Source: Roseovarius sp. (GTDB taxonomy: Bacteria; Pseudomonadota; Alphaproteobacteria; Rhodobacterales; Rhodobacteraceae). Taken from it: 64,000 nt of DNA. Below the pieces are notes generated by a model that was given only the letters and a program-made list of their open reading frames with translations, ran no database searches and was not told where the DNA came from. The position numbers and the translations under genes were made by a program. Below are positions 1 through 64,000 of the stretch, one piece after another. The stretch covers positions 52,962 to 116,961 of the forward strand of contig NZ_JALUXE010000033.1 of NCBI RefSeq assembly GCF_027019125.1, in the 5' to 3' direction. How positions within the stretch are numbered: the first letter of the stretch is position 1; each line of letters starts with the position of its first letter.

Positions 1-609
1 ACCGCCGAAGAACGCGCGCGCATCGGCAAGATCTGCGCCGATGCCTGCGCGAACATCCAGTATCGCGGCGCAGGCACCATCGAGTTTCTCTATGAGAAGG
101 GTGAATTCTTTTTCATCGAGATGAACACGCGCCTGCAGGTCGAACATCCCGTGACCGAGGCGATCTTTGGCGTGGACCTCGTGCAGGAACAGATCCGCGT
201 CGCCGAAGGCCTGCCGATGTCCTTTACCCAGGACGACCTCATCATCAACGGCCACGCCATCGAGGTGCGCATCAACGCCGAGAAACTGCCGGATTTCGCG
301 CCGCGCCCCGGCCGGATCACCCAGTTTCACGCCCCCGGCGGTCTGGGCGTGCGAATGGATTCGGCCCTCTATGACGGCTACAAGATCCCGCCCTATTACG
401 ACAGCCTCATTGCCAAGCTGATCGTGCATGGCAAGGACCGCCACAGCGCCCTGCGCCGGCTGGCCCGCGCACTGGGCGAGTTGATCGTGGATGGCGTCGA
501 CACCACCGTGCCCCTCTTTCACGCGCTTCTGCAAGAGGATGACATCCAGTCCGGGAATTACAACATTCACTGGCTGGAACATTGGCTGGAAACCAACTTG
601 CGGGACTGA
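1..609 (+). CDS. accC: Acetyl-CoA carboxylase biotin carboxylase subunit (C-terminal part; 5' end outside window)
   Basis: Open from base 1 in frame 1; FFIEMNTRLQVEHPVTE and HAIEVRINAE biotin carboxylase motifs. Confidence 0.97.
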   Translation, partial: TAEERARIGKICADACANIQYRGAGTIEFLYEKGEFFFIEMNTRLQVEHPVTEAIFGVDLVQEQIRVAEGLPMSFTQDDLIINGHAIEVRINAEKLPDFAPRPGRITQFHAPGGLGVRMDSALYDGYKIPPYYDSLIAKLIVHGKDRHSALRRLARALGELIVDGVDTTVPLFHALLQEDDIQSGNYNIHWLEHWLETNLRD

Positions 610-676
610 AACGAGGCGGAAACCGACCTTGATCACTGGCGATGGCCTGCCCCCAGGGGCGGGCCATGCCGCAGGT

Positions 677-1264
677 TCACCCCGTCACCGACCGGCGCAC
701 CATATCCCAATAGACCGCCTCGACCTCATCGAGCGACAAACGCCCCTCGACGCGATACCAGGTGTTCACGCCCGTCAGCATGGCAATCAGCGCCATGCTG
801 GCGATGCGCGGCTCGGTCACGACCATCACGCCCGCCTCTGCCCCCCGGCGCAACACCACCTCGAGCCGCGTCTCATAGTCCCGCCGCAGCCCCTCGATGA
901 CCGCGAAATTCTCAGGCTCAAGATTGCGCAACTCCATATAGGACACAAACACCGCATCGGCCCGGCTGGTGTTGAAGCGGATGTGAAACCGGGTGAACGC
1001 CTCCAGCGCCGCCATTGCGTCGCCCTCGGGCTCTGCCGCATCCCAGGCCGCCAGCAGCTCTTCCATATGGCCGCGCATCAGGTCAAAGAGCAGCGTTTGC
1101 TTGTCGGGCGTGTAATTGTAGAGCGCACCCGCCTGCACCCCCACCGCCGCCGCGATCTGCCGCATCGAGACCGCCGCATACCCGTGGCGCGCAAAGAGAC
1201 GCAGCGCCGCATCGCGGACGCGCGGGCCGGTGATATCGGAATGAGAGCCTTGGGTTCGTGCCAT
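677..1264 (-). CDS. TetR family transcriptional regulator
   Basis: N-terminal HTH (RDAALRLFARHGYAAVSMRQIAAAVGVQAGALYNYTPDKQTLL); start taken at MARTQGSHSD. Confidence 0.9.
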   Translation of the reverse strand: MARTQGSHSDITGPRVRDAALRLFARHGYAAVSMRQIAAAVGVQAGALYNYTPDKQTLLFDLMRGHMEELLAAWDAAEPEGDAMAALEAFTRFHIRFNTSRADAVFVSYMELRNLEPENFAVIEGLRRDYETRLEVVLRRGAEAGVMVVTEPRIASMALIAMLTGVNTWYRVEGRLSLDEVEAVYWDMVRRSVTG

Positions 1265-1278
1265 GACACCGGGTTTAA

Positions 1279-1294
1279 CTGAACATTCGTTCAG
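1279..1294. promoter_or_regulatory. Candidate TetR operator, CTGAAC-ATTC-GTTCAG
   Basis: Perfect 6-bp inverted repeat 15 bp upstream of the TetR start codon. Confidence 0.5.
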
Positions 1295-1371
1295 ATCAAA
1301 GCCCGGCTTGCCCTCTGACCCCAAAGAATGGCAAGACAGACCCATCCACCCGAACAAGGATACCGGCCGCC

Positions 1372-1662
1372 ATGGCTTTGCGCCTGCCTCTTCTGATCCT
1401 GCTCACCGGCCTTGCGGCGGGCTGCAGCGATCTCCTGCCTCTCGACCGCACCGTCGACAAGCGCACCCGTGACGCCTCTTATCCCGCTCTGATCCCGACC
1501 GAAACCATCCGGGCGCAGGCCACCGCGCCCCGGATCGCACCGGACACCGCCGAGACGCTCGACCGGCGCAGTGCGGGGCTGCGCGCGCGCGCCGCGCGCC
1601 TCAAGGCCGGTGTGGTCGATCCCGGCACGCAAGAGCGCATGCAAAGCGGTGTGAGCGAGTGA
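1372..1662 (+). CDS. Small predicted lipoprotein, hypothetical
   Basis: Signal/lipobox-like MALRLPLLILLTGLAAGC; 96 aa ORF between TetR and hom. Confidence 0.65.
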   Translation: MALRLPLLILLTGLAAGCSDLLPLDRTVDKRTRDASYPALIPTETIRAQATAPRIAPDTAETLDRRSAGLRARAARLKAGVVDPGTQERMQSGVSE

Positions 1663-1758
1663 AAACCACGGCCCTGCCCCTGCAAGCCGCGTTGCAAGGG
1701 ACCGCCGAACCCGTTACATCGCGGCAAAATCCATAGACAGCGACAATCGGAGAGCCCC

Positions 1759-3045
1759 ATGAACACACCCCTGCGCCTTGGCATCGCCGGATTGGGCACG
1801 GTCGGCACGGGTGTCGTGCGGATCATCCGGCAAAAGGCCGATCTTCTGGCCGCCCGCGCAGGTCGCCCCGTGGTCATCACCGCCGTTTCGGCGCGCACCC
1901 GCGACAAGGATCGCGGTGTCGCGCTCAGCGACTACGCCTGGGAGGATGATCCCGTTGTCCTCGCCAAACGCAATGATGTGGATGTGTTTGTCGAATTGAT
2001 GGGCGGGTCGGATGGGCCTGCCAAGGCCGCGACCGAGGCGGCGATTGCCGCGGGCAAGGATGTCGTCACCGCCAACAAGGCGATGCTCGCGCATCACGGT
2101 CAGGCGCTGGCCTTGGCCGCCGAAGCGGCTGGCCGCGTGATCCGCTTCGAGGCGGCCGTCGCGGGTGGCATCCCGGTCATCAAGGCGCTGACCGAAGGGC
2201 TGGCGGGCAATGACATCACCCGCGTCATGGGCGTGATGAACGGCACCTGCAACTATATCCTGACGCGCATGCAATCGGCAGGCCTGCCCTATGCGCAGGT
2301 CTTCGAGGAGGCCGCCAAACTTGGCTATCTCGAGGCGGACCCGACCCTTGATGTGGGCGGGATCGACGCGGGGCACAAGCTGGCGCTGCTCGCCTCCATC
2401 GCCTTTGGCTGCCAGGTCAATTTCGACGGTGTGACCCTCGAAGGCATCCAGAAAGTCACCATCGAGGATATCCGCCACGCGGCCGACATGGGCTATCGCA
2501 TCAAGCTCTTGGGCGTGGCGCAGATGACGGGGCGCGGGCTGGAACAGCGCATGTCTCCCTGCCTTGTGCCCGACACCAGCCCCCTCGGGCAACTGGAAGG
2601 TGGCACCAACATGGTCGTGCTCGAGGGCGACAATGTCGAACAGATCGTGCTGCGCGGCCCGGGTGCGGGCATGGGCCCCACGGCCAGCGCGGTCATGGGC
2701 GACGTGATGGACATCGCGCGCGGCTTCCGCCTGCCGACCTTTGGCCAACCCGCCGCCAGCCTCAACCGCTGCCAGACCGCGACCAGCGCCACACCGGCCC
2801 CCTATTACATGCGCATGTCGCTGATCGACAAACCCGGCGCCCTCGCCAAGGTCGCGACCATCCTCGGCGAGGCGGGAATTTCCATCGACCGGATGCGCCA
2901 GTATCGCCATGACGCCACCACAGCGCCGGTACTGATCGTGACGCACAAGACCACGCGCGACGCGCTCGACACTGCCCTGACCGGCATCGGACGCCTTGAC
3001 GTCCTGTCAGGAGAACCGGTGGCCCTGCGCATCGAAACCGTCTGA
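1759..3045 (+). CDS. hom: Homoserine dehydrogenase
   Basis: LGIAGLGTVGTGVVRII, VMNGTCNYILTRM, C-terminal ACT domain. Confidence 0.97.
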   Translation: MNTPLRLGIAGLGTVGTGVVRIIRQKADLLAARAGRPVVITAVSARTRDKDRGVALSDYAWEDDPVVLAKRNDVDVFVELMGGSDGPAKAATEAAIAAGKDVVTANKAMLAHHGQALALAAEAAGRVIRFEAAVAGGIPVIKALTEGLAGNDITRVMGVMNGTCNYILTRMQSAGLPYAQVFEEAAKLGYLEADPTLDVGGIDAGHKLALLASIAFGCQVNFDGVTLEGIQKVTIEDIRHAADMGYRIKLLGVAQMTGRGLEQRMSPCLVPDTSPLGQLEGGTNMVVLEGDNVEQIVLRGPGAGMGPTASAVMGDVMDIARGFRLPTFGQPAASLNRCQTATSATPAPYYMRMSLIDKPGALAKVATILGEAGISIDRMRQYRHDATTAPVLIVTHKTTRDALDTALTGIGRLDVLSGEPVALRIETV

Positions 3046-3124
3046 CGCGGCCCCGCCCGCCGGACTTGTGCGCCAGAGCGCGCGGCGCTAATGCTGATTT
3101 GACCCGATTTACAAGGACCATCCC

Positions 3125-4090
3125 ATGACCTCTGATACCGCCTTCAACGATCGCATGCTCTCGCTCGGCCTCGCGCGCGTGGCCGAACAGGCCGCCTTGG
3201 CCTGTGCTGACCTGATCGGGCGCGGCGATGAAAAGGCCGCCGATCAGGCCGCCGTGAACGCCATGCGCGAGCAGCTCAACATTCTGGCCATCAAGGGGGT
3301 CGTGGTGATCGGCGAGGGCGAGCGGGACGAGGCGCCGATGCTCTTCATCGGCGAAGAGGTGGGCACCGGCGGCGGCCCCGGCGTCGATATCGCACTTGAT
3401 CCGCTCGAAGGCACGACCCTGACCGCCAAGGCCATGCCCAATGCCCTGACCGTGATCGCCATGGCCCCGCGCGGCACGCTGTTGCACGCTCCCGACACCT
3501 ATATGGACAAGCTGGCCATCGGGCCGGGCTACCCTGAGAATGTCGTCTCTCTCGCCATGAGCCCGCGTGAGAGGGTCGAGGCGCTGGCGGCCGCGCGTGG
3601 CTGCCGCCCGTCCGAGATCACCGTCTGCGTGCTGGAGCGCCCGCGCCATCAGGAAATGATCGAGGAACTGCGCAGCACGGGGGCCGCCGTGTTCCTCATC
3701 CCCGACGGCGATGTGGCCGGCGTCATCCATTGCGCCGAGGCCGACCGCACCGGCATCGACATGTACATGGGCACGGGCGGCGCACCCGAGGGCGTGCTGG
3801 CGGCCTCTGCGCTCAAATGCATGGGCGGGCAGATGTGGGGCCGCCTCGTGTTCCGCAACGAGGATGAACGCGCCCGCGCCGCCAAGGCCGGGATCACCGA
3901 TTTCGACCGCATCTATGCGCGCGACGAGATGGTGACATCGGATGTGATCTTTGCCGCCACCGGCGTCACCGACGGCTCGATCCTCTCGGGCGTCAAACGC
4001 CGCCCCGGCTATGTCGAGACCGAGACCCTGCTGATGCGTTCGCGCACCGGCTCGGTGCGGCGGATGATCTATCGCAGCAAGCGGGACTGA
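3125..4090 (+). CDS. glpX: Class II fructose-1,6-bisphosphatase
   Basis: GEGERDEAPMLFIGEEVG, DPLEGTTLTAKA, GTGGAPEGVLAA. Confidence 0.97.
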   Translation: MTSDTAFNDRMLSLGLARVAEQAALACADLIGRGDEKAADQAAVNAMREQLNILAIKGVVVIGEGERDEAPMLFIGEEVGTGGGPGVDIALDPLEGTTLTAKAMPNALTVIAMAPRGTLLHAPDTYMDKLAIGPGYPENVVSLAMSPRERVEALAAARGCRPSEITVCVLERPRHQEMIEELRSTGAAVFLIPDGDVAGVIHCAEADRTGIDMYMGTGGAPEGVLAASALKCMGGQMWGRLVFRNEDERARAAKAGITDFDRIYARDEMVTSDVIFAATGVTDGSILSGVKRRPGYVETETLLMRSRTGSVRRMIYRSKRD

Positions 4091-4097
4091 GCACGGC

Positions 4098-4172
4098 ACG
4101 GGGGTGGGGGCGCTGCCCCCGTCCCGGGCCTGACCCGGGACTCCCCCGAGGTATTTCTCGCCAGATGAATGA
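4098..4172. repeat. GC-rich intergenic hairpin repeat (copy A)
   Basis: gggggcgctgcccccgtcccgggcctgacccgggactcccccgaggtatttctcgccagatgaatgag; matches inverted copy near 7287-7343. Confidence 0.6.
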
Positions 4173-4184
4173 GAGGAGGCGCGC

Positions 4185-5933
4185 ATGGGACCGGCCTTTC
4201 TCGGAGTGGAACACTCGCTCTCGGGGCGACGCTGGATCGGTCCGGGGGCCGAAGCCGATCGCTTGGCCGAAGCGATGGCGCAGGCCACCGCCCTGCCCCG
4301 ACCGCTCTGTCAGACGCTGGTCCGGCTGGGTGTGACAGAGGATGCCGCCGAGGCCTATCTCGCCCCCACCCTGCGCGATCTGCTGCCCGATCCGCGCAGC
4401 CTGCGCGACATGCAAGAGGCTGCGGCGCGGTTTCTGCGGGCGGTGCGGACCTCGGAGCGCATCGCCATCTTCGCCGATTACGATGTGGATGGCGGCACCT
4501 CTGCCGCGCTGCTGATCGACTGGCTGCGCCAGATGCAGGCCCCCGCGCCCACGCTCTATATCCCGGACCGGATCGACGAGGGCTATGGCCCCAACGTGCC
4601 CGCCATGTCCGATCTGGCCGCGCGCAACGATCTCATTGTCTGCGTCGATTGCGGCACCCTCAGCCATGAGGCGATTGCCGCCGCCAAGGGCGCGGATGTG
4701 GTGGTGCTCGATCACCACCTGGGCGGCGAGACGCTGCCGCCTGCCCTCGCCGTCGTCAATCCCAACCGGCAGGACGAGAGCGGCGATCTGGCCCATCTCT
4801 GCGCCGCCGGGGTGGTCTTTCTCATGCTGGTCGAGGCCGGGCGGCAATTGCGCGCGGCGGGCACGCAGGGGCCGGACCTGATGGCGATGCTCGATCTGGT
4901 GGCCCTGGCCACCGTCGCCGACGTGGCGCCTCTGATCGGCGTCAACCGCGCCTTCGTGCGCCAGGGCCTGCGCGTCATGGCCGCGCGCGCGCGCCCCGGT
5001 CTGGTGGCGCTGTCAGACGTGGCGCGTATGGACAGCGCGCCCAATGCCTATCACCTGGGCTTTCTTCTGGGGCCGCGCGTCAATGCCGGGGGCCGCATCG
5101 GCAAGGCGGACCTGGGCGCGCGCCTCTTGGCCTGTGATAACCCCGCCGAGGCCCGCGCCATGGCGGAACGCCTCGACCAGCTCAATTCCGAACGGCGCGA
5201 GGTCGAGACGCAGGTGCGCGATGCCGCCCTCGCCCAGGCTGAGGCGCGCGGCCTTGAGGCCCCTCTTGTCTGGGCGGCGGGCGAGGGGTGGCATCCCGGT
5301 GTCATGGGCATCGTCGCCAGCCGCCTCAAGGAACGCGCCAACCGCCCCGCCATCGTGATTGGGCTGGACGGCGACGAGGGCAAAGGCTCGGGCCGCTCGG
5401 TCTCGGGCGTCGATCTCGGGGCCGCCATTCAGCGACTGGCCAGCGAGGGGCTCTTGATCAAGGGCGGCGGACACAAGATGGCAGCGGGTCTCACCGTGGC
5501 GCGGGATCACCTCGAGGCTGCCATGGCGCGGCTCTCAGAGTTGCTCGCCAAACAGGGCGCGGGCGCGGGCGGCCCCGCCGATCTGCGGCTGGACGGTCTC
5601 CTGATGCCCGGTGCGGCAACGGTCGACCTGGTCGAGCGGATCGAGGCCGCCGGCCCCTTTGGCGCAGGCGCGCCCGGCCCCCGCTATGTCTTTCCCGATT
5701 GCCAGATCACCTTTGCCAAGGCGCTGAGCGGCGCGCATCTCAAGCTGCGCTTTGGCGATGGCATGGGCGCCAGTCTCGATGCCATCGCCTTTGGCGCGCT
5801 CGACGGGCCGCTGGGGCCCGCGTTACTGGCGCATGGCGGCGCGCGATTCCACCTTGCCGGACGGCTCGACATCAACAGTTGGGGCGGCAGACAGAGCGTG
5901 CAATTGCGCCTCGAAGACGCCGCTCCGGCCTGA
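4185..5933 (+). CDS. recJ: Single-stranded-DNA-specific exonuclease RecJ
   Basis: DHH-family motifs: IFADYDVDGGTSAALL, VVLDHHLGG, GGGHKMAAGLTV. Confidence 0.96.
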   Translation: MGPAFLGVEHSLSGRRWIGPGAEADRLAEAMAQATALPRPLCQTLVRLGVTEDAAEAYLAPTLRDLLPDPRSLRDMQEAAARFLRAVRTSERIAIFADYDVDGGTSAALLIDWLRQMQAPAPTLYIPDRIDEGYGPNVPAMSDLAARNDLIVCVDCGTLSHEAIAAAKGADVVVLDHHLGGETLPPALAVVNPNRQDESGDLAHLCAAGVVFLMLVEAGRQLRAAGTQGPDLMAMLDLVALATVADVAPLIGVNRAFVRQGLRVMAARARPGLVALSDVARMDSAPNAYHLGFLLGPRVNAGGRIGKADLGARLLACDNPAEARAMAERLDQLNSERREVETQVRDAALAQAEARGLEAPLVWAAGEGWHPGVMGIVASRLKERANRPAIVIGLDGDEGKGSGRSVSGVDLGAAIQRLASEGLLIKGGGHKMAAGLTVARDHLEAAMARLSELLAKQGAGAGGPADLRLDGLLMPGAATVDLVERIEAAGPFGAGAPGPRYVFPDCQITFAKALSGAHLKLRFGDGMGASLDAIAFGALDGPLGPALLAHGGARFHLAGRLDINSWGGRQSVQLRLEDAAPA

Positions 5934-6057
5934 AAATCCCCCTGTTCGACAGGCCCGCGCCCCGGAGCGTAAATTTCTGATTGCGGCGTGAAGTTTTTGC
6001 AAAATCCCTCTTGCGCCCCCCGCCGCTTTTGCCTAGTTACGCGTCACGCCAAGGCAT

Positions 6058-6132
6058 GGCCCGTTCGTCTATCGGTTAGGACGTCAGGTTTTCAACCTGA
6101 AAAGAGGGGTTCGACTCCCCTACGGGCTGCCA
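6058..6132 (+). tRNA. tRNA-Glu (anticodon TTC)
   Basis: ggcccgttcgtctatcggttaggacgtcaggttttcaacctgaaaagaggggttcgactcccctacgggctgcca; anticodon loop TTTTCAA, T-arm GGTTCGA, encoded CCA. Confidence 0.95.
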
Positions 6133-6340
6133 CTTTTCCACATCATCGAATTCTGCTCTTGTCGCCGTCGGCATCGTCGGGTCACGTTGTGATCGTGTGC
6201 CAGAAAGCACGCGCTTCGCAGATCGGAACGCCGCATCACCGCGTATCACCGTGATCCGACCACGTCGCGATCTTGCACAAGGCCCTCGGGATTGGATAGC
6301 TCTTGCTCAAGACCGCACGGACCAGAAAGCCCCGATCACG

Positions 6341-6703
6341 ATGCCACCTGCCGGCCCCCCCTCAGCCCTGATCGCTGCCGCCCTCCCCGAGGTGGCGCCG
6401 GGGCGGCGCGTGACCGTGGCAGGGCTGGTGCTGGTGCGCCAGCGTCCCGGCACCGCGCGCGGCGTGGTCTTTGTCACGCTCGAGGACGAGACCGGCACCG
6501 TCAATGTCGTGATCTGGCGCAAGGTGTTCGACCGCTTTCGCCGCGCGGTCATCGCCGGGCGAATGCTGCGGGTCACTGGCCGGGTCGAGCGGCAATCGGG
6601 TGTGACCCATGTCGTCGCCGAAGAGATCGAGGACATCTCGCCCCTGCTTGACCTTCTGGCCGATCCCGAAACCCCGCTTTCCCCACCGGATCAAACAGGC
6701 TAG
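6341..6703 (+). CDS. Stand-alone OB-fold protein homologous to the C-terminal end of DnaE2 error-prone polymerase (possible remnant)
   Basis: VTVAGLVLVRQRPGTARGVVFVTLEDETGTVNVVIWRKVFDRFRR resembles the DnaE2 tail; ORF could extend to 6197. Confidence 0.7.
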   Translation: MPPAGPPSALIAAALPEVAPGRRVTVAGLVLVRQRPGTARGVVFVTLEDETGTVNVVIWRKVFDRFRRAVIAGRMLRVTGRVERQSGVTHVVAEEIEDISPLLDLLADPETPLSPPDQTG

Positions 6704-6738
6704 GCTCTGCCCGTTCCTCTCTCGCGAGACGCCTGCCC

Positions 6739-7248
6739 ATGATGCCTTTCCGCCTGTCCTGTCTCGCGCTCGCGCTCGCCCTTGCCGCCTGCCAGCCCGC
6801 GCCACCCGGCCCGGATCGCCCAAACCTCGGGGCCGAGGCCCCGCCCGGTGCCGCGCCCGGCACCTGCTGGGGAAAGAAGGACACCCCGGCCGTGATCGAA
6901 ACCGTGACCGAGCAGGTGCAGCTTTCGCCGGCTGAAACCGATGCCACGGGACGCGTTCTGCGCCCCGCCACCTATGCCACCGTGACCCGTCAGGCCATTC
7001 TGCGGGAACGTGTCACGACCTGGTACGAAACACCCTGCCCCGATGTGCAGACGCCCGAATTCATCGCCTCGGTGCAACGCGCGCTCGCGGCACGCGGGCT
7101 CTATACGGGCCAGATCACGGCCCGGTTCGATGCCCGCACCCGCGCCGCCATCGCCCGCTATCAGGCCCCGCTTGGTCTGGACAGCGACACGCTCTCGCTC
7201 GACAGCGCCCGTCGCCTGGGGCTGGTGGCCACGCCGATCCCCGACTGA
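6739..7248 (+). CDS. Peptidoglycan-binding domain lipoprotein
   Basis: Lipobox LALAAC; C-terminal PGB-like VQRALAARGLYTGQITARFDARTRAAIARYQ. Confidence 0.75.
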   Translation: MMPFRLSCLALALALAACQPAPPGPDRPNLGAEAPPGAAPGTCWGKKDTPAVIETVTEQVQLSPAETDATGRVLRPATYATVTRQAILRERVTTWYETPCPDVQTPEFIASVQRALAARGLYTGQITARFDARTRAAIARYQAPLGLDSDTLSLDSARRLGLVATPIPD

Positions 7249-7286
7249 CGCGGTCGCCCTCTTCAACCCTGCCTCCGGCTTCGCCT

Positions 7287-7343
7287 GGCCAGAAATACCT
7301 CGGGGGAGTCCCGGATCAATCCGGGACGGGGGCAGCGCCCCCA
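7287..7343. repeat. GC-rich intergenic hairpin repeat (copy B, inverted relative to copy A)
   Basis: ccagaaatacctcgggggagtcccggatcaatccgggacgggggcagcgccccca. Confidence 0.6.
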
Positions 7344-7347
7344 GCCC

Positions 7348-8403
7348 TCAGCCCTGCCCCTGATCGACCAGCCGCTGTGCCAGCGCCAGATAGGCCCGCG
7401 CCGCCGCGCTATCGCCCGCCGCCACGGGACGGCCCGCGTCCCCCGCCAGCCGGGTTTCCAGATCAATCGGCAAGGCCGCCAGAAGCGGCAGACCCAAGCC
7501 CTCGGCCTCGTGCCGGACCCCGCCATGACCAAAGACATGGGCCTCATGGCCACAGGCGGGACAGGAAAAGAACGACATGTTCTCGATCATGCCCAGGATC
7601 GGCACCTGCAGCGTGCGGAACATGTCCATCGCCTTGCGCGCATCAAGAAGGGCCACATCCTGCGGCGTCGAGACGATGATCGCCCCATCGGGCCGCGCGC
7701 GTTGGCTGAGCGTCAGTTGCACATCGCCCGTGCCCGGCGGCAGATCGACAATGAGCGCGTCAAGATCGCCCCAATCGACCTGCGCCAGCATCTGCTGCAA
7801 CGCCCCCATCAGCATCGGCCCCCGCCAGATCACCGCCTTGGCCGGATCGAGCATCAGCCCGATCGACATGACCTTGACGCCATGCGCCTCAAGCGGGGTG
7901 ATCCGCGTGCCATCCGGGCTTGCCGGGCGCGCGCTCAGCCCCATCATCCGCGGCTGGCTCGGCCCGTGGATATCCGCGTCGAGCAATCCCACGCACCGCC
8001 CCTGACGCGCCAGCGCCACCGCCAGATTGGCCGCGACGGTGGATTTGCCCACACCGCCCTTGCCGCTGGCCACCGCCAGCAGCGCACCGATGCCCTCTGG
8101 CCTGATCGAGGCGTTGCCCCCCTTGGGATGCTGCCCCAGCTTGAACACAGGCGGGGCCGCCTGCGCCGTGAGCACCACCCGAGCCCGGACGATCCCCGGC
8201 AGGCTCAGCGCCGCGCGTTCGGCGGCGGCACGCAACGGCTCCATCATCCGCGCCATCTCCGGGCTTGGAGCCTCGATGACAAAGCGCACCTCGCCCGCCT
8301 CGACTTCGAGCGCGCGCACCATATCCCGTGACATCAGATCGCCCCCGTCGGGCAGTTCGAGGTGCCGCAACCGCGCTTCAAGTTCGCTGCGAAAATCGCT
8401 CAT
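7348..8403 (-). CDS. apbC: Mrp/NBP35 family P-loop ATPase, Fe-S cluster carrier
   Basis: ASGKGGVGKSTVAANLAVALA Walker A; NMSFFSCPACGHEAHVFGHGG; start at MSDFRSELE. Confidence 0.95.
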   Translation of the reverse strand: MSDFRSELEARLRHLELPDGGDLMSRDMVRALEVEAGEVRFVIEAPSPEMARMMEPLRAAAERAALSLPGIVRARVVLTAQAAPPVFKLGQHPKGGNASIRPEGIGALLAVASGKGGVGKSTVAANLAVALARQGRCVGLLDADIHGPSQPRMMGLSARPASPDGTRITPLEAHGVKVMSIGLMLDPAKAVIWRGPMLMGALQQMLAQVDWGDLDALIVDLPPGTGDVQLTLSQRARPDGAIIVSTPQDVALLDARKAMDMFRTLQVPILGMIENMSFFSCPACGHEAHVFGHGGVRHEAEGLGLPLLAALPIDLETRLAGDAGRPVAAGDSAAARAYLALAQRLVDQGQG

Positions 8404-8525
8404 TTTCGGTCCTTTGGTCTTGGGTTGCTCTTTCGCCCGCCCCACAACCGGGACGGCACATCTTCACATAACGCCTAAAAAATGCCGCATTTGCTTAACC
8501 TTAGGTCACTTTCGGCTTATGCAAT

Positions 8526-8540
8526 TGCTGCATAGCAGCA
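8526..8540. promoter_or_regulatory. Palindrome TGCTGC-ATA-GCAGCA upstream of DUF1127 gene (PhaR-like CTGC-N3-GCAG)
   Basis: Perfect 6-bp arms, about 114 bp upstream of the ATG. Confidence 0.45.
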
Positions 8541-8653
8541 TTGCTCATGCGGGGTATTGTGCAGGCGCAGCAAAGGCGTATCTTAGTCTCAACAAAGGGC
8601 GAAACGAACTTCGCCGAACTTGAACACGATCAAATCCGCAAGGACCCGAAAAA

Positions 8654-8878
8654 ATGCCGACGACGTTTTACACCAGACGCTCTGCCGCCGCCGTTCTTGG
8701 CGAAGACCTGAGCGCGGCTGTTTATGCTGCCATGCAGCGTATCGTGGATTATCGCACCTATCGCCGCACGGTCAATGAGTTGTCGCAGCTCAGCGCGCAT
8801 GACCTCGCCGATCTGGGCCTGCACCGCAGCGAAATTCGCCGCGTTGCGCATGAAACAGTTTACGGCCACCGGTCGTAA
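8654..8878 (+). CDS. DUF1127 domain protein (CcaF1-like context)
   Basis: YRTYRRTVNELSQLSAHDLADLGLHRSEIRRVA; located directly before four CCTCCTCCC hairpins. Confidence 0.88.
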   Translation: MPTTFYTRRSAAAVLGEDLSAAVYAAMQRIVDYRTYRRTVNELSQLSAHDLADLGLHRSEIRRVAHETVYGHRS

Positions 8879-8887
8879 TAAAGGATC

Positions 8888-8918
8888 AGATACCCCCCTC
8901 CTCCTCCCTGGGGTATCT
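8888..8918 (+). ncRNA. CcsR-like sRNA hairpin 1
   Basis: AGATACCCC ... CCTCCTCCCT ... GGGGTATCT, 9-bp stem with CCTCCTCCC loop. Confidence 0.8.
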
Positions 8919-8930
8919 GTTACGGTCACG

Positions 8931-8955
8931 GGCATCTTTCCTCCTCCCTGATGCT
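8931..8955 (+). ncRNA. CcsR-like sRNA hairpin 2
   Basis: GCATC tttcctcctccct GATGC. Confidence 0.75.
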
Positions 8956-9001
8956 CGGGGCCGTCAAATTGGGACTGAACAGGTCCTTATGTTTTGCGGA
9001 T

Positions 9002-9024
9002 GGCCCTCTCCTCCTCCCTGGGCC
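9002..9024 (+). ncRNA. CcsR-like sRNA hairpin 3
   Basis: GGCCC tctcctcctccct GGGCC. Confidence 0.75.
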
Positions 9025-9036
9025 GGACGTATAGGA

Positions 9037-9077
9037 AACGGCGGCACCCCTCCTCCTCCCTGGTGCCGCCGTTTTTT
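9037..9077 (+). ncRNA. CcsR-like sRNA hairpin 4, also the intrinsic terminator of the array
   Basis: CGGCGGCACC cctcctcctccct GGTGCCGCCG TTTTTT. Confidence 0.82.
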
Positions 9078-9162
9078 ATTGCGCGCAGGCAAAGCAGAGA
9101 TTTTCAGTGACATGACCGAACGGCTGGTGCCTCCGGTCGCCATTGGCCACGCGGCCCTGCCC

Positions 9163-9432
9163 TCAATGCAGAATCCGCGCCCGTCCACGCCGCACCGGCT
9201 TGACCTGAAAGGCCCGGCAGGCCTCTTGCAGGACCCCGACAAAGGCCCGCGCCGCGTCGCTCTCGGCGGTCTGGGCCTCCGGACTTTCCAGCGCGGCCCT
9301 GACAAGCTGTGACGTGACCGGCCCATCGACCGCGCAGGCCCATTGCAGGAAACCCAACCGCGCGGCCTGCATCGCCTGTGACCCGGTCGCCGGGCTGCTC
9401 TCAAGCCCATCCATGATTCGTAGAAAACTCAT
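9163..9432 (-). CDS. Small hypothetical protein downstream of cobalamin riboswitch
   Basis: MSFLRIMDGLESSPATGSQAMQAARLGFLQWACAVDG...; the only minus-strand ORF placed as a gene between riboswitch and sRNA array. Confidence 0.6.
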   Translation of the reverse strand: MSFLRIMDGLESSPATGSQAMQAARLGFLQWACAVDGPVTSQLVRAALESPEAQTAESDAARAFVGVLQEACRAFQVKPVRRGRARILH

Positions 9433-9554
9433 CTTGCTTTTCTCCCCGACCGCACCCCGGGTCGGATGGGGCGAGAGCGGCAAGGGTCATGGCACGTCAG
9501 AGCATCGGCCTGGCGTGCACACGCCCGCACCGCACCCCGCGATTCGACGTCACG

Positions 9555-9752
9555 CCAAGGCTGGTTTCCGGGCTTGGACGGCAGGCCATGCGGCCCTCGC
9601 GTTGCGGCACCTTCCCGGGCAAACCTGCCCAGTGGCCTATTGCCGAAACGCCCTTCCTTACCGTTGCGGGGGCAGCGCCGGACTTGCACCGGCTTCCCAA
9701 TTCTCCGCCCCAAAGGGCGGCACCCTGACCGGTTCAGCCTAACCGCGCGGGC
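9555..9752 (-). promoter_or_regulatory. Cobalamin (B12) riboswitch
   Basis: Minus strand reads GGGAAGCCGGTGCAAGTCCGGCGCTGCCCCCGCAACGGTAAGG ... GGCCACTGGGCAGG ... AAGCCCGGAAACCAGCC; conserved B12-box (GCCACTG) and core. Confidence 0.9.
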
Positions 9753-9792
9753 CCCCAAGCCGCAAGCCTGAAACCGACGCCGCCCGGACCGC

Positions 9793-10263
9793 TCACGCCA
9801 GAACCCGGTAGCGCGCCGCGTAGCTCACCGGAAAATTCACCGAACGCGCAATAAAGCAAAAGGCATGGACCTGCCCATGCAGCGCATCGGCTTGGGCAAG
9901 GTCGGTTCCCGCCGGCACCGCAATCCTTGGCCGCAGCGTGGCGCGCAGAAACCGGCTCGCCCCGGTGCTGTCGGTCTCACCCACCGCCAGCGGATCATCC
10001 TCGTAGGATTGCACGGCTATGCCTGCGTCACTCGCCAGATGCAGAAACCACAGCATGTGGCAGGCGCTGAGCGCGGCAATCAGCATGTCCTCGGGATTGT
10101 GCAGGCCGGGGTTTCCCCCGAGCAGCGGGTCGTTGGAACAATGGATCACCGGCTTGCCCGGCGTCTCGACATTCCAGGTGCGGTCATAGCCTTTGTAATG
10201 CCGCGTCCCCTCGCCCCGATTTCCGGTCCAGACGACGCGGGCGGTATAGTCATGCTCTGACAT
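9793..10263 (-). CDS. OsmC family protein
   Basis: NPEDMLIAALSACHMLWFLHLA motif; start at MSEHDYTA. Confidence 0.85.
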   Translation of the reverse strand: MSEHDYTARVVWTGNRGEGTRHYKGYDRTWNVETPGKPVIHCSNDPLLGGNPGLHNPEDMLIAALSACHMLWFLHLASDAGIAVQSYEDDPLAVGETDSTGASRFLRATLRPRIAVPAGTDLAQADALHGQVHAFCFIARSVNFPVSYAARYRVLA

Positions 10264-10343
10264 GCTCTGCGCTCCCCTTTGGCACGCGCGCAGCATCGCG
10301 CGAAATCGTCGCGCCAGACAAGTCAGGATCGCCGCACCCGCCC

Positions 10344-11693
10344 TCAGGGGCAGAAAATATCGTTGAAGAGGGCAAACAGCATCAGCGACAGAATGAGCGT
10401 GAGACCAACGGTCATCAGCACCCGCAAGGCCCGCTCGCTCGGCGGGCGGCCCGCGACCGCCTCGTAGGCGTAGAACACCAGATGCCCGCCATCCAGAACC
10501 GGCACCGGAAAGAGATTGAGCAGCCCCACCGCCGTCGACAGCACCGCGATGAACCAGATGAAACTCTGCGCGCCCTGGCTGGCCATCGCCCCCGAAACCT
10601 GCGCGATACCGATCGGCCCGGACATGTTGCAACTGCTGATCGCGCCCGTGATCATGTGATAGAGACCCGAGAGCGAGCTTTGAATGATCTCGCCTGTCTG
10701 GCCCACGGCATCGCCCACCGCCTCGACCACGCCCAACCGTTCGGTCGCAGGCTCGAACGCCATACCCCCCGCAATGCCGATCCGCCATTCGGTGCGAAAC
10801 CCGCCTTCGGGTTGCGGTTCGTCCACCCGGCGCGGGGTGATCGTGACCTCGTGGCCCTCGCTACCCGGCCGCCACACCGTCAGCGCGAGCGGCGCGCCAT
10901 TCGAGCCCTCGACAACCTCCTTGAGCTCTTCAAAGGCCACAATCTGCGTGCCGTTGACCGCCGTGATGACATCGCCCGCCTCCAGATCCGCGGCAAAGGC
11001 CGCCGATTGCGGCGCAAGCCCGCTGATCAAGGGCGGCATGAGCTGTGGCCCCATCGCCTCGATCTCGCGCCCTGCGCGTTCGACCCTGTAGCTGAGCAGC
11101 GCCTCGCGCGGCAGCGCGTCGATCATATCGTCATAGACCTCGCCCGCCGCCACATCCGGCAGGGGTTGGCCTTCGATGCTCAGCACCTGGTCGCCCGGCT
11201 CCAGGGTGATTCCCGCCACCGGCAGCGGCTTCAATGACCCCACGGTCAGCGGATCGGCGGTCTTGCCGCCGCTCATCATCACCGCGCTGAAAATCGCGAT
11301 GGACAGAATGAAATTGAACACCGGGCCCGCCGCCACCGTCGCCGTGCGCGCCCAGAGCGGCGCACCATGCATGGTCTGGCGCAGCCGTTCCGGCGGCAAC
11401 GCCGCCATCGCCGCGCTGTCCTTGCCGCTGGCGGCATCGGCATCGCCGAGAAACTTGACATATCCACCAAAGGGCAAGGCGGCGATCTGCCAGCGCGTCC
11501 CATGCCGGTCCATGCGCGAAAACAGTACCGGACCAAACCCCAACGAGAATACCTCGGCCTTGATCCCCGACCAGCGCCCGACGATGTAATGACCATATTC
11601 ATGCACAGCCACGATCACCGACAGGGCCGCGACAAAGGCTGCAAGGGTCAGGAACAGATTGCCGAACTGCGGTAGAGAGGTAAAAATTTCCAC
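10344..11693 (-). CDS. rseP: RIP metalloprotease (site-2 protease)
   Basis: VHEYGHYIVGRWSGIK (HExxH), PDZ region, LLNLFPVPVLDGGHLVFYAYE; GTG start. Confidence 0.96.
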   Translation of the reverse strand: MEIFTSLPQFGNLFLTLAAFVAALSVIVAVHEYGHYIVGRWSGIKAEVFSLGFGPVLFSRMDRHGTRWQIAALPFGGYVKFLGDADAASGKDSAAMAALPPERLRQTMHGAPLWARTATVAAGPVFNFILSIAIFSAVMMSGGKTADPLTVGSLKPLPVAGITLEPGDQVLSIEGQPLPDVAAGEVYDDMIDALPREALLSYRVERAGREIEAMGPQLMPPLISGLAPQSAAFAADLEAGDVITAVNGTQIVAFEELKEVVEGSNGAPLALTVWRPGSEGHEVTITPRRVDEPQPEGGFRTEWRIGIAGGMAFEPATERLGVVEAVGDAVGQTGEIIQSSLSGLYHMITGAISSCNMSGPIGIAQVSGAMASQGAQSFIWFIAVLSTAVGLLNLFPVPVLDGGHLVFYAYEAVAGRPPSERALRVLMTVGLTLILSLMLFALFNDIFCP

Positions 11694-11696
11694 GCT

Positions 11697-12875
11697 TTAT
11701 CCTTGGGTTCTTCGCTGGGTCACGACCAGATCGGCCTGCTTCCTAGCCAGATGGTCCATGTGCGCCACCACATCAAGGGTCAGATCGGAATTCCGCGCCT
11801 CCGGCGCATCGTGCAAGGCGGTCAACACCTCCTCCACCACGATGTTCATGTCGGTAAATCCGATCCGTCCTGCGATGAAATGGTCCAGCGCCCGCTCCTT
11901 GGCGGCGTTGAACACCGCCCCCGACAGGCCGCGCGCCTGCATCACCTCGCGGGCAAGCCGCAGCGCGGGATAACGCTCGGGATCAGGCGGGCGAAATTCC
12001 AGCGTGCCAATCGCCGCCAGATCGAGTGCGGCCACCGGCAGCGCCTGACGCTGCGGCCAGTTCAGCGCGTAGCCGATGGCATGGCGCATGTCGGGCGGCC
12101 CCACATGCGCCATGAGCGCCCCGTCGCAGAACCCCACCAGCGCATGCACAAGCGATTGCGGATGGATCAGCACCTCGATCTGATCGGGGGCAAAGCCAAA
12201 GAATTCGCGCGCCTCGATCATCTCCATCGCCTTGTTGAACATCGAGGCGGAATCGATGGTGATCCTCTGCCCCATGGCCCAATTGGGATGGCTCGACGCC
12301 TCGGCCACCGTGGCGGCGGCCAGCCGCTCCAGCGGCCAATCGCGAAATGCCCCGCCCGAGGCGGTGATGATGACCCGGCTCACGGCGGCGGCATCCTCGC
12401 CGACCAACGCCTGAAAAATCGCCGAATGCTCACTGTCCACCGGCAGGATATTGGCGCGGTTGGCGCGCGCGGTGCGCATCATCAGCGCCCCCGCCGTCAC
12501 CAGCGATTCCTTGTTGGCCAGGGCCAGCGTCGCGCCCTGCTCCAGCGCCGCCAGACCGGGGGCCAGCCCTGCGGCCCCTACAATCGACGACATCACCCAT
12601 TGCGCCGGACGGCTGGCCGCCTCGATCAGCGCCGCCTTGCCCGCCGCTGCCTCGACCTTGCTCCCTCTCAGCGCCTCGCGCAGCGACACCAGCAGGTCGT
12701 CATGCGCCGTAACCGCCACTTCGGCCCCCAGATCAATCGCATCCCGCGCCAGCTGGTCGATATGATGCCCGCCGGTCAGCGCGACCACCTTGTAGGCCCC
12801 CGGCGCGCGGCGGATCAGGTCAATCGTGTTCTGCCCGACAGAGCCGGTCGCACCCAGAATGGAAATACGTTTCAT
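11697..12875 (-). CDS. dxr: 1-deoxy-D-xylulose-5-phosphate reductoisomerase
   Basis: MKRISILGATGSVGQNTIDLI; ANKESLVTAG; LPVDSEHSAIFQAL. Confidence 0.97.
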   Translation of the reverse strand: MKRISILGATGSVGQNTIDLIRRAPGAYKVVALTGGHHIDQLARDAIDLGAEVAVTAHDDLLVSLREALRGSKVEAAAGKAALIEAASRPAQWVMSSIVGAAGLAPGLAALEQGATLALANKESLVTAGALMMRTARANRANILPVDSEHSAIFQALVGEDAAAVSRVIITASGGAFRDWPLERLAAATVAEASSHPNWAMGQRITIDSASMFNKAMEMIEAREFFGFAPDQIEVLIHPQSLVHALVGFCDGALMAHVGPPDMRHAIGYALNWPQRQALPVAALDLAAIGTLEFRPPDPERYPALRLAREVMQARGLSGAVFNAAKERALDHFIAGRIGFTDMNIVVEEVLTALHDAPEARNSDLTLDVVAHMDHLARKQADLVVTQRRTQG

Positions 12876-13651
12876 GCCACCCCCGGCAAGAGGCCAAGCG
12901 CCCATATCGTCACGACCACCAGCGCCGCGCCCAGCATCGCATCGAAGCGGTCCAGAACGCCGCCATGACCGGGGATGAGGTTGGAACTGTCCTTGACCCC
13001 GCGCAGCCGCTTGACCGCGCTCTCGGCGATGTCACCCATCTGCCCGGCAAACCCCACCAGCACCGACAAGGGCACCAGCGCAAGACCTGCCCCGGTCGGC
13101 CCGGCAAAGATCAGCCCGATCACCGCCGCACCAATCCAGCCCGCAATCGTGCCGGACCATGTTTTCTTGGGGCTGAACCGTGGCCAGAATTTCGGCCCCC
13201 CCAGAATGCGCCCGGCAAAGTATCCCGCCACATCCGAGATCACCACAACCGCGACCAGCCACAAAACCCAGACCAAACCGGCCTCGGCGCGCAGCGTGCC
13301 CATGGCATAGCAGCCCAAAAGCGCCCAGAGCGCCAAGGCAAAGAACGGGCCGCGCTCGCGCGCGACCGAGCTTGACGCAACCACCACTGCCGCCAGCAAA
13401 AGAGGCATGACCATGATCCCCGGCAGCCACAGCGCCAGCGCCAGGGCCACCGCCGCCAGCACGCCAGAGCGCAGCGCATCGGGGGCTGCGAACATCCGCG
13501 CCGCCTCCCACATCATGGCCCCGGCGAGCACACAAACCAGCGCGGCAAAGGGCAAGCCGCCCAGCCAGATCTCAACCGCGCCCACCACGATCAGAACCAC
13601 CCCCGACGCAAGCCGCGGCCAGAGATCCGCCCAACGCGCCGCGCCGCTCAT
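12872..13651 (-). CDS. cdsA: Phosphatidate cytidylyltransferase
   Basis: SPKKTWSGTIAGWIGA and KDSSNLIPGHGGVLDRFDAM signature. Confidence 0.96.
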   Translation of the reverse strand: MSGAARWADLWPRLASGVVLIVVGAVEIWLGGLPFAALVCVLAGAMMWEAARMFAAPDALRSGVLAAVALALALWLPGIMVMPLLLAAVVVASSSVARERGPFFALALWALLGCYAMGTLRAEAGLVWVLWLVAVVVISDVAGYFAGRILGGPKFWPRFSPKKTWSGTIAGWIGAAVIGLIFAGPTGAGLALVPLSVLVGFAGQMGDIAESAVKRLRGVKDSSNLIPGHGGVLDRFDAMLGAALVVVTIWALGLLPGVA

Positions 13652-14391
13652 GCAGGCACAGCCCCAAAGCGGCGGTCCCGCGTGCCATACTGCGCGAGCA
13701 ATCGCGCAAAGACATCCGGCGTGAAATCCGGCCAGAGCGTGTCGATGAACTCATATTCCGCATAGGCCGATTGCCAGAGCAGGAAGTTGGAAATCCGCGC
13801 CTCGCCGCTGGTGCGGATCACCAGATCGGGGTCGGGCAAGACATAGGTATCCAGATACCGGGGCAGAGTTTCCTCGTCCACATCCTCGGGGCGCAACCGC
13901 CCCGCCGCCACATCCTCTGCCAGCCGCCGCGTGGCGCGCGACACCTCGTCCCGCCCCCCGTAATTCAGAGCAATGGTGAGGTTCGTGCCGGTGCAATGGG
14001 CAGTCATCGCCTCGGCCTCGTCCATCAGCCCGCGCAGCTTGGCATCCAGTCGCGGTCGGTCCCCGATGAAACGCACCTGCACGTTCTCGCGCACGAACTC
14101 TTGCATTTCCTTCATGATGTAGCGGCGAAAGAGACTCATGAGACCGGCCACCTCGGTCTGGGTCCGCTTCCAGTTTTCGGTAGAAAAGGCAAATATCGTC
14201 AGATACTTGACCCCCAAACCGGGGCAGGCCTGCACGATTTCACGCACCCGCCGCGCGCCGGCGTGATGCCCAAAGAGGCGCGGCCGCCCGCGCCTTTGCG
14301 CCCAGCGCCCGTTGCCATCCATGATGATCGCCACATGGCGCGGCCCCTCGGCCGGCGCGGATGTTCCTGCCGTGGGCGCAGTTTTCGCCAT
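13648..14391 (-). CDS. uppS: Undecaprenyl diphosphate synthase
   Basis: HVAIIMDGNGRWAQRRG; SGEARISNFLLWQSAYAEYEF. Confidence 0.97.
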   Translation of the reverse strand: MAKTAPTAGTSAPAEGPRHVAIIMDGNGRWAQRRGRPRLFGHHAGARRVREIVQACPGLGVKYLTIFAFSTENWKRTQTEVAGLMSLFRRYIMKEMQEFVRENVQVRFIGDRPRLDAKLRGLMDEAEAMTAHCTGTNLTIALNYGGRDEVSRATRRLAEDVAAGRLRPEDVDEETLPRYLDTYVLPDPDLVIRTSGEARISNFLLWQSAYAEYEFIDTLWPDFTPDVFARLLAQYGTRDRRFGAVPA

Positions 14392-14954
14392 CAGACCTGC
14401 ATGATCTCCGCTTGCTTGCCGTCAAGCAACTCGTCCACATGCTTGATGAAACGGTCGGTCAGGGATTGCACCTCGGATTCCCAGAACTTCTGGTCATCCT
14501 CAGACATGCCATCGCCCTTGGCCTTCTTGATCTGATCCATGCCATCGCGGCGCACATTGCGCACAGCGACGCGGGCGTGTTCGGCATATTGCGCGGCGAC
14601 CTTGGTCAATTCCTTGCGGCGCTGCTCGTTCAACTCGGGGATCGGCAACATGATGATCGTGCCATTGAGCTGCGGGTTGATACCCAGACCACTCTCGCGA
14701 ATGGCCTTTTCGACCTTGCCGACCAGCCCCTTGTCCCAGACATTGACCGTCACCATGCGCGGCTCTGGCACGTTGACCGTGCCCACCTGGTTGATCGGGG
14801 TTTTCTGGCCATAGGCATCGACCATGATCGGCTCCAGCATCGAGGCCGAGGCGCGCCCGGTGCGCAACGAGGCGAACTCGGTCTTCAGCGCGCCAATCGC
14901 CCCTTCCATCCGGCGTTCCAGATCGCCTGTGTCGATTTCGATTTCATCCGCCAT
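14391..14954 (-). CDS. frr: Ribosome recycling factor
   Basis: [37 protein letters not shown]. Confidence 0.97.
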
Positions 14955-15002
14955 ACTGTCTTGGTCCTTCTTGCGGCTCTTGCGTCTGAGCCTTGTTTTG
15001 CC

Positions 15003-15728
15003 TCAACCGTGCACGGTTGTATAGGTGCCCTCACCGGCCAGAATGCCCTTGAACCCGCCCGGTTCGTCAAGTGAGAAGACGATGATCGGCAGGTTATTGT
15101 CCCGCGCCAGCGCAATCGCAGAGGCATCCATCACCCCCAGATGCTGCGCCAGAACCTCGTCATAGGTCACACGCTCGAACCGCTTGGCATCCGCGTGCTT
15201 GATCGGGTCCTTGTCATAGACGCCATCCACCTTGGTCCCCTTGAAGATCGCCTCGCAGGCCATTTCATTGGCGCGCAGCGTGGCGGCCGTATCCGTGGTG
15301 AAATAGGGATTGCCGGTTCCGGCGGCAAAGATGCAGACGCGCTTTTTCTCAAGATGCCGCACCGCGCGGCGGCGGATATACGGCTCTGCCACCTCATCCA
15401 TGCGAATGGCCGAAATGACCCGACAGAACACGCCCATCTTTTCCAGCGCGGATTGCATCGCCAGCGCGTTCATCACCGTGGCCAGCATCCCCATGTAATC
15501 GGCGGTCGTGCGTTCCATCCCCTGCGCGCTGCCTTGCAAACCGCGAAAGATGTTACCGCCCCCGATCACCATGCAAATCTCGACCCCCAGATCATGAACG
15601 ATCTTGACCTCGCGCGCGATCCGCTCGACCGTGGGCGGATGCAGGCCATACCCCAGATCCCCCATCAGAGCCTCCCCGGAAATCTTGAGCATCACACGGG
15701 TGAATTTGGCTCTCTCCGGGGTGGTCAT
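15003..15728 (-). CDS. pyrH: UMP kinase
   Basis: [46 protein letters not shown]. Confidence 0.97.
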
Positions 15729-15869
15729 CGGCATTCTCCGCTCGGTCGTGTCAATCCCGCGCAAAATGTCGCAAATGCCGCCCATGTGCAATCGCTGATC
15801 ACCCCCTTTTGCGGGGAAAAGGCGGCAAACCGCCTCGCCAAACCGCGCGATTGGCGCTAACCGGGGCCT

Positions 15870-16757
15870 ATGCACCTGCCCGTTGACATCGCCCCCGACC
15901 GCCCTGTTCTGATCGCCGGCCCCACCGCCAGCGGCAAATCGGCGCTCGCATTGGAAATCGCCCGCACCCAGGGCGGCGTGATCGTCAACGCCGACGCTCT
16001 GCAAGTCTATGAAAACTGGAGGATTCTCAGCGCGCGACCCAGCCCCGAGGATGAGGCCGCACTCCCCCACCGCCTTTATGGTCACGTTGGTGCGCGCACG
16101 CCCTATTCCACCGGCCATTGGCTGCGCGAGGTGGCGGCGATCCTCAAGGCTCCCGCGCGGCCCATCATCGTCGGCGGCACCGGTCTCTATTTCAGCGCCC
16201 TGACCGAAGGTCTGGCCGAAATCCCCGCAACCCCCGCCGCGATCCGCGCCGAGGCGGATCACCTGCTGGCCAGCCGGGGCCTTGCCCCCCTTCTGGCTGC
16301 GCTCGACCCAACGACCCTTGCCCGCATCGACACGCGCAATCCGATGCGCGTGCAGCGCGCCTGGGAGGTGCAGCGCGCCACGGGTCGGGGGCTGGCCGCC
16401 TGGCAGGACGACACGCCGCCCCCCCTTCTGCCGCTCGACGCCTGCACGCCACTGCTGATCACCGCCGACAAGGACTGGCTTGGGGCCCGCATCGCCCGCC
16501 GCTTTGACGCCATGCTCGAAGTCGGGGCGCTGGACGAGGCGCGCGCCAATCTGCCCCATTGGGACCCGGCCCTGCCGTCGATGAAGGCCATCGGCGCGCC
16601 CGAACTCATCGCCTATCTGCGCGGGGAAATGACCCTCGATCAGGCACGCGAGGCCGCCACCATCGCCACGCGCCAATATGCCAAGCGACAACGCACATGG
16701 TTCCGCGCCCGGATGCGGGCCTGGCACGCCGTCGCGGCGGAAACCCTGACCGCCTGA
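15870..16757 (+). CDS. miaA: tRNA dimethylallyltransferase
   Basis: [39 protein letters not shown]. Confidence 0.95.
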
Positions 16758-16760
16758 GGC

Positions 16761-16796
16761 TTTCGCATTTCGTGCAAGCATTTCGCATTTCGTGCA
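16761..16796. repeat. Direct repeat TTTCGCATTTCGTGCA x2 with 20-bp period, upstream of coxM
   Basis: 16761-16776 and 16781-16796 are identical 16-mers. Confidence 0.8.
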
Positions 16797-16895
16797 GCGA
16801 GCCGCGATTTTCACGACATGTGAGGCGACAAACCCCCGTTTCGCTCTCCAGATCCCGTCCAAGGCCACCCGGCCCCGTCTTTGGGAGGAGACCAC

Positions 16896-17750
16896 ATGAT
16901 TCCAGCCGCATTCGAGTATCACCGCCCCGGTGATCTGCCATCCGCCTTGGCCCTGCTGCAAGAACACGGCGACGAGGCCCGTGTCATCGCAGGCGGTCAC
17001 AGCCTCATCCCGATGATGAAGCTGCGCATGGCCGAGGTGCCGCATCTCATCGACCTGCAAGCCATCGACGCCCTGCGCGGCATCACCATCGACGGCCGCC
17101 GCATCACCCTTGGGGCCATGGTCACGCAGGCCGAGATCATCGCCCATGCCGGCCTCAACACCCACGCCCCCATCCTGCGCGAAGCGGCGCTGCAAATCGC
17201 CGACCCGCAGGTTCGCGCCATGGGCACCCTCGGCGGCAATGTCGCCAATGGCGATCCCGGCAACGACATGCCCGGCCTCATGCAATGCCTGAATGCCACC
17301 TTCCACGTCACCGGCCCGGACGGCAGCCGCGACATCCCCGCGCGAGAGTTTTACGAAAGCGCCTATCTCACCGCCCGCGAGGATGACGAAATCCTGACCG
17401 CCGTCAGCTTTGACGCCCCCACCGGCGGGCAGGCCTATGCAAAACAGAAACGCAAGATCGGCGACTACGCCACCGCCGCCGCCGCCGTGATCCTGACCCG
17501 CGAGGGCGCGCATTGCACTGCCGCCTCCATCGCCATGACCAACCTGTCGGATACGCCCATCTGGGCCGAGGCAGCAGGCGATGCGCTTGTCGGCACCGCC
17601 TGCAACGAGGATGCCGTCATCGCCGCAATCACCGCGATGCAGGCCGCCATTGATCCATCAGAGGACAATCGCGGTCCAGCCGAATTCAAACGCCACGCGG
17701 CGGGCATCATCCTTGCCCGCGCCATCGCCCGCGCGTGGTCGCGCGCCTGA
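16896..17750 (+). CDS. coxM: Carbon monoxide dehydrogenase medium (FAD-binding) subunit
   Basis: [31 protein letters not shown]; upstream of coxS/coxL. Confidence 0.95.
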
Positions 17751-17761
17751 GGAAGAGACCC

Positions 17762-18256
17762 ATGTCAAAGAAAATGCAGATCACCCTCACCGTCAACGGC
17801 ACCCGGCACGAGGTGCTGGCCGAGCCGCGCGAACTCCTGATCCATGTCCTGCGCGAACGCCTCAACATAACTGGCCCGCATATCGGCTGCGAAACCTCGC
17901 ATTGCGGCGCCTGCACCGTGATCATGGGCGACCGCTCGGTCAAATCCTGCACGGTGTTCGCCGCGCAGGCCGATGGCGCCTCCATCACCACCATCGAGGG
18001 CCTTGGCACGCCGGACGCGCTGCATCCGCTGCAAGAGGCGTTCCGCGAGCATCACGGGTTGCAATGCGGCTTCTGCACGCCGGGCATGATCACCCGCGCA
18101 GCGCAACTCCTCAAGGAAAACCCCGACCCGACCGAGGAAGAGGTGCGCTTTGGCATGGCCGGCAATCTCTGCCGCTGCACCGGCTATCAGAACATCGTCA
18201 AATCCGTGCTTGCCGCCGCCGCCACGATCAATGCTGCCAAGGAGGCCGCAGAATGA
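17762..18256 (+). CDS. coxS: Carbon monoxide dehydrogenase small (2Fe-2S) subunit
   Basis: [34 protein letters not shown]. Confidence 0.96.
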
Positions 18257-20670
18257 ACGACCTGACCCCAGACCGCGACGACCGCACCGCCAAGCTCAAG
18301 GGCATCGGCTGCGCCCGCAAGCGCGTGGAGGATGCGCGCTTTACCCAAGGCAAGGGCAACTATGTCGATGACATCAAGCTGCCCGGCATGCTCTTTGGCG
18401 ATTTCGTCCGCTCGCCCTACGCCCATGCCCGCGTCAAATCCATCGACACCTCCGCCGCCATGGCGCTCGATGGCGTGGTCGCTGTGCTGACCGCCAAGGA
18501 TCTCGAGCCCTTGGGCCTGCACTGGATGCCCACGCTTGCGGGCGACAAACAGATGGTGCTGGCCGATGGCAAGGTGCTCTTTCAAGGACAAGAGGTGGCC
18601 TTTGTCGTCGCCCGCGACCGCTATATCGCCGCCGATGCCGTGGAACTGGTCGAGGTCGAGTATGAGGAACTGCCCGTCATCACCGACCCGTTCGAGGCCC
18701 TGCAATCCGATGTGACCCTGCGCGAGGATCTCACCCCCGGTGCCGATGGCGCGCACGGCCCCCGCCGCCACCCCAACCACATTTTCCTGTGGGAAGAGGG
18801 CGACAAATCCGCCACCGAAGAGGTCATCGCCGCCGCCGATGTGGTGGCCGAGGAAATGATCTATTACCACCGCACCCACCCCTGCCCACTGGAAACCTGC
18901 GGCTGCGTCGCATCCATGGACAAGGTCAATGGCAAGCTCACCGTCTACGGCACCTTTCAGGCCCCGCATGTGGTGCGCACGGTGGCCTCCTTGCTATCGG
19001 GCATCGACGAGCACAACATTCGTGTGGTCAGCCCCGACATCGGCGGCGGATTTGGCAACAAGGTGGGCGTCTATCCCGGTTATGTCTGCGCCATTGTCGC
19101 CTCTATCGTGACCGGCGTGCCGGTGAAATGGGTCGAGGACCGGATGGAAAACCTGATGGCCACCGCATTCGCCCGCGACTACTGGATGAAAGGCAAGATC
19201 GCGGCCACCAAAGACGGCAAGATCACCGGCCTCTGGTGCCATGTCACCGCCGATCATGGCGCGTTCGACGCCTGCGCCGATCCCACCAAATTTCCTGCCG
19301 GCTTCTTTCACATCTGCACCGGCAGCTATGACATCCCCGTGGCCTATGTCGGCGTCGATGGGGTCTATACCAACAAGGCCCCCGGCGGCGTCGCCTATCG
19401 CTGCTCCTTCCGCGTGACCGAGGCCGCCTATTTCATCGAACGGATGATCGAGATACTTGCGATCGAGTTGGGCATGGACGCCGCAGAGCTGCGGCGCCTC
19501 AACTTCATCCGCGCCGACCAGTTCCCCTACCAGTCGGCGCTTGGTTGGGAATACGATTCGGGCGACTATCACACCGCTTGGGACAAGGCGCTCAAGGCCG
19601 TGGATTACGCCGGTCTGCGCGCGGAACAGGCCGACCGGGTCGCCGCCTTCAAACGCGGCGAAACCCGCAAATTGCTGGGGATCGGCCTGACCCATTTCAC
19701 CGAGATCGTCGGCGCTGGCCCGGTCAAGAATTGCGACATCCTCGGGATGGGCATGTTCGACAGCTGCGAGATTCGCATCCACCCCACCGGGTCGGCCATC
19801 GCCCGTCTTGGCACCATCTCTCAGGGCCAGGGCCACGCCACCACCTTTGCCCAGATCCTCGCCTCCGAAATCGGCATTCCGGCGGACAAGATCACGGTGG
19901 AAGAAGGCGACACCGACACCGCCCCCTACGGCCTTGGCACCTATGGCAGCCGCTCGACCCCCGTTGCAGGCGCGGCCACCGCGCTCGCCGGTCGCAAGAT
20001 CCGCGCCAAGGCGCAGATGATCGCGGCCTATCTGCTGGAGGTCCACGACGATGACGTCGAATTCGACATCGACCGCTTTGTCGTCAAGGGCGCGCCGGAA
20101 CGGTTCAAGACCATGGCCGAGATTGCCTATGCCGCCTATCATCAGGCCATTCCCGGCGTCGAGCCGGGGCTCGAGGCGGTCAGCTACTATGACCCGCCCA
20201 ACATGACCTATCCCTTCGGCGCCTATATCTGCGTGATGGAGATCGACGTGGACACCGGCGAGATCGAGGTGCGCCAGTTCTACGCGCTCGACGATTGCGG
20301 CACCCGCATCAACCCGATGGTGATCGAGGGCCAGGTCCACGGCGGCCTGACCGAGGCGCTCGCCATCGCCATGGGGCAAGAGATTGCCTATGACGAGATG
20401 GGCAATGTCAAAACCGGCACGCTGATGGATTTCTTCCTCCCGACCGCCTGGGAGACGCCGCATTACACCACCGATCACACCGAAACCCCCTCGCCGCATC
20501 ACCCCATCGGGGCCAAGGGCGTGGGCGAAAGCCCGAATGTCGGCGGTGTCCCGGCCTTTTCCAACGCCGTGCATGACGCGCTGCGCCCGTTTGGTCTCAG
20601 GCAAACGCATATGCCGCATGACCACTGGCGCATCTGGCGCGCGGCGCATGCGCTTGGGCTGCATGGCTGA
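18253..20670 (+). CDS. coxL: Carbon monoxide dehydrogenase large (molybdopterin) subunit, form I
   Basis: AYRCSFR active-site signature of form I CoxL; molybdenum hydroxylase motifs; gene order M-S-L. Confidence 0.96.
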
Positions 20671-20673
20671 GGA

Positions 20674-20732
20674 CGGGACCGGGGGCCAGCCCCCGGACCC
20701 CCGGAGTATTTGCACCAAGAAGAAACAGGATG
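20674..20732. repeat. GC-rich intergenic repeat (copy C) between coxL and coxD
   Basis: gggaccgggggccagcccccggacccccggagtatttgcaccaagaagaaacagg. Confidence 0.5.
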
Positions 20733-20737
20733 ACAGC

Positions 20738-21616
20738 ATGGCAGACTGGCGCGACCTGCAACAGGGCATGGCGGATCATGGCTATATCGCGGGCGATGAT
20801 CTGGTCATGGCGCTGCATATCGCGCTGTCGCTGGGGCGGCCTCTCCTGCTCGAAGGGGCGGCGGGCGTGGGCAAGACCGAAGTGGCCCGCGTGCTGGCCG
20901 CCCTCAAGGGCGCGCGCCTGATCCGGCTGCAATGCTACGAAGGGCTGGACGCCGCCCAAGCCATCTACGAATGGAACTACCCCCGCCAACTCCTTGCCAT
21001 CCGCGCCGCCGCCGAAGGGGGCGAGACAGGGGCCGGCGTCGAGGCGCGGATATTCTCGGATGACTATCTTCTGGAGCGTCCCTTGTTGCAGGCCATCAGG
21101 CAGACGGAATCGCCGGTTCTGCTGATCGACGAGATTGACCGCGCCGATGAGGAATTCGAGGCCTATCTCCTTGAAATCCTGTCCGAGTTCCAGATCACCA
21201 TTCCCGAGATGGGCACCATCGGCGCCACGGCGCGCCCTATGGTGATTCTCACGGCCAATGGCACCCGCGACCTCTCGGATGCGCTGCGCAGACGCTGCAT
21301 TTATGCGCATGTCGACTACCCTGACCGCGCCGCAGAGCTTGCAATATTGCAAGGCCGCTGTCCCCAGATCGACCAACACCTCACCCGCCAGATCGTCAGC
21401 TTCGTGCAGACACTCCGCCGCGAGGATCTGGAGAAAACCCCCGGCATCGCCGAGACCCTCGATTTCGCCGCCGCCCTTGCCGGCCTCGGGATCAACGACC
21501 TGACCCATGATCCGGTGGCCCTGCAAGCCGCCCTTGCCACCCTGCTCAAGACCCAAGTGGACCGCGCCCGCATCACCACCGAAGTGGCGCAGCGCCTTGC
21601 GGGACAAGCGGCATGA
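20738..21616 (+). CDS. coxD: CoxD-type MoxR AAA+ ATPase (CODH active-site maturation)
   Basis: LLLEGAAGVGKTEVARVLA Walker A; LLIDEIDRADEEFEAYLLEIL Walker B; position after coxL. Confidence 0.94.
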   Translation: MADWRDLQQGMADHGYIAGDDLVMALHIALSLGRPLLLEGAAGVGKTEVARVLAALKGARLIRLQCYEGLDAAQAIYEWNYPRQLLAIRAAAEGGETGAGVEARIFSDDYLLERPLLQAIRQTESPVLLIDEIDRADEEFEAYLLEILSEFQITIPEMGTIGATARPMVILTANGTRDLSDALRRRCIYAHVDYPDRAAELAILQGRCPQIDQHLTRQIVSFVQTLRREDLEKTPGIAETLDFAAALAGLGINDLTHDPVALQAALATLLKTQVDRARITTEVAQRLAGQAA

Positions 21617-22794
21617 GCCGCGTCACCCGCTTTGCCGCCCGCGATCCGGGGCCATCGGCGCGTGTCGCGGGTTTCATCGCCCATCTGCGCGCCAATGGCC
21701 TGCGGTTGGGGGTGGGCGAGACGGAAACAGCCCTCGCCGCGCTCACCCATGTCAACGCCGCCAACCCCGACGAAACACGCCGCGCCCTCAAGTCGGTCTG
21801 CGCCAGCACCGCCGATGAGGTGACGCAGTTCGACGCGCTCTTTGACAGCTATTGGCTGAACGCCGGCCGCGTGCGCGAAAAATTTGCCCCGTCAGAGCGC
21901 GGCGGCAACGCCCACAGCCGCAACAGCCGCGAGGCAAGCGGTGAAAACGCCGCCGCGCGCGGGCAAATTCACGCCCCCGACGATGGTGCAGGTGCCGCGC
22001 ATGGCGAGGGCACCGGCACGCTCATCGCCAGCCGCACCGCCAGCCTCATGCATCACGACATGCGCAAACTGGTCAGCCCGCAGGACATTGCCGCCGCGGA
22101 ATCCATCGCCCGCCACCTCGCGCATTCCCTCGCCTACCGCCGCTCTCGCCGCCGCCGCGCCGCGCGCCGGGGCGATCACATCCACTTTCGCCGCCTGATC
22201 CGCGCCAGCCTCTCGACCGGGGGCGAGCCGCTGACACTCCCACGCAAGAAGCGCCCGGACCGGCGCATGCGGATCATAGCCCTGTGCGATGTCTCCGGTT
22301 CGATGACAATCTACGCGCGGGTGTTTCTCGCCTTTCTCACCGGCCTCATTCGCGCCGATGACGCCACCGATGCGTGGCTGTTCCACACCCGCCTTGTACG
22401 CATCTCGGACGCGCTGCGCGACCCTGACCCGCTGCGCGCGCTCAACCGCCTGTCGCTCTTGGCCGATGGCTTTGGCGGCGGCTCGAAAATCGGTGCGTCG
22501 CTTGCACAGTTCGCCCATGGCCCTGCGCGGCATTGCGTCACTTCGCGCTCGGTCGTTGTGATCCTTTCGGACGGCTATGACACCGACCCGCCCGCCGCCC
22601 TGACCGACGCCCTCACGCGACTGCGCAGGCGGGGCGGCCGCATAATCTGGCTCAACCCGCTGAAAGGCTGGAAGGATTACGCACCTGTGACCGCTGCCAT
22701 GGCCGCCGCCCTGCCGCATCTTGATCTCTTCGCCGCAGCCACGACGCTCAATGATCTGGCAACGCTCGGCCCGCAACTGGAGCGCCTGAAATGA
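21613..22794 (+). CDS. coxE: CoxE-type VWA domain protein
   Basis: IIALCDVSGSMTIYARVFLAF MIDAS motif; position after coxD. Confidence 0.94.
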   Translation: MSRVTRFAARDPGPSARVAGFIAHLRANGLRLGVGETETALAALTHVNAANPDETRRALKSVCASTADEVTQFDALFDSYWLNAGRVREKFAPSERGGNAHSRNSREASGENAAARGQIHAPDDGAGAAHGEGTGTLIASRTASLMHHDMRKLVSPQDIAAAESIARHLAHSLAYRRSRRRRAARRGDHIHFRRLIRASLSTGGEPLTLPRKKRPDRRMRIIALCDVSGSMTIYARVFLAFLTGLIRADDATDAWLFHTRLVRISDALRDPDPLRALNRLSLLADGFGGGSKIGASLAQFAHGPARHCVTSRSVVVILSDGYDTDPPAALTDALTRLRRRGGRIIWLNPLKGWKDYAPVTAAMAAALPHLDLFAAATTLNDLATLGPQLERLK

Positions 22795-23546
22795 TCCCCG
22801 ACACGCTCGATACCGCCACCCGACGCCTGGATGCGGCACGCGCGCCCTATGCCATCGCCACCGTGATCCGCACCGTGGGGGCCACCGCCGCCAAACCCGG
22901 CGCGCGGGCGCTGATCCTCGCGGATGGCACCATGACCCAGGGCTGGATCGGCGGCGGATGCGTGCGGGGTGCGGTGGCCCGCGCCGCCCAGAGCGCCATC
23001 GCCGAAGGCACACCGCGCCTGATTTCCATTCAGCCCGACGAGGATCTGACCGCGCAGGGTCTCACCCCCGGTCAGCGCCATGAGGGGCGCGACATCGCCC
23101 GCAACGGCTGTCCCAGCAAGGGCGCGATGGAGATTTTCGTGGAACCCGTCCTGCCCCGCCCGGAACTGGTGATTCTCGGGGCCTCGCCCGTGGCTCTGGC
23201 GCTTGCCTCTCTCGCCCAGCCCTTCGGCTTTGACATCACCACGCCGGATGCCGGCCCCCTGCCCGCCGCCAACCATGTGCGCATGGTGGTCATCGCCACC
23301 CAGGGCGCGGGCGATCTTGACGCCCTGCGCGCGGCGTTGGCCTCTGACGCCACCTATATCGGCTTTGTCGCCAGCCGCCGCAAGTTCGCCACCCTCGCCG
23401 CGCGGCTTGAGGCCACGCTCGAGACGCTGGCGCGGGTTCACGCGCCCGCAGGCCTTGCGATCCATGCCGTGACGCCCGAGGAAATCGCGCTCTCGATCCT
23501 TGCGCAGATCGTCCAGCACCGCCGCCAGGGCCAGCGCCAGACCTGA
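22791..23546 (+). CDS. coxF: CoxF/XdhC family protein
   Basis: WIGGGCVRGAV; IGFVASRRKFATL; HAVTPEEIALSILAQIV. Confidence 0.92.
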   Translation: MIPDTLDTATRRLDAARAPYAIATVIRTVGATAAKPGARALILADGTMTQGWIGGGCVRGAVARAAQSAIAEGTPRLISIQPDEDLTAQGLTPGQRHEGRDIARNGCPSKGAMEIFVEPVLPRPELVILGASPVALALASLAQPFGFDITTPDAGPLPAANHVRMVVIATQGAGDLDALRAALASDATYIGFVASRRKFATLAARLEATLETLARVHAPAGLAIHAVTPEEIALSILAQIVQHRRQGQRQT

Positions 23547-23572
23547 CATTCCCCAAGTATCAAGGAGACCCC

Positions 23573-24022
23573 ATGGACCTCGCCGATGAAATCACGCTTC
23601 ACGCGCCCAAATCCCGCGTCTACGCCGCGCTGAACGATCCCGAAATCCTGCGCCAGAGCATTCCGGGCTGCGAGGAGCTGATCAAACATTCCGACACCGA
23701 GTTCGAGGCGCGCGTCGTGCTCAAGATCGGGCCGGTCAAGGCGCGCTTTACCGGCACGGTCACGCTCGACACCACCGGCGCGCCGGATGCGTTTTCACTG
23801 ACGGGTCAGGGCAATGGCGGCGCCGCAGGCCATGCCAAGGGCGGTGCGGATGTGACTTTGACCGAAGACAACGGCGTCACCACGTTGCGCTACACCGCCC
23901 GCACCGAAATCGGTGGCAAGCTTGCGCAATTGGGCAGCCGCCTGATCCAGAGCACGGCGAAGAAACTCGCCGCACAGTTCTTTGCCAATTTTCAAGAGGT
24001 GGTCGCCCCGGCAGAGGTCTAG
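23573..24022 (+). CDS. coxG: CoxG SRPBCC-family protein
   Basis: VYAALNDPEILRQSIPGCEEL; last gene of cox cluster. Confidence 0.93.
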   Translation: MDLADEITLHAPKSRVYAALNDPEILRQSIPGCEELIKHSDTEFEARVVLKIGPVKARFTGTVTLDTTGAPDAFSLTGQGNGGAAGHAKGGADVTLTEDNGVTTLRYTARTEIGGKLAQLGSRLIQSTAKKLAAQFFANFQEVVAPAEV

Positions 24023-24149
24023 CTGCGTTACACTCTCATCCTCTCGCTCGCCCCGCCCCGGCCGGGCACCCGGACCGGGGCCTCTGCGCGGACGAGGCGC
24101 GGTGCCGGGCCAAGCCCGGGACGCGCCTTGCAAGTGCACAGATGGCTGG

Positions 24150-24572
24150 CTAGATCCCCGCCAGAAACGCCGCGATCCCGGCCTCTGCGACGTCGCGGTC
24201 CTGCATCGGTGTGCCCGAACTCACGCCGATACCCCCCACGACCTCGCCCTCCACGATCACCGGCAGGCCACCGCCCACCACCATCAAGCGCCCGCCAATG
24301 GCCGAGGCGATGCCGTACACCGGCTTGCCGGGTTGGCTCACCTCGCCATATTCATGCGTCGCCTTCTTGGCCCCGGCCGCGGTAAAGGCCTTGTCGATGG
24401 CGATGGTGATCGACGTGACCTTGCCGCCATCCATCCGCTCGAATGCCACCAGATTGCCGCCCTCGTCGGTGATGGCGATGCACATCGGCACGCCGATTTC
24501 CGCCGCCTTGGCCCGCGCCCCGGCAAGGAGCACCCCGGCATCCGCCAGATCAAGCCGCTTCACTGTCATCAT
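24150..24572 (-). CDS. glcG: GlcG/HbpS heme-degrading domain protein
   Basis: GGLPVIVEGEVVGGIGVSSGTPMQDRDVAEAGIAAF; next to glcB. Confidence 0.88.
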   Translation of the reverse strand: MMTVKRLDLADAGVLLAGARAKAAEIGVPMCIAITDEGGNLVAFERMDGGKVTSITIAIDKAFTAAGAKKATHEYGEVSQPGKPVYGIASAIGGRLMVVGGGLPVIVEGEVVGGIGVSSGTPMQDRDVAEAGIAAFLAGI

Positions 24573-24583
24573 GGCCCTGTCCC

Positions 24584-26710
24584 TTATGCCGCCTTGATCC
24601 CGCGCCGCGCCGCATGCAGCAGCGGCTCGGTATAGCCCGAGGGCTGCTTGGCCCCCTCGAAAATCAGATCCCGCGCCGCCTTGAACGCGGCCCCGTCGAA
24701 ATCGGGCGCCATGGGGCGATAGGCCGGGTCATGCGCGTTCTGCGCATCCACCTTGGGGGCCATCCGCCGCAACGAAGCGTCGATGTCCTCCGCCGTGCAG
24801 ATCCCGTGGATAAGCCAGTTCGCCAGATATTGCGACGAAATCCGCAGCGTTGCGCGATCCTCCATCAGGGCGACATCATTGATGTCCGGCACCTTGGAAC
24901 AGCCAATGCCCTGATCGACCCAGCGCACCACATAGCCCAGGATGGACTGACAGGAATTGTCCAGCTCGCGCCGCACCTCTTCGCCCGATAGGTTCCGCCC
25001 CACCATCAGCGGCGGCGTCAAGAGATCGGCGCGCGCCGCGCGATCCCGCCCTTTCAGCGCCTCTTGCAACCCGGCCACATCCACCTGATGATAATGCGTG
25101 GCATGCAGCGTCGCCGCGGTGGGCGACGGCACCCATGCGGTATTCGCCCCGGCCTTGGGATGCGCGATCTTGACCTCCAGCATATCGGCCATGGCATCGG
25201 GCTTGGCCCACATGCCCTTGCCGATCTGTCCGCGCCCGGTCATGCCCGCCGCAAGACCGGCATCGACATTCCCGGCCTCATAGGCCGCGAGCCAGATCGC
25301 CTTTTGCATCTCGCCCTTGGGAATGACCGGCCCCGCCTGCATCGAGGTGTGAATTTCATCCCCGGTGCGGTCGAGAAACCCGGTATTGATGAACACGCAG
25401 CGATCCTTGACCGCCTTGATACAGGCCATGAGATTGGCCGAGGTGCGCCGCTCTTCATCCATCACGCCCAGTTTGACGGTGTTGCGCGTCAGGCCCAGAA
25501 TATCCTCGACCCGCCCATAGAGCGTGTCGACAAAGGCACATTCCTCCGGCCCATGCAGCTTGGGGATCACCACATAGACCGACCCCGCCCGCGAATTGCC
25601 CTCAGGCCCGCGCGCCAGGTCATGCATCGCCGCCGCCACGGTCACAGCCGCATCCAGCATCACCTCGGGCGTCTCCTTGCCCTCCAGCAGCACCGCATCA
25701 GTGGTCATCAAGAGCCCGACATTGCGCACCAGCATCAGCGCGCGACCGGGATGCACCACCTCGGCGCCCTGCGGATCAACATAGGTCACATCCGGGTTGA
25801 GCCGCCGGGTCAAGAGCCGCCCACCCTTCTCGAACCGCTCTTCCAGATCACCGCGCATCAGACCCAGCCAGTTGCGGTAGACCACGCATTTGTCGTCGGC
25901 ATCCACCGCAGCGACCGAATCCTCGCAATCCTGTATAGCGGTCAGCGCGCTCTCGATCCGAATATCGGCAATACCGGCGGGATCATCGCGGCCAATGGTC
26001 GAGGCACGGTCAATCACGATCTCGATCATCAGACCGTTGACCCGCAACATCACGTTGCCGCCCGCGGTATGGCCCGCGAACTGCCCCGCATCGGCCAGCC
26101 CGGTGACTTGGCCGCCCACCGTGACACGTAGGCTGTCCGCCACCTCCAAGGCATCCACATCCGCCCAAGACCCAGAAGCCAAAGGCGCCACCTTGTCCAG
26201 ATGCGCCCGCGCCCATGCAATCACCTGGGCTCCCCGCGCCGCGTCATAGCCCGGCCCCGCTGCACGCCCCGCAATCGCATCCGTGCCGTAGAGCGCATCA
26301 TAGAGACTGCCCCAGCGCGCATTGGCCGCATTGAGGGCAAAACGCGCATTCATCACCGGCACCACCAGTTGCGGCCCCGCAACCTGCGCAATCTCGGCAT
26401 CGACATTCTGCGTGCCCAGCTCGAATGCCTCGGGTTCCGGCACCAGATAGCCGATCTCGGTCAGAAACTCGCGATATGCCTCACCGTCGAATTGCTGGCC
26501 GCGCCGCGCGCGGTGCCAGCCGTCGATCTGCACCTGCAATTCCCGCCGCTTGGCCAAGAGGGCCGCGTTCCTGGGGGCCAGATCACGCAACAGCGCGGCA
26601 TAGCCCGACCAGAACTGATCGGCGCTCAGCCCAAGCAGCACCTCATCCTCGATCAGACGGGCCAGCGGTGCGGCCACGCTCAGGCCGTGACGGTCAACAT
26701 AGGTGGTCAT
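24584..26710 (-). CDS. glcB: Malate synthase G
   Basis: 708 aa; full-length malate synthase G similarity ([48 protein letters not shown]). Confidence 0.97.
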
Positions 26711-26793
26711 GAGTATCGCTCCAGTATTTCAGGAAATCATCGGGTTTTGCAGCTACTTCAGCGCTGCGGCACTTGTAAGAACGGGAAAAATGT

Positions 26794-26810
26794 TTTCCAT
26801 TGTATGGAAA
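26794..26810. promoter_or_regulatory. Candidate IclR-family operator TTTCCA-TTGTA-TGGAAA between glcB and iclR-type gene
   Basis: Perfect 6-bp inverted repeat in the divergent intergenic region. Confidence 0.55.
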
Positions 26811-26822
26811 GGTATACCGAAC

Positions 26823-27611
26823 ATGACCGATCCCCAATCCCAAGGCGTCCAGTCTGTCGCCCGCGCCCTGCGCCTGCTGCACCTGCTCAGCCAGCAGGAC
26901 GAAGGCGCGCGCGTGTCAGACCTCGCGCGGCTGGCCGGTCTTGCGGTCTCGACCACGCATCGCCTGCTGACCACGCTCGAATTGCAGCATTTCGCCCAGT
27001 TCGATTCGGAACGCGCGCTCTGGCATGTGGGGCGCGGCGCGTTTTCGGTGGGCACCGCCTTTGCCCGGCGGCATAATTTCGTGACCCCGGCGCTGCCGCT
27101 CCTGCGCCACCTGCGCGACATCACGCGCGAAACCGCCAATCTCGGGATCCTCGATCAGGACGAGCTTGTGACGCTGTCACAGGTCGAAAGCCGCGAGATC
27201 ATGCGCGCCATATCGCCGCCCGGCGGGCGCGTGCCCGCCTTTTGCTCTGGCATGGGCAAGGCGATTCTCGCCACCTGGCCCGATGCCGATATCGCGGAAT
27301 TCGTGGCGCGCACCGGCTTTCACCCGATGACCAAGCGCTCACATCGCAGCCTCACGACCGCCATGGTTGACGTCAAACGCATCCGAGCCCAGGGTTACGC
27401 GCTCGATGACGAGGAACACGTGACCGGCCTGCGCTGCCTTGCCGCCGTGGTCTGGTCGCCGCAGGCCGAGGCGGTCTGCGCCATCTCGGTCTCGGGTCTG
27501 GCCGCCCGCCTGCCCGATTCCCGGCTCGAGACCGTCGGACGGCAAGTGGCCGAGGCGGCTGCGGACCTGACCCAGCGCATCGGCGGGCAGAAACCGGACG
27601 GCGCTTATTAG
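26823..27611 (+). CDS. IclR family transcriptional regulator
   Basis: [55 protein letters not shown]. Confidence 0.94.
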
Positions 27612-29095
27612 AACAGGCTGCCTTGCCCTTCGGGCGGCGTCTTGGGCTTGGATTTCGGCACCGGGGTCGCGCCCCCCGACAACTCGAGCATCCCATCGGC
27701 AAATTCGATCGCCAGCGCTCCGGCCCCCGCGGCGGCCGCCCGCGTGGTCACAACCGCCCCATCGCCACGCACCACCGCATAGCCGCGCTTGAGCGTGGCC
27801 TTGTATCCCAGGGTCTCGCGCAGTCGCTCCAATGCAGCCAGCCGATCTTCCCAGCCCTGCTTCTGTCGCCTGGCCGCATCCGAAAACCGCAGCGTCACCC
27901 GGTCCAAATCGCGCCGCTTCTGCGCAATATCGCGGTTGAGCGCGTGCACATTGAGCCGCGCCGCCGTCGCCTGCAACCGCCGCCGATCCCCCTCGACCGC
28001 GCGCCGCAAGAGCGCGGGCCGCAGCGCCCCCGCCGTTTCCGACAGATGCACCCGCCGCACCTGCACCGAACGGATGAGCGCCGCAGGCAGGCGCTCGCCC
28101 AGCGCATCCAGCCGTTGACGCGGCCCATCGAGCAGCACCTCGGCCCGTGGCAAGGCCCGCGCCAGATCGCGCAGCCGCTGCCCACGCAGGCGCACCCCTT
28201 GGCTTAGCGCATGGCTCAGCCGCGCGCCCTGCCCCTCGACCCACGCCAAAAGGTCCATGCGCACCGGCACCGCCAGTTCCGCCGCCGCCGTCGGTGTCGG
28301 CGCCCGCTTGTCCGAGGCGAAATCAATCAGCGTCGTGTCGGTCTCATGGCCCACGGCGGAAATCAGCGGAATCGCACTCTCCGCCGCCGCACGCACCACG
28401 ATTTCCTCGTTGAACCCCCACAGGTCCTCAACCGATCCGCCCCCGCGCGCCACGATGATCAGATCGGGGCGCGGCAGCGCGCCACCGGGCGTCATCGCAT
28501 TGAATCCCCGGATCGCCCGCGCCACCTCGGGCGCACATCTGTCCCCCTGCACGGCGACAGGCCAGATCAGCACCTTGCGCGGAAACCGATCCCTGAGCCG
28601 GTGCAGAATATCCCGGATCACCGCACCCGAGGGCGAGGTCACAACCCCGATGATCTCGGGCAGATAGGGCAGCGCCTGCTTGCGCTCCGGCGCAAAGAGC
28701 CCCTCCGCCGCCAGCGCCGCCTTGCGCTTTTCCAGCATCGCCATCAGCGCGCCCATGCCCGCTGGCTTCATATCCTCGATGATGATCTGATAGCGCGACT
28801 GGCCGGGGAACGTGGTCAGGCGGCCCATGGCCACCACCTCCATCCCCTCTTCGGGCTGCACCGCAAGGCGCGCCGCAACCCCTTTCCAGATGATCCCCGC
28901 CAGCACGGCACTATCATCCTTTAGATCCAGATAGATATGCCCCGACCGTGGCCGCGAGATACGCCCCAATTCGCCGCGCACCCGCACATGCGAAAACTCG
29001 CCTTCGATCATCCGCTTGATCACACCAGACAGATCCGAGACCGAAAATTCCGGGGCATTGCCGCCCTCTTGGGGATCGTCGATCAGATCGGACAT
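27608..29095 (-). CDS. xseA: Exodeoxyribonuclease VII large subunit
   Basis: [59 protein letters not shown]. Confidence 0.96.
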
Positions 29096-29174
29096 GCGCG
29101 CGCCTCCTGCCTTGTGTCTGGCTGCCCGCCACCTTAGAACGCGGACCAACCGAGGCCAAGCAGGAGTTGCCGCC

Positions 29175-30440
29175 ATGAACATTCTAATCCTTGGATCGGG
29201 CGGGCGGGAACATGCGCTTGCCTGGGCGGTGCTGCAAAACCCCAAATGCGATCGGTTGATCGTGGCCCCCGGCAATGCGGGCATCGCGGAAATCGCCGAA
29301 TGTGCGGCGCTCGACATTCTCGACGGCGGGGTCATCGCCGGCTTTTGCGAGGCCGAGGCGATTGATTTCGTCATCATCGGCCCCGAGGCGCCCTTGGCCG
29401 CCGGTGTCGCCGACCGCCTGCGCGACGCCGGATTGCTGGTCTTTGGCCCCTCCGCCGCCGCCGCACGGCTTGAGGCCTCGAAGAGCTTTACCAAATCCAT
29501 CTGCGACGCCGCAGGCGCCCCCACCGCCGCCTACGCCCATTTCACCGATCTCGCCGCCGCCCGCAGCTATGTCGAAACCCAAGGCGCCCCCATCGTGGTC
29601 AAGGCCGACGGTCTGGCCGCGGGCAAGGGCGTGATCGTCGCCATGACCCTGCCCGAGGCCTTGGCCGCCCTTGACGACATGTTCGGCGGCGAATTCGGAA
29701 GCGCCGGGGCCGAAGTGGTGATCGAGGAATTCATGGACGGCGAAGAGGCCAGCTTTTTCGTCCTTTGCGACGGCGAGACCGCCCTTCCCATCGGCACCGC
29801 CCAGGACCACAAACGCGTGGGCGAAGGCGACACCGGCCCCAATACCGGCGGCATGGGGGCCTATTCCCCCGCCCCCGTGATGACCGATGCCGTCACCCGA
29901 CAGGCGCTCGATCAGATCGTCCGCCCCACCTTGGCCGAAATGGCACGGCGCGGCACGCCCTACCAAGGCGTGCTCTTTGTCGGGCTGATGATCAAGGACG
30001 GCGCACCGCGCCTTGTCGAATACAACTGCCGCTTTGGCGATCCCGAATGTCAGGTGCTGATGATGCGCCTCGGCGCGCAGGCGCTCGACCTGATGCTTGC
30101 CACCGCCGAGGGGCGGCTTGCCGATCTCTCTGTCAACTGGGCCGAGGATCACGCCCTCACGGTGGTTCTGGCCGCACAGGGCTATCCCGGCGATTACGAA
30201 AAAGGCAGCGTCATCAAGGGGCTGGACACTTGCCCCGAGGACAGCTTTCACATGGTCTTTCACGCCGGCACCACACGCGCCCAAGGGCAGATCACCGCGA
30301 CAGGCGGCCGCGTTCTGGCCGCCACAGCCCGTGGCACCACCCTGCAAGAGGCGGCCGACCGCGCCTATGCCATGGTGGATCGCATCGACTGGCCCCAGGG
30401 CTTTTGTCGCCGCGACATCGGCTGGCGCGCGCTGAAATGA
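29175..30440 (+). CDS. purD: Phosphoribosylamine--glycine ligase
   Basis: [42 protein letters not shown]. Confidence 0.97.
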
Positions 30441-30913
30441 CCCTCGACACGGCCCCGGTCCGGGTGCAACCCGGCGGCGGGCAGGCCGACGCGATCCTCG
30501 ATCTCATCCGCCGCAGCTTTGCGCAGATGGAGGGCCGGATCGACCCGCCCTCCTCCATGCACCGTCTGACCGTGGAAACCGTCGACCAGCACTGCCGCGA
30601 TGGCGAGGTCTGGACCATCGGCACGCCGCCCGTGGCCTGCGTTTTCCTGACGCCGAAATCCGGGTGTCTCTACCTGGGCAAACTCGCAGTCGATGCCGCA
30701 TGGCGTGGGCAAGGGATGGCCGCGCGGCTGGTAGACCTTGCCATGGACCGCGCCCGCGCCCGTGGCCTCGACGCGGTGGAATTGCAGGTTCGTGTGGAAT
30801 TGACGGAAAACCACCAGGCCTTTGCCAGGATGGGCTTTGTCAAAACCGGCGAAACCGCCCATCCCGGATATGACCGCCCCACCTCGATCACCATGCAGCG
30901 CGTCCTGCCCTGA
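30437..30913 (+). CDS. GNAT family N-acetyltransferase
   Basis: LYLGKLAVDAAWRGQGMAARLVDLAMDRARARG. Confidence 0.88.
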   Translation: MTLDTAPVRVQPGGGQADAILDLIRRSFAQMEGRIDPPSSMHRLTVETVDQHCRDGEVWTIGTPPVACVFLTPKSGCLYLGKLAVDAAWRGQGMAARLVDLAMDRARARGLDAVELQVRVELTENHQAFARMGFVKTGETAHPGYDRPTSITMQRVLP

Positions 30914-30920
30914 ACCGGCG

Positions 30921-31667
30921 TCAACCGCAGGTCAGCGCCTGTGCGAACCCCTCCGGGTTGGTCGTGATCCCCAAGGGCCGCGCCGTCAGGTCAGCGCCGT
31001 CAAACGCCACCGCCAATACTTCGCGGAATCCGGCATCCGCGACGATGATCTCGGCCCCCTCCCCACAGTCACGCAACCCGCCCCAGATCACCTCATCCCC
31101 GATCCGGTGATTGGTGACACCCGTGAGGCTGGCAATTTGCGTCAATCCCCCCGGCGCCCAGCTCCAGACGCGCAGGGTCTTGCCCAGATGTGGCGTCTCG
31201 ACATAGGCGATATCGGTGATCCCGTCGCCATTCAGATCAGCAATCGCGGCGGGTGCGAGCCAGCGAAACCGTGTGCCGATATGCGGGGTGGCCGCGGATT
31301 TCACCAACTGCCCGCGCCGCAGAGTGTAAATCGCGAGTTGCGCACCTTGCGTGGGGCTCGATTCCACCACCACGACATCGGTCTGACCATCGCCATCGGC
31401 ATCCACAAGACGCGGGGCCATATCCTCGAACACATGGCTTGGCTCCGGCCCTTGCCGCAGGTCGTGCCGGATTTCCGCGCCAGAGGCATCGCGCACCGCC
31501 AGGACACGACGCTCTTGTATCTGCCCCATGATCCGGTGCGGATAGCTGTCATCGGGGGCCTCAAAGCGCGCAGCGGCGATGCTGCCACCGCCGCTCGCGA
31601 CCCAAGGTTCGGCCAGAACCGGCCCGGCAAACAGCAGCGCCCCGATAACCGCCGCCGCGCCGCGCAT
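30921..31667 (-). CDS. VCBS/FG-GAP repeat-containing exported protein
   Basis: VDADGDGQTDVVVVE and IADLNGDGITDIAYVET repeats; signal peptide. Confidence 0.75.
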   Translation of the reverse strand: MRGAAAVIGALLFAGPVLAEPWVASGGGSIAAARFEAPDDSYPHRIMGQIQERRVLAVRDASGAEIRHDLRQGPEPSHVFEDMAPRLVDADGDGQTDVVVVESSPTQGAQLAIYTLRRGQLVKSAATPHIGTRFRWLAPAAIADLNGDGITDIAYVETPHLGKTLRVWSWAPGGLTQIASLTGVTNHRIGDEVIWGGLRDCGEGAEIIVADAGFREVLAVAFDGADLTARPLGITTNPEGFAQALTCG

Positions 31668-31668
31668 C

Positions 31669-32016
<348 letters not shown>

Positions 32017-32090
32017 CTATCGCCCATCTACCTAATCGCGCCACTGCCCCGAGACCAGCCCAATTTGCGCCAGCCCGGCAAAAGATTCCC

Positions 32091-33125
32091 TCACGTCTTG
32101 CGCCGGCGCGCGCCCAGCCAGCGCCGGACCCGCACGCCATCGGGTCTGGGCTCGGGCAGGGCTGCCCGCATCTCCTGCACCACATGCGTCGACAGGATCG
32201 CCACCGCCCGCTCGGCCAGCGGCACCCAATCCTCCGCCTCCGCCTTCGGTGCCTCGAACGGATCCCGCCCCCCTAGAAAATCCCGCGCCAGCGCCGCATT
32301 CGAGGCGGCACAGCGCGCCAGCAGATCGCGCCGCGCCTCGGGGCTCAGGATCTCTTGTGCGGCACCGGCTTGCGCCCGGTCTGACGCCCGCGCCATGAAC
32401 CGCGCCAAGAGCGGCGCAACATCCGGTGCCCGCATCCCCTGCGCCATCAGCGCCGCCTTGATGTGCCGCGCCGCCTCGATCACCGCCGCGGGCGGGCTGA
32501 CATTCTGCTGCGCGATGCCGAGCGGCCCATCTGGCAGGGCCACGCCGATCACGTCCAGCAAACGGCGCACGGCAAAATCCTGCGGCTGCGATGGGTTGAG
32601 CGGCACAATGCGCATCGCCGCGCGCCCCACCTGCGCCTCCCATGCCGACAAGAGCCGGTGATAATCCAGCGTCCCCCGCGACCACCGCCGCTCCAGCAGA
32701 TCCTCAAAACTGCCGACCCAATCGCTGCGGCCCTTCACATGCTGCTTGAAATCGCTCTCGATCCACAGGTCCTGCCGCTTGAGATAGACCACCACCCGTG
32801 GCTCATAGCCCATGCGCTCCACCGCATCGCGCAGCGGCATGAACTTTTTTTCGCGCCACAGGTCGAACAGGACCTCGCTGCTCAACACCACATCGCGCCC
32901 CGAGCGCAGAAAATAGCCCAGATGCGCCTCCATCCGCGCGGCATCCTGCGCCATGCAGATGGCGGCCAGTTGCGCCGCATTGCCCTGATTGCGCGTGCGA
33001 TCCTCGGGATGACGCTCGTATATCTGCCCTTGGGTCGCCAGCCAGTCTGCCCGCGCCTCCAGAAAGCTCTGGATCGTCGTCGTCGCGCATTTCGGCATGC
33101 CGATATGAAAGGTTGCTACGGGCAT
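32091..33125 (-). CDS. Sulfotransferase-like protein, tandem paralog 1
   Basis: FHIGMPKCATTTIQSFLEARADWL; paralogous to next gene. Confidence 0.65.
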   Translation of the reverse strand: MPVATFHIGMPKCATTTIQSFLEARADWLATQGQIYERHPEDRTRNQGNAAQLAAICMAQDAARMEAHLGYFLRSGRDVVLSSEVLFDLWREKKFMPLRDAVERMGYEPRVVVYLKRQDLWIESDFKQHVKGRSDWVGSFEDLLERRWSRGTLDYHRLLSAWEAQVGRAAMRIVPLNPSQPQDFAVRRLLDVIGVALPDGPLGIAQQNVSPPAAVIEAARHIKAALMAQGMRAPDVAPLLARFMARASDRAQAGAAQEILSPEARRDLLARCAASNAALARDFLGGRDPFEAPKAEAEDWVPLAERAVAILSTHVVQEMRAALPEPRPDGVRVRRWLGARRRKT

Positions 33126-33264
33126 CACCGCGCCTGTGGTCTGAACGGGACGGGCCATGCCGGTCGCATCACCCAATGGCCGCGAGTCTATAACACGTCG
33201 AGATCACAGCGATAGAGGGGCAGCGCATGATACCCCAATCCGGCACGCCAAGAGGCGGACCATA

Positions 33265-34311
33265 TCAGCGGTGGAGCAGGGTCTTTATCCGCTCCAGGAA
33301 TGACACCTCCCGCTCTGGCTCGATCTCCGCCTCTTTGTCTTGGCCTTGCAGCAAGGACCTTGCAATCACCCCGGCAAGCACCATCGGCACCCGCGCCTCT
33401 GGTGAAACCCAGTCCGCCTCCGCCTCGGGCTCCGGATCGTCAAAGGCGGGTTTGCCCTTGAGAAAATCCCGTGACAGCGCTGCGTTCGAGCTTGCATACG
33501 CCGTCAAAAGCTCCCGCCGGGCCACCGGGCTGAGCAGGCTTTCGCCCTTGATGCGCGGGCTGACGCCATCGGCCACCTTCAGAAATGCGCGGATCACCTG
33601 TTGAACCTCACCCGGCGAAATTCCCGACGCGATCAGGCGGCGCTTGACCTCGCGCGCAGCCTCGGCCGCGCTGGCCGAGGGGCTCTTGTTTCGTCGCTTC
33701 CCTCCCGATACGTCCACCGGACGGCGCAGCCCCAACAGGCCGAGAAAACTGTCGATGGCGTAATCCTCATCCTGCGACGGGTTCAGAGCCACCACGCGCA
33801 TCCGCGCATGCCCAACCTGCTTGGCCCAACTTGTCAGGAGGAAATGATAGTCAAGCGTATGCTTGGAACGGCGCAGCGCAAGCAGGTCGGCAAATGTCCC
33901 GTCCCAGAGGTTGGCGTCCTTTACATGCTGTCTGTAATCGCTCTCGATCCACAAATCCTGGCGTTTGAGATAAACGATCACCCGCAGATCAAAGCCCCGG
34001 CGCAGCACCTCTTGCTGGATCGTCTCAAAGCCGTTTCCGCGCCCCAGAGCGAACAGCATTTCACTGCTCAGAACGACATCGCCGTCACAGTTCAGGAAAA
34101 AGTCGAGATGGTCGAGCAGCTGTGCAGGGGTGCCGGTCATCGCATAGTCGGCCAACTGCGCAGCGTTTCCCTGCCTCTCGGTGGGATCATCCGGGTGCTT
34201 CTTGTAGGAAAACCCACGCTCTTCCAGCCAGGTCCCCTGCTTTGTCAGAAAATCCTGGATCGTCGTGGTGGCGCATTTCGGCATGCCAACGTGAAACAGA
34301 ACCGTCTTCAT
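33265..34311 (-). CDS. Sulfotransferase-like protein, tandem paralog 2
   Basis: FHVGMPKCATTTIQDFLTKQGTWL; VIVYLKRQDLWIESDYRQHVK shared with paralog 1. Confidence 0.65.
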   Translation of the reverse strand: MKTVLFHVGMPKCATTTIQDFLTKQGTWLEERGFSYKKHPDDPTERQGNAAQLADYAMTGTPAQLLDHLDFFLNCDGDVVLSSEMLFALGRGNGFETIQQEVLRRGFDLRVIVYLKRQDLWIESDYRQHVKDANLWDGTFADLLALRRSKHTLDYHFLLTSWAKQVGHARMRVVALNPSQDEDYAIDSFLGLLGLRRPVDVSGGKRRNKSPSASAAEAAREVKRRLIASGISPGEVQQVIRAFLKVADGVSPRIKGESLLSPVARRELLTAYASSNAALSRDFLKGKPAFDDPEPEAEADWVSPEARVPMVLAGVIARSLLQGQDKEAEIEPEREVSFLERIKTLLHR

Positions 34312-34577
34312 ACGCACCCCAGATCCTGCATCGCGCCTCAATCCTACAACCACAGCCGCCAAGCGCAAGCAAGCGCGTGTCGCACAGACACCGCGCTATG
34401 GACCCTGCCCGCGCGCCAAATGTGGCACGCAAAGCGGAACGCCCCTCAAGGCTTTGGTACAATTCGAGAATAATCCGAACGGAGAGCCGCGCTTTTGCCA
34501 TGGTCCTGACGCCAACGCGCCCCTGCCGGGCGCTGGAATGACCGCCGGAACACAACATTTGAACCGGAGTCCCGACC

Positions 34578-34862
34578 ATGAAACCCATCCTCACGCTCGT
34601 CACCGCGCTCACCCTTGGCCTCACCGGTGCGGCTCAGGCCGATGTCTCCAAGAAAATCGGCCGTGCCAGCCAGATCAAGGTCGGCAAAAGCAGCGTCACA
34701 CCCCCCGCCAGCCATCAGGGCCAATGGTGGACGCATCCCTCGGGCTGCGAATATTCGCGCACCGGACGGCCCGGTGAAACGGTCTGGTATCTCATCATCA
34801 ACACCGCCCGGCCCGGATGCCCGGCCTATATTTCCGTCACCGGGCGCGGGGATGTCTACTAG
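34578..34862 (+). CDS. Small secreted hypothetical protein
   Basis: Signal peptide MKPILTLVTALTLGLTGAAQA; two Cys in mature part. Confidence 0.6.
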   Translation: MKPILTLVTALTLGLTGAAQADVSKKIGRASQIKVGKSSVTPPASHQGQWWTHPSGCEYSRTGRPGETVWYLIINTARPGCPAYISVTGRGDVY

Positions 34863-36469
34863 GCCTGTCCCGACAGAACCGGCGTCATGTGAATCAGCGT
34901 AGGGCGGTCCGCGCGCAGCGCCGCCTGCACCGCCGCTTGCAGCGCCGCCAAACTCTGCGGGGCCTCGGCATTGGCACCGTAAGCCCGCGCAAGGGCGCCG
35001 AAATCGGGGTTATGCGCCTTGACCGCATTGGGCGCGATCTGCGCACGCACCATGCTGTCCTCGATCTCTTTCAGCTTGGTATTGTCCCAGACCAGGATCG
35101 GCAGGGCCAGCCCCTGCTCCACCGCCGTGCCCAGCTCCTGCACCGTGTACTGAAACCCGTAATCGCCCGCGATGGCGACGGTGGGCTTGCCGCGCCGCGC
35201 CATTGCCCCGCCAACCGCTGCGGGCAGCGCATAACCCAGCGTGCCAAAGCCGGTGGGATGGTGCCAATGACCGGGCCGCGCCATCGGCCAGACCTCCTTG
35301 GCGACATAGGCGAATTGCGTCATGTCCGAATAGATCATCGTATCCTCGGGCAAGGCGGCGCGCAGGGCATCGCAAATGCTGGCAATCCCCGGTCGCTCGG
35401 CATCGCTCTCGGCCCGCCAGCGTGCCCGCGCAGCCGTAATCTCCTCGGGTCGCCAGCCGCCCCGAGAGCCAAGATCCTGCGCCAGAATCCCCCGCGCCAG
35501 CGCCCCGGCATCCGCCAGGATCCGGCGATCCCCGGCCATGGCACCACCCAGAACATCCGGGTCCATGTCCACCCGGATGAGCGGCGCACGATGCCCCAAG
35601 GCAGGCCGCCACAGATCGTTCTGCGACAACTCGCTGCCCACGACCAACACCAGATCGGCCTCGGCGATCAAAGACGCGCTGTCCGGCCGCGCCAGATAGG
35701 CCCCGAAATCGAGCGGGGCCGCCGCCCCCATGATCCCGCGCCCGGCATAGGTGGTAAAGGTCGCCGCCCCCAGCCGCGTCGCAATCTCGTGCCAATCTGC
35801 GGCACTCTTCACAGCGCCACCGCCCAGAATGATCAGCGGCTTGCGCGCCGCACATAGCGCCCCGGCCACCTCCGCCGCCACCTCAGCGGCCAGCGCCGGC
35901 GCATGCTCCAAAGGCACCGCCGCAGGCGCCGCTTCGGCCATGCCCTCCAGCGCCGCAATCGGCACCTGGATATGCCGGGGCCGCCCGCGCCGCGTGGCAA
36001 ACTCGACAAGCGCGCGGTCGATCAACCGATAGGCACTGGCGGCGTCGCGCGCCTCGGCGCTCCATTCCGTGACACATGCCGCCGCCGCCCGCTGGTCGCG
36101 CATCTGGTGCAGCTGCCCCTGCTGCGCCGCTGCCTCATCCAGACAGGATGACAGCACCAGCACCGGCACACTGTCCGACCACGCCTGCCCCAGCGGCGTC
36201 AGGATATTGCACAGCCCCGGCCCGGTGATCACATAGGCCACCCCGGGCCTGCCCGTGGCCCGCGCGTAACCATCCGCCATGAATCCGGCCCCCTGCTCAT
36301 GCCGCGCCAGAACATGGGTGATGCCCGCCTCTTCGATGCCGCGATACATCTCCTGGTTATGCACGCCCGGAATGCCAAAGATCACCTCGACCCCGCGCGA
36401 TTTCAGCATATGGCTGATCTGCGCGCCCAAAGGGGCCTGCGCGCGGAACTCGTTGGATGTCTCGGCCAT
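34859..36469 (-). CDS. Thiamine pyrophosphate-dependent enzyme, acetolactate synthase-like / 5-guanidino-2-oxopentanoate decarboxylase-like
   Basis: FGIPGVHNQEMYRGIEEAGITHVLARHEQGAGFMADGYARATGRPG; C-terminal GDYGFQYTVQELGTAVE TPP motif. Confidence 0.85.
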   Translation of the reverse strand: MAETSNEFRAQAPLGAQISHMLKSRGVEVIFGIPGVHNQEMYRGIEEAGITHVLARHEQGAGFMADGYARATGRPGVAYVITGPGLCNILTPLGQAWSDSVPVLVLSSCLDEAAAQQGQLHQMRDQRAAAACVTEWSAEARDAASAYRLIDRALVEFATRRGRPRHIQVPIAALEGMAEAAPAAVPLEHAPALAAEVAAEVAGALCAARKPLIILGGGAVKSAADWHEIATRLGAATFTTYAGRGIMGAAAPLDFGAYLARPDSASLIAEADLVLVVGSELSQNDLWRPALGHRAPLIRVDMDPDVLGGAMAGDRRILADAGALARGILAQDLGSRGGWRPEEITAARARWRAESDAERPGIASICDALRAALPEDTMIYSDMTQFAYVAKEVWPMARPGHWHHPTGFGTLGYALPAAVGGAMARRGKPTVAIAGDYGFQYTVQELGTAVEQGLALPILVWDNTKLKEIEDSMVRAQIAPNAVKAHNPDFGALARAYGANAEAPQSLAALQAAVQAALRADRPTLIHMTPVLSGQA

Positions 36470-36495
36470 GTCAGGCTCCTTTTCAGGTCAGGGTG

Positions 36496-37944
36496 TCAGG
36501 GACGCCAGAACGACGGCAGGATAAGCACGATCACGGCCAGAATTTCCAGCCGCCCCATCAGCATGGCAAGGATCATCAGCGCCTTCGCCGCATCGGGAAA
36601 GGCAATCAGCGATCCGGTCGGCCCGACACTGGGGCCAAAGGCCGGACCGACGTTGAAAATCGCGGTCCACGCCCCCGTCACCGATTCCATCAGCGTGAGC
36701 CCCGTCAATTCCAGCGCGACCGAGAAGAATCCAAATGACAGGATATAGACGGTAAAGAGCAGCATCACCGATTGCAGCACCTCATCCTCGACGCGCCGCC
36801 CCTCATGGCGCAGGATCATCACGCTGGACGGGTTGAAAATGCGCCGCGCCTGCTGCCCCATGGCGCGCAACATCAGCTGGTAGCGGAAAATCTTGATCGA
36901 ACAGCCCGTCGAGCCGGTGCAGCCGCCAATCGCCCCCACTACGATCAGCACGACAAAGGGAAAGGTCCCCCAAGCGGTCACATCGCCATCGCCGAATCCG
37001 GTGCCGGAAAAGATCGACACGATGTTGAACAGTCGCAAGCGCACGCTTTCTTCCGAAAACTGGCCGTTCATTATGAAATCATAACCCACCACCAAGGCGA
37101 CGGAATAAAAGATCCACCGCAGATAGGTGCGCACCTGCGTGTCGCGATAGAGCGGCAGGATATTGCCCTGCACCCCCTGCATCATCCGCACAAAGGGAAG
37201 ACTGGCCAGGATCATGAACACCACGCAGGCATATTGCGGCCCGCCAGGAAAGGCCGCAAAGGAACTGTCCATGCTGGAAAACCCCCCCGTCGAGACCGTG
37301 GTCAGCGCATGCACGGTCGCATCAAACGCCCCCATGCCAAGGGCAAGAAAGGTGAGCGTGCAAATCGCGGTCAGCCCCAGATAGACGTTGAGCACACCCT
37401 TCGAGATGTCGATGGTGCGCGGCAGCGCCTTGCCAAAGGTGTCGAACCCCTCGGCGCGAAAGAATTGCATCCCCCCCACCCGCATCTCGGGCAGGAACAC
37501 CAGCGCCACGATCACGATCCCCAGACCGCCCAGCCATTGCAGGATGCCCCGCCAGAGCAAGAGCCCCTTGGGCAGGGTATCAAGCCCCGCAATCACCGTC
37601 GCCCCTGTGGTCGTCACGCCCGACATTGCCTCGAAAAAGGCGTCGATGAACTCCAGATCGGTCTCGCCCAGCATGAACGGCAGCGCGCCAAAGAGCGGCA
37701 TCGCCACCCAGACCAGAGTGGTCAGCAAGAACGCCTGCTGGATCGTCAGTGGTTGACCCATCGAATTCTTGCACGACAGCGCCACCAATCCGCCCGCAAT
37801 GCAGGTCACGATCATGCTTTCGGCGAAAACAGGCCAATGTTCGCGCCCCTCGGCGATATCCACCAAGAGCGGCAGCGCCATGGTCAGGCCCATGGCCATG
37901 ACCATCAGGCCAACGAGATATCCCACGGGTCGCACATCGAACAT
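36496..37944 (-). CDS. trkH: Trk potassium uptake system TrkH family
   Basis: AMSGVTTTGATVIAGLDTLPKGLLLWRGILQWLGGLGIVI selectivity-filter region; IGGCTGSTGCSIKIFRYQ. Confidence 0.94.
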   Translation of the reverse strand: MFDVRPVGYLVGLMVMAMGLTMALPLLVDIAEGREHWPVFAESMIVTCIAGGLVALSCKNSMGQPLTIQQAFLLTTLVWVAMPLFGALPFMLGETDLEFIDAFFEAMSGVTTTGATVIAGLDTLPKGLLLWRGILQWLGGLGIVIVALVFLPEMRVGGMQFFRAEGFDTFGKALPRTIDISKGVLNVYLGLTAICTLTFLALGMGAFDATVHALTTVSTGGFSSMDSSFAAFPGGPQYACVVFMILASLPFVRMMQGVQGNILPLYRDTQVRTYLRWIFYSVALVVGYDFIMNGQFSEESVRLRLFNIVSIFSGTGFGDGDVTAWGTFPFVVLIVVGAIGGCTGSTGCSIKIFRYQLMLRAMGQQARRIFNPSSVMILRHEGRRVEDEVLQSVMLLFTVYILSFGFFSVALELTGLTLMESVTGAWTAIFNVGPAFGPSVGPTGSLIAFPDAAKALMILAMLMGRLEILAVIVLILPSFWRP

Positions 37945-38007
37945 GAGGCGCAGAGTTGGCCGTTGCCGCCGGTACTGTCAAGCTGCATCGACACCCGTAT
38001 CCTGCCC

Positions 38008-38235
38008 TCAACCGGGCAGAATGTCCTCGAACACAAAAGCGGCAATATCGTCGCGCGTCAGCCCCATGGCCGCCAACTCCGAGTCGCTCAGACTCTGAAG
38101 ATGCGCCACGCTCGCCAGCCTCGATCGAGCCAGCAGATAGCCGTTCATCCCGGCGGCGCGTTCCACCAAGAAAAGATCCAGATCGCGCCGCCAATTGGCG
38201 GGCATGAAGCGGGTCGTCAGGTCGGTCTCGGCCAT
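38008..38235 (-). CDS. DUF1127-like small protein
   Basis: MNGYLLARSRLASVAHLQSLSDSELAAMGLTRDDIAAFVFEDIL. Confidence 0.75.
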   Translation of the reverse strand: MAETDLTTRFMPANWRRDLDLFLVERAAGMNGYLLARSRLASVAHLQSLSDSELAAMGLTRDDIAAFVFEDILPG

Positions 38236-38336
38236 GTGGGTTCCCTTTCCCGGATCGGACAGGTCCCCTCCCAAAAGCTATCATAGCGCGAATCCGGTCG
38301 AAAATCGCCCATCCCCGCACGGCCGCCACAGAGTGT

Positions 38337-38351
38337 TGCCGCATTGCAGCA
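38337..38351. promoter_or_regulatory. TGCCGC-ATT-GCAGCA near-palindrome, second copy of the motif found upstream of the other DUF1127 gene
   Basis: 11 of 12 arm positions match the 8526-8540 site; about 100 bp upstream of the DUF1127 start. Confidence 0.4.
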
Positions 38352-38490
38352 ATCGCACGGACCAAGGACGGGATGCCGTCCGAACCCTTCAACGCCTCAC
38401 GCAATAGTTAAGTTCAATTACAGTGGATTCATGCAAATGTCCGCGTGGACGACCAACGTGTCTCATGATTTTCAAGGGAGTGAACATAGA

Positions 38491-39078
38491 ATGAAACGCC
38501 AGCTTTTCGCCGCCGCGACCCTGATGGCCAGCCTCAGCCTTGCGCAAACCGCACATGCTGCCGAATGTGCCGTCGACGTGGATGACCCCTTCGCGCTCGA
38601 GGCCGCCGCGATCGAGGAAATCTACGCCTGCATCAAGGACGAGTTGGTCGCAGGCTACGCAAAAGAGGGCGATGCCGTCGCCAGCGCCTATCGCGACTGG
38701 ACCGTGTCCTCGACCCGCCCCGCCGTGGCCGGTGCGCATGGCAACCGCCTGCTTTATACCTTCGCCAATGACATCGCCGCCGAGCAATACCTGAAATACG
38801 CGACCGAGGGTGTGAGCATGCCCGTGGGCTCTGTTCTGGCCAAGGAAAGCATCACCATCAGCGCCAAGAAAAAGGCCGCCGTGCCCGGCCCGCTCTTTAT
38901 CATGACCAAGGGCGAACCCGGCAGCGCGCCGGAGACCGCCGATTGGGTCTATGGCGGCATTCAGCCCAACGGCCAGCCGATGAAATTCAAGCAGAGCTTC
39001 TGCCATGACTGCCACGTCGCATGGGAGGCACAGGACATGCTGGCCTATCCGCTGGAAGAGGTGCGGCTCGCAAACTGA
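38491..39078 (+). CDS. Exported cytochrome P460-like protein with CxxCH
   Basis: Signal peptide; GNRLLYTFANDIAAEQYLKY; GPLFIMTK; FCHDCHVAW heme-binding motif. Confidence 0.75.
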   Translation: MKRQLFAAATLMASLSLAQTAHAAECAVDVDDPFALEAAAIEEIYACIKDELVAGYAKEGDAVASAYRDWTVSSTRPAVAGAHGNRLLYTFANDIAAEQYLKYATEGVSMPVGSVLAKESITISAKKKAAVPGPLFIMTKGEPGSAPETADWVYGGIQPNGQPMKFKQSFCHDCHVAWEAQDMLAYPLEEVRLAN

Positions 39079-39163
39079 GCAGCATGCCAGAAAATGCGCC
39101 CGGCTCCTCTCAGGGGCCGGGCTTTTGTTTGCAAATCCGTGTCCCCTGGGTCATTAAACCCGA

Positions 39164-39871
39164 ATGACCTTACAGATGCGCGCACTCCTTGTTCACCTCT
39201 TTACTGCCACCGGCGCCGTCTTCGCGATGCTCGCGATGCTTGCGGCGGTCGATCACAAATGGGAACTGATGTTTCTCTGGCTGGTGGTGGCCTTTGCGGT
39301 GGACGGCATCGACGGGCCGCTCGCGCGCAAATACGATGTGCAGCAATATGCCCCCGAATTTGACGGCGTGCTGCTCGATCTGATCATCGACTATCTCACC
39401 TATGTGTTCATCCCGGCCTTTGCGCTGTTCAAATCCGATCTCTTGCCGGGCTGGACAGGCTGGCTCGCCATCATCGTGATCACCTTTGCAAGTGCGATGT
39501 ATTTCGCCGACACGCGGATGAAAACCAAGGACAATTCCTTTTCCGGCTTTCCCGGATGCTGGAACATGCTGGTGCTGGTGCTCTTCGCGCTTGCTCCGAA
39601 TTTCTGGATCATCCTCGGATTGGTGGTGGTGCTCGCGGTGGCCATGTTCCTGCCGCTCAAATTCGTGCATCCCGTCCGCACCGAACGCTGGCGCTGGCTG
39701 ACCCTGCCGATGGCCCTCGCGTGGACGTTCTTTGCCGGATGGGCCGCTTGGGTCCATTTCGATCCGCAAAGCTGGGCGCATTGGGGGCTGGTCGTCACAA
39801 GCGTCTACCTGCTCTTCGCAGGGATCGTGCAACAGATTTTCCCGCGCAAGGGTGATCTCGACCGCCTTTAG
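39164..39871 (+). CDS. pcs: Phosphatidylcholine synthase, CDP-alcohol phosphatidyltransferase family
   Basis: DGIDGPLARKYDVQQYAPEFDGVLLDLIIDYLTYVFIPAF. Confidence 0.9.
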   Translation: MTLQMRALLVHLFTATGAVFAMLAMLAAVDHKWELMFLWLVVAFAVDGIDGPLARKYDVQQYAPEFDGVLLDLIIDYLTYVFIPAFALFKSDLLPGWTGWLAIIVITFASAMYFADTRMKTKDNSFSGFPGCWNMLVLVLFALAPNFWIILGLVVVLAVAMFLPLKFVHPVRTERWRWLTLPMALAWTFFAGWAAWVHFDPQSWAHWGLVVTSVYLLFAGIVQQIFPRKGDLDRL

Positions 39872-39894
39872 AACGTGCGGCACCCCATCGAGAC

Positions 39895-39970
39895 CATACC
39901 CGTCCCGGGCTTGACCCGGGACCACGCCCAAGCAGCATAGAGACCCCGGCTCGGGGGCCGGGACGCCGTA
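39895..39970. repeat. GC-rich intergenic inverted repeat (copy D)
   Basis: ccatacccgtcccgggcttgacccgggaccacgcc. Confidence 0.45.
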
Positions 39971-39992
39971 ACCCCGATCAGATGCAACGCCC

Positions 39993-40370
39993 CTAGAGCG
40001 TATCCAGACAATGCCGCCGGAACGCCCGCTTGAGCAGGTCCAATTCCTCGCGCAAGAGCGCCATCTCGGCGCGGATGTCATAGCTCAGCACATCCCCCGC
40101 CAAGAGCGCGAAACTGTCCAGAACCTCGCCGCTCCGCCGATCCCGGATGACAAAGGTCTGCACCCCGTCGGCGATCTTCTCCACGGGCACCGGCACCCGC
40201 ACCACCCAGAGCTTTTCCTCTGGCTTGGCCGTCACCACGACCCCCGCCACCGGCTGCTGCTGATGCGTCACCTCGATCTCGGGCGCGGCCTCGGTCGCGT
40301 CCGTCCGCGTCAGCACCCCCTCCCAGACCCCTTCAAAGAGCCGCGTCTTGGTCAATGTCCACTCGTTCAT
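39993..40370 (-). CDS. Hypothetical protein
   Basis: 125 aa ORF, MNEWTLTKTRLFEGVWEGVL; likely operon with next gene. Confidence 0.65.
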   Translation of the reverse strand: MNEWTLTKTRLFEGVWEGVLTRTDATEAAPEIEVTHQQQPVAGVVVTAKPEEKLWVVRVPVPVEKIADGVQTFVIRDRRSGEVLDSFALLAGDVLSYDIRAEMALLREELDLLKRAFRRHCLDTL

Positions 40371-40379
40371 CGCACCCTC

Positions 40380-41138
40380 CTAGAGCGCCGCGCGCGGGCG
40401 ACGACTGAACGTCACATCCCGCAACACAAGCTGGCTCATCTGCGGATTCTCGAAGATCAGGTCGATCCACGCCCGCTCCACCCGCTTTTCGTTCAGGTTG
40501 GAATAGGCCAGATCGAACTCGACCATGATTTCTTCCGCGTTCAGCGGCAATTCCCGCACGATCTGTTCGGTATTCGGCCCGTGCTTGATGTTGAGCCGGG
40601 CAAAGATTTCCAGCGGCTTTTCCAGTTCCACAATCGTGTCCATCCGCAACAAATGCCGCTTGGTCAGCCCGTTCACCGCCTGCTGCGGAAAATCCAGCAC
40701 CACCGACAGAAACGATCCGTCAAAGGCAAACACATCCATCCGCAAACCATACGGGGCCAGATCCGCCTCGCGACTGTTGCGCAACTGGCGCAAACACAGC
40801 TCCGAGCGCGCGCAATCGTGAAACAAAGTCACCTCGCGCCCCAGCATCGACTTGGACCGGACCGAGGCCATGCCGGGCACCGGCAGGGGCTCGCGCCACA
40901 ACTCCGGCCGCCACGCCCAATCGGTGCCATGCGGACGGGAAAACGAATTCGACCCGATCATCGGCAGGGCCAGCCGGTTATCGGCAATCGAGATCACCTC
41001 GTTGAGCGAATACATCAGCTTGCGCGCCCGCGCCCGTGCGCGCCGCAACTCGGCCAAGCCCATCATCGGGGCATTGCGCGCGGTCTGCCGCCAAATGCGC
41101 AGGCTGCGGCGATGCGTCAACACGTCCAGTAATTTCAT
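40380..41138 (-). CDS. Hypothetical protein (DUF6478-like)
   Basis: MKLLDVLTHRRSLRIWRQTARNAPMMGLAELRRAR; long ORF consistent with neighbours. Confidence 0.65.
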   Translation of the reverse strand: MKLLDVLTHRRSLRIWRQTARNAPMMGLAELRRARARARKLMYSLNEVISIADNRLALPMIGSNSFSRPHGTDWAWRPELWREPLPVPGMASVRSKSMLGREVTLFHDCARSELCLRQLRNSREADLAPYGLRMDVFAFDGSFLSVVLDFPQQAVNGLTKRHLLRMDTIVELEKPLEIFARLNIKHGPNTEQIVRELPLNAEEIMVEFDLAYSNLNEKRVERAWIDLIFENPQMSQLVLRDVTFSRRPRAAL

Positions 41139-41245
41139 GCAGAGCGCACCCTTGCCAATCTTCGCACGCACGGCCGTGCCGAAATGCTACGTCCCAAATC
41201 CTTGCATAGCATTAATTCAAAAGAGGAAACAATCCATCCCAAAGA

Positions 41246-41809
41246 TCAGGAAGAGGGGCTTGCCCCCCGCATCGCCCGCGCCAGGGCTTGCACCAGCGCC
41301 AGCCCCTCGGACCCCGACACGCCCTGCCCCTCGGGGCCGTAAACCGCCAGTCCCACCATATGCCCGTTCACGATCATGCCGGCACGCCAATGCACCGGAT
41401 CACCCCCGGGCAGCACGGCATCGCCACCCTGCATCACCTGCACCACAGCCAGATCGTCCTCGTCCTGCGCCACCCGCACCTCTGCCGGGGCCAGCGCCCG
41501 GGCCATGGCCTGCGCATCCGGCGCCTGTCCCGAGGCCGCACGCGGCAGAACCGAAACCGTCATCACCGCCGGATCGGCGTAAACACCGCCGGTCTGCCCG
41601 AGGCTGTGACAACTGGCCATCAGCGCAAAACTGCCCGACGCCCCACGCCGCACGCTGGCGGCATCCACGCAATAGCCGCGCGGCCCCGTCACCACCACAG
41701 CCCCCTCGTAAAACGCCACCGCCGCCACCGCCTGCGGCTTGCTCGCAGGCGCGGCGAGACAGCCCGCAAGGGCCATCATCCCCAGCCCAAGCAGGGTCCG
41801 GCGCGCCAT
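41246..41809 (-). CDS. Predicted lipoprotein, hypothetical
   Basis: MARRTLLGLGMMALAGCLAAP lipobox. Confidence 0.7.
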   Translation of the reverse strand: MARRTLLGLGMMALAGCLAAPASKPQAVAAVAFYEGAVVVTGPRGYCVDAASVRRGASGSFALMASCHSLGQTGGVYADPAVMTVSVLPRAASGQAPDAQAMARALAPAEVRVAQDEDDLAVVQVMQGGDAVLPGGDPVHWRAGMIVNGHMVGLAVYGPEGQGVSGSEGLALVQALARAMRGASPSS

Positions 41810-41828
41810 CGCCCGGACCCTGCCCCGC

Positions 41829-43586
41829 TCAGAGGTCCATATAGACATGCCGCTCGGCAGCCGCGCCGGGATGGGTCACAGCGCCCTTGTAGGTCTCGCC
41901 CACCAACTGCGCATATTTCCACAGCGCGCCGCTCGTGTAGATGGTCTCACGCGGGCCTTTCCACGCGTCCTTGCGCTTGGCCAGTTCCTCGTCGCTCAGA
42001 GCCACCGACAATTCGCCCTTGATCGCGTCAATGGTGATCACGTCGCCTGTCTCGATCAGGGCAATCGGCCCTCCATGCGCCGCCTCGGGGCCAACGTGAC
42101 CCACACAGAAGCCGCGCGTGGCCCCCGAGAAACGCCCATCGGTAATCAGCGCCACCTTCTTGCCCATGCCCTGACCGCTCAGCGCCGCCGTGGTCGACAG
42201 CATCTCGCGCATGCCGGGGCCGCCCGCCGGACCCTCATTGCGGATGACGATGACCTCGCCCTCCTTGTAGGCGCGCGCCTTGACCGCCTCGAACGCATCC
42301 TCTTCGCATTCGAACACGCGCGCCGGGCCGGTAAAGACCTGATGTTCGGGCGCGATGCCCGCCACTTTCACGATCGCGCCGGTCGGGGCCAGATTGCCCT
42401 TGAGACCGACAACGCCCCCCGTCTTGGTGATCGGCGTTTCAATCGGATAGATCACCTTGCCATCGGCCTCGCGCTCGATCAGGTCCAGTTCCTCGCCGAT
42501 GCTGCGCCCGCTCGCGGTCATGCAATCCTCATGGATCAGCCCCGCCTTGCGCAATTCCTTCATCACCACCGGAATACCGCCTGCATCATAAAGGTCCTTG
42601 GCCACATAGGCCCCACCCGGTTTCAGATCGACGAAATAGGGCGTGTCGCGGAAGATGTCGCAGACATCCTCAAGAAAGAAATCAATCCCCGCCTCGTGCG
42701 CAATCGCAGGCAGGTGCAGACCGGCATTGGTGCTGCCCCCGGTGCAGGCCACGACCCGCGCCGCATTCTGCAAACTCTTGAGCGTCACCACATCGCGCGC
42801 CCGGATATTGCGCTCCAGCAGGTGCATCACCGCCCGCCCCGAGGCCTCGGCATATTGATCGCGGCTCTCGTAAGGGGCCGGCATACCCGAAGAGTTCATC
42901 AGCGCCAGACCGATCGCCTCGGACACGCAGGCCATGGTGTTGGCCGTGAACTGCCCCCCGCAGGCCCCCGCCGACGGGCAGGCCACCCGCTCCAGCATAT
43001 CCAGCGCCTTGTCCGACATCTCGGCATTCTGATGCCGCCCGACCGCCTCGAACATATCCTGCACGGTCAGGTCACGGCTGCGGAAATCTTCGGGAATCTC
43101 GCTCACCTGCGGCGCCTTGCCCGGCAGGATCGACCCGCCATAAATGAACACCGACGGCACATTCAGCCGCACCATCGCCATCATCATCCCCGGCAGGGAT
43201 TTGTCACAGCCCGCCAGCCCCACCAGCGCGTCATAGCAATGCCCGCGCATGGTCAACTCCACCGTATCGGCAATCGCCTCCCGGCTCGCGAGGCTCGACC
43301 GCATCCCCTCATGCCCCATGGCGATCCCGTCCGTCACGGTGATGGTGGTGAACTCGCGCGGGCTGCCATGCGCCTCTTTCACGCCGCCCTTGACGGCCTG
43401 CGCCTGACGGTTCAGCGCGATATTGCACGGGGCCGCCTCGTTCCAGCAGGTCGCCACACCGACGAGCGGCTGATGGATCTCCGTCTCGGTCATGCCCATG
43501 GCATAATAATAGGACCGATGCGGCGCGCGCTCGGGCCCTTCGGTCACGTGACGGCTGGGCAGTTTGGCTTTGTCGAACTTGGTCAT
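41829..43586 (-). CDS. ilvD: Dihydroxy-acid dehydratase
   Basis: [77 protein letters not shown]. Confidence 0.97.
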
Positions 43587-43684
43587 GAGAGGCCTCCCGG
43601 AATTAGCTGGAAATCGGTCTAGGCCAGCGGCGCGGCGGGGGCAAGCCGATTGCAACCCCTCAGCCCTGCCTATAGCTTGCGCGC

Positions 43685-44572
43685 ATGAGATATGACGCCC
43701 ATGAAATCCTCGTTGGCCCTGCCCGCGCCACGGCCCATCCCGCGCGCCTTCTGGCAGGCATCGCCCTTGGCGTGCCGGTATTTGTGGCGCTGAGCTTTGG
43801 CTATGCCGCCCTCTTGCCGCGCCTCTTCGGACCCGAGGCTTGGGCGCAGATCGCGCCCGGCATCGAAACCGCCTCCAACCCCCAAGGCGTGTTGATCAAC
43901 CTCTTCGTGTTCGGCCTCTTGATCGTGGCCTTGGGCCTCACCCTGCGCATCGTCCACCGGCGCGGCCTATCTGGCATCATCGGCCCCCGTGCCCTTGCCC
44001 TGCGCCAATTCACCCGCGCAATGGGGGTCATGCTGCTGCTTTACGGTGTTCTGCTCTTTCTGCCCATGCCCGACGGGCTGGAACCGGTTGCCAACCTGCC
44101 CGCCGCGCAATGGCTGATGCTTCTGCCGCTCGCGCTGACCGGCCTCTTTCTTCAGGTCTTTGCCGAGGAACTGGTGTTTCGCGGCTATCTCCAGAGCCAG
44201 CTTGCCGCGCGCTTTGCATCGCCTCTTGTATGGATGGTGCTGCCCTCTCTCGGCTTTGCGGTGCTGCATTACGATCCGGTCAGTTTTGGCACGAATGCCT
44301 GGGTCGTGGTCGCCTGGGCTGCGGCCTTTGGCCTTGCCGCCGCAGACCTCACCGCCCGCTCTGGCACCCTTGGCCCCGCCACGGCGCTGCATTTCATCAA
44401 CAATTTCAGCGCCATCATGATCGCCGCCCCACGCGGGCAGTTCGACGGGATGGCGCTTTATGCCTATCCCTTCACCGTGGACAATTCCGAGGCGCTCTGG
44501 GCGATGATGCCGCTCGACCTGCTGATCCTCGTCTGCGGCTGGCTCGCCATTCGCCTCAGCTTGCGCCGCTGA
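43685..44572 (+). CDS. CPBP family intramembrane metalloprotease
   Basis: [34 protein letters not shown]. Confidence 0.9.
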
Positions 44573-44634
44573 TTGCATTTCGCCCGCGCCCCGCTTATGT
44601 GATGGCGCAATCGTCACCAGAGGGACCGGACCCG

Positions 44635-45555
44635 ATGAACTGGATCACCAATTACGTGCGCCCCCGGATCAACTCGATCTTCTCGCGCCGCGAAATCCCC
44701 GAGAACCTCTGGTCCAAATGCGACGAGTGCGGCACCATGCTGTTTCACCGCGAACTCTCGGGCAATCTCAACGTCTGCACCAATTGCGGCCACCACATGA
44801 GCATCACGCCGCGCGCCCGGTTCGCGGCGCTCTTTGACGGCGGCATCTTCTCCGAGGTCGAGGTTCCCGCGCCCACCCCCGACCCGCTGCAATTCCGCGA
44901 CCAGAAGAAATATCCCGACCGCCTGCGCGCCGCCCAGAAACAGACCGGCGAGAAAGAGGCGATGCTCGTCGCCACCGGCGAGATGGGCCGCACGCCCATC
45001 GTGGCCGCCGCCCAGGACTTCAGCTTCATGGCCGGCTCCATGGGCATGTATGTCGGCAACGCCATCATCGCGGCGGCAGAAACCGCCGTCAAACTCAAGC
45101 GCCCCCTCATCCTCTTCTCGGCCGCAGGCGGCGCGCGGATGCAAGAGGGCATCCTGAGCCTGATGCAAATGCCCCGCACCACCGTCGCGGTGCAGATGCT
45201 CAAAGAGGCAAACCTGCCCTATATCGTGGTGCTGACCCATCCCACCACCGGCGGTGTGACGGCCTCCTATGCCATGCTGGGCGATGTCCAGATTGCCGAA
45301 CCGGGCGCGCTCATCTGCTTTGCCGGGCCGCGCGTCATCGAACAGACCATCCGCGAAAAACTGCCCGAGGGCTTTCAGCGCGCCGAATACCTGCTGGATC
45401 ACGGCATGCTCGACCGCGTGACGCCCCGCACCCAGATGCGCGACGAATTGATTACCATCACCCGCATGTTGATGGGCCTGCCCCCCGCGATCAAGGGCGA
45501 CCTGCCCGCCCCCGGACCCGAGGCACAACCGCAGCAGGACGCCACCAAAAAATGA
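44635..45555 (+). CDS. accD: Acetyl-CoA carboxylase carboxyltransferase subunit beta
   Basis: LWSKCDECGTMLFHRELSGNLNVCTNCGHHM zinc domain; SAAGGARMQEGILSLMQM. Confidence 0.97.
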   Translation: MNWITNYVRPRINSIFSRREIPENLWSKCDECGTMLFHRELSGNLNVCTNCGHHMSITPRARFAALFDGGIFSEVEVPAPTPDPLQFRDQKKYPDRLRAAQKQTGEKEAMLVATGEMGRTPIVAAAQDFSFMAGSMGMYVGNAIIAAAETAVKLKRPLILFSAAGGARMQEGILSLMQMPRTTVAVQMLKEANLPYIVVLTHPTTGGVTASYAMLGDVQIAEPGALICFAGPRVIEQTIREKLPEGFQRAEYLLDHGMLDRVTPRTQMRDELITITRMLMGLPPAIKGDLPAPGPEAQPQQDATKK

Positions 45556-46826
45556 CCGCCCCCACATCCGACGCCATCCTTGCCCGGATGATGGCGCTGC
45601 ACCCCAAGATCATCGACCTCACGCTCGATCGCGTCTGGCGCTTGCTCGAGGCCTTGGGCAATCCGCAAAACGACCTGCCCCCGGTGATCCATATCGCGGG
45701 CACCAACGGCAAGGGCAGCACTCAGGCGATGATCCGCGCCGGGCTCGAAGCGGCGGGCAAGACGGTCCACGCCTATACCTCGCCCCACCTTGCGCGCTTT
45801 CACGAACGCATCCGCCTTGCAGGCGAGTTGATCACCGAAGAGCACCTGACCGCCATTCTCGATGAATGCTACGCCGCCAACGGCAGCGACCCGATCACCT
45901 ATTTCGAGATCACCACCTGCGCGGCACTTCTGGCCATGGCCCGGACACCTGCGGATTACACCCTGCTCGAGGTGGGTCTTGGCGGACGGCTGGACGCGAC
46001 CAACGTGATCGACCAGCCGGCGCTGACGGTCATCACCCCGATTTCCATCGACCATGAACAATATCTGGGCGACACGCTGGCCAAGATCGCGGGCGAAAAG
46101 GCCGGGATCATCAAACGCCGCGTGCCCTGCGTCGTCGGCCCGCAACCCGACGAGGCCTTGGCCGTGATCGAATCCGTCGCCGCCCGCCACGGCGCGCCCC
46201 TGCTGGCGCATGGCCAGCACTGGCACGCCACGCAGGACCGCGGCCGCCTGATCTATCAGGATGAAACCGGCCTTCTCGACCTGCCCCTGCCCAACCTGCC
46301 CGGCGCGCATCAGATCGAGAACGCAGGTGCCGCCCTCACCGCGCTGCGCCACCTCCAGATGGGCGAGGCCGCCTATGAGGCCGCCGTCACCCGCGCCTTC
46401 TGGCCCGCGCGGATGCAACGCCTGCAAACCGGCCCGCTGATTGATGCGGCCCCCGGGGCCGAGGTCTGGCTCGACGGTGGCCACAACCCCGCCGCGGGCG
46501 AGGCGCTCGCCCGGCATCTGGCCACCCTGCCCGCGCGCCCGACCTATCTCGTCTGCGGCATGCTCAACACCAAGGACATCGCGGGCTATCTCACGCCGCT
46601 GGCCGCCCATGCCACGGCCCTCACCGCCCTGTCGATCCCCGGCGAGGCCAACACCCTGCCCGCCGATGTAACGGCCGACGCCGCGCGCGCGGCGGGCCTG
46701 CCCGCCACCACCGCCGAGAGCGCCCTTGCCGCTATCACCGAGATCGTCGCAACCTGCCCCGAGGCACGGATTCTGATCTGTGGCTCCCTCTACCTTGCAG
46801 GGGGAATCCTGCGCGAGAACGGATAG
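45552..46826 (+). CDS. folC: Bifunctional folylpolyglutamate synthase/dihydrofolate synthase
   Basis: VIHIAGTNGKGSTQAMIRAGLEAAGKTVHAYTSPHLARFHERI. Confidence 0.96.
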   Translation: MTAPTSDAILARMMALHPKIIDLTLDRVWRLLEALGNPQNDLPPVIHIAGTNGKGSTQAMIRAGLEAAGKTVHAYTSPHLARFHERIRLAGELITEEHLTAILDECYAANGSDPITYFEITTCAALLAMARTPADYTLLEVGLGGRLDATNVIDQPALTVITPISIDHEQYLGDTLAKIAGEKAGIIKRRVPCVVGPQPDEALAVIESVAARHGAPLLAHGQHWHATQDRGRLIYQDETGLLDLPLPNLPGAHQIENAGAALTALRHLQMGEAAYEAAVTRAFWPARMQRLQTGPLIDAAPGAEVWLDGGHNPAAGEALARHLATLPARPTYLVCGMLNTKDIAGYLTPLAAHATALTALSIPGEANTLPADVTADAARAAGLPATTAESALAAITEIVATCPEARILICGSLYLAGGILRENG

Positions 46827-46890
46827 GCCGTCTTGGGGATAGGCCTGCGGGCCAAACACACGCAAAAGGCTTACAAAATTCATGTACGAA

Positions 46891-46907
46891 CCTTACAGAT
46901 TGTAAGG
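46891..46907. promoter_or_regulatory. Palindrome CCTTACA-GAT-TGTAAGG
   Basis: Perfect 7-bp arms in the AT-richer folC-LysM intergenic region. Confidence 0.45.
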
Positions 46908-47184
46908 TTGCCCGGCGGCTCGGACGCGGCCGCAGAAAACGGCGCATTTACCGGCTTTCCGGGCATTTTCATGCCATTTCCGAATCACTCCATATTGACG
47001 AAATCGTGAAATTCAGACTAAATGTAGGCAATAAAATCCGGCCTCACTGCCCGCCGGATCGCATAATCGTCGAGGGGGAGAGAGCCGTGCCAAACCGTGA
47101 CACTGGCGATGCAGCAACTGCGGTTGCCTGTGCCCCTGCCCCGGCCGCATATTCCCAAAGCGTTGATTATTACGAGGTTTTCTT

Positions 47185-47802
47185 ATGTTGCGTGCAACAC
47201 TGATCGCGGCGGGATTTGTCGCCATAACGCTTGCCTTGATCCTGCTTCAGCCGGGAAAATCGCCGTCCATGGCTGATCTGCCCCCCGTGAATGGCACCGA
47301 AGTCACCCGCATAGCGCCCGACCTTTCAACGCTCAGCGCAGCCGCGCCCGCGACCGATCCCTTGGTGAACAGCGCGCTCGTTGCCACGTTGCCCGCCCTC
47401 CCCGCGGCCCCTGCCCCTGCGCAACCGCAGACGGCCATGCCGGTTGATGCGGCACTGGAAACCATGGTGCTGGGCGCGCTGCAGCAGGGGCAGTCCGAGG
47501 GCTATATCGACGCGCTGGTGAATGACGCCGCAAGAAAGGGCAAGGTCGAGGTGCCCCACGGTCTCGTGACCGCCGAAGGCCGGGTTGATACAGCGCTTCT
47601 TCTCAGCGCCCTGTCGCAGCCCGCCCGCCCCCGTATACCCACCACCTATACCGTGGCTACGGGCGACAGTTTGGCGTCGATTGCGTATCGCTTTTACGGC
47701 GACTTCGCGCGTCAGGCTGACATCCTCGCCGCCAATGCCGACACGATGCAGCCCACGGATCGCCTGCGCGTAGGTCAGGTGCTCAATCTTCCAACCCCCT
47801 GA
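47185..47802 (+). CDS. LysM domain-containing exported protein
   Basis: YTVATGDSLASIAYRFYGDFARQADILAANADTMQPTDRLRVGQVLNLP. Confidence 0.88.
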   Translation: MLRATLIAAGFVAITLALILLQPGKSPSMADLPPVNGTEVTRIAPDLSTLSAAAPATDPLVNSALVATLPALPAAPAPAQPQTAMPVDAALETMVLGALQQGQSEGYIDALVNDAARKGKVEVPHGLVTAEGRVDTALLLSALSQPARPRIPTTYTVATGDSLASIAYRFYGDFARQADILAANADTMQPTDRLRVGQVLNLPTP

Positions 47803-47885
47803 CTTTACGGGGCTTTCCAGTTACGATGGCAGGAATGATCGAGGGGCCGAACCAACGGCCCCCTTTCATTTCATGGGGGCATTGC

Positions 47886-48329
47886 TCAGCCGCGCCCATC
47901 CTTGGGCGACCCCATCACAACGTACGAAGTGATCGCATTGACCTGCGGCAGCGTACCCAAAACATCGGTGTGAAACCGTTTGTAGGCCGCCAGATCGGCC
48001 ACTTCGACCCGCAGGATATATTCCACCGCTCCGGTGATGTTGTGGCATTCCACCACCTCTGGCGCACGGCTCATCGCCTGCTCAAAGGCCACCTGACTGG
48101 CCTTGGTATGGCTGTTGAGGCCAACCGTGACATAGGCCAGAAACCCGATCCCAAGCGCGCCCCGATCCAGCACCGCGCGATAGCCCGCAATGACCCCCCG
48201 GCGCTCCAGATCCTGCACCCGCCGCAGACAGGCAGAGGGCGACAGCCCCACCTTTTCCGCAAGCTCCAGATTGCTGATCCGGCCATCGCGGGTTAACTCA
48301 TGCAATATACGGTCGCCGATCTTGTCCAT
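47886..48329 (-). CDS. Lrp/AsnC family transcriptional regulator
   Basis: MDKIGDRILHELTRDGRISNLELAEKVGLSPSACLRRVQDLERRGVIAGY. Confidence 0.94.
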   Translation of the reverse strand: MDKIGDRILHELTRDGRISNLELAEKVGLSPSACLRRVQDLERRGVIAGYRAVLDRGALGIGFLAYVTVGLNSHTKASQVAFEQAMSRAPEVVECHNITGAVEYILRVEVADLAAYKRFHTDVLGTLPQVNAITSYVVMGSPKDGRG

Positions 48330-48410
48330 GGATCAATTTTATTGCACTGAAACCTTAGATTTGCAACAGAACGCAATTTCACGGCGGGTTTCATCGCATA
48401 TGGTTGCGAC

Positions 48411-49007
48411 ATGACACTCGATTTGCTCACCGCCCTCGCCACTTTTGCCTTTGTCACGGTCATGACTCCGGGGCCAAACAACCTCATGCTCATGGCGTCG
48501 GGTACGAATTTCGGTTTTACCCGCTCGATTCCCCATATGTTGGGGATCGGGTTGGGCTTTCCGCTAATGGTGGCCTGCGTGGGCCTTGGCGTGATGCAGG
48601 TGTTCGACCTATGGCCGCTCAGCTACACCCTGCTCAAGATCGGTTCCGTCGCCTACCTCGTCTATCTCGCCTGGAAAATCGCCAACGCCGCCCCGCCTCG
48701 CGATGCGGAAGCGTCCGGTAAGCCATTGACTTTCCTGCAATCTGCGGCGTTTCAATGGGTCAATCCCAAGGCGTGGAGCATGGCGCTTTCGGCCATCACC
48801 CTCTATGCGACAGGCCGTGATCTGGCCTCGGTCCTCTGGGTCGCAGGCGTATATGTTGTGGTCTCAAGCATCAGCACCACAAGCTGGACCCTGCTTGGCC
48901 AACAACTCCGCCGCCTGCTCAAGAACCAAACCCGGCTGCGCATTTTCAACTGGCTCATGGCCGCCCTTCTGATTGCAACCCTGATCCCGGTCCTGTGGCC
49001 CTCCTGA
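48411..49007 (+). CDS. LysE/RhtB family amino-acid exporter
   Basis: VTVMTPGPNNLMLMASGTNFGFTRSIPHMLGIGLGF; divergent from Lrp gene. Confidence 0.92.
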   Translation: MTLDLLTALATFAFVTVMTPGPNNLMLMASGTNFGFTRSIPHMLGIGLGFPLMVACVGLGVMQVFDLWPLSYTLLKIGSVAYLVYLAWKIANAAPPRDAEASGKPLTFLQSAAFQWVNPKAWSMALSAITLYATGRDLASVLWVAGVYVVVSSISTTSWTLLGQQLRRLLKNQTRLRIFNWLMAALLIATLIPVLWPS

Positions 49008-49078
49008 CCCGGTTGTGATTGCAAATCATCGCTCTTGCAGCCATATAACGCCACGGCAACCGTGGAGACCTGAGCGCA

Positions 49079-50041
49079 ATGACCAACTACCTCGACTTCG
49101 AAAAGCCTCTGGCCGAGATTGAAGGCAAGGCCGAGGAACTGCGTGCGATTGCCCGCGGCAACGCCGAAATGAATGTCGAGGCAGAGGCCGCCGCGCTCGA
49201 TGCCAAGGCCGCCGAGATGTTGCGCGATCTCTACAAGTCCTTGACCCCATGGCGAAAATGCCAGGTCGCGCGCCACCCCGACCGCCCGCATTGCCGCGAC
49301 TATATCGAGGCATTGTTTTCCGAATACACCCCCCTCGCCGGCGACCGCGCCTTTGGCGAGGATCACGCCATCATGGGCGGTCTTGCCCGGATCAACGGGC
49401 GCCCCGTGATGGTGATCGGCCATGAAAAGGGCAATGATACCAAGAGCCGGATCGCCCGCAATTTCGGCATGGCCCGCCCCGAAGGCTATCGCAAGGCCGT
49501 GCGCCTGATGCAGATGGCCGACCGCTTTGGCCTGCCGGTCGTGACGCTGGTAGACACGCCCGGCGCCTATCCCGGCAAGGGGGCAGAGGAACGCGGTCAG
49601 AGCGAGGCGATCGCCCGCGCGACCGAAACCTGCCTTGCCATCGGCGTGCCGCTGGTGTCGGTCATTATCGGCGAAGGTGGCTCTGGCGGGGCCGTGGCCT
49701 TTGCGTCTGCCAACCGCGTGGCGATGCTGGAACACTCTGTTTATTCGGTGATTTCGCCCGAAGGCTGCGCTTCGATCCTGTGGAAGGATTCCGAAAAGAT
49801 GCGCGAGGCCGCCGAGGCGCTGCGCCTCACCGCGCAGGATCTGACCCGGCTTGGTGTCGCGGACCGGGTGATTGACGAACCATTGGGCGGCGCACATCGC
49901 GACCCAGCCCGCACCATCGCCGCAGTCGGCAAGACGATCGAGGCGATGCTGAGCGAATTGTCGAAAAAGGATCGCGCCGCCCTGATCAAGGACCGGCGCG
50001 AGAAATTTCTTCGCATGGGAACCAAAGGGCTCGCGGCCTGA
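49079..50041 (+). CDS. accA: Acetyl-CoA carboxylase carboxyltransferase subunit alpha
   Basis: [54 protein letters not shown]. Confidence 0.97.
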
Positions 50042-50064
50042 GCCGCGAGCACGGATGTCTCAGT

Positions 50065-51117
50065 TCAAGCGGCGTCGCGACGATTGGCCTTGAGCCGCGC
50101 GTTCACTGTGTCCACGATCCCCGCGAATTCCGACGACTCGATGCCCTGCTGTTCGGCGATGAGCTTCACGAGCATATCCACGCGTTCGATGCGGTCCGCC
50201 CCGCCTTCAATCGCGCGCGCGGCCGAGGACGGCTTGAGCAAGCCATTGGCGGCACTGGCATATTTGGCGAACGGAACGGCATCGTCGGCCTCTGCACCCA
50301 ACCGGCGCACAACCTCGTCAACGGTGCTGTAGATCTTTTCCGACAGCGCCACATCGCCATGCACCGCTTCTTTGATCGGGCGCGCGCCCTCGGGCAGGAC
50401 ACAGCGGTAATTGCCGGTAAGCAGCATGCTCCATTTGGCAAAGGGAACATAGATCGAGTCGAACACGCGCAGCTTGACCGGCACGTCCTTGCCATCGACC
50501 GTCACCGCATCAATCGCCGCCTCCAGATCACGCAGGATGCGGTTGTGGGCCTCATCCTCGAAAATCGCCGCCTTGAAATTGGTGGGCAGGCCGACATGCA
50601 GCGTATTGGCGCCATCCTCGGCCACACGATACGCCTGCGGGTCGGGGCTGCAGAGCGTGACTGTGCCGGGCTTGAACGCGGCCCATGCACCCGGGCAGGT
50701 ATAGGCCGCCTCAAGCTTCGACGTATCGAGGCCCGGCACCCGACGCAGATAGGGCAACGGCGGCATGTTCATGATCGAGAGGCACGGCGTGCCCGCCGCG
50801 GCAATGCGCCCCAAGAGGTCGACGATATTCTGGGCACAATACTGCGGCTCTGACATGGCAAGCGCCACCATGTCGTAATCGGCGGGATTCACATCCTCGG
50901 GTGCCAGAGCGTTGAGCGTGCCAGGCAGGTCATGCGAGCGGAACGAACGATGCTCTGCCTCGTCGCGCAGCTTGATGCGCACATCGGTGCCCTCGGAGTT
51001 GATGAGATCAGCCGTGGACTGGCGGCAGACAAGCGTCACATCCTGCCCGGCCATCAAAAGCTTGGTGCCAAGAAGAGAGCCGTAAGAGGCCCCAAGGATT
51101 ACGATGCGATATGCCAT
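50065..51117 (-). CDS. Ketopantoate reductase-like NAD(P)-binding protein
   Basis: IVILGASYGSLLGTKLLMAGQDVTLVCRQ Rossmann motif; PanE-like layout. Confidence 0.65.
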   Translation of the reverse strand: MAYRIVILGASYGSLLGTKLLMAGQDVTLVCRQSTADLINSEGTDVRIKLRDEAEHRSFRSHDLPGTLNALAPEDVNPADYDMVALAMSEPQYCAQNIVDLLGRIAAAGTPCLSIMNMPPLPYLRRVPGLDTSKLEAAYTCPGAWAAFKPGTVTLCSPDPQAYRVAEDGANTLHVGLPTNFKAAIFEDEAHNRILRDLEAAIDAVTVDGKDVPVKLRVFDSIYVPFAKWSMLLTGNYRCVLPEGARPIKEAVHGDVALSEKIYSTVDEVVRRLGAEADDAVPFAKYASAANGLLKPSSAARAIEGGADRIERVDMLVKLIAEQQGIESSEFAGIVDTVNARLKANRRDAA

Positions 51118-51220
51118 GACAGTCCTTTCGAAAGAATCTTGCGCGTGTTTTGGTGCCCCTAGTTATATAGGAGCGCGCCGATTTCACTACGAAATTAATG
51201 TCAATGTGTGTATGGTAAAC

Positions 51221-51250
51221 ATTACAAAGAAAAATTCTGTAATATTGTAA
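51221..51250. promoter_or_regulatory. Inverted repeat ATTACA-N11-TGTAAT plus TTGTAA directly upstream of XRE/ScfR gene
   Basis: gtaaacATTACAaagaaaaattcTGTAATattgtaaggtttcgcATG. Confidence 0.4.
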
Positions 51251-51258
51251 GGTTTCGC

Positions 51259-52665
51259 ATGGCAAAGACGCTCATCGGCCCCCGGCTGCGCCAGTTGCGG
51301 CGCGAGCGGGGGCAAACCCAGGCCGACATGGCCCGCAAGCTGGACGTGAGCCCGTCCTATATCAACCTGCTGGAAAACAACCAACGCAGCCTGTCGGTTC
51401 AGATGCTGATGTCTATCGCCGACGCCTATGCTGTCGATTGGCGAGACCTGACCCGGGACGAAACCGCGCGCCGGGTGGCGGACCTGCGCCATGCGGTGCG
51501 CGATCCGGTCTTTGCCTCCGATCGCCCGGATCTTCAGGAATTACGCGGAGCGGTCGATCACGCCCCCCGGTTGGTCGATCTTTTTCTGGAATTGCACGGG
51601 GCCTATCGCACGGCACTGGAAAAGATCCTGAGCCTTGCTGGCGAAAACGCCGCCGATGAGCTCTTGCGCAGCTCACCCGAGACAGTGATCCACAACTTCT
51701 TTCGCGACCACGAGAACCATTTCCCGGAATTGGAACGCGCCGCCGAAAGCGCACGCGACGGGGAATTCAGCTCGCCCGAGGATCGCTATTTCGACCTGAG
51801 AGAGAGGCTGCGGACGCGGCACGGCATCAGCGTGCGCATTCGGCGGATCGGAGAATTGGGCGATGCGCTGCGTTATTATGACGAAGCCACAGGTGTCGTG
51901 CACCTGTCGCAGGCGCTGGACACCTCAAATCGCGCCTTTCAATTGGCCCATGTGCTGTGTCTTGTGGCCTATCCTGACGTGCTGTCGGGGATCGTGAACC
52001 GCAGCGGGCTGGGGTCGCAACATGCCCTGGCGCGCCTCCGGGTGGAGCTGGCCAATTACTTTGCCGCTGCATTTTTGATGCCTTACAACGCGTTCTTGCG
52101 CGAAGCCGAGGCCGCAGCCTATGACATTGACCGCGTTGCCGCCGTATTCAGCACCTCGTTCGAACAGGTGTGTCAGCGCCTGACCACCCTGCAACGCGAG
52201 GGCGCGCGTGGCGTGCCGTTCTTTTTCCTGCGTATCGACAAGGCCGGGAACGTCACCAAGAGATTCAATTCCACCTCGTTTCACCTTGCGGAATACGGCG
52301 GATCCTGCCCGGTCTGGAACATTCATACGGCGTTTTACCAACCCGGCGTGATGATGCCGCAGTTCGTCGAAATGCCCGATGGCGCGCGTTATTTCACGGT
52401 GAGCCGCACGGTGCATCGCCCGGTTTTCAGCGAGGAAACACAGGATCGCCGCCTGACACTTGCCTTGGGCTGCGAGGCGAAATTTGCGCATCGCCTGCGC
52501 TATGCCTCGAGTTACAATTTCGACGACCCCAAGCTCTACGCGCCTATCGGCCTTAACTGCAATCTCTGCCCACGGCAGGCCTGTTCGCAGCGCGCGCATC
52601 AGCCCCTGTTGATGGAATTGCCGATTGACGAGAACCGGCGCGGCAGCACGCGATATGAAAGCTGA
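51259..52665 (+). CDS. XRE-family HTH regulator with ImmA/IrrE domain (short-chain fatty acyl regulator, ScfR/RamB type)
   Basis: LRQLRRERGQTQADMARKLDVSPSYINLLENNQRSL; C-terminal GLNCNLCPRQACSQRA. Confidence 0.9.
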   Translation: MAKTLIGPRLRQLRRERGQTQADMARKLDVSPSYINLLENNQRSLSVQMLMSIADAYAVDWRDLTRDETARRVADLRHAVRDPVFASDRPDLQELRGAVDHAPRLVDLFLELHGAYRTALEKILSLAGENAADELLRSSPETVIHNFFRDHENHFPELERAAESARDGEFSSPEDRYFDLRERLRTRHGISVRIRRIGELGDALRYYDEATGVVHLSQALDTSNRAFQLAHVLCLVAYPDVLSGIVNRSGLGSQHALARLRVELANYFAAAFLMPYNAFLREAEAAAYDIDRVAAVFSTSFEQVCQRLTTLQREGARGVPFFFLRIDKAGNVTKRFNSTSFHLAEYGGSCPVWNIHTAFYQPGVMMPQFVEMPDGARYFTVSRTVHRPVFSEETQDRRLTLALGCEAKFAHRLRYASSYNFDDPKLYAPIGLNCNLCPRQACSQRAHQPLLMELPIDENRRGSTRYES

Positions 52666-52713
52666 AAGGGGGGCCGACCGGCCCCCCTCTCCATTTTCTC
52701 TGATCTGCGGGCG

Positions 52714-54225
52714 TTATTCCGCAGGCTTGGCCCGGCGCGGCCGCAGATACTTCAATGCGGGCATCAGGATCAGAATGATCGCCACGATCATGATCGGCGC
52801 CGAAATCGGGCGGCTGAAGAAGATCGACGGATCGCCAGAGGACAGCAGCAGCGATTGGCGCAGCGTCGGTTCGGCAATCGGGCCAAGCACGATGGCCAGC
52901 ACCGCGGGGGCCACCGGATAGTCGAACTTGCGCAGGAAGAACGCGCCAAAGCCGAAGATCAGCAGCAACCAGATGTCGAACATATCCTGCATGGCCGCAT
53001 AGCCACCGACCACCGAGAGCACGAAGATCAGCGGTGCCAGCACCGTGAAGGGCATGCGCAGCATCCAGATAAAGAGCGGGATGAAGGCAAGATTCACGAC
53101 CACGGCGAAGAAGTTGGACACGTAGAACGATCCGATCAGACCCCAGACGAAATCCGACTGTTCCACGAACAGGCGCGGGCCAGGGGTAAGCCCCCAAATC
53201 ACCATGCCGCCAAGCAGGATTGCCGTGGTGGGCGAGCCGGGGATACCCAAGGTCAGCATCGGCAACATGGAACCCGTCGAAGCCGAGTTGTTGGCTGCTT
53301 CCGGTGCCGCGACACCGCCGACATGTCCCTTGCCGAAATCATCGGGACGCTTCGAGATCATCTTGGAGACGCCATAAGACATGAGCGAGGCGGGTGTGGC
53401 CCCGGCGGCGGGCAGAACCCCGACGAAGAAGCCAAGGAACGAGCCGATGGACATGCCCTTCCAGCCCCGCTTGAAGGTGGTGCCGGTATCCTCGACGATG
53501 CCTTTGACAGAGATCTTTGCGTCACTCTTGCTGATCTCTCCCCGCGTGCTTTCGATCGTCCAGATCATTTCGCCGATGCCATAGACACCGATGGCCAGCA
53601 CAAGGAAGCTGATCCCGCCGAGGAAGCCGTTGAGATCAAAGAGCACGAGACGCGGTGCACCGGAAATCTGGTCGAACCCGACGGTGGCCAGCACCAGACC
53701 GAAGCAGATCGAGAACACCGTCTTTGGGATGTCATCGCCACCCAGACCGACAAACGTCGCGAATGCAAGGAGCATCAGTGCAAAGATTTCAGGCGGTCCA
53801 AAGCTCAGCGCGACCGTGGCCAGCAGGGGCGCAAAGCCGGTAAAGAGCACGTTGGACACGGTGCCGCCGACAAAGGATGCAATTGCTGCGGCCACGAGGG
53901 CCAGGCGTGCCTTGCCCTGCATGGCAAGCGGCCTGCCGTCAAAGGTCGTGGCCACCGCTGTTGACGCGCCGGGAATGCCGAGGGTGATTGATGAAATCGC
54001 CCCGCCATACATGGCGCCATAGTAGATCGCGGCCAGAAAGATGATCGCGGAGCCGGGCGGCACCAGAAAGGTGATCGGCAAAAGGATCGCCACCCCATTG
54101 ACAGATCCCAGCCCCGGCATAGCTCCGATAAAGAGACCAAGCGTGACCCCGATCAGGATAAGCAAAAGGTTAAGAGGTTGGATGGCGACCAGCATGCCGT
54201 CGCCGAGCAGAGATAGAATTTCCAT
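52714..54225 (-). CDS. tctA: Tripartite tricarboxylate transporter, large permease
   Basis: LFIGAMPGLGSVNGVAILLPITFLVPPGSAIIFLAAIYYGAMYGG. Confidence 0.95.
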   Translation of the reverse strand: MEILSLLGDGMLVAIQPLNLLLILIGVTLGLFIGAMPGLGSVNGVAILLPITFLVPPGSAIIFLAAIYYGAMYGGAISSITLGIPGASTAVATTFDGRPLAMQGKARLALVAAAIASFVGGTVSNVLFTGFAPLLATVALSFGPPEIFALMLLAFATFVGLGGDDIPKTVFSICFGLVLATVGFDQISGAPRLVLFDLNGFLGGISFLVLAIGVYGIGEMIWTIESTRGEISKSDAKISVKGIVEDTGTTFKRGWKGMSIGSFLGFFVGVLPAAGATPASLMSYGVSKMISKRPDDFGKGHVGGVAAPEAANNSASTGSMLPMLTLGIPGSPTTAILLGGMVIWGLTPGPRLFVEQSDFVWGLIGSFYVSNFFAVVVNLAFIPLFIWMLRMPFTVLAPLIFVLSVVGGYAAMQDMFDIWLLLIFGFGAFFLRKFDYPVAPAVLAIVLGPIAEPTLRQSLLLSSGDPSIFFSRPISAPIMIVAIILILMPALKYLRPRRAKPAE

Positions 54226-54263
54226 GGCTTTTTGGCCCTTATGTCAGCAAGGTCGTGACTGGC

Positions 54264-54767
54264 TCAGTAGATGATGTCGTACAGGACATTGAATACCGGC
54301 TCGGTGAAACTCATCCCAGTCGGCATGGTGATCTGCATCAGACCCTCGAAGAAAAAGAACAGTCCGAGGGGAAAGACGAGAACCATTGGCAAGGTCAGGG
54401 TCCAACTATGGCGACCCAGGACCTTGAGGTAATACAGCATGAAGACCGCAACCGCCCCATACATGGAGAGGATGTCGACCAAGGCGACGAACCCGACAAT
54501 CCCACCACCTACGAGAAGCAGGGTCTTGCGACCGAAATCGTCGAGCACCGGCTCGTCCGATTGCGAGGCCGGAGAGAGGCCCCGAATTGCGTTGAGCGCG
54601 ATGAACCCGGTCGAGATCAGCATGCCCAGCGAGAGCCAGAATGGCCAGAAGCCGCCTTGTGGTCCGGTCCCGGCGACGAACCCGATGCCGTTCGCCGTTG
54701 CCTTGTACATCAGATAGATGGAGAGGAGGGCCAGCACGCCCGCCGTCACTATTTCGCCAACCCGCAT
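54264..54767 (-). CDS. tctB: Tripartite tricarboxylate transporter, small permease
   Basis: Four-TM layout, GFVAGTGPQGGFWPFWLSLGMLISTG; between tctA and tctC. Confidence 0.92.
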   Translation of the reverse strand: MRVGEIVTAGVLALLSIYLMYKATANGIGFVAGTGPQGGFWPFWLSLGMLISTGFIALNAIRGLSPASQSDEPVLDDFGRKTLLLVGGGIVGFVALVDILSMYGAVAVFMLYYLKVLGRHSWTLTLPMVLVFPLGLFFFFEGLMQITMPTGMSFTEPVFNVLYDIIY

Positions 54768-54801
54768 GGCCAGCCCTCCCGTTTGTTGATTTCAGTTAAG
54801 G

Positions 54802-55758
54802 TTACTTCATGCCTTCAAGAAGCTTGGTGTGGTTCTCGACCTGAAGCTGCCAGTAGGCGCGCTGCTCGTCGGCATTCATCCAAAGCGGCGAGAGCGATTC
54901 AGCTTCGAGGTAACCCTGCCACTCTTCCGAGTTGAAGATGTCTTCAAAGAGCTTCTGGTAATAGGCTGCGGCTTCATCCGACATGCCCGGCGCGCCGACA
55001 ACGGCCCGCTGGTTGTAGTAGCTGAAGTCGTGGCCCTTTTCCTTGAGCGTCGGAATGCCCGGATAGGCGCTCATCTGCTCGTCCGAGAAGACCAGGAGCG
55101 GACGCACGTCACCCGACTGGAAGAAACCGCGCGCTTCGGCGGGGTTGTTCACAGTGGCCATGATCTGCTTGCCTGCCAGAGCCGCCGCAACCGCGCCGCC
55201 ACCGTCAAAGGGGATGTACTTGGTCTTGAGGTCGTAGGCCCCGTTCACATAGGCAAAGACGATGCTGTCTTCCTGGCCCGTGCCGGTGCCGCCGGTGACA
55301 TACTCACCATTCGCCGCCTTGACCGCGTCGACCCACTGCTCGAAGGTCTCGATACCGCTGTCCTTGTGAACCCAGAGCGCGAAGGGGTCGACGCCCATCA
55401 TCGCAATCGGGGTGAAGGTCTGGATGTCGATACCCAGATCCGGCTGACGGATCGGTGTCGAGAAGAACGAGTTGAGCGTCACCAGAATGGTGTGATCGGG
55501 ATCATTGGTGGTGTTGAGCCAGATCAGCGCCTCTGCACCAGAGCCGCCGCCCTTGTTGTTGGGGATCAGAGGACGGTTCGTCATGTCCTTCTTCTCGGCC
55601 ACCGACTGAATAAAGCGGGCGATCTGGTCTGCACCGCCGCCAGGACCTGCCATGATGACAAAGTCGATGGGCTTGCGCGGCTGCCATTCAGCCATTGCCG
55701 CAGGGGCCGAAAGCCCGAGCGCGGCGATGCCGATTGCTAACGTCTTCAGAATATTCAT
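54802..55758 (-). CDS. tctC: Tripartite tricarboxylate transporter substrate-binding protein
   Basis: Signal peptide; PIDFVIMAGPGGGADQIARFIQ. Confidence 0.94.
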   Translation of the reverse strand: MNILKTLAIGIAALGLSAPAAMAEWQPRKPIDFVIMAGPGGGADQIARFIQSVAEKKDMTNRPLIPNNKGGGSGAEALIWLNTTNDPDHTILVTLNSFFSTPIRQPDLGIDIQTFTPIAMMGVDPFALWVHKDSGIETFEQWVDAVKAANGEYVTGGTGTGQEDSIVFAYVNGAYDLKTKYIPFDGGGAVAAALAGKQIMATVNNPAEARGFFQSGDVRPLLVFSDEQMSAYPGIPTLKEKGHDFSYYNQRAVVGAPGMSDEAAAYYQKLFEDIFNSEEWQGYLEAESLSPLWMNADEQRAYWQLQVENHTKLLEGMK

Positions 55759-55924
55759 GTCTTCCTCCCGTTGATGGCCTGTCAATTTGGCCAGATGCGT
55801 TAGAGGTCCTGACAGCCCTTGACCCTCCTCGGTCATGTTTTGCGGGCTTATCCGAACCAGATTTCAGTTTGCTGTCGTCCTCCTTAATCTGTCCACAAGT
55901 TTTCCGTCCCTCGTGCTCGCGGCC

Positions 55925-56788
55925 TCAATGCACCATGACGACGGGGATTTTCGCCTCTGCGACAATCGTCGCGGAATTGCCGCCCAAAAGCGATTCCCGT
56001 TCATAACTCTCGTGGTAAGCACCCATAATCAGCATGTTTGCCCCCACTTCGGTGCATTTGTCCAAAAGCGTCCGGCCTACGTTTCCGGTGCGCTCAAAGG
56101 AATTGATCTGCGATGTAATCCCGCGCTGCGCGAGGTAATGGCGGAACTCTTCGGGCGTGGCGGTGTGTTCGATTCGCCCTGCCGTCAGGATCGTCACCTG
56201 ATCCGCGCCCTCGATCAGAGGCATCGCCATCGCCACCGCGCGCGACGCCTCGAGCGAGCCGTTCCAGCCAATCGCCACATGGCTGCCGATGTCGGGAGAT
56301 ACCTGATCGGTATCGGGGCAGACCAGCACCGGACGCCCCGACGTGAAGAGCGCCGATTTCAGCGTGTTGTAGCCCAGGTTCTCTTCCCGGCTCGGCTTGG
56401 CCACGCAGATCAGATCAGCCAGCCGCCCGTAATGGCGCACGACCTCAACCTGCTTGCCTTCGTATTCGCGGAAGGCCGCGGTAGGCTTGCCGATGGCGCG
56501 CGGCTCGACGCTGATGCCGTGACGCTTGGCATCTTCAAGGAACTTGTCGCGCATATAGCCCTGTTCGTAATCTGCCCGCTTCTTGCTGGCCTCTTCCAAC
56601 TGCGCGCGCAGGAAAGCGGGGATCACCACGCCATAGGGCATCATGTCTTCGGCCTTGGGGTGACAGTGCACCACCCGCACATGGGCGTCGTAGCGCTTGG
56701 CGAGGGCTGCGGCATGGGCGAAGAGGATCGGCCCCCGCCCGTCTTCGCGAACCGGCATCATGATGGTGTGAAGTGTGCTCTTGCCCAT
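55925..56788 (-). CDS. Universal stress protein UspA family
   Basis: HVAIGWNGSLEASRAVAMAMPLIEGADQVTILTAG; ANMLIMGAYHESYERESLLGGNSATIV. Confidence 0.9.
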   Translation of the reverse strand: MGKSTLHTIMMPVREDGRGPILFAHAAALAKRYDAHVRVVHCHPKAEDMMPYGVVIPAFLRAQLEEASKKRADYEQGYMRDKFLEDAKRHGISVEPRAIGKPTAAFREYEGKQVEVVRHYGRLADLICVAKPSREENLGYNTLKSALFTSGRPVLVCPDTDQVSPDIGSHVAIGWNGSLEASRAVAMAMPLIEGADQVTILTAGRIEHTATPEEFRHYLAQRGITSQINSFERTGNVGRTLLDKCTEVGANMLIMGAYHESYERESLLGGNSATIVAEAKIPVVMVH

Positions 56789-56989
56789 GATCAATAGAAC
56801 CCGTTGGGAACGCCTGCGGCGTTGGTGGATGGGAATCGCGCCGGAGAGCTTTGGCAGGCAACCGGCGCGGTCGCGAAGGTGCAGTATGTCAGACCTTGAC
56901 CCGGTGGGCGACCGACGAACTGCCGATGCCCTCTGTTGGCTTGGGATTGGTCAAGGTGTGCCATCATGCGCTCCCATTGCTCTGGTGTA

Positions 56990-57907
56990 TCAGCCTCCGA
57001 GGGTGGCCCCCGGCGCAAGCCCGACCGATGCGGCCCATTCGGCAGCGGGCATCTTGGCACCGCCTGCCGGACGAACCCTCTTGATCAGGACACGCCCGCC
57101 TACACATTGCACCGAGACACCTGCATCAGAAACCTCGCGTACGCGGCCCGATATGCCGTCCCCCGGCACGAGCGCGCAGTCATAGACATCGACCTCGGCC
57201 CCGTTCAGCGTGGTCCAGGCCCCCGGTGCCGGATTGGTACCCCGAATGAGATCGTAGACCTGTTTGACCGGACGATGCCATTCGATGCGTGCGTGAGTGC
57301 GGGTGCAGCGGCGCTCGTAGGTCGCTTGGCTCTCGTCCGGAACGATGCGCGGCGGATTGCCCGCGCGGAAGAGATCGCAGACCGTCAACACGCTATCGAC
57401 CGCATGCGGATAGATCTTCTTGAAGTAGAGGTCGATCACCGTGTCATCAGGGCCGATCTCGCATTCCCACTGCAGGAGGCTGTCGCCCTCGTCGAGGCCA
57501 TCCGTAGGGTAAAACCAGGAGTAGCCCGATTTCGTCGACCCCATGATGATCGGCCAATTGACCGCAGAGGGACCGCGATGCAGTGGCAGCAGGGAGGGAT
57601 GAAAGCAGATCGAGCCATGGGTCGGCGTATCGCGCGCGGCCTCGGGCACAAAGACGTTGACGAAGGCCATCACCATCAGATCGGCCTTATGTCCCGCCAG
57701 CACCTCGAGCGAGGCGGGATCATCGAAATTTGCGGGCTGATGGACCGGCAGGCCCTTTTCCAGCGCGAGTTCCTTGATCGGATCGACGGGTTTGCCGTCC
57801 TTGTCAGGTTCACAATAGACCGCGACGACTTCGTCTGTCCCGGTGTCGAGCAACTTGGCCAGCACATCTTTGCCAAAGGCCTGTTGCCCCATCACTATCA
57901 GTCGCAT
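56990..57907 (-). CDS. Formyltransferase family protein resembling the 10-formyl-THF hydrolase domain of ALDH1L1
   Basis: GSICFHPSLLPLHRGPSAVNW; DGLDEGDSLLQWECEIGPDDTVIDLYFKKIYPHAV; IRGTNPAPGAWT. Confidence 0.85.
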   Translation of the reverse strand: MRLIVMGQQAFGKDVLAKLLDTGTDEVVAVYCEPDKDGKPVDPIKELALEKGLPVHQPANFDDPASLEVLAGHKADLMVMAFVNVFVPEAARDTPTHGSICFHPSLLPLHRGPSAVNWPIIMGSTKSGYSWFYPTDGLDEGDSLLQWECEIGPDDTVIDLYFKKIYPHAVDSVLTVCDLFRAGNPPRIVPDESQATYERRCTRTHARIEWHRPVKQVYDLIRGTNPAPGAWTTLNGAEVDVYDCALVPGDGISGRVREVSDAGVSVQCVGGRVLIKRVRPAGGAKMPAAEWAASVGLAPGATLGG

Positions 57908-57963
57908 TCTCTCCTCCCGTTGTGCGGTTGGCCGGTCTGCGCCGGCCTTGCCGTCACCTTTGT

Positions 57964-59235
57964 TTATTCGGCGGCTTGCTTGGCCGTACCCACGGCGCCG
58001 GATTCCATGATCCGGGCCAGATCCTCGCTGGAGTAGCCCAGCACGTCGCGCAGGATTTCTTCGGTGTGCTCACCCAAGAGCGGCGAACGTGTCACCTCGA
58101 CCGGGCTGTCGCTCAGCTTGATCGGGCATCCCACCGAGGTATAGCGACCGCGCGTCGGGTGATCGACCTCGACGATGGTGCCGGTCTTGCGCAGCCCTTC
58201 ATCCTCCATGATTTCCTTGGTGGACAGGATCGGACCAACGGGGATGTCATGCGGGTTGCAGATATCCATGACCTCGAACTTGGTCTTGGTCATCGTCCAT
58301 TGTTCGATCCGTTCGAAGATCGCATCGAGCTTGTCCAAGCGTTCGGCCGGGGTCGCATAGCCGGGGGCGGTTTTCCAATCCGGCTCGCCGATCACGTCGC
58401 AAACCTTTTCCCAGACGGCAGCCTGCGTGATGAAATAGGTATAGGCGTTGGGGTCGGTTTCCCAGCCCTTGCACTTGAGGATGCGGCCCGGCTGACCGCC
58501 GCCCGAGTCGTTGCCCGCGCGCGGCGTCGAGTCGCCAAAGGGAATGCCCGCCCCGTATTGCGAGTATTCGGTGAGCGGTCCTGCCGCCAGGCGCTGCTGA
58601 TCGCGCAGCTTGACGCGGCAGAGGTTGATCACCCCGTCCTGCATCGGTGCCAGCACCTTTTGCCCACGGCCAGAACGCTCGCGTTGATAGAGCGCGGTGA
58701 CGATGCCAAGCGCGAGATGAAGGCCCGTGCCGCTATCGCCGATCTGCGCGCCGGTCACGAGCGGCGGACCATCCAGAAAGCCGGTGGTCGAGGCCGCACC
58801 ACCCGCGCATTGCGCGACGTTCTCGTAGACCTTGCAATCCTCATACTTGCCGGGGCCAAACCCCTTGACCGAAGCCATGATGATGCGCGGGTTGATTTCC
58901 TGAATCCGCTCCCAGCTAAAGCCCATCCGGTCCAAGGCACCCGGTGCGAAATTCTCGACCAGCACGTCGCAGGTTTCGATCAGGCGCGTCAGCACCTCCT
59001 TGCCGGCTTCGTTCTTGGGGTTGAGCTCGATCGAGCGCTTGTTGTGGTTGAGCATCGTGAAATAGAGGCTGTCCGCGCCAGGCACATCCACGAGTTGCTT
59101 GCGGGTGGCGTCGCCCACACCGGGACGCTCCACCTTGATCACATCCGCGCCAAACCACGCCAAGAGTTGCGTGCAGGTCGGGCCCGATTGCACATGGGTA
59201 AAGTCGAGGATCTTGACGCCTTCAAGAGCTTTCAT
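57964..59235 (-). CDS. frc: Formyl-CoA:oxalate CoA-transferase (class III)
   Basis: [55 protein letters not shown]; next to oxc. Confidence 0.95.
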
Positions 59236-59296
59236 AGGGTTCTCCATCTTCTGAGCTGCGTGGGCTGGTTGCCCACGCCCCAGTTTCGTTCTGTGT

Positions 59297-61069
59297 TCAG
59301 TCTTTGCGCGCCTGCGGATAGAGGCGCTGCGCCACCACCGATTGCGGGTTGAGGTTGCCGATATTGCCGCTTTCCCTGCCCGCTGCCGGGTCAATGATTG
59401 CGTTGATGAGCGTGGGCTTGCCACTCTCAAGAGCCTCGTAAACGGCCTTGCGCAGCTCATCCGGCGAGCGGGCGATGACACCCACGCCGCCAAAGGCCTC
59501 GATCATCATGTCATACCGCGAGCCCTTGACAAAAACCGTGGTCGCAGGATCGTCGCCGCCGCCCCAGTTCTCGCCATCCCCGCGATAGATACCGTCATTG
59601 TTGAAGACGACCGTGCAAATGGGCAGGTTGTAGCGGCACACGGTCTCGATCTCCATGCCGCAGAACCCGAAGGCGCTGTCGCCCTCGACCGCCAGCACGC
59701 GCTTGCCGGTCTCGATGGCGGCCGCGATGGCCGATCCCATGCCGATCCCCATCACCCCCCAGGTGCCAACGTCGATCCGGTGGCGCGGCTTGTGAATGTT
59801 CACGATCGAGCGGCACTGATCGAGCGTATTGGCCCCCTCGTTGACGAGGATGGTGTCGGGATGGTCGTTGATCGCATCCTTTATGACGCCAAGCGCCCCG
59901 TGATAATCCATCGGATCGTTGTTGTTGCGCAGCTTGGTCTCCATCTTGGCCATATTGGCCGTGGCCTTGGCGTTCACCGCGTCGAGCCAATCCTTGGGCG
60001 GTGCGATCCCGGCCCCGTCCATCGCCTTGAGCAGCGCCTCGCAGCAGGAACCGACATCGCCCACGATGGGGGCTGCGATCTCGACGTTCGAGTCCATTTC
60101 CTCGGCCTCGATGTCCATCTGGACAAAGCGCTTGGCCCCCGGTTCGCCCCACTGCTTGCCCTTGCCGTGACTGAGCAGCCAGTTGATCCGGGCCCCCATC
60201 ATGATGACCACATCCGAGTCCTTGAGCACCATCGAGCGCGCGGCCGCGGCACATTGCGGGTGCGTATCGGGCAAGAGCCCCTTGGCCATCGACATCGGCA
60301 GGAACGGATAGCCGGATTTCTCGACCAGCTCGCGGATCAGATCGTCGGACTGGTCATAGGCCGCGCCCTTGCCGATCACGATCAGCGGGCGCTTGGCCCC
60401 TTTCATCACCTCGATGGCACGATCAATCGCCGATTTCGCGGGGATCTGCCGTTGTGCAGGCTCGATCACCTTGACGAGCGAGCGTGCGCCCTCGGCTGCA
60501 TCCATCACCTGCCCCAGCATCGCGCCGGGAATGTCGAGATAAACCCCACCGGGCCGCCCGGAGATGGCCGAGCGGATGGCGCGGGCCACGGCGATGCCGA
60601 TGTCCTGCGCATAGGTCAGCCGGTATGCCGCCTTGCAGAACGGCTTGGCCATGGCCAACTGGTCCATCTCTTCGTAGTCACCCTGCGCCAGGTCGACGAT
60701 TTCACGCTCTGACGAGCCGGAAATCAGGATCATCGGCCAGCAGTTCGTGGTGGCATTGGCCAGAGCCGTCAGCCCGTTAATGAAACCGGGGGCCGAGACG
60801 GTCATGCACACGCCGGGCATCTTGGTCAGGAAGCCCGCCACCGAGGCCGCATAGCCCGCATGCTGCTCGTGGCGGAAGGAAATCACCCGCATCCCCTGCG
60901 CTTGCGCATAGCGGCCCAGGTCCGTGATCGGAATGCCGGGGACGTTGTAGATGGTCTCAATACCGTTGAGTTTGAGTGCATCAATCAGCAGGTGGAACCC
61001 ATCGGTGAGATTCTCGATATCCCCTTCAGGTGCCTTGCTATGTGCTGCGTGTGCGCTGGCGACTGCCAT
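59297..61069 (-). CDS. oxc: Oxalyl-CoA decarboxylase
   Basis: [68 protein letters not shown]. Confidence 0.96.
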
Positions 61070-61130
61070 GGTTTCCCTCCCGTTTCAAATCTATCTCACC
61101 CCGCCTATGCTGTCGGGTATGAGTATGCTG

Positions 61131-61835
61131 TCATCCTGTGTTGGCCGCGGCGTTGCGGGTCAATTCGAGCCTGCCCCAAGTCTTGCGGATATGCTGATGC
61201 AACTGCATCGTATGCTCGCGCACCCGTTCGGCGGCCTCATCGGCATCGCGACGCTCCAGCGCCTCGATGATTTCGGCGTGATCGACGACCGACCGCTTGA
61301 CGCGATCCCCCTCCCACATCGACCGCAGCCGCACCGCCTGAATGTGCAGAAACAATCCTTCCGCCATGCTCTTGAGCAAACCACAATGCGAAATCTCGAG
61401 GATATGCATGTGGAATTTCAGATTGTCGTCGGAGTATTCAGCAATCCGCGTTGCCGACAACTCGTCATTGTATTTGGAAGCTATCTTGCGCAGCGTCGCG
61501 ATTTCGCTGTCGCTCGCGCTGTCTACCGCGAGCCGCGCCGCCATGCTCTCGAGCGCCGCCCAAGCCACGATCATCTCGAGGATTTCCTCAAGGCTCTTGC
61601 GCTGCACATAGACGCCCTTACGCGGAACCACCGTCACCAGCCCATCCGCCTCGAGCCGCGCAATCGCATCCCGCAGGGGTGTGCGCGAGATGTTCAGCTG
61701 CTCAGCCAGCGACCGCTCATCCAACCGCAGGTCGGCATTCTGGTCGTAGATGTCCATCTCCAGGATCGCCTCACGCAAACGGTCATAGACATGATCCTTG
61801 AGCGTGAATTTCGACGCGATCGGGCGTAGCTTCAT
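61131..61835 (-). CDS. GntR family (FCD domain) regulator
   Basis: DHVYDRLREAILEMDIYDQNADLRLDERSLAEQLNISRTPLRDAIARLEADGLVTVVPRKGVYV. Confidence 0.94.
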   Translation of the reverse strand: MKLRPIASKFTLKDHVYDRLREAILEMDIYDQNADLRLDERSLAEQLNISRTPLRDAIARLEADGLVTVVPRKGVYVQRKSLEEILEMIVAWAALESMAARLAVDSASDSEIATLRKIASKYNDELSATRIAEYSDDNLKFHMHILEISHCGLLKSMAEGLFLHIQAVRLRSMWEGDRVKRSVVDHAEIIEALERRDADEAAERVREHTMQLHQHIRKTWGRLELTRNAAANTG

Positions 61836-61884
61836 GTCATCCCTCCAATGCGCCCGCGCCCTGTGGCGCCCGTGCTCATTTCGT

Positions 61885-61894
61885 TGGTATACCA
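61885..61894. promoter_or_regulatory. Candidate GntR operator TGGTATACCA
   Basis: Perfect palindrome 50 bp upstream of GntR start. Confidence 0.5.
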
Positions 61895-62258
61895 TAGACC
61901 AGCATATCAGACCGGGCAAATCGTTTTTTCAAAATTCGTCGCCGCACGTGCAGCATGACGTCAACCGATCGCCATCGACAGCCTTGTTATTCAAGCACAA
62001 TTTCGATTCGGAAGATCGGCGCGCTCAATCCGCCACCCACACCAACAAATTCGGATTTAAATAATTGTTTTATAATACTTTTTATGGATTTACGGAACAA
62101 CTCTCAGGCCGAGCAGAGCCGCACCGAATCGCCACATGCATGTTGCAACGCGGCATTTCATCTCGCCTGTATGATGCACTTTTACGCCACCCGGCGCATC
62201 GCCTTGAAACTTGCGGGCGGGGCCTGAAATTTGCCGGGTTGATGGTAAAAATCAACTG

Positions 62259-62275
62259 TGGTATTTGGAATACCA
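62259..62275. promoter_or_regulatory. Candidate GntR operator TGGTAT-TTGGA-ATACCA
   Basis: Same half-sites as 61885-61894; 44 bp upstream of the hydrolase ATG. Confidence 0.5.
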
Positions 62276-62318
62276 GTGGAATTAATACCACATTGCAAAC
62301 AGCATCAGGGGGACGATC

Positions 62319-62858
62319 ATGCTTATCCGTGCGGCCGACAGCGTGCTCGTGATCATCGACATGCAGGAGCGCCTCGTCCCCGCCATGCAGGCCCCCGCAC
62401 GCACGATTCGCAATGCCCGCACCCTGATGGCCTGCGCACATGAAATGGGTGTGCCCGTGGTAATGACCGAGCAGTATCCCGCCGGTCTTGGACAGACCGT
62501 GCCCGATCTCAAGCCGGCGCCAGACACCGTGGTCCTGAGCAAAATGCATTTTTCCTGCATGGAAGACGGCGATTTCGCGGCGCATTTCCGGGGATTGGGG
62601 CGCAAGCAGGCGGTGCTGGCCGGCATGGAGGCGCATGTTTGCGTCTTGCAAACGGCGGCCAGTCTGATCGAAGAGGGCTATGAAGTCTTTGTCGTATCAG
62701 ACGCCACCGCCTCGCGCACGCTCGAGAGCGAACGGGCCTGCATTGCCCGGCTCAGCGCCGCGGGCGCAGGCATCGCCACAACCGAAATGGTCGTATTCGA
62801 ATGGTTGGGCCGGGCGGGAACCCCGGCCTTTAAGAGACTATTGCCACTGATCAAATGA
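62319..62858 (+). CDS. Isochorismatase-family cysteine hydrolase
   Basis: VLVIIDMQERLVPAM; VLAGMEAHVCVLQTAASLIEEGYEVFVVSDAT. Confidence 0.9.
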   Translation: MLIRAADSVLVIIDMQERLVPAMQAPARTIRNARTLMACAHEMGVPVVMTEQYPAGLGQTVPDLKPAPDTVVLSKMHFSCMEDGDFAAHFRGLGRKQAVLAGMEAHVCVLQTAASLIEEGYEVFVVSDATASRTLESERACIARLSAAGAGIATTEMVVFEWLGRAGTPAFKRLLPLIK

Positions 62859-62892
62859 CGGCCCCGGTCGTTGCACTTAAGGGAGGAAGAGT

Positions 62893-64000
<1,108 letters not shown>

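Follow-up and report, generated by a model that had tools for sequence, protein, structure and literature searches.

A formyltransferase family paired with oxalate catabolism genes is a candidate link between formyl-CoA and the folate pool

In the published scheme of oxalate degradation by oxalyl-CoA decarboxylase (Oxc) and formyl-CoA:oxalate CoA-transferase (Frc), formyl-CoA only exchanges its CoA with oxalate, giving formate (PMC10192776). The oxalate operons of E. coli and Acetobacter also carry an accessory enzyme beside oxc and frc, YfdE, an acetyl-CoA:oxalate CoA-transferase that was proposed as a primer in E. coli (PMC3720670). The formyltransferase domains of FDH (ALDH1L1) and HypX pass a formyl group to a pantetheine thiol, which in HypX is that of CoA itself (PMC6802093, PMC12134894), and the HypX chemistry between formyl-THF and CoA serves CO synthesis (PMC6802093). 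Our searches of the open-access literature, which may miss descriptions published elsewhere, returned no formyltransferase of oxalate catabolism and no formyl-CoA:THF enzyme other than the HypX half-reaction. Here we describe a formyltransferase family of known fold and known type of chemistry, in which the association with oxalate catabolism appears to be new and one residue of the active site is unusual.

The window, that is, the whole stretch of 64,000 nucleotides of Roseovarius sp. DNA that was analysed, holds an operon in the order gntR-oxc-frc-FT-usp-tctCBA, all on the minus strand, where FT stands for a stand-alone FDH-hydrolase-like formyltransferase encoded between frc and usp. The first gene encodes a GntR/FCD regulator (61131..61919, exact start uncertain). 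It is followed by oxc (59297..61069) and frc (57964..59247, starting at 59247 or 59235), which were identified by curated family models (TIGR03254, 946 bits against a cut-off of 739, and TIGR03253, 700 bits against a cut-off of 504, respectively). The FT frame is open from ATG to stop (57907-56990, 305 aa). It starts 56 nt after the frc stop, with a ribosome-binding-like GGGAGGAG just 5' of the ATG (57911..57918, minus strand). Downstream are genes for a universal stress protein (usp, 55925..56794), a tctC-like solute receptor (54802..55836, start uncertain), a tctB-like protein (54264..54767) and a tctA-like permease (52714..54225). Most relatives carry fhs (formate-THF ligase) between FT and usp. 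The lineage of the window is without an operon fhs, of which no remnant was found either: the gap of about 185 nt that separates FT from usp aligns with the closest strain only. Divergent from the operon, on the plus strand, are genes for an isochorismatase-family hydrolase (62319..62858) and a sucC paralogue (succinate-CoA ligase beta, 62893..63999) that runs off the contig end. On the minus strand 1.6 kb past the tct genes, a protein that weakly resembles ketopantoate reductase, with a match below the Pfam cut-off, is encoded at 50065-51117. The initial annotation had placed FT within an oxalate operon and had read three motifs in it. The certified oxc and frc neighbours, in a context that is kept in relatives, agree with the placement, and HPSLLPLHRGPSAVNW, DGLDEGDSLLQWECEIGPDDTV and IRGTNPAPGAWT were all found.

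FT had further been judged closer to the ALDH1L1 (FDH) hydrolase domain than to Met-tRNA formyltransferase (Fmt), and this view was upheld by PDB matches, the Fmt model score, the active site and the tree. Pfam detected Formyl_trans_N and Formyl_trans_C and no other domain. The best PDB sequence matches were FDH hydrolase domains (186 bits, 6e-54; 125 bits for Fmt), and the FDH hydrolase domain was also preferred by profile (289 vs 223 for Fmt). Against the Fmt equivalog TIGR00460, FT scored 128 bits, below the cut-off of 201.5. The top Foldseek match of the FT AlphaFold model (pLDDT 94.6) was FDH (4qpd; E 6e-36, TM 0.88, 33% identity), although the TM to Fmt was equally high (0.9) and fold alone does not separate FDH from Fmt. 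HypX and ArnA were excluded from the final tree, as their long branches had made placement unreliable in an earlier tree. FT and FDH were split together from five Fmt sequences with 100/100 support; within this grouping FDH falls inside FT, and FT as one clade against FDH had an AU p of 0.15. The basic loop PAGRGKK, shared by E. coli Fmt and the Fmt of the Roseovarius genome, is missing from FT, whose loop resembles that of FDH in being shorter and lacking the basic stretch. At the level of sequence, these comparisons confirm that FT is a relative of the FDH hydrolase domain and not a second Fmt.

FT is like the FDH hydrolase domain (4qpd, 1s3i) in fold and in catalytic and pterin residues, so that an "ALDH1L1-like" description holds for this domain; it does not extend to ALDH1L1 as a whole, which, unlike the FT of an oxalate operon, has carrier-protein (ACP-like) and aldehyde-dehydrogenase domains and Ile104. 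HypX shares with FT the superfamily, the His and Asp residues and the absence of the catalytic Asn, but is only 19% identical in its N-terminal domain, has an additional enoyl-CoA-hydratase domain and is linked to hydrogenase rather than oxalate genes. Fmt has the same two-domain architecture (31-33% identity), whereas FT lacks its catalytic Asn. PurU, a formyl-THF deformylase, differs in its N-terminal ACT domain and again in the catalytic Asn, both absent from FT. YfdE belongs to an unrelated family with a different reaction.

The Roseovarius genome has a separate fmt adjoining def, and its other formyltransferase-type genes are a purN-like gene and an NRPS formylation domain; purU was not found in this genome. 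On G000:C27 (L084), a glycosyltransferase-like gene adjoins an NRPS that begins with a formyltransferase-like domain at its N-terminus. One housekeeping fhs, followed by folD, lies on another contig. In a public plasmid record (CP031587.1) the FT gene is labelled fmt_2 and adjoins oxc, frc_5 and fhs_2. This database label is a mislabel that hides the gene.

By alignment, His103, Ser105, Arg111, Asp139 and Tyr197 of FT match the catalytic and product-release residues His106, Ser108, Arg114, Asp142 and Tyr200 of FDH, Phe86 corresponds to Phe89, which stacks on the pterin, and FT retains most residues of the folate site (roles of the FDH residues as described in PMC4388273). The codons of the catalytic His103 and Asp139 are at 57599..57601 and 57491..57493, respectively (minus strand). 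Two positions before the His, E. coli Fmt (Asn109), ArnA and PurU have Asn, FDH has Ile104 and HypX has Val; FT has a cysteine, Cys101 (codon 57605..57607, minus strand). The initial annotation, which saw the likeness to FDH, overlooked the Cys where FDH has Ile and Fmt has Asn. This position matters in FDH, where the I104N variant keeps <10% of hydrolase activity (PMC4388273). Cys101 is invariant in 81/81 close FT members, while distant members mostly have Gln, with Cys in three of them. The sampled Cys-type members form one branch (20 rows, support 98/92), and the change from Gln to Cys therefore probably happened once.

Conservation of the gene and its context was far from chance among 80 relatives of 74-98% identity. 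In these closest loci, frc was directly upstream of FT wherever this could be tested (75/75), and fhs was directly downstream in 54/80. We also drew 337 alphaproteobacterial genomes evenly, in which the FT family is cleanly set off from Fmt by a gap in scores (280 vs 138 bits). FT was present in 27 genomes and frc over its cut-off in 29; both occurred in 23, where 2.3 were expected (Fisher p 3e-26, a value that ignores shared ancestry). The two genes were adjacent in 14 of these 23 genomes and unlinked, on other contigs or not seen adjacent in the other 9. Counted by family (162 families, read off group codes), 16 of the 18 with FT have frc. Four FT genomes had no frc above the cut-off: in one of them frc is truncated, and two others carry frc-like genes scoring about 445 bits. 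Because the co-occurrence extends across the 337 genomes, the FT-frc link does not hinge on close relatives. An oxc-frc-frc-FT arrangement (FT 43% identical) was further found in three genomes of one genus outside Alphaproteobacteria, which from its gene content we take to be betaproteobacteria-like. Some FT-family members were seen away from frc (L126, L133, L135, L139, L143). The recurrent company of frc, oxc and fhs supports the part of the earlier proposal that ties FT to formyl-CoA and 10-formyl-THF; that proposal had named formyl-CoA:THF formyltransferase, formyl-CoA hydrolase and formyl-THF hydrolase as possible activities.

In several operons oxc is swapped for another TPP enzyme, nearest to 2-hydroxyacyl-CoA lyase, while frc and FT, the invariable genes of these operons, stay. 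The 2-hydroxyacyl-CoA lyase family also makes or handles formyl-CoA. The replacing enzyme is about 25% identical to Oxc and was noted in 17 loci whose frc operons are otherwise similar. A formate dehydrogenase alpha gene adjoins some operons. Of 49 testable loci, 29 have a sucC or sucD gene in divergent orientation to the operon, counting the sucC start of the window, and relatives such as L173:1-2046 show the same orientation for a sucC (sucCD) paralogue accompanied by an isochorismatase-like gene. Succinyl-CoA for the activation of oxalate may come from these sucCD genes; no gene is assigned to EC 2.8.3.2 (PMC10192776). The contig of the window ends inside sucC (G000:C33) and another contig of the assembly, G000:C28, starts inside a second sucC copy (L176, L177), probably an assembly break at the duplicated gene. 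Other arrangements were also observed. In locus L031, a Cys-type and a Gln-type FT paralogue, 47% identical, flank a formate-THF ligase gene downstream of oxc-frc (FT-fhs-FT at 2629-3540, 3600-5270 and 5484-6431). Three Gln-type members away from frc (L135, L142, L144) adjoin, by eye, a pterin-carbinolamine dehydratase-like gene. A record titled Oceanobacillus sp. HTM 045 (Bacillota; L028) carries a typical alphaproteobacterial oxalate operon and is probably mislabelled or contaminated.

We propose, with confidence that is about evenly balanced and drawn from sequence and gene context, that FT is a 10-formyl-THF:CoA formyltransferase connecting the formyl-CoA that Oxc produces with the folate pool (formyl-CoA + THF <=> CoA + 10-formyl-THF). 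A folate pocket and a thiol-type active site, among neighbours that make or use formyl-CoA and a neighbour that makes 10-formyl-THF, are most simply reconciled with exchange of the formyl group between formyl-CoA and THF. THF would sit in the FDH-type pterin pocket, the formyl group would be polarised by His103 and Asp139, and the thiol partner would be the pantetheine arm of CoA, by analogy with HypX and the FDH domain pair. We infer CoA as this partner from the characterised relatives without the Asn, FDH and HypX (two cases only), both of which use a phosphopantetheine thiol. Cys101 may tune the chemistry or briefly hold the formyl group. On general thermochemical grounds formyl-CoA is the higher-energy compound, and transfer from it to THF is downhill. 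During growth on oxalate, the net direction would likely be from formyl-CoA to 10-formyl-THF with release of CoA. Oxalate carbon could in this way enter one-carbon metabolism while sparing the ATP that formate-THF ligase spends, and formate from Frc would be handled by Fhs or formate dehydrogenase. If formyl-CoA is drained to folate in this way, CoA is lost from the Frc cycle and another CoA donor is needed; we would guess at succinyl-CoA, via the neighbouring sucCD. Several points count against this assignment. Formate is already converted to 10-formyl-THF by the operon Fhs, the nearest precedents in biochemistry transfer formyl from formyl-THF to the thiol, and some family members sit away from frc. 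A more specific version, which we consider doubtful, has Cys101 as an S-formyl carrier in a new enzyme activity, a ping-pong formyl-CoA:tetrahydrofolate formyltransferase (two thioesters and THF) that feeds oxalate formyl groups into the one-carbon metabolism of aerobic oxalotrophs and saves the ATP used by formate-THF ligase.

The main competing explanation, somewhat unlikely in our estimation, is that FT is a thiol-dependent hydrolase acting either on formyl-CoA (EC 3.1.2.10) or on 10-formyl-THF, freeing formate together with CoA or THF. In the presence of a thiol, 10-formyl-THF is hydrolysed by the FDH domain on its own (PMC4388273), the Roseovarius genome is without PurU, and formyl-CoA hydrolase, which would have the same substrate and step as the candidate FT, has been without a gene and hence a sequence since 1963 (PMC10192776). 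Linkage of FT to frc would also suit removal of formyl-CoA, but the pterin pocket that FT conserves would then be needless. Hydrolysis of 10-formyl-THF beside the fhs of 54/80 operons would amount to a futile, ATP-burning cycle. Moreover, Ile104, which is required for full FDH hydrolase activity, is Cys or Gln in the FT family.

A less probable alternative is that FT acts as a primer, with fhs and FT turning formate, at the expense of ATP, into formyl-CoA that starts or replenishes the Frc/Oxc cycle. This would be the same enzyme as in our preferred reading working in the opposite net direction, and our confidences in the two overlap. It has the direction of HypX, from formyl-THF to CoA, as its precedent (PMC6802093, PMC12134894), and is consistent with the fhs in the operon and with the lack of a YfdE homologue in any locus examined. 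However, the pattern expected if FT replaced YfdE was not seen: no yfdE was found in frc loci without FT, nor in FT loci. The sucCD genes beside many operons could prime the cycle via succinyl-CoA instead, and a net flux from formyl-THF to formyl-CoA would be uphill.

It is improbable that FT formylates another acceptor, such as an amine, a sugar nucleotide or an acyl-carrier protein. ArnA and sugar formyltransferases do use the same fold, but FT lacks the Asn that amine formyltransferases use in catalysis, the conserved operon has no sugar or ACP gene, and co-occurrence with frc is strong. A second Met-tRNA formyltransferase, as the annotation of CP031587.1 has it and as the similarly close Fmt fold might suggest, is very improbable and was rejected on the TIGR00460 score, the missing basic loop, the replaced Asn and the tree, with the real fmt lying beside def in the same genome.

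A conserved, widespread and mislabelled gene between frc and fhs is a concrete candidate for a second fate of formyl-CoA. If FT is a hydrolase, it would fill the gene gap of EC 3.1.2.10. If our preferred assignment as a formyltransferase between CoA and THF is true, FT would be a stand-alone formyl-CoA enzyme useful for synthetic formate-assimilation pathways, and oxalate degradation, which is common in marine and plant-associated bacteria, would be connected to folate one-carbon metabolism.
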